Source: Exiguobacterium sp. J17977 (GTDB lineage Bacteria > Bacillota > Bacilli > Exiguobacteriales > Exiguobacteriaceae). Taken from it: DNA of 64,000 nt. The stretch spans positions 186,001 to 250,000 of the forward strand of contig NZ_JAEQBB010000002.1 in NCBI RefSeq assembly GCF_018616375.1. Direction: 5' to 3'. This document shows, piece after piece, positions 1 through 64,000 of the stretch; the first letter of the stretch is position 1, and every line of letters begins with the position of its first letter. Under the pieces are notes generated by a model. The model did not search any database. It worked only from the letters and a program-made list of their open reading frames with translations, and had not been told where the DNA came from. Position numbers and translations under genes: made by a program.

Positions 1-571
1 TCATGAGCGCTTTCGTCGCGTCGAGTGATGGTTTTTCGACCCATTGAATCAAATGTTCCGGCGCACCGGCTTCGATGGCTGCGTCACGAAGGATGCGAGC
101 CGCTTCACTTGAACATTGTTGTGCTGATGGGTGGAAACCGAAGATGATTGGGTTACGCGTTTTAATGGCGATGATCGCTTTGAACATCGTCGTTGATGTC
201 GGGTTCGTGACCGGTGTGACCCCGGCAACAACGCCGACTGGTTCGGCGATGTACGTGATGCCGTTTTGCTCGTCGTCTTCGATGACACCGACCGTCTTCT
301 CGCCACGGAGTGAGTTATAAATATATTCTGTCGCAAAGATGTTTTTGATCATCTTATCTTCAAATACACCGCGACCTGTTTCTTCATAAGCATGTTTCGC
401 GAGGGCGACGTGCTGTTCGAGTCCTGCGAGCGCCATCGCTTGAACGATTGCATCGATTTTCTCTTGGTCAAACGTCATCAACGTCTCGAGCGCCGTATGT
501 GCTCGTGTGACGAGCGTATCGACCATCTGTTCTGCTGATGTTTCCACTACTGCTTTCTCTTTAACTGCCAT
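1..571 (-). CDS. adhE: Bifunctional acetaldehyde-CoA/alcohol dehydrogenase, N-terminal part (cut by window edge)
   Basis: The first 190 residues of an AdhE-type protein are visible; the gene continues beyond position 1. AdhE converts acetyl-CoA to acetaldehyde and then ethanol in the cytoplasm, re-oxidising two NADH during fermentation. The visible part is the CoA-acylating aldehyde dehydrogenase domain, with the conserved stretch GVTPVTNPTSTT at residues 117-128 and a TRNPIIFGFHP segment shortly after. The ATG at 571 follows AGGAGGAAACCAAC, a strong ribosome binding site. A Rex-type palindrome and a perfect cre lie upstream, which fits redox and carbon control of a fermentation enzyme. The C-terminal alcohol dehydrogenase half is outside the window, so a stand-alone acetaldehyde dehydrogenase cannot be fully excluded, but similarity from residue 1 favours AdhE. 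Confidence 0.92.
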   Translation of the reverse strand, partial: MAVKEKAVVETSAEQMVDTLVTRAHTALETLMTFDQEKIDAIVQAMALAGLEQHVALAKHAYEETGRGVFEDKMIKNIFATEYIYNSLRGEKTVGVIEDDEQNGITYIAEPVGVVAGVTPVTNPTSTTMFKAIIAIKTRNPIIFGFHPSAQQCSSEAARILRDAAIEAGAPEHLIQWVEKPSLDATKALM

Positions 572-713
572 GTTGGTTTCCTCCTCATGAATGAGAGCTT
601 AAACTGCTGACTTGATGGGAAGCACGGGGGATGAGCTGTTCGTTTGATAAGAGTTTGTGCTTTCCTTCACATTCTTAGAATACAACGTTTCTTGCAGTTT
701 GTGCGTGACAACA

Positions 714-731
714 ATGTGAACTCTTTCACAA
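714..731. promoter_or_regulatory. Rex-type operator (alternatively an Fnr site)
   Basis: The 18-mer reads aTGTGAA-ctct-TTCACAa, an inverted repeat that matches the Rex consensus TTGTGAA-N4-TTCACAA except for the outer base on the left. Rex is the NADH/NAD-sensing repressor of fermentation genes in Gram-positive bacteria. The same bases also fit TGTGA-N6-TCACA, the Fnr/Crp pattern, so the protein that binds cannot be told from sequence alone. Confidence 0.7.
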
Positions 732-823
732 TATTTTTTAGGAGAATGAGGATAGGACTTGCTTTTTCATGTGACGCTCAGTAAAATCGAATGCGTTTTC
801 ATGAAAACAAAGTCTGATTTATA

Positions 824-837
824 TGTAAACGCTTACA
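824..837. promoter_or_regulatory. cre (CcpA binding site) upstream of adhE
   Basis: TGTAAACGCTTACA fits every fixed position of the cre consensus TGWNANCGNTNWCA and is close to a perfect palindrome. It lies about 250 bp upstream of adhE and 117 bp upstream of the MarR start, so either gene could be the target; adhE is the more likely one by function. Confidence 0.7.
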
Positions 838-953
838 TACATTATGTCCATGATATGGCGAATGCACTGTGTAAAATGTCACGTGATGAGGATTGCTCGT
901 CCACCCAGCGCTCGGTCGTGTATAATGAAGAAAGAACCTAATTAGGAAGTGAC

Positions 954-1406
954 ATGATTATGCCGAGACAAGACGCAGCCGATCAGTTTGTGAAACTGAT
1001 CCCATTAATTCGCCGGAAGTTGTTACGTCGTTCCGACCTTCCGCAAATCCCAAACTTAAACTTTTCCCACTTTCATCTCCTCATGTTGATTGAAGATGAA
1101 GGCGCGGTCACGAACGGGCACATCAGTGAGACGTTATCGATTGCCCCGCCAAACGTGACGCCGCTCATCACGAAACTCGTCGATGAGGGCTACATCACCC
1201 GCGTCCCGGACGAACGCGATCGCCGCGTCATCTGGAATCAACTGACCGATAAGGGCGAACTCGTCCTCCGTGAGCGTCGCGATTCGTTTCGACGACTGTT
1301 CGAAGACCGTCTCGCGTTTCTGAACGAGGAAGAGACGGACCGCCTGATTGACAGTTTGAAGACGCTGACGGAGATCGTCGAGAAGATGGATAAGAGCGAG
1401 GGATGA
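954..1406 (+). CDS. MarR family transcriptional regulator
   Basis: A 150-residue protein of the usual MarR length. MarR proteins are dimeric winged-helix repressors that respond to small phenolic or oxidising ligands. Residues about 33-100 carry the winged helix: a 'LNFSHFHLLMLIEDEG' helix, a recognition region 'SIAPPNVTPLITKLVDEGYI' and the wing 'VPDERDRRVIWNQLTDKG'. The long C-terminal helix is the dimer interface. Starts at 954 and 960 are both possible; AGGAAGTG is 5 or 11 bases upstream. It diverges from adhE across a shared control region and may control itself or a neighbour, but no MarR palindrome was recognised. Ligand and targets are unknown. Confidence 0.85.
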   Translation: MIMPRQDAADQFVKLIPLIRRKLLRRSDLPQIPNLNFSHFHLLMLIEDEGAVTNGHISETLSIAPPNVTPLITKLVDEGYITRVPDERDRRVIWNQLTDKGELVLRERRDSFRRLFEDRLAFLNEEETDRLIDSLKTLTEIVEKMDKSEG

Positions 1407-1485
1407 TTTTTGCTCGTCAACATCCACGTCTTCTTATATAATCGAGGATGAATCAATCGAACAATGGAAAGAGAGATGACATGTA

Positions 1486-2199
1486 ATGGGTCGTAAATGG
1501 AACAACATTAAAGAGAAAAAAGCGTCAAAAGACGCCAATACGAGTCGCATCTATGCGAAGTTCGGCCGTGAAATCTACGTAGTCGCCCGTCAAGGGGAAC
1601 CAGATCCAGAATCAAACCAAGCACTCAAGTTCGTCGTCGAACGAGCGAAGACGTACAACGTTCCGCGCGCCATCATCGACCGTGCCATCGACAAAGCGAA
1701 GGGCGGCGACGAAGAGAACTTCGATGAGCTCCGCTATGAAGGGTTCGGACCGAACGGCTCGATGCTCATCGTCGATACGCTCACGAACAACGTCAACCGG
1801 ACGGCGTCTGAAGTCCGCGCCGCTTTCGGTAAGAACGGCGGCAACATGGGTGTCAGCGGGTCGGTCGCTTACATGTTCGACGCGACGGCCGTCATCGGTG
1901 TCAACGGCATGTCTGCTGACGACGTACTCGAACTCATGATGGAGCACGACCTCGACGTCCGTGATGTCATCGAAGAAGATGAGACGGTCATCGTCTATGC
2001 GGAACCAGAAGCGTTCCACGCCGTCCAGACTGCCTTCAAAGCAGCAGGCATCGAGACGTTCGAAGTCGCCGAGTTGACGATGTTGCCACAAAACGAGATT
2101 GCCCTCGACGACGAGTCGAAAGAACAGTTCGAAAAACTGCTCGACGTCCTCGAAGACCTCGAAGACGTGCGCCAGGTATACCATAACGTTGAAGGATGA
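1486..2199 (+). CDS. YebC/PmpR family protein, YeeN (YebC2) type
   Basis: A 237-residue protein matching the YebC/TACO1 family along its whole length. It starts [17 protein letters not shown] and carries the family signature PDPESNQAL, followed by the conserved '[23 protein letters not shown]' region (about residues 85-107) and '[14 protein letters not shown]'. The 'MGRKWNNI' opening is typical of the YeeN/YeeI branch, not the classical YebC branch. Members were first annotated as transcription regulators; recent work on related proteins points to translation, helping ribosomes through proline-rich stretches. It acts in the cytoplasm. A TATAAT at 1437-1442 lies upstream and a strong terminator follows, so it is probably a single-gene unit. 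Confidence 0.9.
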
Positions 2200-2205
2200 C
2201 GAACG

Positions 2206-2237
2206 AGCGATAACTTTTCGGAGTTATCGCTTTTTTT
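2206..2237 (+). terminator. Rho-independent terminator after the YebC-type gene
   Basis: A 10-bp stem (agcgataact with agttatcgct) closes a short loop and is followed by seven T residues. Confidence 0.9.
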
Positions 2238-2248
2238 GAACAATCGAT

Positions 2249-2277
2249 TTGACAACCCGAAACACATATGTTAAATT
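2249..2277 (+). promoter_or_regulatory. SigA-type promoter of the YuiF-like transporter
   Basis: A perfect -35 (TTGACA, 2249-2254), a 17-bp spacer and a -10 of TAAATT (2272-2277) lie just after the preceding terminator and about 70 bp upstream of the transporter start. Confidence 0.6.
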
Positions 2278-2345
2278 TCAAAAGTCTTTATCATATTAAA
2301 GTGATAATAAGAGAAAGAGTTTTTGAATGAAAGGTGTTGGAATTG

Positions 2346-3665
2346 ATGAATGCTGTCTTATTAGCTGTTATCGTATTATTCGCGCTCGCAATCAGTCGCG
2401 TGCACATCGTCTTGTCACTCATCCTTGCCGCCGTCGTCGGTGGTCTAGTCGGAGGTCTCGGATTCAATGAGACGTTGACCGCCTTCAGTGACGGGCTCGG
2501 CGGGGGTGCGACAATCGCCCTCAGTTACGCGTTGCTCGGCGCCTTCGCCGTCGGTCTATCAAAAACTGGACTCCCAGACGTCCTGGCTGAAAAGTTAATC
2601 AGCATGTCAGGACGCGACGTCACTGGCAAAAGTGTGACACGGGTCAAGGCGCTATTGCTATCGTTCTTATTACTTCTAGCGATCAGTTCACAAAACGCGC
2701 TACCGATTCACATCGCGTTCATCCCGATCGTTATCCCGCCGCTCCTCGTGCTGTTTAACGAGTTGAAGCTCGACCGCCGACTCGTGGCGACGATTCTCAC
2801 ATTCGGTCTCGTCACCCCGTACATGTTACTCCCGGTCGGATTCGGTGGCATTTACTTGAACGAGATTTTGCTGCCGAACGTGGAAACGAACGGCATGACC
2901 GTCGGTGATGTCAACATCGTCAGCATCATGGCCATCCCGGCGCTCGGAATGCTCGTCGGTCTCATCACTGCCTTCTTCCACTATCGGAAGTCGCGTTCGT
3001 ATGAGACGATTCAACTCGGACCAAGCGACTATGAGGTCCGGACGTTGAGCCCGCTCAAGATTTGGCTCACGGCCGCTGTCATCCTCGTTGTGCTCGTCGT
3101 ACAGCTTCAGACCGAGTCGATGATCGCCTCGGCCGTCACAGGACTCATCTTGTTGACGTTGCTTCGCCTCATCCCTTGGTCAGAGGCCGATGACATCTTC
3201 ACGAGCGGCATGCGCATGATGGCCTTTATCGGTTTCGTCATGATTGCGGCGAGCGGTTTCGCCGCCGTCATTCGCGCGACCGGTGCCATCGAACCGCTCG
3301 TCAGTGGTGCGAGCGGCATTATGGGTGACTCACAATTCGTGGCCGCACTCGTCATGCTCCTCGTCGGACTCGTCATCACGCTCGGCATCGGTTCGAGTTT
3401 CTCGACGGTTCCGATTATCGCAGCCATCTTCGTCCCGCTCTGCATCCAATACGGTTTCTCGGTCGAGGCGACAATCGCCATCATCGGGACGGCCGGTGCA
3501 CTCGGTGACGCCGGTAGCCCGGCGAGTGACTCGACACTCGGACCAACGAGCGGCTTGAACGCCGACGGTCAACACGATCACTTGCGTGAGACGGTGTGGC
3601 CGACGTTCCTCCACTACAATATCCCGCTCATCATCTTCGGCTTGATTGCCGCCATGGTATTGTAA
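2346..3665 (+). CDS. YuiF-like ion-coupled transporter (Na+/H+ antiporter family)
   Basis: A protein of 439 residues with about eleven hydrophobic membrane segments, of the NhaC/ArsB-like superfamily and closest by eye to Bacillus YuiF, which is described as a putative amino acid (possibly histidine) transporter or Na+/H+ antiporter. Conserved glycine- and serine-rich turns such as GGGATIALSYALLG near residue 55 and GDAGSPASDSTLGPTSG near residue 385 are typical of this superfamily's ion-binding loops. In-frame GTG (2334) and TTG (2337) codons precede the ATG, but AAGGTG at 2331-2336 sits nine bases before the ATG at 2346, which is therefore preferred. The substrate cannot be read from sequence. 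Confidence 0.8.
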   Translation: MNAVLLAVIVLFALAISRVHIVLSLILAAVVGGLVGGLGFNETLTAFSDGLGGGATIALSYALLGAFAVGLSKTGLPDVLAEKLISMSGRDVTGKSVTRVKALLLSFLLLLAISSQNALPIHIAFIPIVIPPLLVLFNELKLDRRLVATILTFGLVTPYMLLPVGFGGIYLNEILLPNVETNGMTVGDVNIVSIMAIPALGMLVGLITAFFHYRKSRSYETIQLGPSDYEVRTLSPLKIWLTAAVILVVLVVQLQTESMIASAVTGLILLTLLRLIPWSEADDIFTSGMRMMAFIGFVMIAASGFAAVIRATGAIEPLVSGASGIMGDSQFVAALVMLLVGLVITLGIGSSFSTVPIIAAIFVPLCIQYGFSVEATIAIIGTAGALGDAGSPASDSTLGPTSGLNADGQHDHLRETVWPTFLHYNIPLIIFGLIAAMVL

Positions 3666-3758
3666 TCACTTCCGATTGCGCCGAGCGTAAATCGTGCCGA
3701 GCAAGACGAGCACGAGTAAGAACCAAATCCCGGTATACATGAGGATCTCGATAATCAT
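3666..3758 (-). CDS. Small single-pass membrane protein, 30 residues
   Basis: An open frame of 30 codons beginning ATG at 3758, preceded by AGGAGG with an ideal seven-base gap to the start. The peptide begins MIIEILMYTGIWFLLVLV, continues with LLGTIYA and ends in a basic RRNRK tail. This is one hydrophobic helix followed by positive charges, so the tail should face the cytoplasm. It lies 55 bp downstream of gltD on the same strand, just past the gltD terminator, and its stop codon directly abuts the transporter stop on the other strand. No separate promoter fits between terminator and ribosome binding site, so expression may rely on read-through. I do not recognise the family. Confidence 0.6.
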   Translation of the reverse strand: MIIEILMYTGIWFLLVLVLLGTIYARRNRK

Positions 3759-3782
3759 TGCTAATTCCTCCTAAATGTCCAT

Positions 3783-3813
3783 GTAAAAAGGAGCGACATC
3801 GCGTCGCTCCTTT
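3783..3813 (-). terminator. Terminator of gltBD
   Basis: The stem ggagcgac / gtcgctcc is flanked by A and T runs on both sides. It starts at the gltD stop codon and could work in either direction. Confidence 0.9.
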
Positions 3814-5265
3814 TTATGATGAAGTTTTTAGCTGTTGTTGACAAGTGTTCAAGTATCCGTCGACGGTATCCGCGACTTCGCGGCCTTCCCGGATTGCCCA
3901 AACGATCAAGCTTTGTCCCCGTCTCGCATCCCCTGCGACAAACACACCCTCGACGTTCGACGTATAGTCATGGTTCGCCTCGATGCCGACTTTCCGGAGT
4001 TCACGCTCCGGTCGTTCGAATCCGATGGCGACAAGCACGAGATCGGCTGGATACGTCTCGACCGAACCGTCGACGACGAAGAACGTCGCCTGTCCGTCCG
4101 GTTTGACGATTTTCTCCATCCGCTCCGTCTCAATCCCGACGACCCGGTCCCCTTGTTTGATGACCCGGTTCGAGCGAATCAAATATGTGCGCGGGTCACG
4201 GTCGAAGTGTTCGATTGCTTCCGCATAGGCGTAATCGGTCGATAACGTGTCCGGTTGGAGCGGCCATGGCTTCTCCGGCGCCCGGAACACGCCTTTCTCC
4301 GGATGCTTCCCGAACTGCGTCACCGACTTGGCGCCTTGACGGATCGCCGTCGCCACACAGTCCGCGCCCGTGTCCCCGCCACCGATGACGATGACGTCTT
4401 TCCCGTTCGCGTCGAATCGAGCGTCGAGCGATTTCCCGCCGAGCGAACGCGTCGACTCGGTCAAATAATCCATCGCCGGCTCGACGCCTGTGGCATCATC
4501 CCCATCGATGCCGAGCGTACGCTGTTTTTGAGCCCCTGTGGCGAGAATGACGGCATCGTACGTGTGACGGAGTGACTCGATGGTCACATCGGTCCCGACG
4601 TTGACGCCCGTCTTGAAGCGAATCCCCTCCGCCTCAAGCAGACGTACACGACGTCGGACGACATCTTTCTCGAGCTTCATGTTCGGGATGCCATAGAACA
4701 ACAGGCCACCCGCCTCATCCGCTTTCTCATAAATCGTGACCGCATGGCCGAGCTGATTCAACTGATCGGCCGCTGCGAGCCCGGCCGGCCCGCTGCCGAT
4801 GATGGCGACACGGCGTCCGGTCCGCTTCACGACGTGACGAGGTTTGACCCAGCCTTCCTCGAAGGCGCGGTCGATAATCGTCCGCTCAATCGATTTGATG
4901 GCGACCGGATCTTCGCTGATACCGAGCGTACAAGATCCTTCACACGGCGCCGGACAGACACGACCCGTGAACTCCGGGAAGTTATTCGTCTCCATCAACC
5001 GCTCATAGGCTCGATACCAGTCCTGATCTGTCACGAGCTTGTTCCACTCCGGAATCAAATTGTGAATCGGGCAACCGATCGTCTCTTGTCCAATCATATC
5101 CCCGACGTGACAGAACGGGGTGCCGCAATCCATGCAGCGCTCGGCTTGTTTGACGATTGGTCCGTCTTCCATGCGGGAAGCGTATTCTTTATAATCATGA
5201 ACCCGTTCGACGACTGAGCGCTCCGGCAATGTCTGTCGTGGGATATCGATAAATTTATGTCTCAT
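3814..5265 (-). CDS. gltD: Glutamate synthase (NADPH), small subunit
   Basis: The 483-residue beta subunit supplies electrons from NADPH through FAD and iron-sulfur clusters to the large subunit, which makes glutamate from glutamine and 2-oxoglutarate. Cysteines for the two [4Fe-4S] clusters are visible in CMDCGTPFC (C44, C47, C52), C65 and CPAPCEGSC (C104, C108, C112). The FAD fold GSGPAGLAAA is at 157-166, and an NADPH fold (GGGDTGADC) lies in the C-terminal half. Length is normal for the family. The start overlaps the gltB stop by 4 bp (ATGA), indicating translational coupling. Confidence 0.96.
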   Translation of the reverse strand: MRHKFIDIPRQTLPERSVVERVHDYKEYASRMEDGPIVKQAERCMDCGTPFCHVGDMIGQETIGCPIHNLIPEWNKLVTDQDWYRAYERLMETNNFPEFTGRVCPAPCEGSCTLGISEDPVAIKSIERTIIDRAFEEGWVKPRHVVKRTGRRVAIIGSGPAGLAAADQLNQLGHAVTIYEKADEAGGLLFYGIPNMKLEKDVVRRRVRLLEAEGIRFKTGVNVGTDVTIESLRHTYDAVILATGAQKQRTLGIDGDDATGVEPAMDYLTESTRSLGGKSLDARFDANGKDVIVIGGGDTGADCVATAIRQGAKSVTQFGKHPEKGVFRAPEKPWPLQPDTLSTDYAYAEAIEHFDRDPRTYLIRSNRVIKQGDRVVGIETERMEKIVKPDGQATFFVVDGSVETYPADLVLVAIGFERPERELRKVGIEANHDYTSNVEGVFVAGDARRGQSLIVWAIREGREVADTVDGYLNTCQQQLKTSS

Positions 5266-8200
5266 ACTCCCCCTCCTTCAGTCACGACACGGAATAGTTC
5301 GAGGGCGCGGTCGGCGTCACTCAATTCCGGACGCGTCGCCTCGATGTGACGCATGACGTCAAGCACGTTCGCATAGTCACGCGGCACGATTTTGACGAAG
5401 CGTTTGCGTTCTTGCTCGAACGCCTCGAGCACAGCTCTCGCTTTGACACTGTCCGTATGGAACTGGTGCATCTCGAGCAGTGCATAAATTTGTTCGGCAT
5501 CCTCGTCGGTCAACTCACGGTCGACCGAGACGAGTTCTTGGTTGACGAGCTGTTCGTACGCTTGGTCCCCGTACAGATAGGCGACCCCGCCCGACATCCC
5601 GGCACCGAAGTTACGCCCGACATCCCCGAGGACGACGACCGTGCCACCGGTCATATACTCACAGCCATGGTCGCCGACGCCTTCAGTCACGGCGACGGCA
5701 CCGGAGTTCCGGACGGCAAACCGTTCTCCGACATGACCGTTGAAGAACGCCATCCCTGATGTCGCGCCATACAGGCAGACGTTACCGGCGATGACTTGTT
5801 CACTCTCTTCGAACGGGGCATGTTTCTCGGCGATGATGGCGAGCTTTCCACCGCTCAGGCCTTTGCCGACATAATCGTTGGCGTCACCGATGACCGAGAT
5901 GGTGATCCCGTTCGGCAAGAAGGCGCCGAGGCTTTGTCCGGCCGAACCGCTGAGACGGAGTGAAATCGTGTCCTCGGCGAGTCCGACGTTGCCATGCACT
6001 TTCGTCACCTCATGGCCGAGCATCGTCCCGACGGCGCGGTCCGTATTGCGGACGCGCCCGACGAAGAACGTCGGTTGGAGCGATTTGATGGAACGGGAGA
6101 CGGCCGGAATCAATTTGCGATGATCATAAGACTGATAGGCCGGATGGGCCAATTCCTCTTTCTCCGGCAAAGCCGTCGGAATCGACAACATCGGCGTCAA
6201 GTCGAGCGTTTTCGCTTTCGGATGAGCTTGTTTCCAGGCACTCTCCTCCAACAAGTCCGTCCGCCCGATGACGTCACGAAGCGAGGTCGCCCCGAGCGAG
6301 GCTAAAATCTCCCGTACTTCCTCGGCGAGGAACGTCATCAAGTTGACGACATGTTCGGGCTTGCCCATGAACTTCGCACGCAACGCCGGGTCTTGGGTCG
6401 CGACACCGACCGGACACGTATCGAGGTGACACGCCCGCATCATGATGCAACCGAGCACGACGAGCGGTGCCGTCGCGAACGCGTATTCCTCGGCCCCGAA
6501 GATGGCGGCGAGGACGATATCGCGTCCGGTCATGAGTTTGCCGTCAGTCTCGAGCGTGACGCGACCCCGGAGCCCGTTCAACGCGAGCGTCTGGTGCGTC
6601 TCGAGCAGACCGAGCTCCCACGGGAGTCCCGTATGCTTGATTGACGTCCGCGGCGACGCCCCGGTCCCACCGTCGTAGCCGCTGATGACGATCGTATCGG
6701 CGTTCGCCTTGGCGACACCGGCCGCGATTGTCCCGACGCCTGACTTCGAGACGAGCTTGACGCTGATTTTCGCGTTCGGATTGACATGCTTCAAATCGAA
6801 GATGAGTTGCGCCAAATCTTCAATCGAATAGATGTCGTGGTGCGGTGGAGGCGAGATGAGTCCGACGCCTGGGACGGAGCCGCGCACTTCGGCGACCCAT
6901 GGGTAAACTTTGTTACCCGGCAGTTGTCCGCCCTCACCCGGTTTCGCCCCTTGCGCCATCTTTATTTGAATCTCATCGGCGTGATACAAGTACTCGGCCG
7001 TCACGCCGAAACGTCCACTCGCGACTTGCTTGATACGACTGACGCGTTCACTGCCGTCCTCATCAGGGGTGAATCGCTTCCGGTCTTCCCCGCCTTCCCC
7101 GGAGTTGCTCTTGCCACCGATTCGGTTCATGGCGATGGCAAGCGTCTCATGGGCCTCTTTCGATAGAGAACCGAACGACATCGCTCCCGTCTTGAACCGA
7201 CTGACGATCGATGCGACCGACTCGACCTCGTCGAGTGGAATTGCATCCTGTTGTTTAAAGGCGAACAACTGGCGCAAGAATTGACCTGACGACTCATGGA
7301 GCTTGACGTAGGCATCGTAATACCGGCGCTCGTTCTCGCGGCAGGCTCGTTGCAAGAGGTGAATCGTCTTCGGATTGAAGGCGTGTTCTTCCCCATCGGC
7401 GCGCCACTGGAAGTCGGTCCCGGCCTCGAGTGGTCGTTCGCGTTTATAGGCGGATTCGTGCTGCCGGCGCGACTCGTCTTCAAGTTCGGTGAAACCGACA
7501 CCGGACAACTGTGACGTCGTACCGCGGAAGTGACGCTCAATCAAGGCGCGGTCGATGCCGACCGCCTCGAAGATTTGGGCGCCACGGTAACTTTGGACGG
7601 TAGAGATGCCCATCTTCGACATGATTTTGACGATGCCGTCGACAGAGGCCGTCTGATAGCGGCGGACCGCCTCGTCGAACGAGTAGGACAGCTGGCCCGC
7701 CTCGACCGCCTCGGCGATGGTCGCATAGGCGAGATATGGGTAGACGGCGTCGGCGCCGTAACCGATTAAGGCGGCAGCTTGATGGACTTCACGAACTTCG
7801 CCGCTCTCGGCGACGAGACTGCATGATGCCCGTAGATTGACGCGAATCAAATGTTGGTGGACGGCGCTCAATACGAGAAGCGCCGGCATGGCGAGCATAT
7901 TTTCGTTCATGTTGCGGTCCGACAAGACGATGACGTCGGCGCCGTCACGGATCAGACCGTCGACTCGCTCGAACAGCGTCTCTAGCGAAGCTTCCAAATC
8001 GTACGCATATGACGTATCGACCCGCTCGACGCGCAGTGTCTCGTTCACTTTCTCGAGCGCGGCCGCATCGAGGAACGGATGCTTTAGCCAGACACGACGG
8101 GCGTGACCTCGCCCGGTATGGACCGGGTTCGCTTGTGGCCCGAGCCACGTGAATGTCGCCGTAACGATTTTTTCACGCAACGCATCGATCGGCGGGTTCG

Positions 8201-9701
8201 TAACTTGGGCGAAGTGCTGTTTGAAGTAATGGAACAAAGAACGTGGCCGCTCGGATAACACCGCGACCGGTTGGTCATGTCCCATCGACCCGATTGGATC
8301 TTTTTTCTCGAGGATGAGCGGGACGAGATATTGTTCAATGTCCTCTTTCGTGTATCCGAACGCACGCTGCTTCCGATGCAGGTCGGCGACGAACGGCTCG
8401 TCGACCGGTCCATCGTTGAGCTCGGTCATCTGCTTCAACCATTTGCCGTACGGCTCGGCCCGTGCAATCGTCTGTTTGATTTCCGCGTCCGGGATGAGTC
8501 GTTTCGACTCCAAGTCGATTAACAACAGTTGCCCGGGACGAAGTCGTTGCTTCGACTTCACGTTCTCGGCTTGAACCGGGATGACGCCGCTCTCTGACGA
8601 CAAAATGAGCTCGCCATCGAGCGTCTCGATATAGCGCATCGGCCGCAGTCCGTTCCGATCCAAGATGGCACCGATTTGACGGCCGTCCGTGAAGACGACA
8701 CCAGTCGGTCCATCCCAAGGCTCCATGATGGACGAATGATATTGATAGAAGTCTTTTTTGAACGGGTCTATTTTCACTTCCGCGAACGGCTCAGGGATGA
8801 GCATCATCGCCGTATGGGCGATGGAACGCCCGGTCCGGGTGAAGAATTCAAAAGCGTTGTCGAGCATCGACGAGTCGCTGCCCGTCTCTTGGAGGACCGG
8901 GAACAGCTGATTGACGTCCTCGAACAAATCGGTTGAGGTCACGCCTTCGCGGGCCCGCATCGCATCGATGTTGCCGCGGAGCGTATTGATTTCCCCGTTA
9001 TGGACAATCATGCGGTTCGGATGCGCCCGTTCCCATGACGGGAACGTGTTCGTCGAGAAGCGAGAATGGACGATGCCGAACGTGCTCTTAAAGGACGGCG
9101 CCTGCAAATCGAGATAGAAGCGCTCGATTTGTTCCGGCGTGAGCATCCCCTTATAGACGATCGTCTTTGTCGACAAGCTCGGCATGTACAGGTTCAACGC
9201 TTCGGTCTTTTCAATCGTCCGCCGGAGCTGATAGAGCGTCCGCTCGTTCGAGTCATAGTCCGCGAACGGGCACGAGACGAACCATTGATAGATGGTCGGC
9301 TGTGTCACGCGGGCATGTTCACCAATCGCATGTGGATTGACCGGGACTTCGCGCCAGGCGATGGTCGCAAAATCGAATTCGTCGGCGATTGCTTCCATCT
9401 GACGTTGCTTGTCCTGCAGTCTCGACTCATCCGGTTGGAAAAAGACCATTCCGACCGCATAGCGACCTGGCGTCGGCAAATTCATCGTCTCCAGGAACAG
9501 TTCGTGCGGCAGCTCGGTCATGATGCCCGCGCCGTCTCCCGCATCGATGACCCCTTGTCCGCCACGATGTTCTAGCTTGCAGAGCATCGACAGCGATTTA
9601 CTAACGATGTCATGTTTTTTCTCTCCATTTAGGTTGACATATAGCCCAATGCCACATGCGTCTTTTTCGAATCGTGAATCGTACAAGCCTGTTCGCTTCA
9701 T
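5262..9701 (-). CDS. gltB: Glutamate synthase (NADPH), large subunit
   Basis: A 1479-residue alpha subunit, full length for the bacterial enzyme. The N-terminal Ntn-type glutaminase domain should start at C16 after removal of a 15-residue propeptide (DACGIG). Then follow the central domain, the FMN-binding synthase barrel, the 3Fe-4S cysteine motif CIMMRACHLDTC at about residues 1083-1094, and the C-terminal beta-helix domain. The protein hydrolyses glutamine, channels ammonia and reduces the 2-iminoglutarate intermediate. It is the first gene of a gltB-gltD operon with its own promoter at 9780-9808. In Bacillus this operon is controlled by GltC, but no gltC gene lies beside it here. Confidence 0.97.
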   Translation of the reverse strand: MKRTGLYDSRFEKDACGIGLYVNLNGEKKHDIVSKSLSMLCKLEHRGGQGVIDAGDGAGIMTELPHELFLETMNLPTPGRYAVGMVFFQPDESRLQDKQRQMEAIADEFDFATIAWREVPVNPHAIGEHARVTQPTIYQWFVSCPFADYDSNERTLYQLRRTIEKTEALNLYMPSLSTKTIVYKGMLTPEQIERFYLDLQAPSFKSTFGIVHSRFSTNTFPSWERAHPNRMIVHNGEINTLRGNIDAMRAREGVTSTDLFEDVNQLFPVLQETGSDSSMLDNAFEFFTRTGRSIAHTAMMLIPEPFAEVKIDPFKKDFYQYHSSIMEPWDGPTGVVFTDGRQIGAILDRNGLRPMRYIETLDGELILSSESGVIPVQAENVKSKQRLRPGQLLLIDLESKRLIPDAEIKQTIARAEPYGKWLKQMTELNDGPVDEPFVADLHRKQRAFGYTKEDIEQYLVPLILEKKDPIGSMGHDQPVAVLSERPRSLFHYFKQHFAQVTNPPIDALREKIVTATFTWLGPQANPVHTGRGHARRVWLKHPFLDAAALEKVNETLRVERVDTSYAYDLEASLETLFERVDGLIRDGADVIVLSDRNMNENMLAMPALLVLSAVHQHLIRVNLRASCSLVAESGEVREVHQAAALIGYGADAVYPYLAYATIAEAVEAGQLSYSFDEAVRRYQTASVDGIVKIMSKMGISTVQSYRGAQIFEAVGIDRALIERHFRGTTSQLSGVGFTELEDESRRQHESAYKRERPLEAGTDFQWRADGEEHAFNPKTIHLLQRACRENERRYYDAYVKLHESSGQFLRQLFAFKQQDAIPLDEVESVASIVSRFKTGAMSFGSLSKEAHETLAIAMNRIGGKSNSGEGGEDRKRFTPDEDGSERVSRIKQVASGRFGVTAEYLYHADEIQIKMAQGAKPGEGGQLPGNKVYPWVAEVRGSVPGVGLISPPPHHDIYSIEDLAQLIFDLKHVNPNAKISVKLVSKSGVGTIAAGVAKANADTIVISGYDGGTGASPRTSIKHTGLPWELGLLETHQTLALNGLRGRVTLETDGKLMTGRDIVLAAIFGAEEYAFATAPLVVLGCIMMRACHLDTCPVGVATQDPALRAKFMGKPEHVVNLMTFLAEEVREILASLGATSLRDVIGRTDLLEESAWKQAHPKAKTLDLTPMLSIPTALPEKEELAHPAYQSYDHRKLIPAVSRSIKSLQPTFFVGRVRNTDRAVGTMLGHEVTKVHGNVGLAEDTISLRLSGSAGQSLGAFLPNGITISVIGDANDYVGKGLSGGKLAIIAEKHAPFEESEQVIAGNVCLYGATSGMAFFNGHVGERFAVRNSGAVAVTEGVGDHGCEYMTGGTVVVLGDVGRNFGAGMSGGVAYLYGDQAYEQLVNQELVSVDRELTDEDAEQIYALLEMHQFHTDSVKARAVLEAFEQERKRFVKIVPRDYANVLDVMRHIEATRPELSDADRALELFRVVTEGGGV

Positions 9702-9779
9702 CGAATCAACCCCTCTCTCTCGATCTTGTTTCGTAAATTTTATTTTGTTCTAAATATTCTGATAAATCAAGTGGGTTGT

Positions 9780-9808
9780 ATACTATTCTGCATAACACAA
9801 ATCGTCAA
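9780..9808 (-). promoter_or_regulatory. SigA-type promoter of gltBD
   Basis: Reading the minus strand, TTGACG (9808-9803), a 17-bp spacer and TAGTAT (9785-9780) give a good promoter about 80 bp upstream of gltB. The surrounding 250 bp are unusually AT-rich. Confidence 0.55.
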
Positions 9809-9817
9809 AGTCATAAT

Positions 9818-9831
9818 TGAAAGCGGATTCA
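9818..9831. promoter_or_regulatory. cre-like site upstream of the gltBD promoter
   Basis: TGAAAGCGGATTCA matches the cre consensus at all fixed positions but one (A for T at position 10). It is centred about 50 bp upstream of the expected transcription start, where CcpA usually activates instead of repressing. Confidence 0.35.
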
Positions 9832-9934
9832 TTAGCTTTATCAAGCTATTTATGAAAACCACTTATAATCTATAAAGAATAATTATCCATCAAATATATT
9901 AGTATATAGGTTCACAAGAACTTAAATATGCACA

Positions 9935-9968
9935 AGAAAAAGCGATAACCAAATTAGGCTACCGCTTC
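9935..9968 (-). terminator. Terminator of the TspO-like gene
   Basis: On the minus strand, AAGCGGTAGCC pairs with GGTTATCGCTT (two G-T pairs), followed by TTTCTT. Confidence 0.7.
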
Positions 9969-9981
9969 AACTTCAACCAAC

Positions 9982-10731
9982 TTATTCGACCGTCTTGCGA
10001 GAATGGTGTAAAAATGCCCGTGGCTTCTTCCAAATGATCAAGCCTACATAACCGAGCGTGAGCAAAATCAAGGCACTGACGAGGACGACGTAAAGCGTTG
10101 CTTCCTCGATTCGCGCGAAGATGGCGATGTACGCCCAGACGAAGACGAGCGGATAGATGAAGTCACGATGCCACCACATGAAGACGAGTGCTAGGACGAC
10201 CCCGACCATGAGCATGAGCGACGTCCAAGCAAGCTCGTCGAGTCCGAGCACGGTTGTGACCCGCTCCCGATTCATGACGACGAACACGTTGACGATCGTC
10301 GCGACGGACACCCAGCCGATATATATCGAGAATGGGAACCGGTCGAGCCAGCTCGTCGACGTCCGGAAGGCGATGTAATAGAGCCAAGCGAGCGTCGCCA
10401 AGAACGCGACCATGACGACGAGCGAGGCGATGAACCACTCGTTCGTAAACGTGAGCAACCAAAGGCCGTTCAAGATACACGAGACGAGAAAGCCCGCTTT
10501 CATCCGATTCGCCTGCCGGTTCGCGACCGACCCTTTCTTCAATTGCAAGACGAGCCAGACGGCGAGCGCGACATAAATCACGCCCCAAATCGAGAACGCA
10601 TAGCCGGCCGGTTTGAAGTAAATATCGATGCGGTCCGACACAGCCGCGTTTTCACCGCTCGCGAAGTAGTTGATGACGACCGTCGCCAAAAATGCCAGCC
10701 AGTTGATTAATGGCCATTTTGATAAGTCCAT
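9982..10731 (-). CDS. TspO/MBR-related membrane protein (tryptophan-rich sensory protein-like)
   Basis: A 249-residue integral membrane protein with about seven hydrophobic helices. The part around residues 30-60 reads FKPAGYAFSIWGVIYVAL, like the proline- and tryptophan-rich signature of TspO (translocator protein), but the protein is longer than the 150-170 residue core family, as in the extended Bacillus homologues. TspO proteins bind porphyrins, yet the role of the long form is unknown. The ATG at 10731 follows CGGAGGATCC with suitable spacing. An upstream in-frame ATG at 10776 would add 15 residues but lacks its own binding site. A second SD-like AAAGGAGGTG lies about 30 bp further upstream with no start codon after it. 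The call is by resemblance only. Confidence 0.6.
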   Translation of the reverse strand: MDLSKWPLINWLAFLATVVINYFASGENAAVSDRIDIYFKPAGYAFSIWGVIYVALAVWLVLQLKKGSVANRQANRMKAGFLVSCILNGLWLLTFTNEWFIASLVVMVAFLATLAWLYYIAFRTSTSWLDRFPFSIYIGWVSVATIVNVFVVMNRERVTTVLGLDELAWTSLMLMVGVVLALVFMWWHRDFIYPLVFVWAYIAIFARIEEATLYVVLVSALILLTLGYVGLIIWKKPRAFLHHSRKTVE

Positions 10732-10845
10732 AAGTAGGATCCTCCGAAGAAGACCTGACACCTCCTTTATTAGCATAGTTTTCTATACCCATGTGCCAAC
10801 GCTCATACACATCCGGACTAGCTCTAGGAAGAATCGCTAATTACA

Positions 10846-10880
10846 CAATAAAACGACCCCGGTCTCAACCGGAGTCGTTT
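10846..10880 (-). terminator. Terminator downstream of the aldo/keto reductase
   Basis: A 12-bp stem (one T-G pair) of aaacgactccgg type with a six-base loop, followed by TTTTATT on the minus strand. Confidence 0.8.
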
Positions 10881-10949
10881 CAAAGAAGCGGCAGTGTCAC
10901 CGCGTTCGGGATTGCCCATCTGAGTTCATGGACAAAAGGCATCAATTGT

Positions 10950-11762
10950 TTAAAAGTCGATCTCGTCCGGGTCTGGACCGAGACGGTCATGGGTCGCCAC
11001 GGCATCGATTTTCGCCAAATCGTCCGCGTCGAGCGCGAAGTCGAACACATCGAAGTTCTCTTGAATCCGGTGCGGCGTGACCGATTTCGGAAGCGCGACG
11101 TTCCCCGTGTCCAAATGCCAGCGAAGCACGACTTGGGCCGGCGTCTTCCCATGTTTCTCAGCGATCTCGGCAAAGGCCGGGATATCGAGGAACTTCCCTT
11201 GCATGAGCGGGCTCCATGCCTCGACTTGGATGCCCTCGTCTTGGCAATATTCGACGAGATCCGGTTGCGGGAGTTGCGGATGGAGCTCGATTTGGTTGAT
11301 GAGCGGCGTCATCAGGCCTTCCTGTTTCAACGTCTCGAGATGATGCTCTTTGAAGTTCGACACGCCAATCGCCTTGATTTTACCGGCCTCATAGAGGTCA
11401 ATCAAATCTTTCCATGCCTCGACGAACCCGTCGACTGGCCAGTGGAGCAGACAGAGATCTAAATAGTCAGTCTCGAGTCGAGCGAGTGATTCGTCAAACG
11501 CCTCTTTCGTCCGACGCTGGCGAATGTCTTCGTTCCAAATCTTCGACGTCAAAAAGATATCTTCACGAGCGACGCCTGATGTTTGAATCCCTTTGGCGAC
11601 ACCCTCTTCATTCTTATAGACGGCTGCCGTATCGATATGGCGATATCCGACTTTGAGTGCCTCGGCGACGGCCTGTGGCGCCTCCGTCTCGTTGTCGACT
11701 TGCCATACCCCAAAGCCGATCATCGGAATTTTGACACCGTTGCGTAACGTTGCGAGTTGCAT
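10950..11762 (-). CDS. Aldo/keto reductase
   Basis: A 270-residue NADPH-dependent (beta/alpha)8-barrel oxidoreductase. The classical catalytic tetrad is visible: Asp in RHIDTA, Tyr in AAVYKNE, Lys in LTSKIW and His in CLLHWP. The family signature GVSNF, then the NADPH-binding region near LPKSVTPHRIQENFDVF, follow in the expected order. It is closest to the 2,5-diketo-D-gluconate reductase/glyoxal reductase branch (Bacillus YvgN-like), enzymes that reduce aldehydes such as methylglyoxal. The ATG at 11762 follows AAAGGGG. It stands alone with its own terminator; the true substrate is unknown. Confidence 0.9.
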   Translation of the reverse strand: MQLATLRNGVKIPMIGFGVWQVDNETEAPQAVAEALKVGYRHIDTAAVYKNEEGVAKGIQTSGVAREDIFLTSKIWNEDIRQRRTKEAFDESLARLETDYLDLCLLHWPVDGFVEAWKDLIDLYEAGKIKAIGVSNFKEHHLETLKQEGLMTPLINQIELHPQLPQPDLVEYCQDEGIQVEAWSPLMQGKFLDIPAFAEIAEKHGKTPAQVVLRWHLDTGNVALPKSVTPHRIQENFDVFDFALDADDLAKIDAVATHDRLGPDPDEIDF

Positions 11763-11828
11763 ACAATCATTCCCCTTTCCAATCTGTTCGAGCTGATTGT
11801 ATCATACCCGTCATTCTATTTCGAAAAA

Positions 11829-12626
11829 CTAAATCGTCAAATCTTTTCGTGTGAAGCGTCCATAAGATAGGAGCATGCTGACGACGAGAATCCCCGCCAA
11901 CAAGAAGAAGGAACGAAGCGTGGAATCCCCTTGGATTTGTGCGTTGGCGTCAAACAACGAGAATATCGACAGCGCATTCAACCAGTCGAGTTGGTCACTA
12001 AATCCTGAGAACACATTCGCCATCAAGAAGAGGGCGAATATGCCTCCCGTGACCATATACGACCGTGAGCTGTCGTCGAACAGGCTCGCGAGCACATAAG
12101 CGAGCGTCCCAAGCACGAGCAGCAGCAGACCCGCGTTCAACTGCAGCGTCCACAATAAGCCAAGGTCAATCTGTAAATCAAACAAGACGTTGGCGAGCAT
12201 CAGGCTGAGCCCGTTCAGTCCGACGAGCAAGGCTGACGCCATCAAGAGTACGACCAGACTGGCCGTCACGTAACCGCCACGCGAAATCGGTGCGGCCAAA
12301 TAGAGCATGACCTCGCCTGAGTCCACCGGTTTGGCCATCAGCCGTGAGGCGAATGTGAGTGCGAACAGAATCGCCAACACGTAAAAGATGAGCCCATAGT
12401 AATTGCCGGCCAACAAGTTCATGACGTTGTCCATCGCCAAATTCGGATCGATTTTGAACACATCGAGTAGCTCAGGTGGCAATGAATCCAGTTTGCCTTC
12501 AATCAATCCCGTCTCTTGGATGGACGGGAACACCGCCGCCAAAAAGAACAAATAGAGACTCGTCCCGAGCGAGTATCCAAAAATCCAGCTCCGGTTTTGT
12601 TTGAACAGTGCCGCGATGAGAACCAT
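11829..12626 (-). CDS. ABC-2 type transporter permease
   Basis: A 265-residue membrane protein with six hydrophobic segments and the layout of an ABC-2 permease: a first helix after FKQNRSWIFGYSLG, a large external loop (about residues 35-85), then five helices. It starts immediately after the stop codon of the ATP-binding protein, with no gap, so the two are one operon and one exporter. The substrate is not evident. Such pairs beside a TetR regulator commonly export drugs or lipophilic compounds, which is inference here. Confidence 0.8.
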   Translation of the reverse strand: MVLIAALFKQNRSWIFGYSLGTSLYLFFLAAVFPSIQETGLIEGKLDSLPPELLDVFKIDPNLAMDNVMNLLAGNYYGLIFYVLAILFALTFASRLMAKPVDSGEVMLYLAAPISRGGYVTASLVVLLMASALLVGLNGLSLMLANVLFDLQIDLGLLWTLQLNAGLLLLVLGTLAYVLASLFDDSSRSYMVTGGIFALFLMANVFSGFSDQLDWLNALSIFSLFDANAQIQGDSTLRSFFLLAGILVVSMLLSYGRFTRKDLTI

Positions 12627-13499
12627 TTAGTTCGCCTCCCCGTAATATTGCATGAACAGATGCTCAAGCTCGTCGGTGCCGCTCGACAACGATTGGACCT
12701 CGAAACGAGCGAGTCGATGAATCAAGTCGTTCAACTCCTCGACCGTCGACAAGTTGACAGTGACGACCACTCCGTCACGCACACCAATTTCTTCGCTCAA
12801 GCGCTGAGCTGTCACCTCGTCCTTCAATTCGATGCGATACGTCTTCTGACTATGCCGTTTCAACTCTGTCATCTCCGCTTCGATAATCATCCGACCGTCG
12901 CGGATGAGCGCGGCCCGGTCGCACGTCTTCTCCATCTCAGGAAAGTGGTGCGAACTCATCAACACTGCCTTGCCCGCCGCCTTCTCCGCAATTACCCAAT
13001 CGACGAGTCGTTCCTGCATGAGCGGATCGAGTCCGCTCGTCGGCTCGTCTAGGATATACACGGGCACATCTTTCATGAAACACGTGACGATGGCGAGCTT
13101 TTGTTTCATCCCTTTCGACATCTTACGAACTTTGAGCGATGTGTCAAAAGCGAACACGTCGCGTAACGTCCGTTCGCGCTCAGCACTCGTCGCATGAAGC
13201 TTTCGGGTGAGCCGAATGACGTCCTCACCGGTCATATCCTGTGGGTAATTGATTTCGCCCGGTAAATAACCGACGAGCGCCTTCACCGTCTCGCTCTCGT
13301 TCCAACAGTCGTGACCCATAACGGTGGCACTGCCGGAATCGGCGTGGAGCAATCCCATCAAGTGACGAATCGTCGTTGATTTCCCTGCCCCGTTCGGCCC
13401 GATGAAACCGAAGACGGTACCCGGTTCGACGGTGAACGACACGTCGAAGATGCCGTGGGACGAATCGAACCGTTTCGTCAATCCTTTCAATTGAATCAC
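12627..13499 (-). CDS. ABC transporter ATP-binding protein
   Basis: A 290-residue cytoplasmic ATPase. Walker A GPNGAGKST lies near residue 35, the signature appears as RKMSKGMKQKL near 127, Walker B and the catalytic glutamate as VYILDEPTSGLD near 150, and the switch histidine in MSSHHFPEME. A C-terminal extension of about 80 residues follows, as in drug or antibiotic exporters. The GTG at 13499 has AAGGAG eight bases upstream; the in-frame GTG at 13508 overlaps that binding site and is less likely. It diverges from the TetR gene across paired inverted repeats. Confidence 0.88.
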   Translation of the reverse strand: MIQLKGLTKRFDSSHGIFDVSFTVEPGTVFGFIGPNGAGKSTTIRHLMGLLHADSGSATVMGHDCWNESETVKALVGYLPGEINYPQDMTGEDVIRLTRKLHATSAERERTLRDVFAFDTSLKVRKMSKGMKQKLAIVTCFMKDVPVYILDEPTSGLDPLMQERLVDWVIAEKAAGKAVLMSSHHFPEMEKTCDRAALIRDGRMIIEAEMTELKRHSQKTYRIELKDEVTAQRLSEEIGVRDGVVVTVNLSTVEELNDLIHRLARFEVQSLSSGTDELEHLFMQYYGEAN

Positions 13500-13515
13500 T
13501 GATCTCACTCCTTAG

Positions 13516-13548
13516 TTTTGAAATATATAGTTTATATGATTACAAAAC
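13516..13548. promoter_or_regulatory. Candidate TetR operator 1
   Basis: GTTTTGAAAT and, after 15 bases, TTACAAAAC form an inverted repeat (nine of ten positions). It lies just upstream of the ABC operon start and is repeated 50 bp away. Confidence 0.5.
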
Positions 13549-13565
13549 AAGTATATCACGTTATT

Positions 13566-13599
13566 TTTTGAAATGGAAATGGTATATTGGTTACAAAAC
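13566..13599. promoter_or_regulatory. Candidate TetR operator 2
   Basis: TTTTGAAAT, 16 bases, then TTACAAAAC: a second copy of the arrangement at 13516-13548, ending 22 bp before the TetR start. The two copies are 50 bp apart, close to five helical turns. Confidence 0.5.
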
Positions 13600-13621
13600 T
13601 ACAAGAGAAGCGAGGATGCCC

Positions 13622-14185
13622 ATGGATGGATTCACAAAACGGACCGAGACGAAGCGACGCGCGATTTTAGACGCGGCCATTCGACTGATGGCCGTGAAAC
13701 AGTCCCGTTTCACGGTGAGCGAGCTGGCCCGCGCCGCCTCGGTCTCACCGGTATCGATTTATAATTATTTCGGGTCGAAAGAACAAGTCATCATCGCCGT
13801 CTTGACCGAGATGACGGAAGAACAGATGGGATGGATTGAGTCACAGATTGCTGACCATGTTCCGTTCGATCAACTGCTGATTGAGATTTTGTCTCGAAAA
13901 ATCGAGACGGCAGGGTTGTTCGATGAGACAGTCACGGCGATGATTCAAGCGGACGCCTCATGGCAACAGTTGGCCGGTCGGGGCTACGCCGCATTCCGGC
14001 ACTTGATTGAATATGGGAAGACGAGCGGGGCCATCGACCCGGAGCTGTCGACCGATTCGTATTTACGGTACGTGCAACTCGTGCAACAAGCGATTTTATC
14101 CGACCCGGGCCTGTCGACGTCACCGATGAGCGAATCGATGCAAGACTATTTCCGATTTTTCTTGCACGGCATCATTCGGAAATAA
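13622..14185 (+). CDS. TetR/AcrR family transcriptional regulator
   Basis: A 187-residue regulator. The N-terminal helix-turn-helix covers about residues 10-55, with the hallmark 'SVSPVSIYNYFGSKEQVIIAVLTEM' segment; the C-terminal region is the ligand-binding, dimer-forming domain. The ATG at 13622 is chosen because GAAGCGAGG lies six bases upstream; the ATG at 13616 directly abuts it. It is divergent from an ABC exporter, with two near-identical inverted repeats between them, so it most likely represses the exporter and itself until an effector binds. The effector is unknown. Confidence 0.88.
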   Translation: MDGFTKRTETKRRAILDAAIRLMAVKQSRFTVSELARAASVSPVSIYNYFGSKEQVIIAVLTEMTEEQMGWIESQIADHVPFDQLLIEILSRKIETAGLFDETVTAMIQADASWQQLAGRGYAAFRHLIEYGKTSGAIDPELSTDSYLRYVQLVQQAILSDPGLSTSPMSESMQDYFRFFLHGIIRK

Positions 14186-14187
14186 CT

Positions 14188-14240
14188 AAAAAGTCGCCTT
14201 CCCCTTCTTGTGTGTATAGCAAGGGGGAGGCGACTTTTTA
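14188..14240. terminator. Bidirectional terminator between TetR and the FAD oxidoreductase
   Basis: aaaaagtcgcct and aggcgacttttt pair, with further pairing of TCCCCTT and AAGGGGGA inside. A and T runs on both sides serve the two convergent genes. Confidence 0.92.
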
Positions 14241-14250
14241 TATTTCGTTG

Positions 14251-15369
14251 TTATTTATCATTCGTTCGGAACACCGATTCCTCGATTGGATAAAGCGACA
14301 GGTCGAGCTCGCAATCTCCTGTCAGAACGAGGTCTGCGAGCACTTTCCCGATAAACGGGCCGACTGTCAAACCGGATGACCCTAGACCGTTGGCGACGAG
14401 CAACTGCTCCGCTCCCGGTACGCGTCCAAGAATCGGAATCGAGTTCGGGGTGACCGGGCGAAAGCCGACCCGCGTCTCAATCAGTTCAGCCTCAGCGAGT
14501 CCCGGAGCCGATTCTAGCCCTTTCGAGAGCACTTCATGAATTCCGATTGCCGTCGGCCGTGCGTCGAACGCCTTGTCCCGCTCATGCGTCGAGCCGATGA
14601 CGATTCGTCCTTCTTCAAATCCGAGCAAATAACGACGTCGTGGCGGCATGACGACCGGCCAGTCAGACGCATCCGTGTCCGGTAGCTGCACGTGCACGAT
14701 TTGCGCTTTTTCGCCGGCGACACGGGCCGTATAGCCGATTGGCTCCATCAACTCGGCCAACCACGCCCCACAGGCGAGCACGATCTCATCCGCCTCAAAG
14801 CGGACACCGTCGCACTCGACATGATAGCCGTCCGCTTCGACGAGGACGGCCGAACCGTCAACCAAGGTCACGCCACGCTTCACGGCGACCCGTTCGAGGG
14901 CCGCTCTCAATTTTTCTCCATCGACACGAGCCCCGCCCTCAACGAGGAGGGCGTCATATTCGTCCGAGAGCGGTGGGAATAGCGCTCTCGCCTCTTCCGC
15001 TGTCATCCGGGTCAACTCCCCGATTTCTGGTGCTTCTTCCCGGCGCAGCGCCGTCCGTTCTTGCATCTCGTTCAATTTCTTGTCTTCATGCAAGGCGAGC
15101 GTCCCGACTCGTTTATAGCCGGTCTCGGTCTCGCCTTCTCGTTTCAAGTCATCGACGACCGTCGCATAGTAGTGAGCGCCGCCTTTGGCGAGCGCGTACC
15201 ATGCCTTATTGCGACGCTGGGCGATCCATGGGCAGACGATGCCTGCTGCCGCGTCGGTCGCACGGCCCTTTTCTTTCCGGTCGATGACGGTGACGTCGGC
15301 TTTCCCCGCCAAATGATACGCGGTCGAGATGCCGACAATTCCTGATCCAATCACAATCACTTTTTTCAT
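14251..15369 (-). CDS. FAD-dependent oxidoreductase, DadA/glycine oxidase (DAO) family
   Basis: A 372-residue protein with an N-terminal FAD-binding Rossmann fold (VIVIGSGIVGISTAYHLAG, residues 4-22) and the DAO-fold motif 'ATDAAAGIVCPW'. Near the C terminus, FRPVTPNSIPILGRVPG and NGLGSSGLTVGP are the second FAD contact region. Family members oxidatively deaminate D-amino acids, glycine or sarcosine, passing electrons to oxygen or a quinone. There is no signal peptide, so it is cytoplasmic. It stands alone between terminators and the substrate is not determinable. Its possible relation to D-amino acid use at the 35-41 kb locus is speculative. Confidence 0.85.
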   Translation of the reverse strand: MKKVIVIGSGIVGISTAYHLAGKADVTVIDRKEKGRATDAAAGIVCPWIAQRRNKAWYALAKGGAHYYATVVDDLKREGETETGYKRVGTLALHEDKKLNEMQERTALRREEAPEIGELTRMTAEEARALFPPLSDEYDALLVEGGARVDGEKLRAALERVAVKRGVTLVDGSAVLVEADGYHVECDGVRFEADEIVLACGAWLAELMEPIGYTARVAGEKAQIVHVQLPDTDASDWPVVMPPRRRYLLGFEEGRIVIGSTHERDKAFDARPTAIGIHEVLSKGLESAPGLAEAELIETRVGFRPVTPNSIPILGRVPGAEQLLVANGLGSSGLTVGPFIGKVLADLVLTGDCELDLSLYPIEESVFRTNDK

Positions 15370-15416
15370 GACTTAAGCGCCCTCATCGGTTCGATGACGG
15401 CTTCACATCCTTTCTT

Positions 15417-15446
15417 AAAAAAATCATCGGCCCGAGGGCCGATGAT
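15417..15446 (-). terminator. Terminator of the Bax inhibitor-like gene
   Basis: An 11-bp stem (atcatcggccc with gggccgatgat) followed by seven T residues on the minus strand; it begins within the stop codon. Confidence 0.9.
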
Positions 15447-16180
15447 CAGTCGCGCATGGCGAGGCGATAGAGTAAATCGAGTAGTTCAATGTAGAGCCAG
15501 ATGAGCGTCACAATCAAACCGAACGCCGCGACCCATTCGAGTTCTTTCGGAGCCCGACTTTCGACTTGACGAGCGATATAGTCGAAATCAAGCACGAGCG
15601 CGAGCGAGGCGATGATGACGATCACAAACTGCACACCGATCGCAAGCGGTGATGAGCCCGTCATGAACGGGAGTCCTGAACCGAAGAAACTCATTCCGAT
15701 TTGGACGAGATAGAGCAACATGACCGTAAAGATTGCGGCCGTGACGCCGGCACGGAACTTTTGCGTCACTTTGACGAGACCCGTCGAGTAGACGAACCAC
15801 ATCGCGAACGCGACGATGAACGTCGTCAACACGGCACGGCCGACGATGCCTGGAAGCATCGCTTCGAAGAAGTACGAGATCAACCCGACGAACACACCTT
15901 CGACGATACCATACAATGGCGCAACGACCGGTGCCGTTCTCGGTTTGAACGTGATGACGAGTGCTAACACCAAACCAAGGATGAGTGAGCCGATCATGAG
16001 CGGGAACAACAACGCCTCCCCGATTGTCGGCACGAGCATCCACGTCGTCCCGGCGGCTGCCGTGACGAGCAAGAGCAGTGTAAACACTTTCGACCACGTA
16101 CCGGCTTTCGTCATCGGCGTGGCGCTATAAGCTGTTGTCTCCATTGATTTACGGAGAACTGGATTCGATTTAAGCTTCAA
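15446..16180 (-). CDS. Bax inhibitor-1/YccA family membrane protein
   Basis: A 244-residue protein with seven predicted membrane helices. The opening MKLKSNPVLRKS and the end 'YIELLDLLYRLAMRD' are typical of the bacterial YccA-like branch; the conserved acidic residues near the last helices (LDFDYIARQVESRAPKELEW) correspond to the pH-sensing aspartate pair of BI-1 proteins, which act as calcium or proton leak channels. The start is TTG at 16180 with AAAGGGG ten bases upstream; no ATG precedes the conserved N terminus. A strong terminator follows. The physiological role in bacteria is not settled. Confidence 0.85.
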   Translation of the reverse strand: MKLKSNPVLRKSMETTAYSATPMTKAGTWSKVFTLLLLVTAAAGTTWMLVPTIGEALLFPLMIGSLILGLVLALVITFKPRTAPVVAPLYGIVEGVFVGLISYFFEAMLPGIVGRAVLTTFIVAFAMWFVYSTGLVKVTQKFRAGVTAAIFTVMLLYLVQIGMSFFGSGLPFMTGSSPLAIGVQFVIVIIASLALVLDFDYIARQVESRAPKELEWVAAFGLIVTLIWLYIELLDLLYRLAMRD

Positions 16181-16206
16181 CTGTCGTTAACCCCTTTATT
16201 CTATTT

Positions 16207-16731
16207 TCAGTGTTTGGCCATGACTTTGATGAATTCACGCATATAATCAGGCAAATCAGGTGGACGACGACTCGAGACGATATGGCCATCGACGACGACC
16301 GGCTCATCATGCCAAATCGCACCGGCGTTTTCCATATCATCTTTAATACCAGGTGTGCTCGTGACGTTGACACCGTCGAGAATGTTGGCTGAAATCAATA
16401 CCCAGCCCGCGTGACAGATTTGCCCGATCGGCCGTTTCTCGTCATGCATATAGCGGACGAACCCTTTCACCGAATCGAATCGGCGCAACAAGTCTGGTGA
16501 CCAGCCGCCGGGGACGAGGATAGCGTCGTACGATGAGATGTCGACGTCATCGAACGCGATGTCCGATTTGGCCGGAACGCCGTATTTGCCGATATAGGCA
16601 TGATCCGCCTTCTCACCGGCAAGGATGACGTTCGCGCCTTCCTCGCGTAACCGATGGACCGGATACCATAATTCTAAATCTTCAAAGTCGTCGCTGACGA
16701 TTTGCAGGACGTTTTTACCTTGTAATTGCAT
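16207..16731 (-). CDS. DJ-1/PfpI family protein
   Basis: A 174-residue class I glutamine amidotransferase-like protein of the PfpI group (Bacillus YfkM/GSP18-like). The nucleophile elbow reads IGQICHAGWVL near residue 105 with the reactive cysteine; the conserved glutamate is in SDDFEDLELW near residue 18. Related proteins act as glyoxalases or deglycases, chaperones or peptidases against carbonyl stress, and are often induced by general stress. It sits upstream of the Bax inhibitor-like gene with a 26-bp gap and could be co-transcribed. The exact activity cannot be read from the sequence. Confidence 0.88.
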   Translation of the reverse strand: MQLQGKNVLQIVSDDFEDLELWYPVHRLREEGANVILAGEKADHAYIGKYGVPAKSDIAFDDVDISSYDAILVPGGWSPDLLRRFDSVKGFVRYMHDEKRPIGQICHAGWVLISANILDGVNVTSTPGIKDDMENAGAIWHDEPVVVDGHIVSSRRPPDLPDYMREFIKVMAKH

Positions 16732-16820
16732 CGAATCCCTCCCTTTATTTGTCTTTCACCAGTATACCCTATAAGCCACGTGGCGAAAACAGGGACTGTC
16801 CACCGAGTGCGTGTCTCCCA

Positions 16821-17741
16821 TCAATTCGTTTGTGTCACGGTCACAATCACATTGCCGGCCTTTCCTCCGGCATCAACGTATCGATGCGCCGCGACGATTT
16901 CTTCGAGCGGATAAACCGAATCGATGACAGCCTTTAACCGACCGGCTTCAAACAGCTCGTTCAAGAAAGCCAAATCCTCTTTTCGTTCACTGGCAGGTCC
17001 TTGCCCAGCGACAGAACTGAATTTCCCGTGTTCGGCGACATGCTTCCGGGCCAAACGCTTATCGATGTTCCCAGCCGCATCGAACACAGCGTCGTATGTG
17101 GTCAGTTTCTCGTCGTAGTTAGGCTTCGTGTAGTCGACCACGACGTCCGCGCCGAGACTTCTCACCAGTTCGAAGTTTCGCTCCCGACAAACTGCCGTTA
17201 CGTGAGCCCCGTAATATTTCGCGATTTGAACGGCCATCGAACCGACTGCTCCGGAGGCCCCGTAAATTAATACGGTCTTCGCTTGCTCGATGTTCACTTT
17301 ACGCAAAAAGTGAAGGGACGTCGTACCGCCGAACGGCAAGCTGGCTGCTTCGACAAAACTAGCGTTGTTCGGCATGCGCTCGACACATTTACTCGCTTTG
17401 ACACACGCATATTCGGCATAGCCACCGAACCGCATCCCGGTCAGCGCATAGACACGGTCGCCGACCTTGAAGTGCTCGACGCGGCTGCCCGTCTCGACGA
17501 CCTCGCCTGCCAAGACGACACCCAGAATCGGTTGACGCGGTGCCTTGAAACCGACGACGATTCGCATCGGAAGCTTACCTAGAGCCGGTACATCGAGTGA
17601 CCGTAGCCGACGGTCCCCGGAATGAACGGCTGTGGTGTAAACTTGAATCAATAACTCATCCGATTTTGGCACCGGTTTGTCGACTTCTTGAAGCTGCAAC
17701 ACGTCCGGTGGTCCATATGCGGTACAAATTACTGCTTTCAT
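16821..17741 (-). CDS. Zinc-independent medium-chain dehydrogenase/quinone oxidoreductase family protein
   Basis: A 306-residue MDR-superfamily protein. The N-terminal GroES-like domain has the GVVLAGEVVETG signature (about 75-86). The NADPH-binding Rossmann fold carries VLIYGASGAVGSMAVQIAKYYGA near residue 143, and the end has the typical KAVIDSVYPLEEIVAAHRYVD element. The cysteine and histidine ligands of zinc alcohol dehydrogenases are absent, which places it with quinone reductase/enoyl reductase-like members that reduce reactive alkenals. It appears monocistronic. The 88-bp gap before the next gene shows no clear signal. Confidence 0.87.
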   Translation of the reverse strand: MKAVICTAYGPPDVLQLQEVDKPVPKSDELLIQVYTTAVHSGDRRLRSLDVPALGKLPMRIVVGFKAPRQPILGVVLAGEVVETGSRVEHFKVGDRVYALTGMRFGGYAEYACVKASKCVERMPNNASFVEAASLPFGGTTSLHFLRKVNIEQAKTVLIYGASGAVGSMAVQIAKYYGAHVTAVCRERNFELVRSLGADVVVDYTKPNYDEKLTTYDAVFDAAGNIDKRLARKHVAEHGKFSSVAGQGPASERKEDLAFLNELFEAGRLKAVIDSVYPLEEIVAAHRYVDAGGKAGNVIVTVTQTN

Positions 17742-17795
17742 CGTATCCCTCCTCTTAAGACGTGATGTTGTTACTAGAGGAATTCACCGTTTCAA

Positions 17796-17825
17796 TAAAA
17801 TAAAACCAGATGAAAGAGTCATCTG
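17796..17825 (-). terminator. Terminator after the 93-residue membrane protein
   Basis: CAGATGA and TCATCTG pair, followed by GTTTTATTTT on the minus strand. Confidence 0.75.
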
Positions 17826-17846
17826 ATCTCTGAAATTGGTTTTTCA

Positions 17847-18128
17847 TCATACAAGCTGAGGAATTAGAATGACCGCCAACAGAAATACGGCAGTGGTCTT
17901 TGCTTTATTTCGATTCAACGAAAAAGGAAGCAAAAATAGCCCAAGAACAGTGATGGCGAGGATTAGGAATCCATGGATGAAATACCCTTCGGCGGATGCG
18001 ATTGGGATACTGATCACCTGAACGGTTGGATTTGAGAAAAAACCCATCGCTTCAAAAACAACATTTCCGATTAGGCCAAGGCTCAGTAAGCATAAAGATA
18101 ATGCAAAAAGTAATGAGTGCTGTTTCAA
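17847..18128 (-). CDS. Small membrane protein, 93 residues
   Basis: Three hydrophobic segments are visible, at about residues 6-28, 48-68 and 76-92, the last two separated by the basic turn NRNKAK. The start is TTG at 18128, six bases after AGGAGG, which is a convincing site. I do not recognise the family; the length and three-helix layout resemble small Bacillus membrane proteins of unknown role. Its base composition is clearly more AT-rich than most of the window, like the peptidase E-like gene next to it, from which it diverges. A terminator follows. Confidence 0.65.
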   Translation of the reverse strand: MKQHSLLFALSLCLLSLGLIGNVVFEAMGFFSNPTVQVISIPIASAEGYFIHGFLILAITVLGLFLLPFSLNRNKAKTTAVFLLAVILIPQLV

Positions 18129-18301
18129 GATGATCCTCCTTTTAAAAGTATTTCAATAAACATGACGAGCTAGACTCGCTTGTCTTCTTCATTATAAGCA
18201 ATCACATATTGTTTATGGAAAAAAATTCAACTAGTTCGGTTACAATGAGGTGGCTTCTATATCAATTTATTGAAAGAACTCTTACACGAAGGAGGTTTAC
18301 A

Positions 18302-18988
18302 ATGAAGACGTGCTATTATCTTGGATGGTTCAATGATTTTTTCCCAACTTATTTGGCAAATGCCTTGTCACGAGACGTGACAGATCGGCAGTCCCTTGTA
18401 ATGATTAGCTCAGATCCTGCCTCAACTGCGGTTAATGGTGTTATCGAGCAATCGTGGCTACAGGAGGCTGGCATCTTGTTCAACGATTCTCACGTAATCA
18501 ATTATGAAATGGATCGCACTAATGCGAAACATCTTCTCGACGCAGCTTCGATGATTTTCTTATTAGGTGGGGACACCATCAAGCAAAATCAGTTTATTCA
18601 TGAATATGACCTAATCCAATCGATTCAACAAAGCGACGCTATCGTCTTAGGTGCTAGTGCTGGCGCCATCAATATGTCTTCGTCTTGGTTATGCTCGCCA
18701 AATATGGGTTATAACGTAACAACCTCAACTATTTTTCAAGGCGTGGCCCTCAACGATTTTTCGATGCTCTCCCACTTCAATCTCGAACAACACATGCACG
18801 TCGTCAAGCAAGAGCTAGCCTCGTTCTCTGAAGAAATACCAATCTATTTGTCGAACAAAGATTGTGCGCTTCGTGTTCAAGGCGATCAATTCGATATCTT
18901 CGGTGACGTCTATTTGTACTCGAATCGAAACATGACGAAGCTACCTGAGACCAAGTCCTTTGCCACTAATTTTTCACCCCTGCTCTAG
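18302..18988 (+). CDS. Peptidase E-like protein (S51 family, type 1 glutamine amidotransferase-like)
   Basis: A 228-residue protein with the peptidase E fold: MKTCYYLGWFN opening, the oxyanion and acidic strand 'MIFLLGGDTIKQ' near residue 97, and the nucleophile elbow LGASAGAINM near residue 120, where Ser replaces the cysteine of glutamine amidotransferases. S51 enzymes cleave Asp-X dipeptides or cyanophycin-type peptides. The ATG at 18302 follows AGGAGG by seven bases. The gene is noticeably AT-rich with codon use unlike its neighbours, suggesting recent transfer. The specific substrate is not known. Confidence 0.75.
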   Translation: MKTCYYLGWFNDFFPTYLANALSRDVTDRQSLVMISSDPASTAVNGVIEQSWLQEAGILFNDSHVINYEMDRTNAKHLLDAASMIFLLGGDTIKQNQFIHEYDLIQSIQQSDAIVLGASAGAINMSSSWLCSPNMGYNVTTSTIFQGVALNDFSMLSHFNLEQHMHVVKQELASFSEEIPIYLSNKDCALRVQGDQFDIFGDVYLYSNRNMTKLPETKSFATNFSPLL

Positions 18989-19052
18989 AAGGGACTGATT
19001 ATGCATCCTCGAGATGTGTACGAGAGTAAATCTGTATATGGAAAGCGAAACG

Positions 19053-19080
19053 TTCTGAAGTCCATATATTGTGTTATAAT
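19053..19080 (+). promoter_or_regulatory. Extended -10 promoter of thyA-dfrA
   Basis: TGTTATAAT (TATAAT at 19075-19080) gives a perfect extended -10, with a weaker -35 of TTCTGA 16 bases upstream. It lies 45 bp before the thyA start. Confidence 0.7.
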
Positions 19081-19125
19081 GAGTGCGACTTTTTGTAAAT
19101 TCGAACGAGAAAGGGGACTTCCCAC

Positions 19126-19920
19126 ATGAAACAATACCATGATTTATGCACCCATATCCTCGAGCACGGTGTCGTCAAAGAGGACCGGACCGGGACCGGG
19201 ACGACGAGCGTGTTCGGTTACCAAATGCGGTTCAACCTTCAGGACGGATTCCCCCTGATTACGACGAAAAAACTACATACCCGCTCGATTATCCATGAAC
19301 TGCTTTGGTTCATCACCGGTGATACGAACGTCAAGTACCTTCAAGATAACGGTGTCCGTATTTGGAACGAATGGGCAGACGAGGACGGCAATCTCGGCCC
19401 TGTTTACGGGGCACAATGGCGCTCGTTCCCAAAACCAGACGGCACGAGTGTCGACCAGCTCGCACAAGTGATCGAGCAGATTAAGACGAACCCGGACTCG
19501 CGCCGACTCATCGTCTCGGCATGGAACCCTGGGCAACTCGAGGACATGGCGCTGCCACCGTGTCATTTGTTGTTCCAATTTTACGTCGCAGACGGCAAAC
19601 TATCGTGTCAGCTTTATCAACGCAGCGCCGATACGTTCCTCGGCGTACCGTTCAATATCGCGTCATACGCCTTGCTCACGCATATGGTCGCCCATGTGAC
19701 CGGCCTTGAGGTCGGGGACTTCGTCCATACGCTCGGCGACGCCCACATTTACCATAACCACCTCGAACAAGTGAACCTTCAATTGACACGTGAGCCACGC
19801 CCGCTCCCGACATTGAACATCTTGCGCGACGTGACGTCGATCGAGGACTTCCGCTTCGAGGACTTCGAGATTGTCGGCTATGACCCGCACCCGCATATCA
19901 AGGGAGCGGTCAGCGTATGA
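19126..19920 (+). CDS. thyA: Thymidylate synthase
   Basis: At 264 residues this is the length of the ThyA (folate-dependent, ThyB-like in Bacillus) enzyme. It methylates dUMP to dTMP using methylenetetrahydrofolate, producing dihydrofolate. The catalytic cysteine is C146 in [12 protein letters not shown]; the phosphate-binding arginines are in RTGTGT and QRSADTFLG. The conserved end [15 protein letters not shown] is intact. The stop codon overlaps the dfrA start by 4 bp, so the enzyme that makes dihydrofolate is coupled to the one that recycles it. Confidence 0.97.
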
Positions 19921-20396
19921 TCGTCCACGTCGTTGCCATCGGGAGAAATCGGGAAATCGGGAAAGATAACGCCTTGTTGTGGCGTCTGCCGGACGACTTG
20001 AAACAATTCAAGGCCATCACGACGGGCCAAACGGTCGTCATGGGTCGAAAGACGTTCGAATCAATCGGTCGTCCGTTACCGAACCGCCGCAATATCGTCG
20101 TCACGTCCGACCGATCATTTTCAGCTGAAGGTGTCGATGTTTGGCACGACCTCGAGTCGCTCAACACCGAGACGACAGACCTTTACATCATCGGCGGCGC
20201 CACGCTCTATGAGCAGACGCTTTCGATGACGGACCGGTTCTATGTCACCGAGGTAGATGGCACGTTCGAGGCGGACACGTATTATCCACCGCTGCCGGAC
20301 GGACTCACCGTGTCGGACGAACAGTTCCATCCGGTCGACGAGCGACATGCCTATAGCTTCACTTTCCGTCAATATGACAAAAGGGACATCGACTGA
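19917..20396 (+). CDS. dfrA: Dihydrofolate reductase
   Basis: A 159-residue chromosomal-type DHFR that reduces dihydrofolate to tetrahydrofolate with NADPH. Visible hallmarks are the N-terminal [21 protein letters not shown], the acidic substrate residue in LPDDLKQFK (near residue 27), the NADPH-binding [16 protein letters not shown], and [10 protein letters not shown]. It is translationally coupled to thyA (ATGA overlap) and ends at a strong terminator. Nothing marks it as an acquired trimethoprim-resistant form. Confidence 0.95.
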
Positions 20397-20413
20397 GTCG
20401 ACGTCCCTTTTTT
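20379..20413. terminator. Bidirectional terminator between dfrA and the diguanylate cyclase
   Basis: aaaagggac pairs with gtccctttt, and the inner tcgac/gtcga extends the stem. Runs of A and T flank both sides. Confidence 0.9.
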
Positions 20414-21899
20414 AGTCGGGCAATTTTTCGAGCCACTTCTCGATTTTTTCAGTGATGACATCATGATGATCCTGTTCGGCCAAATCGTCGTATAGCGAAC
20501 CGAGCTCGAGTGCCGTCCGTTTCGACAACGCTAACACATGACTGTACTTGCCACGTTGTTCTTTGACGGCCGAAAGCGTCCCTCTCGTCTCCGTCGTACT
20601 TGATTCGTCTAAGATGAACATCTCCATATGATCGTTACAGGCGTAACGGTCGTAAGGCCGATAGACGACCTCGTAACGTCGATGTTGTTTCGGCAACTGT
20701 TCGGCGAGCATGGCGTACTTCTCCGGGCTCATCGTCACGTAAGCGAGCCGCTTCTCCTCCCGGACCGCCGTCGAATAACGGATGATCCGATTGCGCCCGT
20801 CACGTTTCGCTTTATAGAGCGCCTCGTCGGCGTACGCACACCACTCGCCGAGCGTCATCCCGGTCTGACAGACGCGCGTATAGCCGATGGACACCGTCAC
20901 GTGATGCTCGTATGTAAACGTCATCTCCTCAATCCGGCTGCGGACCCGTTCGAGCACCGCATCGACGACGTGGCGCTCGGACACGTTCAAGATGATGAGG
21001 AACTCTTCCCCGCCGTAACGAATCAACTCGTCACTCGAGCGAATCGCCAAACGAATCTCCTCGGCAACGCGATGCAACACCTCGTCCCCATAGGCATGAC
21101 CGAACGTATCGTTCAACTGCTTGAAATGATCGATGTCGAGCAGCGCGAGCGTGAAGCTTTCACCGGACCGCTCCAGGCGGGACATGAAGCGACTGAACGT
21201 CGCTTTCAAATATTTACGGTTGAAGGCGCCTGTCAATTCGTCGACGAGCAGCGCGTTCGAGACGAGCCGTGCCTTCTCGATATGATGTCCAAGCCGCACG
21301 AGCCGCTCTTCCATCGGAATCCACTCTTCCCAATAGTCATCGAACCCATACGAGTAGGCGGCGAGCCGATAATGTTCATTCGTTCCGATCACGATGAGCG
21401 GGACGTACAGCTTCTTCATCTTGCTGACGAACGATTGGATCGCCCGTTCCGGGAAACGAGCCCACAGTTCGACATCCATGATGATCGCCTTCGGCACGTC
21501 CTCATAATCGTATTCAACGGCTTCTTCTAACGTCTGTAAAAAGACAGGACGAGCCCCGAGCTTTTCCACCCGCGGCTTATAGCGGCTGAACGTGGCAAAG
21601 TTGTTCGACAAAATTAAGACGAGGTCCTCGTCCTCTTGCTCGATGCCCAGAATCGTATGGATATATCGTTTCACCGGGGCAATTATGGCCATCGCTTCTG
21701 CTTGCGTCAGGACGGCCGGCAACTCACGCACGTCAGATTCGACACGACTAAAGATTTCAAGCAAGTGCATGAACCGTCGCTGTTTCACTTCTTGTTTCAT
21801 CCAATCCAATAAAAACTCGATATCTGTTGTTTGAATCTGTCTAGCGCTCGTAATTTGCGCCAAAATCTTATGTATACGATCTGTGAGTTGCTGCTTCAT
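20412..21899 (-). CDS. Diguanylate cyclase with degenerate receiver domain
   Basis: A 495-residue cytoplasmic protein that should make cyclic di-GMP from two GTP. Residues 1-80 are helical. Residues 95-205 look like a response-regulator receiver fold that keeps the phosphoacceptor-like Asp (AIIMDVEL) and the Thr (VIGTNE) but lacks the acidic pocket (ILSNN) and the conserved Lys (DDYWEEW). The GGDEF domain starts at VDELTGAFNRKYLKA, has the active-site RYGGEEF near 293-299, and an RSSD product-inhibition site five residues before it. About 105 C-terminal residues are unassigned. The ATG at 21899 follows GGGGGG by seven bases. Confidence 0.85.
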   Translation of the reverse strand: MKQQLTDRIHKILAQITSARQIQTTDIEFLLDWMKQEVKQRRFMHLLEIFSRVESDVRELPAVLTQAEAMAIIAPVKRYIHTILGIEQEDEDLVLILSNNFATFSRYKPRVEKLGARPVFLQTLEEAVEYDYEDVPKAIIMDVELWARFPERAIQSFVSKMKKLYVPLIVIGTNEHYRLAAYSYGFDDYWEEWIPMEERLVRLGHHIEKARLVSNALLVDELTGAFNRKYLKATFSRFMSRLERSGESFTLALLDIDHFKQLNDTFGHAYGDEVLHRVAEEIRLAIRSSDELIRYGGEEFLIILNVSERHVVDAVLERVRSRIEEMTFTYEHHVTVSIGYTRVCQTGMTLGEWCAYADEALYKAKRDGRNRIIRYSTAVREEKRLAYVTMSPEKYAMLAEQLPKQHRRYEVVYRPYDRYACNDHMEMFILDESSTTETRGTLSAVKEQRGKYSHVLALSKRTALELGSLYDDLAEQDHHDVITEKIEKWLEKLPD

Positions 21900-21945
21900 T
21901 CCCGACCCCCCAGTTTCGTTCTCCCGATATTCGCTTCTGACTATG

Positions 21946-21974
21946 ATTATGCGACTTCCTCCACAAAAATACAA
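21946..21974 (-). promoter_or_regulatory. Promoter of the diguanylate cyclase gene
   Basis: On the minus strand, TTGTAT (21974-21969), a 17-bp spacer and CATAAT (21951-21946), 47 bp upstream of the chosen start. Confidence 0.5.
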
Positions 21975-22036
21975 CTATTTACTTATTTTATCCCTCTTGT
22001 TTGACAGTAAAATAGTACTTACGACTCATTACATAA

Positions 22037-22064
22037 TAAAAAAAGAGCGGTCATGGACCGCCCT
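22037..22064 (-). terminator. Terminator of fumC
   Basis: GCGGTC-CAT-GACCGC stem followed by TCTTTTTTT on the minus strand. Confidence 0.88.
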
Positions 22065-22068
22065 TCCC

Positions 22069-23469
22069 TTATTTACCAACTTTTAGGTTAGGAGACGTCA
22101 TCTCTTCCGGACGAATCCATTGTTCGAACTGGTCTTCCGTCAAGAGCCCGGTCTCGAGCGCCGCTTCCTTCAACGACGTCCCGTTTTTATGGGCGAGCTT
22201 CGCGATTTTGGCTGCGTTCTCATACCCGATATGCGGGTTGAGTGCCGTCACGAGCATGAGCGAACGTTCCACGTTGTGGGCAATCACGTCCAAGTCTGGT
22301 TCAATCCCGACGGCGCAATGCACGTCGAACGAATGTAGACTGTCCGTCAACAGGCGGCACGTCTGGAGGAAGTTGTACATGATGACAGGCTTGAACACGT
22401 TCAACTCGAAGTTTCCTTGGCTCGCACCGAATCCGATGGTCGCATCATTGCCAAGAACTTGGGCAGCGACCATCGTCAACGCCTCGCTCTGCGTCGGGTT
22501 GACTTTTCCTGGCATGATCGAGCTGCCCGGTTCGTTTTCCGGAATCAAAATCTCGCCGATACCGGCACGCGGACCAGACGCAAGCCAACGGACATCGTTG
22601 GCAATCTTCATCGCGTCCATGGCGAGTGCTTTCAAGGCACCATGGGTGAACACGAGCTGATCGTGACTCGTGAGCGCATGGAACTTGTTGACAGCCGTAA
22701 TGAACTGTTTGCCGGTCTCTTGCGAGATTTTCTCGGCCACGACTTCGCCGAACTGTGGATGGGCGTTGATGCCCGTCCCGACCGCCGTCCCGCCGAGGGC
22801 GAGCTCTGTCAACGGTTCGAGCGTGCGCTCAATCATCTGTTTTGACAGCTCGAGCATACGGACCCAACCGCTAATCTCTTGACCGAGCGTGACCGGCGTC
22901 GCGTCTTGCAAGTGCGTCCGTCCAATCTTGACGATGTCCATGAATGACTCGGCTTTCTTCGCGAGCGTCGCGTGGAGCGCCTCAATCGATGGCAACACAT
23001 GGTCCTCGACCGCTAGGATAGCCGCGATGTGCATCGCCGTCGGATACGTGTCGTTCGAGCTCTGCGACTTGTTGACGTCGTCGTTCGGATGAATCGTGAG
23101 CGTTTGACCACGGTCTTTCAACTTATCATTCGCCAAGTGGGCGATGACTTCGTTGACGTTCATGTTCGACTGTGTCCCTGAACCCGTCTGCCAGACGACG
23201 AGCGGGAACTCGGCATCATGTTGCCCAGCGACGATCTCATCGGCGACTTCGGCGATGACGTCGGCTTTCGCTTGCTCCAATACACCGAGCTCAGCGTTGG
23301 CGAGCGCGGCACCCTTCTTCAAAATCGCGAAGGCATGTACGACCTCGAGCGGCATCTTCTCCGTCCCGATTTTAAAGTTCTCCAGACTGCGCTGTGTTTG
23401 GGCTCCCCATTTGGCTGAAGCCGGGACGTTGATTTCCCCCATCGTGTCCCGTTCGATCCGATATTCCAT
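22069..23469 (-). CDS. fumC: Class II fumarate hydratase
   Basis: A 466-residue enzyme of the aspartase/fumarase superfamily that hydrates fumarate to L-malate in the TCA cycle, independent of iron. The signature loop [12 protein letters not shown] is at about residues 317-328; [12 protein letters not shown] (about 98-109) and [15 protein letters not shown] are the substrate-site regions. Overall sequence and length are those of FumC/Cit[17 protein letters not shown] is of fumarase type and not aspartase type. The ATG at 23469 follows GAGGGGG. It is a single-gene unit with its own terminator. Confidence 0.94.
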
Positions 23470-23490
23470 GAAAAATTCCCCCTCTTTTTT

Positions 23491-23504
23491 TGACTACGCT
23501 TTCA
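23491..23504. promoter_or_regulatory. cre-like site just upstream of fumC
   Basis: TGACTACGCTTTCA matches cre except at position 5. It lies 22 bp before the start codon, downstream of a weak TAAAAT -10, where bound CcpA could block transcription. Confidence 0.35.
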
Positions 23505-23550
23505 TTTTAGCGAAACTTTTGCAAAAAAGAAATCATTCCCCCGCATTTGA

Positions 23551-23579
23551 CAAAAAGTCGGGCCCACGCCCGACTTTTA
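23551..23579 (-). terminator. Terminator of the nucleic-acid enzyme operon
   Basis: aaaagtcgggc pairs with gcccgactttt, ending the RNase H-like gene; A and T runs flank the stem and the stop codon lies within it. Confidence 0.88.
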
Positions 23580-23966
23580 TCCTGTCATCAATGCCCGTTT
23601 CGCCACGTCGTGAGCCCGGTTCTCAGCCCGTGGAATCCATTTGATGAACTTATTCGGCAATTCGTCATACAGCGTTAACGCCTTGATGAACAACGGACGC
23701 ATCGATTGGTCTTTGAGGAAGCGCTGTTCGAGCGCCCGTACGACCGTCTCAGCGTCTGAATAGAACATGAACGTCGATTCGCCCGTCAGATCGTGCGCTT
23801 GTTCGAGGGCGAACGCAAGCGCGGCGAGCTCCGCCTGAACGCTCGTCAACCCGACGCGTTTGTCGATGTACGTGGACACCGTGCCGTCGGTCGCCTTAAT
23901 CCAGACGCCAAGACCGTTCTCACCCGCCTCTTGATTCGTCGCCGCATCAAAATAAATGTGAACCAA
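23577..23966 (-). CDS. RNase H-like protein (reverse transcriptase-like/RNase HI family)
   Basis: A 129-residue RNase H-fold protein. The first catalytic Asp is in VHIYFDAATNQ, the Glu in TSVQAELAALAFALE, the second Asp in FYSDAETVVRAL, and the last in NRAHDVAKRAL, so all four metal-binding acids are kept. It may remove RNA from RNA-DNA hybrids; it is close to Bacillus YpeP-like proteins, which are often poorly active. The probable start is TTG at 23966, with GGGAGGCG seven bases upstream; this overlaps the preceding exonuclease gene by 20 bp. Pairing with a 5'-3' exonuclease suggests RNA primer or Okazaki fragment processing. Confidence 0.82.
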   Translation of the reverse strand: MVHIYFDAATNQEAGENGLGVWIKATDGTVSTYIDKRVGLTSVQAELAALAFALEQAHDLTGESTFMFYSDAETVVRALEQRFLKDQSMRPLFIKALTLYDELPNKFIKWIPRAENRAHDVAKRALMTG

Positions 23967-24732
23967 AACGATACGCCTCCCAATCGGTCTCAATCGGTGC
24001 ATGAATATCGATGAGCGAGAGACGTTTCGACAAGAGCGCCACTTCCTCTTGCCCATCAAGTTTCTTCGCAAACTTCTGATGCGCCTCTTGAAGCGCTTCT
24101 TGCCTCACGATGTCATAGAGCGTTTCGACCGTATCATACGACTGGACAAGAATCGTCGCCGTCTTTGGTCCGATACCGCGGACACCCGGAATATTGTCCG
24201 AGGCATCGCCTTGGAGCGCCTTCACATCGACGAACTGCTCAGGCCGGACGCCGTACGTCTCAACGAACACTTCCCGATTCATCATCATCTCTTCCCCTTT
24301 TTTCGGGACGATTTGAAACACGTTCGGGGAAAGCAACTGATGCAAATCACGGTCTGACGAATACATATAAGATTCGCCCGGAAACGCGGTCGCAACGGCC
24401 CCAATCAAATCATCGGCCTCGTACCCGGCGAGCTCCGATTGAAAAATCCCGCGCTCGGTCAACGCTGCCCGCAACTTGACGTAATCGTGGAACAACGGTT
24501 CCGGTAAGCCCGTACGCGTCGCTTTATAGTCCGGAAACAGAGCGTAACGATGCGTCGTCTCACGTGGTCCGTCCCAAAAGAAGGCGATGTGCGTGAAGTC
24601 GTTCGTCCACCCGTCAACTTTACGGAGCAGACCTTTCAACGTCACATCGGGGTCGAGCGCCCGCCGACGCTCTGTGGCAAAATAATAGCGCGACAGGAGG
24701 TTAAACCCGTCGACCAACATCAATTTCATCAT
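23947..24732 (-). CDS. 5'-3' exonuclease (PolA N-terminal-like, YpcP type)
   Basis: A 261-residue FEN-family nuclease corresponding to the 5' nuclease domain of DNA polymerase I as a separate protein. Metal-binding acids are visible in LMLVDGFNLL (residue 8), FWDGP, ELAGYEADDLIGAVA and MYSSDRDLHQL; the helix-hairpin-helix is GDASDNIPGVRGIGPKTA. The family removes RNA primers and flaps during replication. The start overlaps the CobW-type gene by 4 bp (ATGA), and the 3' end overlaps the RNase H-like gene, so all three are coupled. Confidence 0.9.
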   Translation of the reverse strand: MMKLMLVDGFNLLSRYYFATERRRALDPDVTLKGLLRKVDGWTNDFTHIAFFWDGPRETTHRYALFPDYKATRTGLPEPLFHDYVKLRAALTERGIFQSELAGYEADDLIGAVATAFPGESYMYSSDRDLHQLLSPNVFQIVPKKGEEMMMNREVFVETYGVRPEQFVDVKALQGDASDNIPGVRGIGPKTATILVQSYDTVETLYDIVRQEALQEAHQKFAKKLDGQEEVALLSKRLSLIDIHAPIETDWEAYRFGSHLF

Positions 24733-25658
24733 GCAGTCACCTCACAAGCTTGTAATCCGCGCGCGAGCGCGTCCCGGTCGAGATTCTTCCCGATCCAAAC
24801 GAAGACGGAGCGCGAGTCGTCGCTCGGTTCGTTCGCGAACGTCGCCCCCATCAGTTGATTCGTCGCTTGGACGACGAATTTTGATGTTTCTCCATCTAAT
24901 CGGACAATCGCCTTCAAGCGATAGACATCATCTTCATAGTGCATGAGCACTTCTCGGACGTATTGCGTGACACGTTCCCGTTTGAGCGGTACGTCCGTCG
25001 TGAGCGTGATGGCCCGAAGCGATGAGACCGAGGAGTGACCGGCCGTCAGTCGACCGAGGAGCTGTTCGTCGACTCGTGAGAGCTGGAACGTATTCTCGGT
25101 CAGGTCATAGTCGCCGACCGTCTGCACCGTCTCGATGACTCGAACGGTCGGATTCAGCGCGTGAATCCGCTCATGCGCCTGTTTGAGCGCATCCGCATCG
25201 ACGAGGTCGACTTTATTCAATAAAATCACGTCAGCATAGGCAATTTGATGGATTCCTTCTATAAACAGCTCGCGGTCCAGTTGACTGGCATCGACGACCG
25301 TCAATATCGCCGTCAGCTTGAAGCGCGTGCGCAAATAGTCGTCATAATAAATCGTCTGAATGATTGGCGCCGGGTCGGCCACACCAGTCGTCTCGATGAC
25401 GATGCGGTCGAACGTATCCTTCGATGCGAGCTGATAGAACGTCTTGCTCAAATCGCTTTGAATCGAGCAACAGATGCAACCATTCGACAGCTCGATCTGC
25501 TCTTGGTCCATCTTGACGATTAACTGTTCGTCGATATTCACCGATCCGAGCTCGTTGACGATGACGAGCAGCCGCTCGTCCGTCGCTTCTAGCAAGCGAT
25601 TCATATAGGTCGTTTTTCCGGCGCCTAAAAAACCGGTCACCAATTGCACGGGAATCAT
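24729..25658 (-). CDS. CobW/COG0523 GTP-binding metallochaperone
   Basis: A 309-residue G3E GTPase. The P-loop GFLGAGKTT is at residues 9-17, the metal-binding CxCC motif at C61-C64 (NGCICCSI), a Walker B-like IVIETTGVADP follows, and LLNKVDLVD is the guanine-specificity motif near 150. A smaller C-terminal CobW domain completes it. These proteins deliver zinc or other metals to client enzymes, and bacterial zinc-stress members are Zur-controlled, but no Zur box was recognised here. The ATG at 25658 has GAGGTG six bases upstream and is preferred over the GTG three codons earlier. Confidence 0.88.
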   Translation of the reverse strand: MIPVQLVTGFLGAGKTTYMNRLLEATDERLLVIVNELGSVNIDEQLIVKMDQEQIELSNGCICCSIQSDLSKTFYQLASKDTFDRIVIETTGVADPAPIIQTIYYDDYLRTRFKLTAILTVVDASQLDRELFIEGIHQIAYADVILLNKVDLVDADALKQAHERIHALNPTVRVIETVQTVGDYDLTENTFQLSRVDEQLLGRLTAGHSSVSSLRAITLTTDVPLKRERVTQYVREVLMHYEDDVYRLKAIVRLDGETSKFVVQATNQLMGATFANEPSDDSRSVFVWIGKNLDRDALARGLQACEVTA

Positions 25659-25673
25659 GTACTGCACCTCACC

Positions 25674-26852
25674 TTATAAATTTTCGTGGACCCGCGCCCA
25701 TTTCTCATAGCGCGCATCCAGCAAGTCGATCAAATGTAGCATCCACGCCTCTGTCGTGACCGGTAACACGCTTGAACCCCACTCGCGTTTGCCGTGGTGA
25801 GATAAAATCATGTGCCAAATCCGGTGATGGGCGTCGAGCGGCAACGTGACGCTTGCGGCTTGTTGACTCTTCTCGAACAATAGTCCGCCGTACGGCATAT
25901 GTCCAATCAAGCTTCCCAACGGATTGATTGAGATTCCGGTCGTTTCACTCGTGCCGTTGACCGAGAACAGTTGCTCGAACCGGTTCGGGGACGACAGCAA
26001 ATGGCTGTATTCGAACAGCTTGCCGATATCATGGAATAAAATCCCGAGGGCGAGCTCGTCCCAGCGGAGCGGCTCTTTCAATTCGGCGATGGCCTCGCAG
26101 GCCGCATAAAGCGACTCGAACGTGCCGCGGAACGCCTGTTCAACTTTTACACCGTTCATCGTATTCCATACGTCTACTTTGTGCAACTGCTCGGCTTCTT
26201 TGATGACCCGGAACGCCATCGCCAAATAGTCGTCCTGTTCTTGGATGCGATAGCCGAGTCGAAGCATACAGACCGTATGCTTTAACAGACCGCCGACATA
26301 GTTATGATGATGATACAGCGCGGCCGGTGCAAGGACGAAATCGTCCCAATAGCGGTCGAGGAGTGACATCGCGATCGCTTGATAGTCAGGCGAGAGCGTC
26401 GACAGAATCGCGAACAGTTCGTCGGCGTATTGTTCCATCGTCTCGTCTCCGGGAAGACCTGGCAACAACGATACCGCTTCGTCCCGGGCAATCGGTTTAG
26501 CCCGGTCAATCGTAATCGACTTGGCGCCGTCCGGTTTTGGATAGACGTCGATTTTTCCTTCGAGCTCGATGACGCCTGACTCGTAAATCGGTAACAGCTG
26601 CTCTTCGTTGCCACGCAACCACTGCTTGGCACGGATGAGTCCGCTCGATGTCGTCAGATTCAGTTGCAACCATTTTGCACCCGATTTGCCTTCTTTCACT
26701 TCGACCGTACTGACGAGCGCTTTCGTCTGGACCGGTGTCCCGTCCGCGAGGTCAGTCAATCGCGTCGACGCTTTCTCGACGGTCGGGAGTTGGAACCGAG
26801 TCTGGTCGAAGCCGCTCCCCTTTATCGAATCAATCTGTTGATAATAGTTCAT
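25674..26852 (-). CDS. OB-fold/HD-domain 3'-5' exoribonuclease, YhaM-like
   Basis: A 392-residue protein with an N-terminal OB-type nucleic-acid-binding domain (about 20-110) and a C-terminal HD phosphohydrolase domain. HD residues are visible in HHHNYVGGLLKHTVCM (about 183-198) and LALGILFHDIGKLFEYS, with a later HHRIWHMILSHHG. This is the architecture of Bacillus YhaM, which trims RNA or single-stranded DNA from the 3' end. It is longer than YhaM (about 314 residues), so it is a relative and perhaps not the orthologue. The ATG at 26852 follows AAGGAGGG. It heads a four-gene operon. Confidence 0.78.
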   Translation of the reverse strand: MNYYQQIDSIKGSGFDQTRFQLPTVEKASTRLTDLADGTPVQTKALVSTVEVKEGKSGAKWLQLNLTTSSGLIRAKQWLRGNEEQLLPIYESGVIELEGKIDVYPKPDGAKSITIDRAKPIARDEAVSLLPGLPGDETMEQYADELFAILSTLSPDYQAIAMSLLDRYWDDFVLAPAALYHHHNYVGGLLKHTVCMLRLGYRIQEQDDYLAMAFRVIKEAEQLHKVDVWNTMNGVKVEQAFRGTFESLYAACEAIAELKEPLRWDELALGILFHDIGKLFEYSHLLSSPNRFEQLFSVNGTSETTGISINPLGSLIGHMPYGGLLFEKSQQAASVTLPLDAHHRIWHMILSHHGKREWGSSVLPVTTEAWMLHLIDLLDARYEKWARVHENL

Positions 26853-26950
26853 ATATAATGCCCTCCTTCTTCTCTTTGCCCATTGTATCGTGTTTTCCAC
26901 TTCGAGGCGAACATACTTTCGTTATAGGTCAGGAAGATTGCTAAATTATA

Positions 26951-26979
26951 TTGAAAGCGCTTACTATAATTGATACGAT
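26951..26979 (+). promoter_or_regulatory. Promoter with overlapping cre (26952-26965) for the 170-residue protein
   Basis: TTGAAA (26951-26956), a 17-bp spacer and TACGAT (26974-26979) form a promoter; a TATAAT at 26965-26970 is an alternative -10. TGAAAGCGCTTACT overlaps the -35 and fits cre at all but the last base, so CcpA binding should exclude RNA polymerase. Confidence 0.6.
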
Positions 26980-27008
26980 TAAGACAGCCAGATAAAGGGG
27001 GAACTCAC

Positions 27009-27521
27009 ATGATTTCATTGGTAGATACGTACGAACGGTTGATCGCAACAGGGGAAGCGACACGTTACGCAACAGCGCACTCAACAATTGATAGCATTTT
27101 ACAGGCATCGGCTTGCCCGGTCTCACATCACGAACTCGTGGCGGCGGTGTCGGGACATGCCGGGAATCCATATACGCCGGACCAACTCGTCGACTCGGTC
27201 ATCGAGCATGAGATGAAAGGCGCAATGGCCGTCCTCGTCGTCGCCGGTTATCCGATCCAAACACCGCTCGCAAAGGCCGTCGTCTTATCGGCATTCGCCC
27301 GGACGAACCGGATGAATATCGAGAAACTGAAAGAACTAGGTCATGCCGACCTGCTCGTGCGCATCCAGTCGGCCGAACGGTCATGGAAGCGGACGTATAC
27401 ACACTTATTCCGCTCGGCCCCGAGTCAGCTCTGTGACCAACTCGACTCACTTCTCGGCGGCTGTGCCGTCCATCGTGTGCTCGAGGCCATCGATTTCGAC
27501 CCGAACGTCAAAACGGCATAA
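27009..27521 (+). CDS. Uncharacterised 170-residue soluble protein under catabolite control
   Basis: I do not recognise this protein. It begins MISLVDTYERLIATGEATRY, is predicted mostly helical and soluble, and has no signal peptide, membrane segment or clear catalytic motif. Two cysteines (near residues 37 and 156) and a histidine-rich SHHEL segment are notable. The ATG at 27009 follows AAAGGGG and is preferred over an earlier in-frame ATG at 26970 that lies inside the promoter. It is transcribed alone between a promoter overlapped by a near-perfect cre and a perfect palindromic terminator, so it is probably made when preferred sugars are absent. Confidence 0.7.
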   Translation: MISLVDTYERLIATGEATRYATAHSTIDSILQASACPVSHHELVAAVSGHAGNPYTPDQLVDSVIEHEMKGAMAVLVVAGYPIQTPLAKAVVLSAFARTNRMNIEKLKELGHADLLVRIQSAERSWKRTYTHLFRSAPSQLCDQLDSLLGGCAVHRVLEAIDFDPNVKTA

Positions 27522-27555
27522 AGAAAGAGCGGTCCCCGGGCCGCTCTTTCTTTAT
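27518..27555. terminator. Bidirectional terminator between the 170-residue gene and hfq
   Basis: A near-perfect palindrome: ataaagaaagagcgg and its complement flank a short centre, with A and T runs on both sides. Confidence 0.92.
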
Positions 27556-27563
27556 GCTTTCAA

Positions 27564-27812
27564 TTATCCTTCTGTCACTTCGACCGCTTCCGGTTCGAAC
27601 AACGTGACGTTCCGTGCTGGTGAGAACGTTGAAATCGCATGCTTATAAATCAACTGTTGGCGCCCTTCCGATTCGACGATGACCGTGAAGTTGTCAAACG
27701 ATTTGATGACTCCCCGAATTTGAAACCCGCTGACTAAAAACACGGTCGTCGGCACCATTTCTTTACGTAATTGATTCAAAAAATGGTCTTGAATGTTATA
27801 GCTAGCCTTCAT
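27564..27812 (-). CDS. hfq: RNA chaperone Hfq
   Basis: An 82-residue Sm-like protein that forms a hexameric ring and binds A- and U-rich RNA. The Sm1 region includes '[24 protein letters not shown]' and the Sm2 signature is [10 protein letters not shown] (residues 57-66). It lies 12 bp downstream of miaA on the same strand, the widely conserved miaA-hfq order, and ends in a strong terminator. The glutamate-rich tail is short, as in other Gram-positive members. Confidence 0.97.
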
Positions 27813-27824
27813 GTTGCATTCCCC

Positions 27825-28775
27825 CTAGTCTATGTCTCTTTGAAATAATCGGAATTTTCGAAAAAACTCCTCAACTTCATCATAAATATTTTGATACGAT
27901 AGTTCAAATGATTTTCGTCCCATATCGACCCAAATCCCATTAAATTGATGCCGGAACCATGTCAATTGACGTTTTGCGAACTTGCGCGTGTGCTGTTTGA
28001 GCGTCTCGGTCATCTGTTCCCGTGTCATCAAGCCATCCAGATACGGGACGACTTCTTTGTAACCGATGGCGCGCATCGCTTGCGTGTCCCGGTAACCGGC
28101 CGCGAGCAAGCGTTCGACTTCCTCGATGAGACCTGCTTCGAGCATCAAATCGACACGATGGTTGATACGCGAGTAGAGCACGTCCCGGTCCGCATGCAAG
28201 ACGAACAATTGATAGGCGTAATGCTCCGACGGGAGGCTGTCCATCGCCTGGGCGTCGCCTTGGAGCGCGACTTCAAGTGCCCGGATGACGCGGCGGACGT
28301 TATTCGGATGAATGCTCTCGGCACGTTTTGGGTCGAGTGACTGCAGGCGCGCATGCAGCGCTTCAGGCCCGTCCGTCTCCGCCTCTAATTCGAGCGCCTC
28401 ACGTAATTCGTGATTGACCGGTCGTTCCGTGAACTCGTAATCATATAGAATCGCACGGATGTAGAGACCCGTCCCGCCGACTAGAATCGGCAATTTCCCG
28501 CGCGCATAAATGTCATCGATCGCCGCCCGGGCCAACGTTTGGAATGTAGCGACGCTCATCGCCTCGTCCGGGTCGCATATATCAATCAAATGATGCGGAA
28601 TCCCTTCCGCTTCCTCGACCGTCACTTTCGCCGAACCGATATCCATGCCGCGGTACACTTGGACCGAATCGCCCGATACGATTTCCCCGTTGAACGCTTT
28701 GGCGAGCTCAATCCCGGTCTTCGTCTTCCCGACAGCCGTCGGTCCGACGAGGACGATGACTGGTGTCTTTTCCAT
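27825..28775 (-). CDS. miaA: tRNA dimethylallyltransferase
   Basis: This 316-residue enzyme transfers a dimethylallyl group to A37 of tRNAs reading UNN codons. The P-loop GPTAVGKT is at residues 11-18, followed by GDSVQVYRGMDIGSAKV with the catalytic Asp, the LVGGTGLYIRA motif and KRQLTWFRHQF near the C terminus. The ATG at 28775 has GAGGAG eight bases upstream; a GTG three codons earlier is less likely. It follows a 31-residue membrane protein gene and precedes hfq, apparently in one operon. Confidence 0.95.
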   Translation of the reverse strand: MEKTPVIVLVGPTAVGKTKTGIELAKAFNGEIVSGDSVQVYRGMDIGSAKVTVEEAEGIPHHLIDICDPDEAMSVATFQTLARAAIDDIYARGKLPILVGGTGLYIRAILYDYEFTERPVNHELREALELEAETDGPEALHARLQSLDPKRAESIHPNNVRRVIRALEVALQGDAQAMDSLPSEHYAYQLFVLHADRDVLYSRINHRVDLMLEAGLIEEVERLLAAGYRDTQAMRAIGYKEVVPYLDGLMTREQMTETLKQHTRKFAKRQLTWFRHQFNGIWVDMGRKSFELSYQNIYDEVEEFFRKFRLFQRDID

Positions 28776-28823
28776 CCTTGTCACTCCTCAAACGAAAGAC
28801 CGTCCCTTAAAGGAAACGGTCCG

Positions 28824-28919
28824 TTAAATTCTCCTCTTAATTGTATCATCAAACACGACCGCAAACAGCATCCATCCGCATAATAATAGTCCCATCAGTA
28901 AAATTAAGCCGTCACTCAT
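28824..28919 (-). CDS. Small single-pass membrane protein, 31 residues, upstream of miaA
   Basis: An open frame of 31 codons from ATG at 28919, with AAAGGAGG nine bases upstream. The peptide begins MSDGLILLMGLLLCGWMLF, continues AVVFDDTIK and ends RRI: one hydrophobic helix of about 20 residues, then a charged cytoplasmic-type tail. It lies 48 bp upstream of miaA on the same strand with no terminator between, so it would be the first gene of a miaA-hfq operon. The family is not recognised. Confidence 0.62.
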   Translation of the reverse strand: MSDGLILLMGLLLCGWMLFAVVFDDTIKRRI

Positions 28920-28984
28920 CCGAGGTCGCCTCCTTTTATGTACCTCTTTCCCATTTTTCACATTTTAGACACAAATGAATGCGC

Positions 28985-29015
28985 AAAAAAACGACGCTCC
29001 CATAGGAGCATCGTT
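28985..29015 (-). terminator. Terminator of the UreI/AmiS-like gene
   Basis: CGATGCTCC and GGGAGCGTCG pair around a short loop, followed by seven T residues on the minus strand. Confidence 0.88.
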
Positions 29016-29614
29016 CATTGTGTCACTTCTACTAATCGGCGTTGGCGCCACATCGTCAATCCGAAATAGAGGATTGCCGTGCCGCTCGCGGCCCACCACA
29101 TAACGCTGTAGAGCGGCGTCATCAAGTTGGCAAGGCCGAACAGTGCCGGAATGATTAACGTCAACCAGGCGAGCACGAAGGCGACCCGGGCCGTCAACCC
29201 GTCAATCTGGCGTCCGAGGCCCATCCCCATGAAGAACAGTCCCCACAAGAGCGACCAGAATAACCATGTGACTGCGCCCATCATATCGCCTGTCGTGAAT
29301 GCGATCACCGCATAGAAGACGGCCGAAATCGATACGAACAGCGAGAACCATCCGACGCCCCGGCCGTCCAAATCGAACAGGAACGTCACACCGACGTACA
29401 AATACGTGAACGCGAACAAGTAGATGCTCGCATACCCGAACATCTCCGCCGGACTCGCCCCGACGACGAGCCACGTTGCGATGAACGTCTGCAATAGTCC
29501 AGTGAAAAGACTAAACACACCCGCACTCTTGACGTCCACTTTTCCAAATAAAACGAGGCTGTTGATGAACAACGCCACGCCTCCAAATAATAAACTGATA
29601 TTCCCCACACTCAT
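29015..29614 (-). CDS. AmiS/UreI family channel protein
   Basis: A 199-residue protein with six membrane helices and the AmiS/UreI layout: an N-terminal 'GNISLLFGGVALFINSLVLFG' helix, a second helix with the conserved 'TGLLQTFIATWL', and later aromatic pore residues in TWLFWSLLWGLFF. Relatives conduct urea (UreI of Helicobacter) or short-chain amides (AmiS). No urease or amidase gene lies in the window, so the substrate is open. It is expressed from a promoter whose spacer contains a cre-like palindrome and ends at its own terminator. Confidence 0.85.
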   Translation of the reverse strand: MSVGNISLLFGGVALFINSLVLFGKVDVKSAGVFSLFTGLLQTFIATWLVVGASPAEMFGYASIYLFAFTYLYVGVTFLFDLDGRGVGWFSLFVSISAVFYAVIAFTTGDMMGAVTWLFWSLLWGLFFMGMGLGRQIDGLTARVAFVLAWLTLIIPALFGLANLMTPLYSVMWWAASGTAILYFGLTMWRQRRLVEVTQ

Positions 29615-29658
29615 TGCTCCTTCATACAGATGTCTGACGTCTAATTTTATCTACGTCC

Positions 29659-29687
29659 ACTGTAACGTGAATTCGCTTTCAGTGCAA
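29659..29687 (-). promoter_or_regulatory. Promoter of the UreI/AmiS-like gene with cre in the spacer (29668-29681)
   Basis: On the minus strand: TTGCAC (29687-29682), a 17-bp spacer and TACAGT (29664-29659). The spacer holds TGAAAGCGAATTCA, a cre with one mismatch, positioned to block RNA polymerase. Confidence 0.6.
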
Positions 29688-29721
29688 GTGGGGAAATGGA
29701 CGTTCACGGACTCGACAAACG

Positions 29722-30582
29722 TTATTCGTTTTCGAGCGTCGCAATCGCCTCGTCGATGCGTTCCTGTTCGTCTTCGGTGAACGTCGGGAATTGTGGATCG
29801 ATGTCTTCTAACACGTCAATCATGACTGTCGAGACGATATAACGGGCGTACCAGTCGTCGTCTGCCGGAAGGACATACCACGGGGAGCGTTTCGTCGCTG
29901 TGTTCGATAACATGTCCTCAAAGATGGCTTGATAATCATCCCAATGCTTTCGTTCCTCGACGTCGCTGAACGAGAACTCCCAATTCTTGCTTGGATCTTT
30001 CAATCGTTCGAGCAAGCGGTCCCGCTGTACTTCCTTCGAGACGTTAAAAAAGAACTTGATGACCGCAAAACCGTTCTCATATAAATATTGCTCAAAATCG
30101 TTGATTTGACGATAGCGGACTTTCCATACCGACTTTTTGTCTTCGTCGTCCGGGATGACCTCTTCTCCGAGCAGGTCATGGACGCGCGGGGCGATCACTT
30201 CCTCATAATGGGAACGATTCAAGATGCCGACCTGACCGCGTTCCGGCATGAGGTCATGCATCCGCCAGAGATAGTCATGTTTCTTTTCTGTATCCGATGG
30301 TTTTTGGAACGCATTCGTCTTTAACCCTTGCGCGTTCAAATTCGAGAAGATGTAACTGATTGCCTCATCTTTACCACCCGCATCGAGCGCCTGTAAGACG
30401 ACGACGACACCCCTTTTGGCTTCGGCATATAATTTCCAATGCAATTCTTTCAACCTTTTGACACTCTCCGGAATCAGCTCGTTTTGCAACGTGTCGTCCG
30501 ATGGGCGGTCTTTGACCGTGGTCGGGTAATCTTCCAGGCGAATCCCGTTTTTATGGTCAATGCGAAACGATTGAATGTCCAT
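29722..30582 (-). CDS. Polyphosphate kinase 2 family protein
   Basis: A 286-residue PPK2 enzyme that moves phosphate between polyphosphate and nucleotides in the cytoplasm. Walker A is ALDAGGKD (residues 65-72) and Walker B appears in VGILNRSHYEE near 118-128; the lid region includes 'RDRLLERLKDPSKNWEFS'. It is a single-domain protein of the size seen in class I and III PPK2, which phosphorylate NDP or both NMP and NDP; the class cannot be fixed by eye. No ppk1 or ppx lies nearby. Confidence 0.88.
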   Translation of the reverse strand: MDIQSFRIDHKNGIRLEDYPTTVKDRPSDDTLQNELIPESVKRLKELHWKLYAEAKRGVVVVLQALDAGGKDEAISYIFSNLNAQGLKTNAFQKPSDTEKKHDYLWRMHDLMPERGQVGILNRSHYEEVIAPRVHDLLGEEVIPDDEDKKSVWKVRYRQINDFEQYLYENGFAVIKFFFNVSKEVQRDRLLERLKDPSKNWEFSFSDVEERKHWDDYQAIFEDMLSNTATKRSPWYVLPADDDWYARYIVSTVMIDVLEDIDPQFPTFTEDEQERIDEAIATLENE

Positions 30583-30651
30583 ATGTCCTCCTTGATTGCG
30601 ACAATTTTTACGTACAATCCGTATTTACCCTATTCTTTCAAAAAATAGCGA

Positions 30652-30685
30652 CAAAAAAATCCTTTCCGCCGAAGCGAAAAGGATT
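30652..30685 (-). terminator. Terminator of the M4 protease gene
   Basis: AATCCTTTTCGC pairs with the GCGGAAAGGATT side, followed by seven T residues on the minus strand. Confidence 0.88.
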
Positions 30686-30694
30686 GGATCACGC

Positions 30695-32257
<1,563 letters not shown>

Positions 32258-32365
32258 TTACATAGTTTCCCACAATCAAGATATCCAACTATCTAATTAT
32301 TTTGACAATTCAAATTATTAAGACATTTGTCCTACTCGAGAGCTCCTTGTAGTCATTTCAACCTT

Positions 32366-32396
32366 ACAAAAAAAGCGTCACCGTGGAAGGTGACGC
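32366..32396 (-). terminator. Terminator of the second ABC exporter operon
   Basis: gcgtcacc pairs with ggtgacgc around a five- to six-base loop, with seven T residues on the minus strand. Confidence 0.9.
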
Positions 32397-32402
32397 CCGT
32401 CA

Positions 32403-33401
32403 TCAATAGACATCTTTTTGTGTGAAATGGTAGAACGCATACGCGAGAGCTGCTAGCGACCAGACAAGTATGACGATGAGCGAGAACGGTAATGTCATCC
32501 CCTCGATTGGTGGGGCTTGCCCCTCGAGATAGGTATGAAGACCGAAGTTGACGTTCACCAAGTATTTCGAGCTGTCCCAATTTGACCCGAGCGACGTGAG
32601 CAGCGGTCCTGAGATCAGGACGGCCATCATAATTCCGATCCCGGTCGCCGTGTTTTTGACGATGACCGAAATCATGAGCGCGATCGTCCCCACGGCCGCG
32701 ACGACGAACCAGGATAGGCCGACCGACATGAGCAAATATTGCCACATCGGCAGCGTATGGACGAAGTCGGTCGAGAACGTCCCGGTCGCCGAGGCTTGGA
32801 ACCCCGTCAAAATCGGGGCGGTCCAACCGTCCCAGCCGAGTACGATGCCGGAGATGGCATAGCTGACAAGTGCCGTGATGAAGATGAGAATCGACGTGTA
32901 AAGCAGCGTCGTCATCCATTTGGCAAGTAAAATCTTAAAGCGCCGGACCGGACGGGACAACAGCGTCTTGATTGTGCCGTCATTATGTTCGCCGCTGACG
33001 ATATCCGCCATCAGGACGATGATGAAGAGTGGGAGCACGAGCGTCGTCCCTTGCGAGAAGAAGACACGCATGAACGTCGGCGCCCCAGGGTAGTTCGGGT
33101 TAATATCATTATCTAAGTAGTATTGATTCTGTTGCACCTGGAACTCCAAAATTTGACGGAACTCGTCCTGCACGTTCGCCGAGGCGAGCCGGTTTTGCGT
33201 ATCGACGATCTCTTGCTGTAAATCGACACGCCAGTCGATTGTCCCTTGTTCTTCCCGTTGTTTCTCGATTTGCCGGTAGTTGGCATACGTGAACATCGAG
33301 ACGAGCACGATGAGGATGATTGACACGACGAGCAGCCGACGTTTCTTATGAATCTTTAACACTTCGTTCCGGATGAGGCCAAGGATTGACGGATTAGACA
33401 A
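32403..33401 (-). CDS. ABC-2 family transporter permease
   Basis: A membrane protein of about 332 residues with six hydrophobic segments. A first helix (about 20-40) precedes a long outside loop of roughly 90 mainly polar residues rich in Gln and Asn, then five helices. This is the NatB/GldA-neighbour type of ABC-2 permease. A TTG at 33401 has GGGGGTGA at good spacing; GTG at 33410 is the alternative and overlaps more of the ATPase gene. It is coupled to the ATP-binding gene upstream by this overlap. The substrate is unknown. Confidence 0.82.
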   Translation of the reverse strand: MSNPSILGLIRNEVLKIHKKRRLLVVSIILIVLVSMFTYANYRQIEKQREEQGTIDWRVDLQQEIVDTQNRLASANVQDEFRQILEFQVQQNQYYLDNDINPNYPGAPTFMRVFFSQGTTLVLPLFIIVLMADIVSGEHNDGTIKTLLSRPVRRFKILLAKWMTTLLYTSILIFITALVSYAISGIVLGWDGWTAPILTGFQASATGTFSTDFVHTLPMWQYLLMSVGLSWFVVAAVGTIALMISVIVKNTATGIGIMMAVLISGPLLTSLGSNWDSSKYLVNVNFGLHTYLEGQAPPIEGMTLPFSLIVILVWSLAALAYAFYHFTQKDVY

Positions 33402-34314
33402 TGTGGTCACCCCCGGTCAATGAGATAAACAGTTCTTCGAGCGTCTGGACGCGTCGTTCGAGACCGAACACGTCGACGCCGCGATCGAGCAAATAGCGGT
33501 TCAAGCGGGCCGTGTCTTCTAAATTCATCGACACCCGAATCGTCCGTTCGTCGACGACGTCGGCATGATCAATCGATTCGAATCCGCGGATGATTGGCAA
33601 AACTTCAAAACTGTCGGCCACATGGACATCGACCGTCGACGCCAACTCATGAATCAGTTCTTCGACCGTCCCAACTTTCACGATTTTCCCGCGCGACATG
33701 ATGGCGACGCGGTCCGCGAGCAGTTCAATCTCGGCCAAGATGTGGCTCGAGACGAGGACGCTCAGTCCTGTCTCTTCGACGAGACGGCGGATGAAGAGTC
33801 GAAGGTCACGAATCCCCATCGGGTCGAGCCCGTTCGTCGGCTCATCGAGAATCAAGACACGCGGATTGTTCAGCATGGCCTGGGCGATGCCGAGCCGTTG
33901 CCGCATCCCAAGCGAATACGTCTTCACTTTATCATCGATTCGTGCCGTCAAGTCGACGAGATCAATCACTTCTTGAATCCGGGCCTCATCGACCCCAGGC
34001 AACATTCGCGCGAAGGCGTTCAAGTTCTCACGCCCGCTCATGAACTTGTACAGTTCCGGATTTTCAACGATGGCGCCGATTTGATTCATCGCCTGAACGA
34101 ATTGACGTTCGACGCTGAACCCACAAATCGAGACGGTCCCGTTCGTCGGCTTAATCAATCCGACAATCATCCGAATCGTCGTCGTTTTGCCGGCCCCGTT
34201 CGGTCCTAAGAAGCCGAACACTTCCCCGGGGAACACATCGAACGAGATGTCATCGATGATCGTTTTCTTACCGATTACTTTTGTCAAATGGTCTATTTTC
34301 AATGTTGGTTGCAT
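33394..34314 (-). CDS. ABC transporter ATP-binding protein
   Basis: A 306-residue ATPase: Walker A GPNGAGKTT near residue 40, signature TYSLGMRQRLG near 134, Walker B VLILDEPTNGLD near 155 and the switch His in VSSHILAE. The C-terminal 80 residues are the DUF4162-like extension found in bacitracin- or lantibiotic-type exporters, including a 'RYLLDRGVDVFGLERRVQTLEELF' tail. ATGs at 34317 and 34314 both follow GGAGAGGTGAG; the second gives better spacing. Stop and permease start overlap. Confidence 0.88.
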   Translation of the reverse strand: MQPTLKIDHLTKVIGKKTIIDDISFDVFPGEVFGFLGPNGAGKTTTIRMIVGLIKPTNGTVSICGFSVERQFVQAMNQIGAIVENPELYKFMSGRENLNAFARMLPGVDEARIQEVIDLVDLTARIDDKVKTYSLGMRQRLGIAQAMLNNPRVLILDEPTNGLDPMGIRDLRLFIRRLVEETGLSVLVSSHILAEIELLADRVAIMSRGKIVKVGTVEELIHELASTVDVHVADSFEVLPIIRGFESIDHADVVDERTIRVSMNLEDTARLNRYLLDRGVDVFGLERRVQTLEELFISLTGGDHIV

Positions 34315-34431
34315 CATCTCACCTCTCCTACATTCTATCGGACTCAATCGCATCTGTCCTATTCGAACATTCACATAGGGCAGGTTCAAACTTATTTGAT
34401 ATGATAGTTCTATAGAAAGTGAGGTCATCAC

Positions 34432-35181
34432 ATGAAAAATGGGAAATGGTATACGTTTTTAATCGGTTCTATCTTCTTGACGGGCATCGCCCTATACGGT
34501 TTATGGATCGGTTATCAAGATATCGTCAATCCGCCGGAACGGACACTTTCCGTCAGCGAAGACTCGAGACCCGAACCGGTCGGGGATGTCTACGTCGCAC
34601 TCGGAGATTCATTGACACGCGGTGTCGGCTCTACATCGGGTGCGGGCTACGTCCAACCGGTCGGCGCAGCGCTCGAGGAAGATGACATCCGCACGCAGAA
34701 TCTGGCCGTCTCTGGTGCGCGGACGGAAGACTTATTAGCGCAGCTCGAACAACCTGAAGTGAGACGTACGATTGAGAACGCCCGCTATATCACGCTCACA
34801 ATCGGCGGCAACGACTTGTTCAACCGCGGCGAGAACGTCGACAATTTCGAATCGGTTGATATCGAGCAAGTCGTGACCGATGCGAAGACGAACTTGAATG
34901 ACATCTTCGAACAAGTTCGCGGATTGAACGATTCGGCGCAAATCGTCTATATCGCGCTCTATAACCCGTTCCAAGAGAACGAGAACGGTGAGGCGTTCAA
35001 TCAATTGATTCTCGATTGGAACGCCTCGGCATCCACGTTCGCTAACGCGCAACGCATCGATGTAATCGACCCGTTCGCTTACGTCTCGGACGTCGGCCGT
35101 GACCTTGCGACCGACCAGTTCCATCCGAGCGACCGGACATATGAAAAGTTAGCCGAGGACGTATTGTTCATCCTCGAATAA
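34432..35181 (+). CDS. SGNH/GDSL family lipase or esterase, membrane-anchored or secreted
   Basis: A 249-residue protein. Residues 10-28 form a signal anchor. The mature part has the four SGNH blocks: GDSLTRGVGS (Ser nucleophile, near residue 58), a Gly in NLAVSGARTEDL, Asn in TIGGNDLF, and a final DQFHPSD with the catalytic Asp and His near residue 231. Such enzymes hydrolyse esters of lipids, sugars or thioesters outside the membrane; the Bacillus relative YpmR has a similar layout. It is transcribed alone and ends in a perfect palindromic terminator. Confidence 0.88.
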   Translation: MKNGKWYTFLIGSIFLTGIALYGLWIGYQDIVNPPERTLSVSEDSRPEPVGDVYVALGDSLTRGVGSTSGAGYVQPVGAALEEDDIRTQNLAVSGARTEDLLAQLEQPEVRRTIENARYITLTIGGNDLFNRGENVDNFESVDIEQVVTDAKTNLNDIFEQVRGLNDSAQIVYIALYNPFQENENGEAFNQLILDWNASASTFANAQRIDVIDPFAYVSDVGRDLATDQFHPSDRTYEKLAEDVLFILE

Positions 35182-35220
35182 GCAACATGGCCTGATCGTC
35201 GCGATCAGGCCATGTTTTAT
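35182..35220. terminator. Bidirectional terminator between the lipase and GNAT genes
   Basis: A perfect 15-bp stem (aacatggcctgatcg and its complement) around TCG, with T-rich flanks. Confidence 0.93.
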
Positions 35221-35888
35221 CGTTCATATTTGACGAGCCAGCTCTCCCCGTCGCGTGTCATCATCGTCCCGAACCAGCCTGCTTTCAATAAGGCGACTTG
35301 CTTCTCCGTCTCGCCCATATCGAGCCACGTCGCCTCACCGGACGGTTGCCAGTCGCTATGCAGTTCCTTCATAAAAATGTAACGCAGCTTTCCGCCATAT
35401 TTCGGTTTGAGGGCACCGATGCGAAGGCCGAGGGCGAACTTGTCCTTCAGGCTCGGGATATTGAACGGCGCGACGGTCGCGCAGACGAGGTCGAACCGAC
35501 TGCCCTGTTCAAGCTCTTCCATGAGTAGCCTACCTAGATGCTGTTGCAGACCATAGCCGCGGTAATCCGGATGAACGTTTGTCACTTCTTGATACAAGAT
35601 GCGGTCGAGCGCATCAGACGGATAACCGATGTCGTATCCTAGATGCTCTTCGTCGAGCGGCGGGATCAGGAGTGCACGGAACGCAATCAACGTCCCCTCG
35701 TGATACGCCCCAATCAACGTACGGTCGGTCAATAGCTTCACGAACTCATCAGTTGTGAGGGACTGGTACTGGCTTCCTTCCGTCAATGTGGCCATGACTT
35801 CCTGTTGCACCGCCTCGACTTGTTCGAGCTCTGTCATCGTCAAATAGTTGACCTCGATGTCGAGACCGTTACAATCACCGCGCCACAT
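35217..35888 (-). CDS. GNAT family N-acetyltransferase in the epimerase operon
   Basis: A 223-residue acyl-CoA-dependent N-acyltransferase. The fold is readable: strand beta4 in LYQEVTNVHPDYRGYGLQQHLG (about 97-118), containing the RGYGLQ pyrophosphate-binding motif, then FDLVCATVAPFNIPSL. It is longer than most GNATs, with an extra C-terminal 'TEKQVALLKAGWFGTMM' portion. The start lies inside the 3' end of the epimerase gene (14-bp overlap), with GGAGGGG six bases upstream, so the two are coupled. By context it may acylate the amino group of the epimerase substrate or product; this is inference. Confidence 0.78.
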   Translation of the reverse strand: MWRGDCNGLDIEVNYLTMTELEQVEAVQQEVMATLTEGSQYQSLTTDEFVKLLTDRTLIGAYHEGTLIAFRALLIPPLDEEHLGYDIGYPSDALDRILYQEVTNVHPDYRGYGLQQHLGRLLMEELEQGSRFDLVCATVAPFNIPSLKDKFALGLRIGALKPKYGGKLRYIFMKELHSDWQPSGEATWLDMGETEKQVALLKAGWFGTMMTRDGESWLVKYER

Positions 35889-37005
35889 GGTCGGCCCCTC
35901 CGACGACGTACGTCGCCGTTGTCAGCCGTGACAAGACGGCCTCATCGACGTCGACACCGAGACCTGGCCCATCGGACAGGCGGATGAATGGCAAGTCGTA
36001 CATTAAGTTGCCGATGTCTTCGGCGAAACGAAGCGGACCTGTCAACTCGACCGATTGGACGATTTTGCTCGAGAAGGCGACATGGAAGCCTGCACTCGAG
36101 GCGACCGACGACTCGACCATCGACCCGATTTGACACTCGATGCCCGACATTTCGGCCATATGCACGAGTTTTTTCGCCGGATAGATGCCGCCACACTTCA
36201 TCAGTTTAATGTTTACTTTGTGGGCGGCCTGCATCATCGTCAACCGACGCATCTCCGTCACGCCGCGCACGCCTTCATCAATCATGAGCGGCACCGTGAT
36301 TTTCCCTTTCACTTCGACCATGCCTTCAAAGTCGTCGGCCTTGACCGGCTGTTCGACCCAATCGATTTGGAATGGCTCGAGCTGCTTCATCGCTTGAAGT
36401 GTCTTGGCGGCATTCACCCAGCCTTGATTGACGTCGACCCGAATCGGCACGTCTGGACCGACGGCACGACGGACCGCCTCGACCCGACGTACGTCCGAGG
36501 CGACGTCGACGCCGACTTTCATCTTGACGGCCGTGTACCCTTGTTCAATCTGTTCGCGAGCCTCGGCCGCCATCGCCTCCGGCTCGCCGATACTGAGGAC
36601 GTGCGTGACCGGAAACGCGTCGTGATAACGGCCACCGAGCAAATCATACACTGGAAGCCCGAGCTTTTTCCCGACGACGTCATGACAGGCGATATCGAGC
36701 GCCGCCTTCGCCGCCGGCACGTCACGGATGGCCCGGTCCATCACGTCGTGAATCCGTTCCATCTGCAGCGGATTTTCGCCAATCAAGAGTGGCCCGAGAA
36801 CATGTCGAATCACACTGATTGTACTATCGAGCGATTCGCCCGTGACGTGTTCATCGGCGACGGCCTCTCCATAGCCGACATGACCACATTCGGTCGTCAA
36901 TTTTACAATCACCGACGGCATGTCGTCATAACGATGGTAACTGACGATGAACGGCACTTTTAACGGTAAACGAATCGCAAACAGTTCAATCTTGTCTATT
37001 CTCAT
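35875..37005 (-). CDS. Enolase-superfamily epimerase, dipeptide epimerase-like (YkfB type)
   Basis: A 376-residue muconate-lactonizing-enzyme-subgroup protein. The catalytic lysines are K161 and K163 (KMKV) on one face and K267/K270 (KLMK) on the other; metal ligands are D191 (DVNQGW), E218 (WVEQP) and D243 (IDEG). The run IKLMKCGG and the later IECQIGSMVESS resemble L-Ala-D/L-Glu epimerase YkfB, which interconverts murein dipeptides. N-acylamino acid racemases share this fold, so that activity is the main alternative. Its promoter, at 37043-37071, carries 11-bp tandem repeats shared with the NhaC gene. Confidence 0.82.
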   Translation of the reverse strand: MRIDKIELFAIRLPLKVPFIVSYHRYDDMPSVIVKLTTECGHVGYGEAVADEHVTGESLDSTISVIRHVLGPLLIGENPLQMERIHDVMDRAIRDVPAAKAALDIACHDVVGKKLGLPVYDLLGGRYHDAFPVTHVLSIGEPEAMAAEAREQIEQGYTAVKMKVGVDVASDVRRVEAVRRAVGPDVPIRVDVNQGWVNAAKTLQAMKQLEPFQIDWVEQPVKADDFEGMVEVKGKITVPLMIDEGVRGVTEMRRLTMMQAAHKVNIKLMKCGGIYPAKKLVHMAEMSGIECQIGSMVESSVASSAGFHVAFSSKIVQSVELTGPLRFAEDIGNLMYDLPFIRLSDGPGLGVDVDEAVLSRLTTATYVVGGADHVAR

Positions 37006-37042
37006 ATCTATTCTCCTTTACTTCTTACGTGTCATTAGCTAT

Positions 37043-37071
37043 ATTGTCGTTAAATAGTCGTTAAATTGCAA
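37043..37071 (-). promoter_or_regulatory. Epimerase promoter containing 11-bp tandem repeats (37046-37067)
   Basis: On the minus strand, TTGCAA (37071-37066), a 17-bp spacer and GACAAT (37048-37043). On the plus strand the same bases read GTCGTTAAATA then GTCGTTAAATT, two 11-bp direct repeats that fill the spacer. A looser copy, GTCATTAGCTA, lies at 37031-37041. The repeats recur upstream of the NhaC gene. Confidence 0.65.
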
Positions 37072-37083
37072 GGAGGAGTTTTG

Positions 37084-38277
37084 ATGTCCATCCATATCGC
37101 CATCGTCGGATCGCACGAATTCGTGGAGACGATTCGCTCGCTCGGTTCACCAGAGGACGTCCGGTTCGCCTATCATCCGTATGAGCATCCACACGAAGCG
37201 GCGACTATCGCTCAAACACTCGGCTCGTTCGACGGCGTCTTTTTTTCCGGCTCGTTCCCGTTCGCCTATGCAATCCCTCACCTTAGCCACGTGGCAGCAC
37301 ATCACGTCGTCCAGGACGAGACTGTCCTCTTGACGACGCTCTTATATGCGACGCTCACCCACTCCGTGTCGCTCAATCAAATATCCATCGATTTGGTCGA
37401 CCCGGAACGGCTGACATCGATTCTCGACTCGTTCCCGAACGAACGGGGCATCCCCACCGTCATGCGCATCAGTCCTGATTTAGCCTTCGAGGACGTCATC
37501 GCCTTTCACGCCAGCCACCAAGTGAAGCAAACTTCGCTAGCCATCACGAGCATCGAGCGGGTGCATCATGAGCTCGTTCGTACCGGATTGAACAGCCAAC
37601 TGATGATTGAGCCGACAGCGACCGTCAGGCATCATCTCGACCAGTTGATTCAACAAGTGCGGCAACAGTTGGCCGATGCCGCCCAGTTCGCCATCATCCG
37701 CTACGACACAGACGATATATCATTGCGGGATCACCTCGCCTCGGTCCGATATCTCGGTGGACATCTCGAGTCCGCTGAGGACCTTCTCCTCACGGTATTG
37801 ACGACAAAAGGTGAAGTGATGAACGCGTTCGAAGAAGATACGCTCGCACCGAACGGGACGTACCGCATCGGAATCGGCTATGGCACGGACTATCAACAGG
37901 CGGACGAGCATGCTCAAATCGCCTTGTCTGCCGCAAGTAAAGAGCGCATCCGCATCGTCGATGATTCGAAACGATTATCGTTCCCAACCCGTGACGCGCA
38001 AATCCCGTATCGCGTGACGGAACAACTTGCCTTCGACTTCATCAAACAAGCCGGAGTCAGCCCCGTCAATATCGGGAAGATTTTACAGTTCGCCAAGCGA
38101 AAGCATGAATTCACGGCTAAAGAGTTGACCGACTATCTCGATGTGACGCGACGGACTGCGGAACGGCTCATCAAAAAACTTCATGACGCCGGCATCGTCG
38201 ATGTGATCGGTGAAGAGATGAGCTATGGCCAAGGCAGGCCTCGCGCCGTCTATAAATTCAAATTCCCGACCTCATGA
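37084..38277 (+). CDS. HTH transcriptional regulator with GGDEF-like sensory middle region
   Basis: A 397-residue protein divergent from the epimerase. The last 60 residues form a winged helix: 'FTAKELTDYLDVTRRTAERLIKKLHDAGIV' followed by a glycine-rich wing and a basic strand. The middle (about 190-300), ending IGIGYGTDYQQADEHAQIALSAA, resembles the degenerate GGDEF-like domain of CdaR-type regulators and has no catalytic GGDEF motif. The N-terminal part resembles a periplasmic-binding-like or receptor fold. The ATG at 37084 follows AAGGAGGAG. Its proximity to GTCGTTA repeats makes it the likely binder at both the epimerase and NhaC promoters. Confidence 0.72.
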   Translation: MSIHIAIVGSHEFVETIRSLGSPEDVRFAYHPYEHPHEAATIAQTLGSFDGVFFSGSFPFAYAIPHLSHVAAHHVVQDETVLLTTLLYATLTHSVSLNQISIDLVDPERLTSILDSFPNERGIPTVMRISPDLAFEDVIAFHASHQVKQTSLAITSIERVHHELVRTGLNSQLMIEPTATVRHHLDQLIQQVRQQLADAAQFAIIRYDTDDISLRDHLASVRYLGGHLESAEDLLLTVLTTKGEVMNAFEEDTLAPNGTYRIGIGYGTDYQQADEHAQIALSAASKERIRIVDDSKRLSFPTRDAQIPYRVTEQLAFDFIKQAGVSPVNIGKILQFAKRKHEFTAKELTDYLDVTRRTAERLIKKLHDAGIVDVIGEEMSYGQGRPRAVYKFKFPTS

Positions 38278-38294
38278 GGCCGGGAATTTTTTAT
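38260..38294. terminator. Bidirectional terminator between the regulator and NhaC genes
   Basis: attcccg and cgggaat pair, extended by cctcatgagg inside, and TTTTTT follows. Confidence 0.9.
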
Positions 38295-39718
38295 TGTGCA
38301 GCTTGTTGTTCAATCGGTGGTTCTGCACTCAACACAGCAATCCGTTCAATCGTGAAGCCTGTGAACGCATAGATGATTGAAATGACAGGAACGACAAAGT
38401 TTAAGATAGCGTATGGCGCGTATTCGAAAGCCCCGACGCCGAGTGTCCCGAGAATGAACACGCCGCACGTATTCCACGGGATGAAGACCGACGTGAGCGT
38501 ACCGCCGTCTTCAAGCGCTCGCGACAAGTTCTTCGAATGAAGTCCCATCTTCTCGTAGGCACTGGCGAACATGCGTGACGGCACGACGATCGAGATGTAT
38601 TGTTCGGAACATGATGCGTTCGTCGCGAACGCCGCTAAAATCGTCGAAGCGACCATCGATCCGGCCGTCTTCGCAAGTTTGACGATTTGGTTCATGATGG
38701 ACTGGAGCATGCCCGAGTATTCCAAGATGCCCCCAAACGTCATCGCGACGATCGTCATCGAAACGGTATACATCATCGCATCGAGACCACCCCGACTGAA
38801 CAAGTTATCGACGAGTTCGTTGCCGGTGTCGATCACGTATCCACTTTGGAGCGCGCCGACACTATCTGAGAGCGAGCCGCCTTGGACGATGACTTGCGCC
38901 AAAAAGCCAAGGGCGATGCCGACGACGAGTGCCGGAATGGCCGGCACTTTTTTCGCGACGAGCGCGATGACGGCGAGCGGGATTAGCAACAACCACGGTG
39001 AGATGACAAAACTGTCTTTTAAAATCGCGAGCGTCTGGACGATTTCCGACGAGTCCGTCGTCGTCTCGCTGAAGCGGCGGCCGAGCCACCAATAGGCGCC
39101 AAGCGCGATGATGAGCCCTGGAATCGTCGTATACAGCATGTGACGGATATGTACGAATAAATCGGTATGCGTCAAACCGGCAGCCAAGTTCGTTGTATCT
39201 GACAATGGTGACATCTTATCTCCGAAGTAAGCGCCTGAAATGACGGCTCCGGCGACCATCGGCGCAGGTATCCCCATACTGAGCCCGATGCCCATCCCGG
39301 CGACTCCGATCGTCCCCATCGTCGACCATGAACTGCCGATCGAGAGCGCGACGACCGCACAGATGATACAAATCGTCACGAGGAAATAGGCCGGCGAGAT
39401 AATCGTCAACCCATAATAAATCATCGTCGCGACGACACCTCCCCCAATCCACGCCCCGATCGTCAAGCCGACCAAGATGATGATGACGACCGCCGGTAAG
39501 GCGAGCCGAATCCCTTTGTACATCATCTCTTCAATCTCTTTCCACTTATAGCCGTGTCGCCAGGCGACGAGTGCCGCCACCGCCGTCCCGATGATGAGCG
39601 GGATGTGTGGCCCTTGTTTTAATTGGACGATGGCTACGAGCATGACCCCAATCATGACAAGTAGCGGCAATACCGCCCAGCGAAGCTTCATGTCTACCTT
39701 GTTCCCCTGTTGTTCCAT
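38291..39718 (-). CDS. NhaC family Na+/H+ antiporter or sodium-coupled solute exchanger
   Basis: A 475-residue protein with about eleven to twelve membrane helices. Family landmarks are SIGSSWSTMGTIGVAG (about 128-143), GAYFGDKMSPLSDTTNLAA (about 163-181) and FATNASCSEQY. NhaC relatives include the Bacillus malate/lactate exchanger MleN, so the cargo may be an organic or amino acid and not only ions. Its promoter carries both a perfect cre and the GTCGTTA repeats found at the epimerase promoter, linking it to that pathway. It follows the M20 gene by 134 bp on the same strand. Confidence 0.87.
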   Translation of the reverse strand: MEQQGNKVDMKLRWAVLPLLVMIGVMLVAIVQLKQGPHIPLIIGTAVAALVAWRHGYKWKEIEEMMYKGIRLALPAVVIIILVGLTIGAWIGGGVVATMIYYGLTIISPAYFLVTICIICAVVALSIGSSWSTMGTIGVAGMGIGLSMGIPAPMVAGAVISGAYFGDKMSPLSDTTNLAAGLTHTDLFVHIRHMLYTTIPGLIIALGAYWWLGRRFSETTTDSSEIVQTLAILKDSFVISPWLLLIPLAVIALVAKKVPAIPALVVGIALGFLAQVIVQGGSLSDSVGALQSGYVIDTGNELVDNLFSRGGLDAMMYTVSMTIVAMTFGGILEYSGMLQSIMNQIVKLAKTAGSMVASTILAAFATNASCSEQYISIVVPSRMFASAYEKMGLHSKNLSRALEDGGTLTSVFIPWNTCGVFILGTLGVGAFEYAPYAILNFVVPVISIIYAFTGFTIERIAVLSAEPPIEQQAAQ

Positions 39719-39753
39719 GTGTCTTCCTCCCCGATAGCGAAAGATTCTGAATT

Positions 39754-39775
39754 GTCGTTATATTGTCGCTAATAA
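39754..39775. repeat. 11-bp tandem repeat shared with the epimerase promoter
   Basis: GTCGTTATATT followed directly by GTCGCTAATAA. The spacing and core equal the pair at 37046-37067. They lie just downstream of the NhaC -10, about 35 bp before the start codon, and are a probable operator. Confidence 0.6.
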
Positions 39776-39779
39776 GATG

Positions 39780-39808
39780 ATGATAACGCTTACATTCGAG
39801 GAAGGCAA
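39780..39808 (-). promoter_or_regulatory. NhaC promoter with overlapping perfect cre (39781-39794)
   Basis: On the minus strand, TTGCCT (39808-39803), a 17-bp spacer and TATCAT (39785-39780). TGATAACGCTTACA on the plus strand satisfies all fixed cre positions and covers the -10 and part of the spacer. Confidence 0.68.
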
Positions 39809-39852
39809 TAAAAAAATGAACGGAAGCGAAGTCGCCTCGTTCATTTCGTCGT

Positions 39853-40947
39853 TCATATAGCGTGTACGGCCCGGCGCAACGTATCGGCGAGCAAATCGGC
39901 CGCTTCCGGTAATACGTCACGATCGAACGTCATCTGTGGATGATGAAGCCCTGGCGTCAAATTGGCCCCGATTCCAATCATCGTCGCATCGAGTCCCGGC
40001 TGTTCGACCGTATAAAAATGAAAATCGTCGCTACCTGACGTGATGATGCGATCGACGAGCGCTTCGGCGCCGAACCGCTCGCTTATCGCTTCGGCCGCAT
40101 GACGGCTCGAACGCTCGCCAATCAAGGCGCCTGGGGTGAAATCTTGCCATTCCCAGTCAATCGTCACCCCATGCAGGATGGCAATCTGGTGCAACATCGT
40201 CTCGACCCGGTCGCGCAGCTCGAGCAGTTCCTTGTTCTGTTGGGCTCGGACGTCAATCGAGAACGTCGCATTACCCGGAATGATATTTAAATTGTCACTC
40301 CCGGCCTGGACGCCCGTCAATTTGATTGAATGTGGCTCGAACGGCGACAAATAGATGCTTTTGAGCATCTGTTGAATCGTGAAGATGACGTCTAACGCGT
40401 TCTGACCTTGATGCGGCCGTGCGCCATGAGCATCGTCGCCGCTGATTCTGCCTTTCAAGAAGAAGGCGGCCCCGTGTTGAATCGCAGCCGCATATTGACC
40501 GCGTTTCAGTTCCTCGAGCGGACGCAAATGAATACCGTACAGCTGACTGACGTCTTTTAACGCCCCGTGTCGAATCATCGCGAGCGACCCATTGCCTTGT
40601 TCTTCAGCCGGTTGGAATATAAACCGGACCCGTTTCGACAAGTGTTCGTGTCGCAACGCATCAAGTGCACCGAGCACCATGCTAATATTGGCATCGTGGC
40701 CACATGAATGGTTCGCTTGGAACGTCCCGTCAACTTGTTGCCATAACGCGTCGATGTCGGCCCGGACAGCGATGACATCATCTCCCTCACCAATCTCGGC
40801 GATGACGCCGGTGACGTCGGCAAACGTTTCGTGACGGACTTGCCATGACGTCAAAATATCGGCAATCGTCTTCGTCGTCTCGATTTCTTTCCAGCTCACT
40901 TCGGGATGGGCATGAAAATGCTCAAACCAGTTCAATACGTTCGTCAT
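39853..40947 (-). CDS. M20 family amidohydrolase (N-acyl-amino acid deacylase-like)
   Basis: A 364-residue metalloenzyme of the M20D group (AbgB, HipO, N-acetyl-diaminopimelate deacetylase). Metal and catalytic residues are visible: VRADIDALW (near residue 62), NHSCGHDANISM (about 79-90), FQPAEEQGNGS (about 110, with the catalytic Glu) and a final GIGANLTPGLHHPQ with the last ligand. The lid domain spans about 165-280. Such enzymes remove acyl groups from amino acids or split dipeptides. It lies 20 bp downstream of the DoxX-like gene and upstream of NhaC; with the nearby GNAT and epimerase it suggests an N-acyl or dipeptide route. Confidence 0.85.
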   Translation of the reverse strand: MTNVLNWFEHFHAHPEVSWKEIETTKTIADILTSWQVRHETFADVTGVIAEIGEGDDVIAVRADIDALWQQVDGTFQANHSCGHDANISMVLGALDALRHEHLSKRVRFIFQPAEEQGNGSLAMIRHGALKDVSQLYGIHLRPLEELKRGQYAAAIQHGAAFFLKGRISGDDAHGARPHQGQNALDVIFTIQQMLKSIYLSPFEPHSIKLTGVQAGSDNLNIIPGNATFSIDVRAQQNKELLELRDRVETMLHQIAILHGVTIDWEWQDFTPGALIGERSSRHAAEAISERFGAEALVDRIITSGSDDFHFYTVEQPGLDATMIGIGANLTPGLHHPQMTFDRDVLPEAADLLADTLRRAVHAI

Positions 40948-40967
40948 GATCGATCCCCCATATGTAC

Positions 40968-41312
40968 TTATATTTTTTTGACCCCTTTAATCAATACCCA
41001 TTGCAGCGGCAAGCGGGCCCACGTCACCCATTTCGGGAGTGGCATCTTACCGAGTTTTGACGGTTTGAGCGCCATATTGATATTAGCCGGGAAGACGGCA
41101 ATTAAAAATGCCGGTAACGTGCGCTTCACGAACCGTGTCCCTTTGTTCGTGAGCAACAGTGCCCCATAGACAACCTCGATGACCCCGCTCGCCTGGACCA
41201 TGAACCGTTTGAACGGCCATGATTTCGGAATAATCGACATGAATGCCCGTTCTTGAACGAAGTGCATGATGCCGGCTCCTAAAAATAAAACCCCGTATAG
41301 TGTGCGAATCAA
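40968..41312 (-). CDS. DoxX-like membrane protein
   Basis: A 114-residue protein with four short hydrophobic segments, beginning 'MIRTLYGVLFLGAGIMHF' and containing 'FKRFMVQASGVIEVVYGALLL', the DoxX-family pattern. These proteins have been linked to thiosulfate oxidation, redox stress or membrane assembly, without a settled role. The start is TTG at 41312, seven bases after GGAGGGG; an ATG nine codons upstream overlaps that site. It probably shares a transcript with the M20 gene, 20 bp downstream. Confidence 0.72.
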   Translation of the reverse strand: MIRTLYGVLFLGAGIMHFVQERAFMSIIPKSWPFKRFMVQASGVIEVVYGALLLTNKGTRFVKRTLPAFLIAVFPANINMALKPSKLGKMPLPKWVTWARLPLQWVLIKGVKKI

Positions 41313-41341
41313 TGGAATCCCCTCCTTTTTTCTAAGCATAA

Positions 41342-41371
41342 CAAAAAAGATGGGCTACGTGCCCATCTTTA
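41342..41371 (-). terminator. Terminator of the HtrA-like protease gene
   Basis: A stem of GATGGGC and GCCCATC with loop ACGTA, then TTTTTTGT on the minus strand; it overlaps the stop codon. Confidence 0.85.
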
Positions 41372-42631
41372 CAATGCATCCCCATTCGCATTTTGAATCT
41401 CGACATCGACCGTCTCGGTCTTGCCGTCACGAACGTATTCGATGGTGACCGTTCCGTCCGTATCGCGAATCAATTCACTCCGAAGGTCGATGAACGACGA
41501 GACGGCTTGATCATTGATTTTCACGATGACGTCGCGCGCTTCAAGTCCGGCCCGTGCGGCCGAGCTGTTCGCCTGCACCTCGACGATAATCGTACCGGCT
41601 GTCACCGACTCCGGCAAATTGATTTGCTCGGTCAAGTACCCTGGTGGGAACTCGGACACGTCTCGGAGCGACACGCCGAGCGACGGATGGTTCACTTCAC
41701 CTGTCTGTTCGATTTGATTGATGAGCGGCAAAGCGATATCGACTGGAATCGAGAAACCGACCCCTTCGACTGATTCCGTCGCAATTTTCATCGAGTTGAT
41801 GCCGATCAATTGGCCCGATTCGTTAATCAAGGCGCCACCGGAATTACCCGGGTTGATGGCGGCATCTGTCTGGATGACCTCGGCATTAAAATCGGCTTGT
41901 CCGTTCTCATCCGTATCGACCGGCACGAGACGTGACGTCGACGAGACGACGCCGCGCGTGACCGAGTTCTCAAACTGGCCGAGCGGATTGCCGATGGCGA
42001 TGACGGTCTGTCCAGGTTTTAGTTCACTTGACTTCCCAATCGTGATGACGGATGAGACTTTGTCCGCATCGACTTCGAGTACAGCCAAATCGTACGTGGC
42101 GTCGCTGCCCATCAATTTCGCGTCCGCTGTCGACCCATCATTGAACGTCACGGTGAGACGGTCAGCGCCATTGACGACGTGATGGTTCGTGACGATATAT
42201 GCCGAGTCACCATCTTTCTTATAGATGACACCCGAGCCGACACCGGCTTCGACCGATTCATTCGACAGTCCGCTCGCGGCGAAATTGTTCACCGTCACGA
42301 CAGCAGGTTGTGCGGTCGCGACCGCATCGGTGACCGAACTGTCAGCCGTCGTCGACGTCGTCTGGACCGGTGAACCTTCCGACGTCACGTTCGTGTCTGA
42401 CACGTTCGACGGGACTTGATCGATAAACGGGAACGCGATGGCCCCAGTCAAGACAGCACCGATTACCCCACCGACAAACCCAGGGAACATCCGACCGACG
42501 AATGAAGGTCGGGCCGGTTGTGTTGCGCGCGACGGTTCTTGTCGTTGTTCGGACGAGCCGAGCTCGGTGTCGAGCCAATCCTCGCGTCGAGTTGGTTCAT
42601 TTGATTCTGTTGGACGATCATTGCGTTCCAT
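41369..42631 (-). CDS. HtrA/DegP-like membrane-anchored serine protease
   Basis: A 420-residue S1C protease. A charged cytoplasmic N terminus (about 45 residues) is followed by one membrane helix (about 50-70) and a low-complexity Ser/Thr linker (about 75-100). The extracytoplasmic protease has its triad in VTNHHVV (His near 150), TYDLAVLEV (Asp near 181) and NPGNSGGAL (Ser near 264). One C-terminal PDZ domain (about 310-412) recognises unfolded proteins. It resembles Bacillus HtrA/HtrB, which degrade misfolded secreted proteins and are induced through CssRS; no such regulatory pair lies here. Confidence 0.93.
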   Translation of the reverse strand: MERNDRPTESNEPTRREDWLDTELGSSEQRQEPSRATQPARPSFVGRMFPGFVGGVIGAVLTGAIAFPFIDQVPSNVSDTNVTSEGSPVQTTSTTADSSVTDAVATAQPAVVTVNNFAASGLSNESVEAGVGSGVIYKKDGDSAYIVTNHHVVNGADRLTVTFNDGSTADAKLMGSDATYDLAVLEVDADKVSSVITIGKSSELKPGQTVIAIGNPLGQFENSVTRGVVSSTSRLVPVDTDENGQADFNAEVIQTDAAINPGNSGGALINESGQLIGINSMKIATESVEGVGFSIPVDIALPLINQIEQTGEVNHPSLGVSLRDVSEFPPGYLTEQINLPESVTAGTIIVEVQANSSAARAGLEARDVIVKINDQAVSSFIDLRSELIRDTDGTVTIEYVRDGKTETVDVEIQNANGDAL

Positions 42632-42752
42632 GTGTAATCATCTCCTATATGATGTTTCCTCTTTGTTCTACCCTTAGTATAAGAGGCATAGTCATTTTTG
42701 TGCGGAAATGAGACATCGATTACAAGATTCTTCACAATTTGCGTCAATTAGA

Positions 42753-43571
42753 TCAGACGATGATATTTTTTAACGTCCCAAGTCCCGTGATGCTCACCTC
42801 GACCGTGTCCCCCGACTGGAGATAGACAGGCGGTTTCATCCCGTGGCCGACCCCGGCCGGCGTGCCGGTGGCGATGATATCACCAGCTTCTAGCGTCATC
42901 CCTTTCGACAACGTCCGAATTAACTCTTCAATCGGCCGAATCATGTCCGCCGTCGACCCATTTTGGCGTGTCTCCCCATTCACGACCGTTTGAATCGCGA
43001 GCGGGAACGAGAGCTCGTCCGGTGTGACGATATACGGTCCGAGCGGACAGAACGTGTCGAACGATTTGCCACGGAAAAACTGGACGTGCTGTTTTTGGAC
43101 GTCTCTTGCCGTGATGTCGTTCAAAATCGTATAGCCAAAGATATGGGCGTCGACGTCGTCGATGTCCCGCCCTGATTTCCCGATAATGACGGCAAGCTCG
43201 CCTTCGTAATCGAGTTGGTCGGTCAGTTCGGGGTGACGTTCGACGACAGCCCCAGGTCCGACGACCGAGGTCGGTGCTTTCGTGAAGATGACGAGTTTAC
43301 CGGCTCCCGCCGTATCCATCTCCTTCACGTGCTCTTCATAGTTCTTGCCGATACAGATGACGTTTTTGAGCGGCCGGTATGGCGCGACGAGCTTGACGTC
43401 CGGCAGCGCCGTCCGAGGTGCGACGTCCAAATCGACATCCGGTGCAAACTCCCGCGCGATGACTTCTAACAACGAAGTCGTATGTAATTGGTCACTGACG
43501 TCATAGACGAATTCCCCATCCACGACACCGACCCTTTGCTCTCCTTCAACTTGAAAACTACACCATTTCAT
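42753..43571 (-). CDS. Fumarylacetoacetate hydrolase family protein
   Basis: A 272-residue FAH-fold protein. The metal-binding signature is visible: DYEGELAVIIGKSGRDI (about 122-138) and, earlier, CIGKNYEEHVKEM; later NDITARDVQKQHVQFFRGKSFD is the active-site helix. Members act as oxaloacetate decarboxylases or tautomerases, acylpyruvases, or hydrolases in aromatic degradation. The ATG at 43571 follows AAGGGGG and is preferred over the codon ten positions earlier. No aromatic degradation genes are near; housekeeping clean-up of oxaloacetate enol is a plausible role. Confidence 0.86.
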   Translation of the reverse strand: MKWCSFQVEGEQRVGVVDGEFVYDVSDQLHTTSLLEVIAREFAPDVDLDVAPRTALPDVKLVAPYRPLKNVICIGKNYEEHVKEMDTAGAGKLVIFTKAPTSVVGPGAVVERHPELTDQLDYEGELAVIIGKSGRDIDDVDAHIFGYTILNDITARDVQKQHVQFFRGKSFDTFCPLGPYIVTPDELSFPLAIQTVVNGETRQNGSTADMIRPIEELIRTLSKGMTLEAGDIIATGTPAGVGHGMKPPVYLQSGDTVEVSITGLGTLKNIIV

Positions 43572-43599
43572 CAAAATTCCCCCTTTTTTGCTAGTATAC

Positions 43600-43627
43600 A
43601 AAAAATCGGGACGCGACGGTCCCGATT
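43600..43627 (-). terminator. Terminator of nrdD-nrdG
   Basis: AATCGGGACCGTC pairs with the CGCGTCCCGATT side and is followed by TTTTTTG on the minus strand. Confidence 0.85.
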
Positions 43628-44081
43628 ACGCTTTGTTCAAAAAAATAATTCGCTGATTACTCGACCCCCGAAACCGAAGCGACCGGTCCATGAGCGGCTG
43701 CTCGAAGCGACCATCGACAAGCACATCGGCACGATCGAGCACGCTTGTGACGTGTTCATCGCCCATCGCCTGTAATTGTTCAAACGTATAGCCCGTATAC
43801 ACCCACACGTTTTTTTGAAGTGCTTTGCATCCGTCGACGAGCCGGGCCAGTGCCTCCGGTTGGAGGAAAGGTTCTCCGCCCGAGACGGTGACGCCGTCCC
43901 AACCGGATTGCTCGATTCGGGAAAGCAAGTTCTCGATTGCCACGTCTTCTCCGCCGCGCGGATTCCACGATTCCGGATTGTGACATCCTGGGCAACGATG
44001 CGGGCACCCCGCCGTAAAGATGACCGTGCGAATGCCCGGACCGTCGACGACCGATTCGTCAAGTACGGATAGGACGCGCAT
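43626..44081 (-). CDS. nrdG: Anaerobic ribonucleotide reductase activating protein
   Basis: A 151-residue radical SAM activase. The cluster cysteines are C26, C30 and C33 in AGCPHRCPGC; the SAM-binding glycines appear in VTVSGGEPFLQ (about 70). It uses a [4Fe-4S] cluster and S-adenosylmethionine to place the glycyl radical on NrdD and works only without oxygen. The start overlaps the 3' end of nrdD by 23 bp. Confidence 0.94.
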   Translation of the reverse strand: MRVLSVLDESVVDGPGIRTVIFTAGCPHRCPGCHNPESWNPRGGEDVAIENLLSRIEQSGWDGVTVSGGEPFLQPEALARLVDGCKALQKNVWVYTGYTFEQLQAMGDEHVTSVLDRADVLVDGRFEQPLMDRSLRFRGSSNQRIIFLNKA

Positions 44082-45909
44082 GATGCTTCACCCTCGCTCG
44101 TTCTTCTTCTCGTTTCGCCGAATTCCATCGGTCCATCGTGCCGACCAGATAGCCGGTAATGCGACGAATCCGTTCAATCTGTTCTTCCTCGCCACACGTC
44201 GGGCACGCGACATCAATCGTTCCTTCGAGGCCGCAGTTGCCGCACCGGTCGACAGGATGGTTGATTGATCCATAGCCGACGTTCTCGGTGCGCATGAGCC
44301 GGACGATTGCTTCGACCGCTTCCGGATTATGGGCGAGCGACCCGTCGACCTCGACATAAGTGATGTGCCCCGCGTCACAGAGCGCATGGTACGGCGCCTC
44401 CAACCGAATCTTGTCACGAATCGAGACGGACTGATACACGGGCACGTGGAACGAGTTCGTGTAAAAGGCACGGTCGGTGACACCCTCGATGATTCCGAAC
44501 GCCTGCTGATCTTTCAATACGAACTTCCCTGACAATCCTTCGGCCGGGGTGGCCAAGAGCGAGAAGTTCAAGTCGTGACGCTCCGCCGCCTGTCTCATCC
44601 GATTACGTAAATGCGTGACGATGTCGATTCCTAGTCTTTCCGCTTCCCTTGAGTCGGCATGCGTGCCGCCTGTGAGCACGCGGAGCGCTTCGGCGAGACC
44701 GATGAAGCCGACGGATAACGTCCCTTGCTTCAGCACGTCCCGCAACTCGTCTTCCGGCTGGAGTTTCTCGCTGCCCCGCCAGACGTGCTGGGCATAAAGG
44801 AAGCGGAATTCGTCGGCATGACGTCTCGCTTGATAGTCGAACCGTTCGAGCAATTGATCGATGGCGACGTCGACGTAGGCGTCGAGCGTCTTATAAAACG
44901 AACGGATGTCCGGAGCGACGAGTGCCATCTTGACCAAGTTCAAGGTCGAGAACGATAAATTGCCTCGTCCGATTGACGTCTCGGCGCCATGCCGATTCCC
45001 CATCACCCGGGTCCGGCACCCCATATAGGCCACTTCCGAGGCATGTGTCCCGTCATAATACTGCAAGTTGAACGGGGCGTCGACGAACGAGAAGTTCGGG
45101 AATAAGCGTTTGCCCGTCACGCGACAAGCGAGTCGGAACAAGTCGACGTTCGGGTCGGTCTCATGAAAGTTGACGCCCTCTTTCACTTTAAAGATTTGAA
45201 TCGGGAAAATCGGCGTCTCCCCGTTGCCGAGCCCTCGCTCGGTCGCATGCAACAACTCGCGGATGAAAATCCGGCCCCAACGGCTCGTGTCGGTTCCATA
45301 GTTGATGGAGACGAATGGCACTTGGCCGCCTCCACGCGAATGCATCGAATTGGCGTTATGGATGAACGCCTCACACGCTTGATACGTCGCCGTGACCGTC
45401 TCAGTCTCAGCGACTTCAAGGAGTTGCTCGGTCGACCATTCGACCGGAAGCTTCTTGAGCCGCTCCAGTTGACGTTCATACGTCTTTTCGACGTATGGCG
45501 CTAAATCGACATCGAACATCGGGAACGCTTGACCCCCGTGTTGCATATTCTGATTCGCTTGAAGAATAATCGAAGCGAGTGCCATCGCCGAACGGATGTC
45601 CTGGGGTGGTCGAATCGTCCCGTGACCGGTATGAAATCCGTTCGTCAGCAACTCACCGAGCGGGATTTGACAACACGTCGTCGATCCCGTCACGTAATAG
45701 TCGGCGTCATGGATATACAAAAAGTTGTCTGCGACGGCCTGACGTGTCCGCTCTGACAACAAGTACATTGTCGACAGCTGTTTCGACACTTCCGAGGATA
45801 ATCGTGCCAGTTTGCCGAGTGGTGATTTCCCGTCGACGTTGGCGTTCTCTTGGACGAGATCTTGATCTGGGAGAACACAGACATCTTCATAAAGCTGGAG
45901 CATGTTCAC
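44059..45909 (-). CDS. nrdD: Anaerobic ribonucleoside-triphosphate reductase
   Basis: A 616-residue class III enzyme that reduces ribonucleoside triphosphates to dNTPs without oxygen. The C-terminal zinc site is CGNC...CPTC (about 556-571) and the glycyl radical residue lies in RRITGYLVGTMDRWN (Gly near 584). It has no N-terminal ATP-cone, so it lacks the usual allosteric activity domain and is shorter than E. coli NrdD (712 residues). GTG at 45909 follows GAGGTGAT at good spacing; ATG at 45903 is nearly as good. It forms an operon with nrdG. Confidence 0.94.
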   Translation of the reverse strand: MNMLQLYEDVCVLPDQDLVQENANVDGKSPLGKLARLSSEVSKQLSTMYLLSERTRQAVADNFLYIHDADYYVTGSTTCCQIPLGELLTNGFHTGHGTIRPPQDIRSAMALASIILQANQNMQHGGQAFPMFDVDLAPYVEKTYERQLERLKKLPVEWSTEQLLEVAETETVTATYQACEAFIHNANSMHSRGGGQVPFVSINYGTDTSRWGRIFIRELLHATERGLGNGETPIFPIQIFKVKEGVNFHETDPNVDLFRLACRVTGKRLFPNFSFVDAPFNLQYYDGTHASEVAYMGCRTRVMGNRHGAETSIGRGNLSFSTLNLVKMALVAPDIRSFYKTLDAYVDVAIDQLLERFDYQARRHADEFRFLYAQHVWRGSEKLQPEDELRDVLKQGTLSVGFIGLAEALRVLTGGTHADSREAERLGIDIVTHLRNRMRQAAERHDLNFSLLATPAEGLSGKFVLKDQQAFGIIEGVTDRAFYTNSFHVPVYQSVSIRDKIRLEAPYHALCDAGHITYVEVDGSLAHNPEAVEAIVRLMRTENVGYGSINHPVDRCGNCGLEGTIDVACPTCGEEEQIERIRRITGYLVGTMDRWNSAKREEERARVKHHARPIRT

Positions 45910-45920
45910 TCCGCATCACC

Positions 45921-45936
45921 TCACTATATATTGATA
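45921..45936. promoter_or_regulatory. Possible NrdR box upstream of nrdD
   Basis: TCACTATATATTGATA keeps the central CACTATATATTG of the NrdR box consensus ACACTATATATTGTGT (12 of 16 positions). It lies between promoter and start codon; a second box at the usual helical spacing was not found, so this is tentative. Confidence 0.35.
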
Positions 45937-45956
45937 TTTGTCGAGTTTTTAACTCG

Positions 45957-45984
45957 ATGATATTCCACATATAGATTATGTCAC
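45957..45984 (-). promoter_or_regulatory. Promoter of nrdDG
   Basis: On the minus strand, GTGACA (45984-45979), a 16-bp spacer and TATCAT (45962-45957), about 50 bp upstream of nrdD. The spacer contains ACATA-N5-TATGT, a short palindrome. Confidence 0.5.
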
Positions 45985-46038
45985 GATTCCACGAAGAGTA
46001 GTGAAGTCTAAAATGTGAGCGTTCGTTGTGATATAAAC

Positions 46039-46072
46039 GCAAAACAGCCGAGCCCGCATCTGGACTCGACCG
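46039..46072 (-). terminator. Terminator of the formate/nitrite transporter gene
   Basis: CGGTCGAGTCC pairs with GGGCTCGGCTG (including G-T pairs) and is followed by TTTT on the minus strand. Confidence 0.65.
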
Positions 46073-46091
46073 TTTCTTCAAGTGAACAAAC

Positions 46092-46943
46092 TTATAATTC
46101 TTTAGCCGGTTTCACGATTTTTAATTCAACTTCTTCTGTTTCCTCTGATTCTTGGGCTTCACGCAAGCCTTTTGCGTTCAACCACGTATAGATCGCACCC
46201 ATGAACAAGGCACCGCCGATGATGTTACCGAACGTGGCCGGAATCAAGTTGTGGATGGCGCCGGCAAAGCTAATCGCCTCAGGGTGTGGAACGACGAGCG
46301 TGAGCGCGAACAAGACGAAGTTGGCGATGACGTGATCAAATCCTGACGCGAAGAAGACGGCGACGAGGAAAATCATCGAGAAGATTTGAGCGAACTCATT
46401 TTTCATCTGTTTCGGTAAGAAGATTGCGAGACAGACCATCCAGTTACAGAAGATGGCACGGAAGAAAATCTCGACCGTCGTATGATGCATCTTGCTCTCG
46501 ACGACCGCGAACAACCAATTGTCCATCCCGAGCTCTTGAATGACGCCGGTCGGGGCGAGCAATAAGGCGAACAAGACGCCACCGAGCGCGTTCCCAACGA
46601 AACATAGCAACCAGACGAGCATCGTGTCACTAAGCGTCGTATAGCCGCGTAACGTCGACGTCGTGAAATACATTGTGTTCCCCGTGAACAATTCGGCTCC
46701 GCCGTAGATAATCATGACGAGCGCAATCCCGAATGAGAATCCGCCGATGAGTGTCGTGAACGGTGAATCGATCAAGTACATCCCGTTGACGACTTTAAGT
46801 GTGAAGATTGAAGCGAATCCGATAAAGATCCCCGCGAGCATTGCCCGTAAAAAGTATTCCATTGGCCGATAATGAATCATGTGCGAAGACGCCTGAGCTT
46901 TTTTTCGTAATGATTCGAGTGCATGGATTTCCATTGATGCCAT
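46092..46943 (-). CDS. Formate/nitrite transporter (FNT) family channel
   Basis: A 283-residue pentameric channel protein with six membrane helices. FNT signatures are the omega loop AELFTGNTMYFT (about 83-94), the substrate-gating CNWMVCLAIFLP (about 165-176, where the Asn-Trp pair is typical) and the pore His region FDHVIANFVLF. It moves formate or nitrite across the membrane. A Rex box overlapping its promoter and an upstream cre favour a fermentative formate role (FocA-like) over nitrite uptake (NirC). nrdDG, which uses formate as reductant, lies next to it downstream. Confidence 0.88.
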   Translation of the reverse strand: MASMEIHALESLRKKAQASSHMIHYRPMEYFLRAMLAGIFIGFASIFTLKVVNGMYLIDSPFTTLIGGFSFGIALVMIIYGGAELFTGNTMYFTTSTLRGYTTLSDTMLVWLLCFVGNALGGVLFALLLAPTGVIQELGMDNWLFAVVESKMHHTTVEIFFRAIFCNWMVCLAIFLPKQMKNEFAQIFSMIFLVAVFFASGFDHVIANFVLFALTLVVPHPEAISFAGAIHNLIPATFGNIIGGALFMGAIYTWLNAKGLREAQESEETEEVELKIVKPAKEL

Positions 46944-46993
46944 GTCACAAACCCTTCTTTCTGTTTGAATGAACCCTTATAATAAGAACGAAC

Positions 46994-47011
46994 ATGTGAA
47001 ATCATTAACAA
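46994..47011. promoter_or_regulatory. Rex-type operator at the formate channel promoter
   Basis: aTGTGAA-atca-TTAACAa, an inverted repeat of Rex type with one base different in the right half. It begins at the -10 and extends over the transcription start, ideal for repression. Confidence 0.6.
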
Positions 47012-47038
47012 TATAAGCCCGAATCCAATAAATTGCAA
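47010..47038 (-). promoter_or_regulatory. Promoter of the formate channel gene
   Basis: On the minus strand, TTGCAA (47038-47033), a 17-bp spacer and TATATT (47015-47010), running directly into the Rex-type palindrome. Confidence 0.6.
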
Positions 47039-47072
47039 TCGACCTTGGACCATGTTGACACATTTTTCACAT

Positions 47073-47086
47073 CGTAATCGTTTACA
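47073..47086. promoter_or_regulatory. cre-like site upstream of the formate channel gene
   Basis: On the minus strand TGTAAACGATTACG fits cre except for the last base. It is centred about 76 bp upstream of the expected transcription start, an activating position in other CcpA targets. Confidence 0.5.
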
Positions 47087-47104
47087 TATGTCGGATTTGT
47101 GACG

Positions 47105-47136
47105 AAAAAAACGACCCTTCGCAAAGGGTCGTTCGA
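47105..47136 (-). terminator. Terminator of the L25/Ctc gene
   Basis: AACGACCCTTTGC pairs with the GAAGGGTCGTT side; seven T residues follow on the minus strand. Confidence 0.9.
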
Positions 47137-47142
47137 TCAAGC

Positions 47143-47811
47143 TTATTCTTTGTCTTCAGACTTATCTTCAGACTCTTCCGAAGATGCTTCAGCCGACTCT
47201 TCTTCAGTTGCTTCAGCTTCACTTTCTGTCGTTGTGTCTGTGTCCGCCTCGAGCTCTTCAAGAGAGACCGGCTCATTGACCGATGCGATTTGAAGTTCGC
47301 CATCTGAGACGATGTCATAGTCTTTGTTCTCTGGAATGTCAGCTACCGTGACCGAGTCACCGATACCGAGTTCCGATACATCGAGTTCGATACGTTCTGG
47401 AATGTTGGCCGGTGTCGCCGATACCGTTACTTTATAAAGCGTTTGCGCCAAGAAGCCACCTTCTTTGACACCTTTCGCGTCACCGACGAGTGTGACATCC
47501 GCTTCGACTTCCGTCGCTTCGTCCATCTTCACGGCCATGAACTCAACGTGCTTGTATTCGTTCGTGAACGGGTCAACTTCTGTACCGTGAACGAGCGTGT
47601 TCACTTTCTTGCCGTCGATGTTCAATTCGATTAACGCGTTGTCACCGTGATCGCGGAGAATTTTGCGAAGTGCCATCTCCTCGAATGCGACCGGCGTGCT
47701 TTCGACTTTATAGCCGTAAACGACACCTAATACTTTTCCTTCTTTGCGCAAGTTTGCACGGACCGAACGTGGTCGTAATTCTCGTTTCGTTACATTAAGC
47801 TTGTCTGCCAT
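47143..47811 (-). CDS. rplY: Ribosomal protein L25, Ctc (TL5) form
   Basis: A 222-residue two-domain L25 that binds 5S rRNA. The N-terminal L25 domain (about 1-95) begins [22 protein letters not shown]; the beta-rich TL5 domain follows (about 100-185). The last 35 residues are almost only Glu, Ser, Asp, Ala and Thr, an acidic disordered tail longer than in Bacillus Ctc. Bacillus ctc is the classical SigB-dependent general stress gene, and a SigB-like promoter lies upstream here. The usual neighbours prs and pth are absent. Confidence 0.93.
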
Positions 47812-47915
47812 AATCTTTTCCCCCTACTGGTTTATCGATCATGTCTACATCTTGAGGGTGAGGCAGTGAAAGAGCCACCTCTCAACCTCGATGCGTTGAG
47901 TGACATGTGTATATT

Positions 47916-47941
47916 GTTCCCATAGGCACCCGGACATAAAC
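47916..47941 (-). promoter_or_regulatory. SigB-like promoter of rplY/ctc
   Basis: On the minus strand, GTTTAT (47941-47936), a 14-bp spacer and GGGAAC (47921-47916), close to the SigB pattern GTTTAA-N12-14-GGGWAW. It lies about 105 bp upstream of the start; the leader between holds a small hairpin (CTCAAC with GTTGAG). Confidence 0.5.
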
Positions 47942-47974
47942 GTTACAGCCGGTTAAAAAAAGATTACAAGCTTG

Positions 47975-49768
47975 TCACATAACCCGTTTGAACAACTTCT
48001 CAAGTTCGTACGTGCTCCATTTCACCAAGATTGGTCGTCCGTGCGGACACGTGTACGGAGACGTCGTCTGATTGAGGTCATGCAACAATTGCCGCATCAT
48101 CTCATGGTTCAATGGATGGTTCGCTTTAATCGAGCGTTTGCATGCCATCAAAATCGAGGCGTCTTCCCGATATTTGGCGAGATTGACGGAGCGATCCCGA
48201 ATCGCCATCTCAATCAAATCGCGGACCGTCCCTTCCAAATCATGCTGCGGATACCACGTCGGGATCTCCCGGACGAGAAACGTATTGCCACCGAACGGCT
48301 CCAATTCGAGACCCGCTTCTTTCAAGAGCGGTGCGACTTCTTCAATCGCGAGCGTCTCTTCTTGCGTGAACTCGAGCGTGAGCGGGAGCAGCAACAACTG
48401 ATACTCTTTGTCCGGATTCCCGAGCTGCTCGTAGAACAATTCGTATTTAATCCGTTCCTGGGCCGCATGTTGGTCGATGACGTACATGCCATCCTCGGCA
48501 CCACAGACGATATAGCTCGCATGCAGTTGACCGATGACGTCGAGCGGCGGCAAGCGCTCCCCTTTCGTCTCGATCGCTTCCGATTCGACAATCGGTTCAG
48601 GCGCTTCGTTGACGAGCGGCGTCGGCGACCATCGGCTTGGTGACGTGACGGGCTCACGAGGAATCGGATAATTCCACGTCGGCGGTTCATCCGTGACAGG
48701 TGTCCGTTCGACCGTGAAATCTAGCCGCTCTTGTTCGGTCCGATTGACCGGCCGCTCCTTCGGTTTGACCGACGGAATCAAGCGTTGTTCCCGAAGCGTC
48801 AGTTGGACCGTCTCACGAATCAACTGGCATAGTTCTTTCTCTTTCGAGAGTCGGACTTCCCGTTTTGTCGGATGGACGTTGACATCAATCAACATCGGGT
48901 CCATGTTCACTTCGAGGACGGCGATCGGATAACGACCAATCGGGAGTAGCGTGTGGTAGCCTTCGAGCACACTTTGGGTTAACGCAAAGTTTTTGATGCT
49001 CCGTCCGTTCAAGATGAGCGTCACATACTGCTTGTTCGACCGGGTCACTTCCGGACGGACGAGATGGGCGCTCAAGCTATAGTCGTTCGTCTTGCTTGAC
49101 GCGGTGACGATTTGCGCCGCGACTTGACGTCCGTAAATGGCGAGCATGACTTGCTTGATGTCGCCGTTGCCACTCGTCCGCAGGAGTTCCTTGTCTTCAT
49201 GGAACGCCGTGAGGCGGACTTCCGGATGGGATAAGGCGATTCGGTTCAACGTATCGGTGATGCTCGCGAGCTCGGTCGCCGACGTCTTCAAATATTTGAG
49301 CCGGGCCGGTGTATTGTAAAACAACTGACTGACCGCAATCTCGGTCCCGACGTTCGCCGCGGCCGGTGTTTGCGCCATGACGACGCCGCCTTGGAGCGTC
49401 ATCTCAAATCCGTCCTCTTCAGTTCGGCGTGACTTCAACGTCACATGACTCACCGAGGCGATGGACGCTAAGGCCTCTCCACGGAAGCCGAGCGTGCGAA
49501 TCCGGAACAAGTCGTGCTCGTCCCGGATTTTGCTCGTCGCATGACGCAAAAAGGCGCGCGGAGCATCCTCTTCATAAAACCCGTGCCCGTTATCCCGAAC
49601 TTTAATGAGACGTATCCCCGCCTCCTCCAAGTCGACTTCGATTTTCGTGGCACCGGCATCAATCGCATTTTCGACGAGTTCTTTCACGACCGAGGCCGGG
49701 CGTTCGACTACCTCGCCGGCCGCGATTCGGTTGGCCAGTTGCTCCGGTAACTCTTGAATGATTCCCAT
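47975..49768 (-). CDS. mutL: DNA mismatch repair protein MutL
   Basis: A 597-residue GHKL ATPase and endonuclease. N-terminal ATP-binding motifs are ELVENAIDAGA (about 30-40), DNGHG, RHATSKI and TLGFRGEALASI. The C-terminal nuclease motif DQHAAQERIKYE (near 430) fits DQHA(X)2E(X)4E, so this MutL nicks DNA itself, as in bacteria lacking MutH. The central linker is short. The ATG at 49768 follows AAGGGGTGAG and lies 4 bp after the mutS stop, so translation is coupled. Confidence 0.96.
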   Translation of the reverse strand: MGIIQELPEQLANRIAAGEVVERPASVVKELVENAIDAGATKIEVDLEEAGIRLIKVRDNGHGFYEEDAPRAFLRHATSKIRDEHDLFRIRTLGFRGEALASIASVSHVTLKSRRTEEDGFEMTLQGGVVMAQTPAAANVGTEIAVSQLFYNTPARLKYLKTSATELASITDTLNRIALSHPEVRLTAFHEDKELLRTSGNGDIKQVMLAIYGRQVAAQIVTASSKTNDYSLSAHLVRPEVTRSNKQYVTLILNGRSIKNFALTQSVLEGYHTLLPIGRYPIAVLEVNMDPMLIDVNVHPTKREVRLSKEKELCQLIRETVQLTLREQRLIPSVKPKERPVNRTEQERLDFTVERTPVTDEPPTWNYPIPREPVTSPSRWSPTPLVNEAPEPIVESEAIETKGERLPPLDVIGQLHASYIVCGAEDGMYVIDQHAAQERIKYELFYEQLGNPDKEYQLLLLPLTLEFTQEETLAIEEVAPLLKEAGLELEPFGGNTFLVREIPTWYPQHDLEGTVRDLIEMAIRDRSVNLAKYREDASILMACKRSIKANHPLNHEMMRQLLHDLNQTTSPYTCPHGRPILVKWSTYELEKLFKRVM

Positions 49769-49772
49769 CGAC

Positions 49773-52298
<2,526 letters not shown>

Positions 52299-52317
52299 TC
52301 GTGTTCACCTCTAGAAA

Positions 52318-52345
52318 TTAGAACAGCTGACCAAAGGCCAGCTGT
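52318..52345 (-). terminator. Hairpin between ricA and mutS
   Basis: ACAGCTGGCC pairs with GGTCAGCTGT around TTT; the following T run is poor, so it may only attenuate transcription. Confidence 0.4.
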
Positions 52346-52352
52346 CTGTTTG

Positions 52353-52784
52353 TTAGTATCCGCAGCCGCCGCGTGATTTCTCCGCTGCCATGCCGCTTCC
52401 TGTTTTGCCGGCGAGAACGTCACCGTCCGTCGACTCGATAATGCGATCTGTCACCGAGTTGGCGAGTGTGACCGTCACGTATTGAAGCAAATCGTTCACT
52501 TCGACTTGCGTCTCTTGGAACGCCTGGACGACCGGAATCGAATCGAGTTCGTCCATCGCCTTGTCGATTTTTAGCTCGACTTTGGCGAGTGCTTCCGTCT
52601 TCCCGTAGTGCTTGCAGTTGACGGCTTCTTTTTGTAAGTATTTGATCCGTTTGATTAACGTTTGAACGCGCTCACTTTCGTTCACTTTCGTTTCCGCTTC
52701 TTTGAAGCGGGCCACTTCCGGCGTGCTCGCCAATAAGTCGGCTAATTCTCTCGCTTTTTGAATCACAGTTTGATCAGTCACCAT
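52353..52784 (-). CDS. ricA: RicA (YmcA) family protein
   Basis: A 143-residue helical protein of the YlbF/YmcA family, similar along its length to Bacillus RicA: LASTPEVARFKEAETKVNES, the central LQKEAVNCKHYGK and VNDLLQYVTVTLANSVTDRIIESTDGD. RicA with RicF and RicT forms a complex that binds iron-sulfur clusters and directs RNase Y processing of operon mRNAs. A cysteine lies in the KHY segment and another in the end GGCGY, possible cluster ligands. Position upstream of mutS supports the assignment. Confidence 0.88.
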   Translation of the reverse strand: MVTDQTVIQKARELADLLASTPEVARFKEAETKVNESERVQTLIKRIKYLQKEAVNCKHYGKTEALAKVELKIDKAMDELDSIPVVQAFQETQVEVNDLLQYVTVTLANSVTDRIIESTDGDVLAGKTGSGMAAEKSRGGCGY

Positions 52785-52885
52785 CGTAAACCCCTTTGCT
52801 CTCTATGATTGAACGCACGTCTTGACGCACGCAAGTATTCCTCATCATTCTACCACGAACTTATGGCAAACGGTACCGCATCGAT

Positions 52886-53314
52886 TCACTTCGAGACGGT
52901 CGCCGTCCGAACCATATCGACGTGGGGAATCCCATCCTCTAAGTACTCCTCGCTCGTTCGTGTGAAGCCAAAGCTTGCATAGAACGGCTCCACGTACGTT
53001 TGCGCTTGCAAATACAAATCGTGATCCCCAAAGTCGGCCACGGCTTCTTGCATCAAGCGCCGCGAATGGCCTTGTCCCCGATGCGTCGATTTTGTGACGA
53101 CACGACCGATGGCGATTGGCGATTCATCCTCGAGGACACGTAACGCCGCGATCGGGCGACCGTCTGCCTCAATCCAGTAATGGACGGCCGTCACATCTTT
53201 CCCATCGACTTCTTGGTACGGGCAATCTTGTTCCACGACGAAGATTTCAGTGCGGAGCGCCAATAACGCATAGAGCTCTCTCGTCGTCAATTCGTCAAAC
53301 CGTTTTTTCTGCAT
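52886..53314 (-). CDS. GNAT family acetyltransferase, ElaA type
   Basis: A 142-residue ElaA-like GNAT. The family-specific stretch RTEIFVVEQDCPYQEVDGKD is at about residues 22-41, acetyl-CoA binding is by VVTKSTHRGQGHSRRLMQEA (about 72-91), and an 'EPFYASFGF' motif lies near the end. The substrate is unknown for the family. It begins 15 bp after the CrtI-like gene, likely in the same transcript. Confidence 0.88.
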   Translation of the reverse strand: MQKKRFDELTTRELYALLALRTEIFVVEQDCPYQEVDGKDVTAVHYWIEADGRPIAALRVLEDESPIAIGRVVTKSTHRGQGHSRRLMQEAVADFGDHDLYLQAQTYVEPFYASFGFTRTSEEYLEDGIPHVDMVRTATVSK

Positions 53315-53329
53315 CTCAACTTGTCCCCC

Positions 53330-54793
53330 TTATAACGTCGAACCGAGCGCTCGGGCGACGTGGAGCCCGCTCGTCATCGCCCCGATCGTCCCGGCACCTG
53401 GAAACACCGTGTCGCCGCAAACGTAAAAATTCGGGAGGTTCGCCCGGTAGCTCGCCGCATGGAATAATGCTTGTTGCGGTGTTTGGGCATATCCACCGAC
53501 CGCACCGTGCGGACGTTTCGTATATTTCACCCACGCCCCCGGTCCGCCCGGAAGCAATACTGACGATGTGTCGGTCCAACTCGGGAACGCCCGTCGCACT
53601 GCTTTGACGAGGCGCTCGGTCCATTCTGCCTCTAGTTTCTCATAGGTTGCCTTGTCCTTCCAAGCCTGCCACTCCGATAAATCGATATGAGTCGAGACGG
53701 TCAACGTTCGTTCCGGCCGTTCGGTGCGGCGCGTATCATCCGCAGCCGACATCGAAATGAAGGCGTGACCTGACGGCAAATCGTCACTATACACTTGTTG
53801 GAAGAGCGGACGGCCCGTGCACGCCGCTTCAGGTAACGTGACGTACAGACTGAACGTTCCCCATTGCGACCGTTCTAGTTGACGCCCGTACTGTCTTTGA
53901 AACTGCCGCGCCGCTTGTCCCGTGACCAACTGAGCGGTCGCCTCGAGCGGGATGGCCGACACGACGACATCGACGAGATCGAGCCGGCCCCGGCGATCGG
54001 TCAACAACCAACCGTCAGCAATCCGCTCGATTTTAACAATTTGTCGTCCGAGGAGCGTCGTCCCGCCGTCTTGGCGAATCGAGCGTTCCAAGGCGTGGCC
54101 GAGCGTATACAACCCCCCATCGACGTAAAACGCCCCTTCATGGTAAATCGATAAGGCGACGGCCGCGAGCAAGTGACTCGCCTCGCGGGCACCGGTCTGC
54201 AGGCTATCGAGCAAAATCCCGTCGATGACCCGCTCGAACGTAGTTCCGTTTAATCGATGCCGTTTTAACGTTGTACCGAGCGGTCGATACAACTTCCGGA
54301 ACGCCCGAAGTTGTTCCGGTCGAAACGCACGGATCGCTAGCGTTGCGTCACGAATTGTGCGAAACGGCAACGCCGGTAGCGTCTCAAACAAAGGACGAAT
54401 CGTCTCGAAATCGGCCCACACCTCATTCAAGAAGGCACGAATCTGCGGAGCGAGCTCCGGAAACATCGTCTCGAGTTCTGCTAAAAATTGATTCCGGTCT
54501 TGATGATAGCGGACCGTCTTTCCATCGAGATGAATCTGCATCACCTCAGGTAATGGACGAACGTCAATCGATTCACCTAAATAAGATAAGACCCGCTCAT
54601 GCAGGCCCCCCGGTTCAAATCCCATCCCGAGCGTCGCCCCGGCCGGGAATCGATAGTCCCCACGTTCGAATTTCCCGGCGCAACCGCCCCATTCTCGTGA
54701 CGACTCGTATACGGTCACGTCATGGCCGATTCGGCTCGCGAGCGCGCCCGCCGTCAATCCGGCAATTCCCCCACCGATAATCCCGATTCGCAT
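53330..54793 (-). CDS. Phytoene desaturase-related FAD/NAD(P)-binding oxidoreductase
   Basis: A 487-residue flavoprotein of the CrtI/CrtP/CrtO superfamily. The N-terminal FAD fold is GIIGGGIAGLTAGALA (residues 4-19) with the downstream ESSREWGGCAGKF segment; the C terminus has FYVCGDTVFPGAGTIGAM, the hallmark GDT-PGAG of carotenoid desaturases and isomerases. Candidate roles are carotenoid desaturation, isomerisation (CrtISO-like) or oxidation, fitting an orange-pigmented Exiguobacterium, but no other carotenoid gene is present in the window. The ATG at 54793 follows AGGAGGGG. Confidence 0.78.
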   Translation of the reverse strand: MRIGIIGGGIAGLTAGALASRIGHDVTVYESSREWGGCAGKFERGDYRFPAGATLGMGFEPGGLHERVLSYLGESIDVRPLPEVMQIHLDGKTVRYHQDRNQFLAELETMFPELAPQIRAFLNEVWADFETIRPLFETLPALPFRTIRDATLAIRAFRPEQLRAFRKLYRPLGTTLKRHRLNGTTFERVIDGILLDSLQTGAREASHLLAAVALSIYHEGAFYVDGGLYTLGHALERSIRQDGGTTLLGRQIVKIERIADGWLLTDRRGRLDLVDVVVSAIPLEATAQLVTGQAARQFQRQYGRQLERSQWGTFSLYVTLPEAACTGRPLFQQVYSDDLPSGHAFISMSAADDTRRTERPERTLTVSTHIDLSEWQAWKDKATYEKLEAEWTERLVKAVRRAFPSWTDTSSVLLPGGPGAWVKYTKRPHGAVGGYAQTPQQALFHAASYRANLPNFYVCGDTVFPGAGTIGAMTSGLHVARALGSTL

Positions 54794-54934
54794 AGTAATC
54801 CCCTCCTGCCTTCATCATACATGCCTTCCCGAAATCCGAGACATTTCAACCTGTCATATGAACATATTTCATCCGCCAGGCAGGGTTCTGCCGGAAGATG
54901 GCGAAAAAAATCGATAAAGGACAGGTGAAACCAT

Positions 54935-55435
54935 ATGCGAAGTCGGGTCATCATTTATCTGCTCATTCCGATCTTGATTTTTATCGGTATTTTAATCACA
55001 CCCCCATCCGAAGAATCACAAAAAGTCGCCACCATGACGGCTGTCAATATTCAAGAGATGATTCCGTATGAACGCGAGTACACAGCCCAAAAAGTGTTAC
55101 TCGAGGAAGTGAACGATGGCCGGGAGGCAATCATTGAGGAGTGGCAGCTCGAACGCGGGGCCCGCACGACATATAGTTATGTGCTCCGACTGCAAGGGTT
55201 CGAGACGGTGCTTCAAGTCGATGCCGGGGCGGCCAACACGCGCTCGGACGGCTATTATGCCATGCAGGCGCATAGCCCAGTCTTCGAAGCGGACGAACCG
55301 CTGTCAATCGGTTATCCGATTGTGCTGTTCGCTAGCGAGCAGCGGCTCGTCCTAAACCAGATGGAAGTCCGCATCCTGTACGAAGAGGACGGTGTCATTG
55401 AGAAATGGCGCATCCTTGAATCGAAAGACTCCTAA
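54935..55435 (+). CDS. Uncharacterised membrane-anchored or secreted protein
   Basis: I do not recognise this 166-residue protein. Residues 5-22 (VIIYLLIPILIFIGILIT) form one hydrophobic segment; the rest is soluble, rich in Glu and beta-prone, and should lie outside the cell. There are no cysteines and no lipobox. The ATG at 54935 follows AGGACAGGTG. It opens a same-strand run of genes and is separated from the next by only 16 bp, so co-transcription is likely. Confidence 0.65.
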   Translation: MRSRVIIYLLIPILIFIGILITPPSEESQKVATMTAVNIQEMIPYEREYTAQKVLLEEVNDGREAIIEEWQLERGARTTYSYVLRLQGFETVLQVDAGAANTRSDGYYAMQAHSPVFEADEPLSIGYPIVLFASEQRLVLNQMEVRILYEEDGVIEKWRILESKDS

Positions 55436-55451
55436 TAAAGGCGGAATGGAT

Positions 55452-55898
55452 ATGAATCTCACGTTTCAACGAGCCACCGAATCACAACAAGCCGAAATTT
55501 ATGCACTCGCGGGCATCAATCGCGAAGAAGCGACCAATCACGTGTCGCCCGATAATCAGGAAAAGATGATCGAAGCGTACGAGCATTCCGCAAAGTTCGG
55601 CGCTTATTTTCTCTGTCTGGTTGATGGCGATACACTCATCGGCTGGACGCAAATCGACAAAGCGTTCGACTATTTGACTGGCGCGGAGGTCGGCTGGATC
55701 AACGACCTGTATGTGAAACCGACATATCGGGGCCGCGGTTATTCGAAACAGTTAATGCGAGAAGCGCTCGATACGTTCAAACGAATGGGCTATACCGACG
55801 TACGCTTGAACGTATATGCCCACAATCAAACGGCGATGCACCTATATGAACAAATCGGCTTCACTGACGTCAGCAAATTTATGAAGATTACTCTATAA
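55452..55898 (+). CDS. GNAT family N-acetyltransferase
   Basis: A 148-residue single-domain GNAT. Acetyl-CoA binding is by VKPTYRGRGYSKQLMREAL (about 94-112), with the preceding strand GWINDLYV and the C-terminal RLNVYAHNQTAMHLYEQIGF typical of the family. The substrate is unknown. ATGs at 55446 and 55452 are in frame; AAAGGCGG spaced seven bases supports the second. It is part of the packed 55-59 kb run. Confidence 0.85.
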   Translation: MNLTFQRATESQQAEIYALAGINREEATNHVSPDNQEKMIEAYEHSAKFGAYFLCLVDGDTLIGWTQIDKAFDYLTGAEVGWINDLYVKPTYRGRGYSKQLMREALDTFKRMGYTDVRLNVYAHNQTAMHLYEQIGFTDVSKFMKITL

Positions 55899-55911
55899 AA
55901 GGCGGTATTCG

Positions 55912-56430
55912 ATGCAAAAAATACTTCTCATCGGTTCGGGTGGTTCAGGCAAATCGACGCTCGCCCGCGAGTTAGGAACTCGACTCGGCATCGACGTCCA
56001 CCATTTGGATGCCTTGTTATGGAAACCGAATTGGACACCTGCCACGAGACAAGAACAAATCGTCATTCAGTCCGAGTTGATTGAACGTGATTCGTGGATC
56101 ATCGACGGCAATTACGGCGGCACACTCGATTTGCGAGTAGATGCTGCCGATACGGTCGTATTTCTTGATTTGCCGCGCACCGTCTGCACGTATCGCGTCT
56201 TGAAACGCATGCTGTCCTATCACGGCAAGACACGGCCGGACATGGGCCCCGGTTGTGAGGAACGGTTCGACCCGAAATTCTTGAAGTGGGTATGGGACTA
56301 TCCGAAGTCGCAGCGACCAGCGATTTTACAGCGTTTACACAAACTTGAATCCGAAAAAGACATCATTATCCTACGTTCACGGGTCGAAGTCCGTCGTTTC
56401 GTAGCGAATCAACTGGAGGCAAATACATGA
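55912..56430 (+). CDS. P-loop NTPase, FlaR/DNA topology modulation protein-like kinase
   Basis: A 172-residue adenylate-kinase-like protein. The P-loop is GSGGSGKST (residues 8-16); LDALLWKPNW (about 33-42) and WIIDGNYGGTLDLRV (about 63-77) are signatures of the FlaR-like group. The name topology modulation protein is historical and the activity is probably small-molecule phosphorylation. It starts 13 bp after the GNAT gene with AAAGGCGG in front, and its stop overlaps the VOC gene start by 4 bp. Confidence 0.82.
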   Translation: MQKILLIGSGGSGKSTLARELGTRLGIDVHHLDALLWKPNWTPATRQEQIVIQSELIERDSWIIDGNYGGTLDLRVDAADTVVFLDLPRTVCTYRVLKRMLSYHGKTRPDMGPGCEERFDPKFLKWVWDYPKSQRPAILQRLHKLESEKDIIILRSRVEVRRFVANQLEANT

Positions 56431-56777
56431 ATCCAATTCTCACAGAAATCGGGACCGTCTTTATTCCCGTCCGAGACGTTGCGACGTCCCGGGACTGGTA
56501 CTGTCAGCTATTCGATTTACCAGCAGATGGGGAGATTTTGTTCGGTCATCTCTATGTCGTTCCGCTCGACGGACCGAATCTCGTGCTGGATAGTAAGATA
56601 TTTTCTGAAAGGAACGTCCTGAAAACTCCGCTGTTTCATTTGAACACAACGGATATTCATCAGGCGTATGCGCACATGGAGCAACGACAAATTGACATTG
56701 TAACCCCGATTGAACACGACCATTGGTTTAATTTCAAAGACCCGGATGGAAACGTCCTGATGATGTGCCAATGCTGA
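56427..56777 (+). CDS. VOC family protein (glyoxalase/bleomycin resistance fold)
   Basis: A 116-residue single VOC domain made of two beta-alpha-beta-beta-beta units: FIPVRDVATSRDWYCQLF at about 13-30 and the end HDHWFNFKDPDGNVLMMCQC. Metal ligands of true glyoxalases cannot be assigned with confidence. Relatives detoxify or sequester antibiotics such as bleomycin or fosfomycin, or act as lyases. It overlaps the kinase gene (ATGA) and the next GNAT gene. Confidence 0.83.
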   Translation: MNPILTEIGTVFIPVRDVATSRDWYCQLFDLPADGEILFGHLYVVPLDGPNLVLDSKIFSERNVLKTPLFHLNTTDIHQAYAHMEQRQIDIVTPIEHDHWFNFKDPDGNVLMMCQC

Positions 56778-57301
56778 CGGGCCCAGCAGAAGGGGCAAAC
56801 ATTGAGATTGAGCGCGTCCAGCACATGGATCGCGCAATCACTCAATTGAGCGACTTGTTAAGACGAGTTGTCGAGGCCGGGGCTTCCGTCGGTTTCTTAC
56901 CGGGCTTTTCCGACGAGGAGGCGAACGCTTATTGGAACAGCGTCTTGTCACCCGACGTCCATTTGTTGATCGCCTCACGCGCGGACACCATCGTCGGGAC
57001 CGTACAAATCCAATTCTGTACAAAAGCGAACGGCATCCATCGCGTCGAAATCGCAAAATTGATGACGCACCCTGATTTCCGACGGCTTGGGATTGCTCGA
57101 GCGCTCATGTGTCAAGCTGAGACGATGGCTCGTCAGTACGATAAACGACTCATCGTCCTCGATACTCGAGCTGGTGATTCTTCGAACATCTTGTACCGCT
57201 CGCTCGGGTATGAACAAGTTGGCGTCATTCCGCAGTATGCCATGTCAGCCAACGGACTCGATGCGACTGTCATCTACTACAAATTATTGGCCGAGACCTG
57301 A
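56771..57301 (+). CDS. GNAT family N-acetyltransferase
   Basis: A 176-residue GNAT. The acetyl-CoA site is LMTHPDFRRLGIARALMCQAE (about 98-118), with conserved IVLDTRAGDSSNILYRSLGYEQVG in the C-terminal half. This pattern resembles the acetyltransferases that inactivate antibiotics or toxins of small size (e.g. PAT/STAT-like), but no substrate can be stated. ATG at 56771 overlaps the VOC stop by 7 bp; a GTG two codons earlier is possible. Confidence 0.83.
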   Translation: MLTGPAEGANIEIERVQHMDRAITQLSDLLRRVVEAGASVGFLPGFSDEEANAYWNSVLSPDVHLLIASRADTIVGTVQIQFCTKANGIHRVEIAKLMTHPDFRRLGIARALMCQAETMARQYDKRLIVLDTRAGDSSNILYRSLGYEQVGVIPQYAMSANGLDATVIYYKLLAET

Positions 57302-57362
57302 CATGGACAATCCACGTGATGACTGTCCCATTTCGGACTTGCCTGGCACTGGGGGGTCGCCG

Positions 57363-58103
57363 ATGCAACATGCACATTTGATTGCTGAAGGAAATAGTGC
57401 TCATGTCTATCTTGAAGACAAAAAAATATATAAACGATTTAAGCTGCCGATTTCCTTAGACACGGCAGAATATGAGGCGAAGAAGCAACAGTTGGCTTAC
57501 GCGTCAGGCCTTCCTGTCCCAGTCGTCTATGAGGTATCCGAGGCAGAGGGATATGCTGTGCTCGTGATGGAATATGTGCCCGGCTTCTCGCTCGGTCAAC
57601 TCGCACTCAGCGAACCTGGCCGTCTGTCTGAATATATTGACCGTTCGATTCAATTGCAACTCGCCATCCATCAGATTGTATCCATCGAAATTGAATCGAT
57701 GGTTGAGCGGTTGCGTAGTCAAATCAGAAGGGCTCCCCGATTGAACGAGGATGAAAAAAGACGACTCGTGACGCGGATGGAGTCATTTCAGTTCATGTCG
57801 AGACTATGTCATGGTGACTTTCATCTACATAATTTGATTCAAACCGAGACGGGCATCACGATTATCGACTGGATGGATGCCAGCCTCGGTGACACACGAG
57901 CCGATCTCTGCCGGACGTATCTGCTCTATCTAGAGAATTATCCCGAATTGGCGGAACGTTATGTGTCACACTATTGTGAAAAGACCGGGACACCTCGAGA
58001 CGAGGTTTTGAAATGGCTACCCATCCTAGCGGCAGCAAGGCTGAGTGAATCGGTCGGTCCAAATTATTCCGATTACTTATACGCCTTAAGCACATCTACT
58101 TGA
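57363..58103 (+). CDS. APH-like phosphotransferase (aminoglycoside/choline kinase family)
   Basis: A 246-residue kinase-fold protein. The Brenner motif and catalytic Asp appear as LCHGDFHLHNLI (about 153-164), followed by the Mg-binding IIDWMDASLGDTRADL (about 173-188). The N-lobe starts with a glycine-poor ATP loop EGNSAHVYLEDKKIYKRF, where the lysines serve ATP binding. The family phosphorylates aminoglycosides, macrolides, choline or methylthioribose; the target here is unknown. The ATG at 57363 follows GGGGGG at eight bases. Confidence 0.82.
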   Translation: MQHAHLIAEGNSAHVYLEDKKIYKRFKLPISLDTAEYEAKKQQLAYASGLPVPVVYEVSEAEGYAVLVMEYVPGFSLGQLALSEPGRLSEYIDRSIQLQLAIHQIVSIEIESMVERLRSQIRRAPRLNEDEKRRLVTRMESFQFMSRLCHGDFHLHNLIQTETGITIIDWMDASLGDTRADLCRTYLLYLENYPELAERYVSHYCEKTGTPRDEVLKWLPILAAARLSESVGPNYSDYLYALSTST

Positions 58104-58112
58104 AAGGAGTCC

Positions 58113-58838
58113 ATGATGCCTTCTAAAATTGACCCGCTTGAAGCGGCGCATCACTTTATCTCCACACATTTTCCCTACTGTCAGGCCGCGTTGCTCGCCG
58201 GGAGCGTCGTCCGTGGTGAGGCGACCGAGACGTCGGATTTAGACATCATCATCTTCGACGACACCCTCGTCTCGTCTTACCGAGAATCGTTCATCGAGTC
58301 CGGATGGCCCATCGAACTATTCGCCCATAACTTGACGTCGTATCGTACGTTCTTCGAACAGGATTGCCAGCGTGCCATTCCATCGTTACCGAGAATGGTC
58401 ACCGAAGGCATCGTCTTGAAGGACACAGACATCGTCGAAGACATCAAACGTGAAGCGAGCGCGTTGCTCGACAGCGGGCCGGAGGATTGGTCGGACGAGA
58501 CGATTGAGTTGAAACGATACTGTCTGACCGATGCACTCGATGACTTGATTGGATGTACCCGTCGCTCGGAAGGACTGTTCATCGCCGCAAAAATCGGTGA
58601 GCTCACGGCTGAGTTCATATTGCGTACGAACAAAAAATGGATTGGTTCATCGAAATGGACGTATCGTTCGCTTGAACAATTTGATGCGTCAGCCGCACGT
58701 CAACTCACTGACGCCCTTGAGGCGTATTATCAAACGAACGAAACCGACGCGCTCATCCGTTACGTCGATGGGACGCTCTCCCCGTTGGGCGGCCGGTTGT
58801 TCGCCGGATTCAGCCGCGGGAAATCAAACGAAACGTGA
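58113..58838 (+). CDS. Nucleotidyltransferase-domain protein (ANT-like)
   Basis: A 241-residue pol-beta-fold nucleotidyltransferase. The motif AGSVVRGEATETSDLDIIIF (about 27-46) contains the GS and the two metal-binding Asp residues; a third acid lies in ELFAHN. The C-terminal half is helical as in aminoglycoside nucleotidyltransferases. It could adenylate an antibiotic or other small molecule; a role as antitoxin-like MNT is less likely because no HEPN partner is adjacent. The ATG follows AAAGGAG. Confidence 0.78.
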   Translation: MMPSKIDPLEAAHHFISTHFPYCQAALLAGSVVRGEATETSDLDIIIFDDTLVSSYRESFIESGWPIELFAHNLTSYRTFFEQDCQRAIPSLPRMVTEGIVLKDTDIVEDIKREASALLDSGPEDWSDETIELKRYCLTDALDDLIGCTRRSEGLFIAAKIGELTAEFILRTNKKWIGSSKWTYRSLEQFDASAARQLTDALEAYYQTNETDALIRYVDGTLSPLGGRLFAGFSRGKSNET

Positions 58839-58847
58839 GGGGTCTCC

Positions 58848-59402
58848 ATGTTCTTTCTACAAATGTCCGGTTTCCCCGGATCAGGTAAGTCGACGCTGTC
58901 TCGGGAAATCGCCCGACGACTGGATGCGATCATCGTCGATCACGATGTCACGAAGACGGCACTGCTCGAATCAACCGCACAACATTCGCTCGACCCGGGG
59001 CTGGCCGGAAAAGTCGCCTATGATCTCGATTGGGCGCTCGTCGAGTTCCATCTGTCTTTAGGACGGAACGTCATTCTAGATAGCCCCTGTCTGTATGACG
59101 TAATGATTGACCGCGGCCTGGCGATGACGGCAAATAGCGGAGCCACGTATCGTTACGTCGAGTGTCTCGTCGACGACGTTCACGAAATCAATCGCCGGTT
59201 GCGCGAGCGCGAGCGAAAGCTCAGTCAAATCAGAAGCGTGTCACCAGAAGATTTTCATCGGACCGTCGCAGCCAGTAAAAGACCTGCACATATGCATACG
59301 CTTACAATCGATACGAATCGCCCGCTCGAGACGTATTTTTCCGAAGTCATCGCTTATCTTCAAGCGATTGATAGACCACCTGATGCATCCTGCGACTTTT
59401 GA
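58848..59402 (+). CDS. P-loop kinase-like ATPase
   Basis: A 184-residue protein with Walker A SGFPGSGKST (about 7-16) and a second motif LGRNVILDSPC (about 72-82), like small-molecule kinases such as shikimate, gluconate or antibiotic kinases. A basic lid region RLRERERKLSQIR lies near 120-135. No specificity motif was recognised. It is the last gene of the same-strand run, 9 bp after the nucleotidyltransferase gene. Confidence 0.78.
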   Translation: MFFLQMSGFPGSGKSTLSREIARRLDAIIVDHDVTKTALLESTAQHSLDPGLAGKVAYDLDWALVEFHLSLGRNVILDSPCLYDVMIDRGLAMTANSGATYRYVECLVDDVHEINRRLRERERKLSQIRSVSPEDFHRTVAASKRPAHMHTLTIDTNRPLETYFSEVIAYLQAIDRPPDASCDF

Positions 59403-59418
59403 CCTGATGCATTTTTTA
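59383..59418 (+). terminator. Weak terminator-like hairpin after the kinase-like gene
   Basis: ATGCATC and GATGCAT can pair across a 16-base loop, followed by six T residues; the stem overlaps the end of the coding region. Confidence 0.4.
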
Positions 59419-59426
59419 ATCTTTTT

Positions 59427-59469
59427 TTGTATTTTTATGCTTTACAATTAATAATCATACATATACACT
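59427..59469 (+). promoter_or_regulatory. Promoter region of the binding protein-hisC pair
   Basis: Two overlapping promoters are possible: TTGTAT-N17-AATAAT (59427-59455) and TTTACA-N17-TACACT (59441-59469). The region is strongly AT-rich. Confidence 0.5.
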
Positions 59470-59500
59470 TAGTCTCATATCTTTAAGGAGGAATTCATAC

Positions 59501-60259
59501 ATGAAAAAGTGGGTCATTACAGGGGGATTAGTGGCAAGTGCATTATTAGCAGGATGTAGCCAAGAGACGACGGGCGAAGAGAAAAAGACACTCGTCATGG
59601 GAACGAGCGCCGATTACTTCCCGTATGAGTTTGTTGATACGGCGAACGGGGACGAGATTGTCGGATTCGATATCGAGATTGCCGAGACGGTCACGGAACG
59701 CCTCGGCTACGAACTCAAAATTGAGGACATGGACTTCGGTAGCCTGCTTGGGGCACTCAACGCCGGACGTGTCGACTTCGTCATGGCCGGTATGACGCCG
59801 ACCGAAGAGCGGAAAGAAAATGCCGCCTTCTCGGACATCTATTTGTCGGCGACGAACTTAGTCATGACGAAAGATGAGTCACTCGAATCGATTGAAGCGC
59901 TCGCCGGCAAGAAAATCGGCGTCCAAACCGCATCGATTCAAGAGAACATCGCCAAAGACCAAGCTCCGGAGGCTGAGCTCGTCTCATTGAACAAAATTCC
60001 AGAAATCGTTCAAGAGTTGAACACGGGTCGGATCGACGCGATGGTCATCGAGGACACGGTCGCCCAAAAATACTTGGACCAAGATGCCGGACTGTACACG
60101 TTCGCCTTGAAAGAAGATGGCGAGAAAGGTTCTGCCGCCGCCTTTAAATTGGAGGACGACCTTCGCGATCAGTTCAACGAGGAGTTGAACAAGATGATCG
60201 ATTCAGGTGAAATCGACGAACTCGCCAAGAAATGGTTCTCGATGGAGCCGACGGAATGA
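59501..60259 (+). CDS. Amino acid ABC transporter substrate-binding lipoprotein
   Basis: A 252-residue SBP of family 3. The signal peptide ends in the lipobox LLAGC (C19 lipidated), so the protein is tethered to the outer face of the membrane. Signature regions include YFPYEF near the binding cleft and FDIEIAETVTERLG (about 65-78). It should bind a polar amino acid. No permease or ATPase gene accompanies it; instead its last codons overlap hisC by 4 bp. The ATG at 59501 follows AAGGAGG. Confidence 0.9.
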   Translation: MKKWVITGGLVASALLAGCSQETTGEEKKTLVMGTSADYFPYEFVDTANGDEIVGFDIEIAETVTERLGYELKIEDMDFGSLLGALNAGRVDFVMAGMTPTEERKENAAFSDIYLSATNLVMTKDESLESIEALAGKKIGVQTASIQENIAKDQAPEAELVSLNKIPEIVQELNTGRIDAMVIEDTVAQKYLDQDAGLYTFALKEDGEKGSAAAFKLEDDLRDQFNEELNKMIDSGEIDELAKKWFSMEPTE

Positions 60260-61260
60260 GACAAGTCTCGCTGCCGATTTACCCAGTCACCTATCCAGAA
60301 GGCTACCGGTTGAATCAAAATGAGAGTCAGTTCCCGGTGCCATCGCGGTTGTATGACCAGCTCGCGACGATCTCATTCCAAGACTTACATGAGTATCCGG
60401 TCCAACCGATTGACGAGTTGTTCACCCGTTATGCGGCCTACGCCGGTGTCGAGCCGAATCAGTTGCTCGTCGGTTGCGGCAGTGACGAGATGATTCACGT
60501 CGTCACTCAGGCATTGCTCGCACCGGAGGACGTCGTCTTGTCACCGAGTCCGGACTTTGCGCTCTACCCGATTTTCACGACGATTGCCCATGGCCGGCAC
60601 GTGCAAGCCGATAATCTATCGTATGATGCACTCGTCCAGGCAATCGCGCAACATGAACCGAAGCTGTTGCTGTTATCGAACCCGAACAATCCGACCGGCA
60701 AATTGTGGAGCGTCGCTGAATTGGCCGAACTCGCCGGACTCGTCCCGTACTTGATCGTCGACGAGGCGTATATCGACTTCACGCCGACGGCGAGCATGGT
60801 GGCCCACCTTGACTCATTCACGAACGTGATTGTGTTGCGGACGTTATCGAAGGCGTTTGGCCTGGCCAACGTCCGCCTCGGTTTCATGGTCACGACGACC
60901 GAACTCGCCGCTTATTTCCGTCAGTTCGTCCCGCCGTTCAACATCAGCGGTGTCAGCGCGAAAATCGCCAACATGTTCCTACAAGATACGACGTATCTCG
61001 ACGAGGCCATCGCTTGGCACGCCGACATGCGTGGACAGTGGACCGATTTGTTCGCCACGATCGGCCACGTCCATCCCGCCGAGGCGAACTTCATTTACGT
61101 CACGCTCGATGAGCCTGAGGCCGTCTGGGCCCACCTCGCCGCGCACGGGGTTCACACATCGAAACAACCGAACGGGATTCGCATCACGCTCGGCAGTGAA
61201 TCTGCTCTTATAGCAGCACGTCGGGCACTGGTCACCTACACGTCACAACCAACAGTATAA
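60256..61260 (+). CDS. hisC: Histidinol-phosphate aminotransferase
   Basis: A 334-residue class I/II PLP aminotransferase that converts imidazole-acetol phosphate and glutamate to histidinol phosphate. The PLP lysine is K199 in TLSKAFGLAN; NPNNPTGK (about 142-149) and YPVQPIDEL, SDEMIH are family motifs. It lies apart from hisF-hisI-hisE, which run the other way 2 kb on. It starts inside the end of the binding-protein gene (ATGA) and should be translated by coupling. Activity on aromatic amino acids is a known side role of HisC-like enzymes. Confidence 0.88.
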   Translation: MRQVSLPIYPVTYPEGYRLNQNESQFPVPSRLYDQLATISFQDLHEYPVQPIDELFTRYAAYAGVEPNQLLVGCGSDEMIHVVTQALLAPEDVVLSPSPDFALYPIFTTIAHGRHVQADNLSYDALVQAIAQHEPKLLLLSNPNNPTGKLWSVAELAELAGLVPYLIVDEAYIDFTPTASMVAHLDSFTNVIVLRTLSKAFGLANVRLGFMVTTTELAAYFRQFVPPFNISGVSAKIANMFLQDTTYLDEAIAWHADMRGQWTDLFATIGHVHPAEANFIYVTLDEPEAVWAHLAAHGVHTSKQPNGIRITLGSESALIAARRALVTYTSQPTV

Positions 61261-61262
61261 AC

Positions 61263-61291
61263 AAACGACCCGACATGATGTCGGGTCGTTT
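61263..61291. terminator. Bidirectional terminator between hisC and the sugar acetyltransferase
   Basis: A perfect stem of aaacgacccgaca with its complement around a three-base loop. Confidence 0.92.
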
Positions 61292-61293
61292 CG

Positions 61294-61848
61294 TCATGGT
61301 ATGAATTTGATCACTTTTGCTGGATTGCCCCCGACGATAGCCCGAGCCGGAACATCTTTCGTCACGACGGCGCCAGAGGCGATGACGGCATCGTCCCCGA
61401 TCGTCACCCCTGGGTTCAAGATGGCACCGCCGCCAATCCATACCCGATGCCCGACCGTGACCGGCTTCCCGTATTCAAGACCTGAAATCCGTTCAGTCGG
61501 GTCGAGCGGATGCGTCGCCGTATAGACGTGGACACCCGGACCGAGCATGCAATCGTCACCGAACGTGATTGGACAGATGTCGAGGAAGACGCAATCAAAG
61601 TTAGCGAAGAACCGTTCTCCGAGATGAATGTTATAGCCGTAGTCGCATTTGAACGTCGGCTCCAGATAAAACGAGTCCCCGGTCGATCCGAACAGCTCAG
61701 CCAACACTGCTTTTCGGACGTCGAGTTCATCGATGCCGGACCGATTGAACCGCTCCGTCAAGCGTCGCGCCTGACGCCGGTCGGCGACGAGCTCCTCATC
61801 CCCGGCCACGTACAGTTCGCCCCGAATCATCTTTTCTTTTTCTGTCAT
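61294..61848 (-). CDS. Sugar O-acetyltransferase (maltose O-acetyltransferase/LacA-NodL type)
   Basis: A 184-residue left-handed beta-helix enzyme, exactly the usual length of Maa. The N-terminal [20 protein letters not shown] and the hexapeptide-repeat core with '[23 protein letters not shown]' (His is the catalytic base) and [31 protein letters not shown] are characteristic. It transfers acetyl from acetyl-CoA to glucose, maltose or similar sugars. The ATG at 61848 follows AGGGGGAGAAG; a longer antisense extension upstream is not coding. Confidence 0.92.
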
Positions 61849-61938
61849 CTGCTTCTCCCCCTTTTCTTTTTTTAGTATAGAGGAATTTCTGACGAAACGG
61901 GGAATAGGAACATGACGAACTAGAGGAGGAAGAGACAG

Positions 61939-62862
61939 ATGAAACGAATTCTTGATTGCAGAGCCAGTGATTTCTTGACGTTCAACCGTTCGGATTTGAT
62001 CGGGTCGATTCGGAAGGCCGAGGGGCGGACCGTCCTCGCCGAGGTCATCCCGACCGTGCAGCCGCTCTATCCGGAAGTGACGAACGCCGAACTCGCTCGG
62101 GCGTTCGGGGCTGATATGATCTTGTTGAATATGCTCGACGTGTTCCATCCGTACATAAAGGGTCTCGAAAGCCACGCCTTGTTCGGCAACGTACCGGGTG
62201 AGACGATGTCTGACAATCCGATTATGGAATTGAAACGGCTCGTCGGTTTGCCGATCGGGGTCAACCTCGAACCGGTCGACTTCTCCGAGAAATCGGAGGA
62301 CATGTATGACGTGAAACAAGGACGGCTCGCGACACGGGAGGCGTTCGCGCGAGCGTCCGAGCTCGGCATCGACTTCATCTGCTTGACCGGCAACCCGAAC
62401 ACAGGGGTGACGAACGAGGCAATCGAGCAAGCCATCATCAACGCGCGCCAAGAGTTCGCGGGCGTCATCATCGCCGGGAAGATGCATCAAGCCGGTGTCG
62501 GCCGCGTGCTCGATCAAGAGGCGTACGTCCGTTTCGCTGAGGCTGGGGCCGACATCATCTTGATTCCAGCGCCCGGCACCGTTCCAGGCGTCCGCGAAGA
62601 TGAATTCTATGAAGTCACGCGCGAGATTCAAGCGTTGAACAAACTCGTCGTCGCCGCCATCGGTACGTCGCAGGAAGGGTCCGATGAGGCGACGATTCGT
62701 GACATTGCCTTGTCCTCGAAACGCGGCGGGACCGATCTGTTCCATATCGGCGATGCCGGCTTGTCCGGAATCGCCACACCGGAGAACATTCAGGCGTTAT
62801 CAATCGCCATCCGGGGACGGCGCCATACGTATATCCGCATGGCCGCCTCGGTCAACCGCTAA
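61939..62862 (+). CDS. Uncharacterised TIM-barrel family protein
   Basis: A 307-residue protein of a recurrent but uncharacterised family whose members begin MKRxLDCxASDF and contain '[20 protein letters not shown]'. Conserved segments LTGNPNTGV and '[16 protein letters not shown]' alternate strands and helices like a phosphate-binding (beta/alpha)8 barrel; the family has been labelled in databases with a domain of unknown function (I believe DUF7916). It ends at a terminator shared with hisE. The his-like location may be chance. The ATG at 61939 follows AGAGGAGGAA. Confidence 0.65.
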
Positions 62863-62864
62863 TC

Positions 62865-62903
62865 AAAAGGAACGAGGCCACAAACGGCTTCGTTCCTTTT
62901 ATG
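62865..62903. terminator. Bidirectional terminator between the TIM-barrel gene and hisE
   Basis: aaaaggaacgaggcc and ggcttcgttcctttt pair (one G-T) around a six-base loop. Confidence 0.92.
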
Positions 62904-63212
62904 TTACCAGTCAGTGACGTCACGGCGTGGTTTCGCCGGAGTCGTCGTCCCATGTCGTTTGGCGAGGAGCGTCTCGACGTCCTGCAACGATACCCCTTTG
63001 GCGGCGAGCAAGACGAGCAAATGGTACAACAGATCGGCCGACTCTTCGACTAAATCTTCATCGTTCAATGCCGCGATGACGACCTCAAACGACTCTTCTC
63101 CAAACTTTTTGGCAATCTTATCGACACCTTGGTCGAATAGATAAGACGTATATGATCCTTCTTTCGGTGATGCCTGTCGTTCTTGAATCAACTTCTCTAA
63201 TTCGTGAATCAT
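62904..63212 (-). CDS. hisE: Phosphoribosyl-ATP pyrophosphatase
   Basis: A 102-residue all-helical enzyme that removes pyrophosphate from phosphoribosyl-ATP, step 2 of histidine synthesis. Metal-binding acids are in KKFGEESFEVVIAALNDE and EESADLLYHLLVLLA. In many bacteria hisI and hisE are fused; here they are separate genes with a 4-bp ATGA overlap. The ATG at 63212 follows GGAGGTGGAAGG. It is the last gene of the his operon. Confidence 0.94.
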   Translation of the reverse strand: MIHELEKLIQERQASPKEGSYTSYLFDQGVDKIAKKFGEESFEVVIAALNDEDLVEESADLLYHLLVLLAAKGVSLQDVETLLAKRHGTTTPAKPRRDVTDW

Positions 63213-63541
63213 CCTTCCACCTCCGTGAAAAAGCAGCTTCGATTTCCGGTATGGCACGTCGGCCCGTTGGCACGGACCCGGACCAACAGCGCGTCTTGGT
63301 CACAATCGACGTGGATGCTCTCGAGTTCAAGCGTATTTCCGCTTGACTCTCCTTTCATCCAGAGTCGCCCTTTCGAACGTGACCAGAACGTGACCGTGTT
63401 CGTCTCAAGCGTCTTCTGAATCGCCTCATCGTTCATGTAGCCTAACATGAGGACGGCGCCATCCTCTGTAGATACGATGATGGCTGGAATCAATCCGTTG
63501 GTGTCGTAACGAACCGCATCGGCAAGTTGTGCTCGCTGCAT
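63209..63541 (-). CDS. hisI: Phosphoribosyl-AMP cyclohydrolase
   Basis: A 110-residue zinc enzyme that opens the adenine ring of phosphoribosyl-AMP, step 3 of histidine synthesis. Zinc ligands are in HVDCDQDALLVRV (the cysteine-aspartate cluster) and GPTCHTGNRSCF; the substrate loop is FWSRSKGRLWMKGESSG. The start at 63541 is inside hisF: AGAGGTGA lies eight bases upstream, and the frame overlaps hisF by 52 bp. N-terminal residues 5-20 already match the family, so a later start is unlikely. Confidence 0.93.
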   Translation of the reverse strand: MQRAQLADAVRYDTNGLIPAIIVSTEDGAVLMLGYMNDEAIQKTLETNTVTFWSRSKGRLWMKGESSGNTLELESIHVDCDQDALLVRVRANGPTCHTGNRSCFFTEVEG

Positions 63542-64000
63542 ACGTGTTTCACCTCTTCCACTGTCGTTTTCCGGTCATGCAAAATCGAGGCGAGTAGCGC
63601 CGCATCGACCTTCTCGAGCGCGTCCACGACATGATTCGCGTTCCCGGCACCGCCAGAGGCGATAATCGGGATATCGACGGCGTCCCGGAGCAAATCAAGG
63701 ATTCTCAAATCGTAGCCGCTCTGTCTCCCATCCTGGTTCATCGACGTGACGAGCAGTTCACCCGCTCCGAGAGCGGCCACTTGCTTCGCCCAATCGACGG
63801 CCCGCAACTCGGTCCGATGTTTGCCACCATACGTATAGACGAAGTATTCATCGTCCTCAAACTTGACGTCGATGGCGATGACGATACATTGTGACCCGAA
63901 CCGATCAGCGGCCTGTTTAATCAAATCGGGTGATTCGACGGCGAGCGTATTGAGGGACACTTTATCGGCTCCGGCCTTTAACAGTGAAGAGATGTCTTCA
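63490..64000 (-). CDS. hisF: Imidazole glycerol phosphate synthase cyclase subunit, C-terminal part (cut by window edge)
   Basis: The last 170 residues of HisF are present; the gene continues past 64000. HisF closes the imidazole ring using ammonia channelled from HisH. Visible signatures are the phosphate-binding DKVSLNT, the catalytic second-half Asp in LVTSMNQDGRQSGYD, and IIASGGAGNANHV near the end. It is followed by an unusually long overlap (52 bp) with hisI. The upstream part of the operon lies beyond the window. Confidence 0.95.
   Translation of the reverse strand, partial: EDISSLLKAGADKVSLNTLAVESPDLIKQAADRFGSQCIVIAIDVKFEDDEYFVYTYGGKHRTELRAVDWAKQVAALGAGELLVTSMNQDGRQSGYDLRILDLLRDAVDIPIIASGGAGNANHVVDALEKVDAALLASILHDRKTTVEEVKHVCSEHNLPMRFVTTPTD

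Follow-up and report, generated by a model that had tools for sequence, protein, structure and literature searches.

Tandem 11-bp direct repeats as likely operators of the regulator encoded between them in an Exiguobacterium epimerase-nhaC locus

Organisation of the locus

The window, i.e., the whole stretch of 64,000 nucleotides from Exiguobacterium sp. J17977 that was analysed, contains a gene for a helix-turn-helix (HTH) regulator that lies between two pairs of direct repeats, see Table 1. These pairs, here referred to as operators 1 and 2, have exactly the sequences and coordinates given in an earlier sequence-only reading of this DNA, and the regulator that it placed between them is present with the length it gave.

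Table 1. Genes and sequence features of the locus, with positions in the window.
Feature	Position	Strand	Description
GNAT-like protein	35217..35888	-	presumed same operon as epimerase; overlaps epimerase end; weak Pfam match, E 0.072
Enolase-superfamily epimerase/racemase	35875..37005	-	presumed target; below cut-offs of named NCBIfam models
Promoter-like pair of regulator	37017..37045	+	TTTACT-17-TATATT, promoter scan
Operator 1	37046..37067	+	GTCGTTAAATA-GTCGTTAAATT, two 11-bp direct-repeat units, epimerase/regulator gap
Regulator gene	37084..38277	+	397 aa; predicted PrpR_N-like domain, cyclase/GTP cyclohydrolase III-like domain, winged helix
NhaC-family transporter	38291..39718	-	presumed target; TIGR00931 448 bits, cut-off 370
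Operator 2	39754..39775	+	GTCGTTATATT-GTCGCTAATAA, two 11-bp direct-repeat units, upstream of nhaC
Promoter-like pair of nhaC	39780..39808	-	TTGCCT-17-TATCAT, promoter scan
cre-like box	39781..39794	+	TGATAACGCTTACA; overlaps nhaC -10; 2 found in window, 0.34 expected
M20 hydrolase	39853..40947	-	upstream of nhaC, past a terminator-like stem; functional neighbour, outside the presumed operator targets

In the N-succinylamino acid racemase pathway, D-amino acids are converted to L-amino acids via N-acylation, epimerisation and deacylation. The GNAT-like protein, the enolase-superfamily epimerase and the M20 hydrolase, side by side in the window, resemble this pathway; however, the score of the epimerase is below the cut-off for every NCBIfam model that it matches.

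The repeats are real, non-random and conserved. With up to three mismatches allowed, the joint repeat pattern has three matches in the window, i.e., both operators and an overlapping partial one, where 0.05 are expected, and none of 100 shuffles reached three. A looser pattern matches the entire genome (2.94 Mb) perfectly at operators 1 and 2 only. With two mismatches tolerated, matches appear at four further places besides a partial, overlapping one, and the reversed control pattern then gives a single match. None of these four places was taken up as a further regulon member; three of them are inside open frames of at least 100 codons, and the fourth is at C1:648461. The sequence-only reading had raised the possibility of a new regulon; within its own genome, the perfect sites belong to this locus only.

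Both promoter-like pairs are close to the repeats. Operator 1 starts directly at the end of the -10-like hexamer of the regulator pair, and operator 2 begins 4 bp past the -10 of the nhaC pair. The TTTAC (which overlaps the likely ribosome-binding site of the epimerase) and TATATT of the regulator promoter are conserved throughout the genus (19/19), and the nhaC TATCAT in all 18 genomes that have nhaC. Both pairs match the consensus weakly, and the scans, which give two pairs against 0.7 (sd 1.0) in shuffles for the first promoter and one against 0.4 (sd 0.6) for that of nhaC, are weak taken alone; both are nevertheless kept in the genus alignments. An epimerase promoter with the first repeat as its spacer, as proposed earlier, was not confirmed: the promoter-like pair in the gap lies on the plus strand and would serve the regulator. 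On the minus strand the scan of the gap gave no pair, and candidates picked by eye for an epimerase promoter inside operator 1 were discarded as too weak.

The box overlapping the nhaC -10 is called cre-like by comparison with the CcpA consensus. Its TGATA(A/G)CGCTTACA is kept in 18/18 genus genomes with nhaC. Because of this overlap, CcpA probably acts at nhaC too.

Conservation within the genus

The regulator is present, in the same gene order, in all 19 genus genomes searched (own included), one of which (G013) is the sole genome without nhaC. Two units are found in the epimerase/regulator gap of 18 genomes, the second unit in G003 carrying one changed base, and both units precede nhaC in each of the 18 genomes that have it. 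Excluding G011, 17 of the 22 columns of operator 1 are invariant, and excluding G013, 20 of the 22 columns of operator 2. Elsewhere the corresponding fractions are 27/57 and 44/110 for other intergenic positions and 7/107 for four-fold sites of the epimerase.

In G011, the gap is shorter by exactly one 11-bp unit. Slippage would give such a difference, as expected if the repeats had arisen by chance or by a mutational tandem duplication without function. Yet the units are conserved across orders, well above four-fold sites, and they are specific in place, so we give this explanation next to no probability.

Among 19 genomes of the sister genus there is no match to the regulator or to the operator motif, and no ortholog of the epimerase, only partial matches with 24-30% identity. 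The absence of the motif could be explained by loss of the whole locus.

Orthologous loci and relatives in other Bacilli

A profile of the regulator has matches in 147 of 398 Bacilli genomes, own genus included, and the first 40 neighbourhoods of relatives were surveyed for orthologous loci. Fifteen of these (L078-L092), all from other orders and with regulator identities of 27.9-35%, keep the GNAT-epimerase-regulator-nhaC block. The operator is found in the gap of every one, strictly in 14 and with one changed base in L079. Before nhaC it is present in 11 of the 15, often degenerate (3 strict, 8 with at least one base changed, judged by eye), and absent in L082, L084, L085 and L087. Four Psychrobacillus records show the same block and operator pattern. 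Two loci, L062 and L078, whose contigs have the same length, are probably from one genome. The repeats are conserved upstream of orthologous epimerase genes, and of most orthologous nhaC genes, both within the genus and in other orders.

The strict pattern GTCGNTAWNNNGTCGNTAW is found in 75 of the 398 genomes. Its raw match count is no evidence, since a reversed-pattern control in the same genomes is about as frequent (about 100 matches by hand count, as compared with 111 of the motif; no control match falls in the own genus); it is the proximity to the regulator that is evidence. Outside the genus there are 76 strict matches, and 50 of them are within 8.5 kb of the best 49 listed regulators, where 0.04 would be expected given an assumed mean genome size of 3.8 Mb and counting only these 49 of a longer list. 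Seen from the regulators, 37 of these 49 have a strict site nearby and 12 have none.

The remaining 26 strict matches outside the genus have no regulator relative within about 6 kb. Eighteen of them have A or G at position 5 in at least one unit and look like chance matches. Among the other eight, L152, L153 and L160 look like distant targets: the site in L152 adjoins an M20 hydrolase, and its genome encodes the regulator at another place; that in L153 precedes a DcuC-type transporter and an epimerase. Two more of these eight are in G356.

At the family sites, too, the targets are epimerases, M20 hydrolases and transporters. The target in L093 is a family-5 solute-binding protein, near which there are genes for an M19 dipeptidase, an M29 aminopeptidase and a beta-lactamase-like protein. 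Searching with a matrix built on 39 distinct sites gave weaker sites beside L094, L100, L106, L109 and L110 and no notable site for L108, L111-L114, L116 and L117. Two plasmid relatives, from Bacillus badius and Paenibacillus cellulositrophicus, have no site scoring 17 or more within 600 bp of the gene ends.

Predicted structure of the regulator

By sequence, Pfam and NCBIfam recognise only the HTH region of the regulator and give no family name beyond HTH. An AlphaFold2 model made from 16 sequences (mean pLDDT 83, pTM 0.66) suggests three domains. Residues 1-197 of the predicted structure have the PrpR_N fold, matching 2q5c (Z 18.0, rmsd 2.7, 183 aligned) and the PrpR structure 2pju (Z 16.5, rmsd 2.4, 181 aligned). 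Residues 313-395 are predicted to form a winged helix, with 6xjf as the best match listed (Z 10.4, rmsd 2.1, 79 aligned). The middle domain, modelled alone with a pLDDT of 81, has its best listed match in GTP cyclohydrolase III, 2qv6 (Z 9.6, rmsd 2.8, 94 aligned). Cas10-type and adenylyl cyclase domains are tied with it to within 1 (1y10 Z 8.4), the adenylyl cyclases among the folds listed having Z 8-9.

Sequence profiles hint at the same folds in relatives. The Pfam family PrpR_N is found, below cut-off and N-terminal, only in the relative L103 and is absent for the window regulator, and GCH_III and GGDEF_GdpP are weak matches below cut-off in L093 and L199. Among the 17 Pfam matches of the regulator at E up to 1 there is no receiver domain, no sigma-54 interaction AAA+ domain, no MerR family and no cobalamin-binding domain. 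The winged helix of the motif-bearing relatives is 43-59% identical to that of the window regulator and the middle region 16-28%. We take helix 356-368 of the model, which contains residue 360, to be the putative recognition helix.

Covariation between residue 360 and the half-site

For 80 regulators, 350 bp on each side were scanned with a template that accepts G or C at base 4 and that was designed once the motif was already known. A score of 17 or 18 of 18 is reached by 38 loci when the period is 11; for the nine other periods between 7 and 16, the number is 0 to 16 each. At this level, the two units have GG at base 4 in 19 of 21 sites of regulators with Glu-360 (the others are GA and TG) and in 3/3 with Gln-360, i.e., 22 of 24 for the two combined, and CC in all 14 sites with Arg-360. 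For the GG and CC rows the association gives a Fisher P of 2.6e-10, a value that ignores relatedness. With the cut lowered to 16, the numbers are 23/28 GG for Glu (one CC), 3/5 GG for Gln and 20/20 CC for Arg. In two Glu rows, L088 and L098, the best-scoring flank string differs from the GTCG site.

Residue 360 changes at least six times on one FastTree tree, which carries no support values, and on this tree an Arg/CC pair (L115, L211) is nested in the Gln group with GG. The rule at base 4 could be explained if, on the opposite strand, Arg read the G or Glu the C. Regulators with another recognition helix have no GTCG sites; nearby there are 11-bp-period repeats such as ATCCTTAAATCAACCTTTATT or AACCGTAAATCAGCCGTAAAT.

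The half-site of the Arg class was first noticed post hoc, then fixed and tested on 20 new loci, several of which are from one genus and are not independent. Anywhere in the locus, it reaches 16 or more in 10 of the 12 new Arg-360 loci and in none of the 8 others. Shuffled loci reach 16 in 7/40 cases and 17 in 0/40. Taken by itself, a score of 16 is therefore weak evidence, and it is recurrence and place that carry the case. For Glu-360, a GTCG-type site of 16 or more is present in 32 of 36 loci when the whole fetched locus is searched, the exceptions being L108, L111, L113 and L222, and none of 40 shuffled loci scores above 15. A flank site at 17 or more is absent in 19 of the 33 Arg-360 loci.

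The form of the repeats, a 7-bp motif with a 4-bp spacer, is the one described for PhoP (PMC4832192). On this ground the repeats might be bound by an OmpR/PhoB-type response regulator of a two-component system, with the neighbouring regulator as a bystander. Such a protein would predict neither the clustering of sites beside this regulator family nor a base 4 that tracks the helix of the regulator, and we consider it very unlikely. The sequence-only reading had the neighbouring regulator bind the repeats. This fits the co-occurrence of sites and genes across orders, their joint absence from the sister genus and the helix covariation, and judged from these sequence comparisons it very probably does bind them.

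For the family as a whole, we lean towards the following view. A large, unnamed family of one-component repressors, with PrpR_N-like, cyclase/GTP-cyclohydrolase-III-like and winged-helix domains, would run peptide and D/L-amino-acid loci in Bacilli through head-to-tail operators spaced by one helical turn. Residue 360 would set base 4 (Glu/Gln-G, Arg-C), and this code would have switched more than once.

Site geometry and proposed mechanism

Geometry was examined for 35 strict sites, with one genome probably counted twice and start codons picked by script. Non-regulator targets are in the opposite orientation to the site in 34 cases and in the same in one. Their starts are at a median distance of 40.5 bp, with 31 of the 34 opposite ones at 14-50 bp, and 18 regulator starts are 17-29 bp from a strict site; in L081 and L083, the nhaC start codon is 14-15 bp away. 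The polarity is mostly reversed for Arg/Gln-class sites, i.e., not constant across the family, and 6 of 21 such sites have no gene start within 250 bp. The ten target proteins scanned in this class comprise seven M20 hydrolases, two MFS transporters and one PGA_cap-like protein.

This is repressor geometry, since the operators follow -10-like hexamers and the sites are near start codons. Operator 1, right after the -10-like hexamer of the regulator, is at the regulator's own promoter, a feature of autoregulated repressors. The regulator might instead bind the repeats and activate, by MerR-type promoter distortion or by contacting the polymerase when liganded. Operator 1 could then sit between a weak -35 and -10 of an unrecognised epimerase promoter, and the constant polarity of Glu-class sites towards their targets (34/35) would suit an activator. 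However, the sites directly downstream of the -10 in the regulator and nhaC promoter-like pairs, those as near to nhaC start codons as in L081 and L083, and the different polarity in the Arg class all speak against activation, which we regard as unlikely.

Since the repeats are within or close to transcript 5' ends, they might also be an RNA-level or DNA-structural element and not a protein site. This seems extremely improbable, as they flank the regulator gene on both sides, have both polarities to their targets across the family and follow a protein helix.

We therefore return to the reading of the repeats as operators of the regulator encoded between them, and consider this reading likely. 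The regulator would repress a local peptide/amino-acid regulon that includes its own gene, and a ligand would release it. The regulator would bind both operators, its winged-helix domains arranged head to tail, one per 11-bp unit, on a single face of the helix. When bound, it would stand in the way of RNA polymerase just past the -10 of both its own promoter and that of nhaC, and also in the gap from which the epimerase-GNAT genes diverge. The ligand would be a small molecule, with the PrpR_N-like domain, the cyclase-like domain or both as its sensor; the gene content suggests peptides or (N-acyl) amino acids. CcpA would probably add catabolite repression at nhaC. The relatives in Bacilli may follow the same logic, with the 11-bp period kept and the half-site following the recognition helix.

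Comparison with known systems

HTH regulators acting on direct repeats are described as few (PMC9723621). There are nevertheless precedents for this form of operator, and the remark in the sequence-only reading that it knew of none described is too strong. The sites of PhoP from M. tuberculosis consist of 7-bp motifs that are directly repeated with 4 bp between them (PMC4832192). Those of CarH are 11-bp direct repeats in tandem, one of which includes a -35 element (PMC9304148).

The window operators, with two direct-repeat units at 11 bp, have the form of the OmpR/PhoB operators (PhoP and the pho box of PhoB), where tandem winged helices are bound. Unlike these response regulators, the window regulator is of the one-component kind: the fold of its N-terminal part is PrpR_N-like, and it matches no receiver domain. 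The half-site differs as well. CarH/CarA of the MerR type is likewise a repressor on tandem 11-bp direct repeats. It has the half-site nnnnTnnACAn, a MerR-type DNA-binding domain and B12 sensing, none of which is seen in the window system. ArdK of the KorA family is an HTH repressor on direct repeats in several promoters (PMC9723621); however, it is a plasmid regulator, set beside the window regulator by description and not by sequence.

Domain by domain, the regulator resembles other proteins. It shares the predicted N-terminal sensory fold with PrpR, the activator of propionate catabolism, but has a C-terminal winged helix instead of a match to the sigma-54 AAA+ domain. The likeness of the middle domain to GTP cyclohydrolase III and nucleotidyl cyclases is one of fold, at Z 8-10 only, and no enzyme function is proposed.

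No description of the regulator family was recognised in the literature, a weak absence given that subscription papers were mostly outside the search. On plasmid-collection records, three of four relatives are annotated as "hypothetical protein" and the fourth is unannotated. Within the searches made, the operator of this family, its target content in Bacilli and the relation between helix and base appear to be new. If the reading is true, an unnamed regulator family would have its operator and its targets assigned, along with a recognition rule open to test. With so few HTH regulators described on direct repeats, a family that has kept its spacing and changed its sequence preference would then be a good system for the evolution of protein-DNA codes.

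Variation of the locus within Exiguobacterium

Three genomes of the genus carry variants of the locus with the epimerase, regulator, nhaC and M20 hydrolase genes. In G011 (locus L032), the gap between the epimerase and regulator genes is shorter by exactly one 11-bp unit, while the nhaC site is whole. In G013 (L043), nhaC and its operator are absent between the regulator and M20 genes, and operator 1 is retained together with the other parts of the locus. In the metagenome-assembled genome G018 (L017), the regulator gene contains an internal stop and both operators are still present.

Coordinates of the interrupted gene and the cre-like boxes
Feature	Position	Sequence
Regulator gene with internal stop, G018	G018:C7:50746-51930	
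cre-like box at nhaC	window 39781-39794	
Second cre-like palindrome	window 824-837	TGTAAACGCTTACA

Regulator relatives and motif matches elsewhere

A Paenibacillus plasmid carries relatives of the regulator, as do two Actinobacteria records (locus L224 and plasmid-collection hits H3 and H4). Genome G356 carries two near-perfect matches to the motif (L149 and L150), and no relative of the regulator was detected in that genome. Three further matches, with no regulator nearby, adjoin an M20 hydrolase (L152), a DcuC-type transporter/epimerase pair (L153) and a lipoprotein/dipeptidase-like cluster (L160); these three are possibly distant targets.

Cre-like boxes in the window

Two palindromes resemble the CcpA consensus. 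One overlaps the putative -10 element of nhaC and is kept in all 18 of the 18 genus genomes with nhaC; the other lies near the start of the window.
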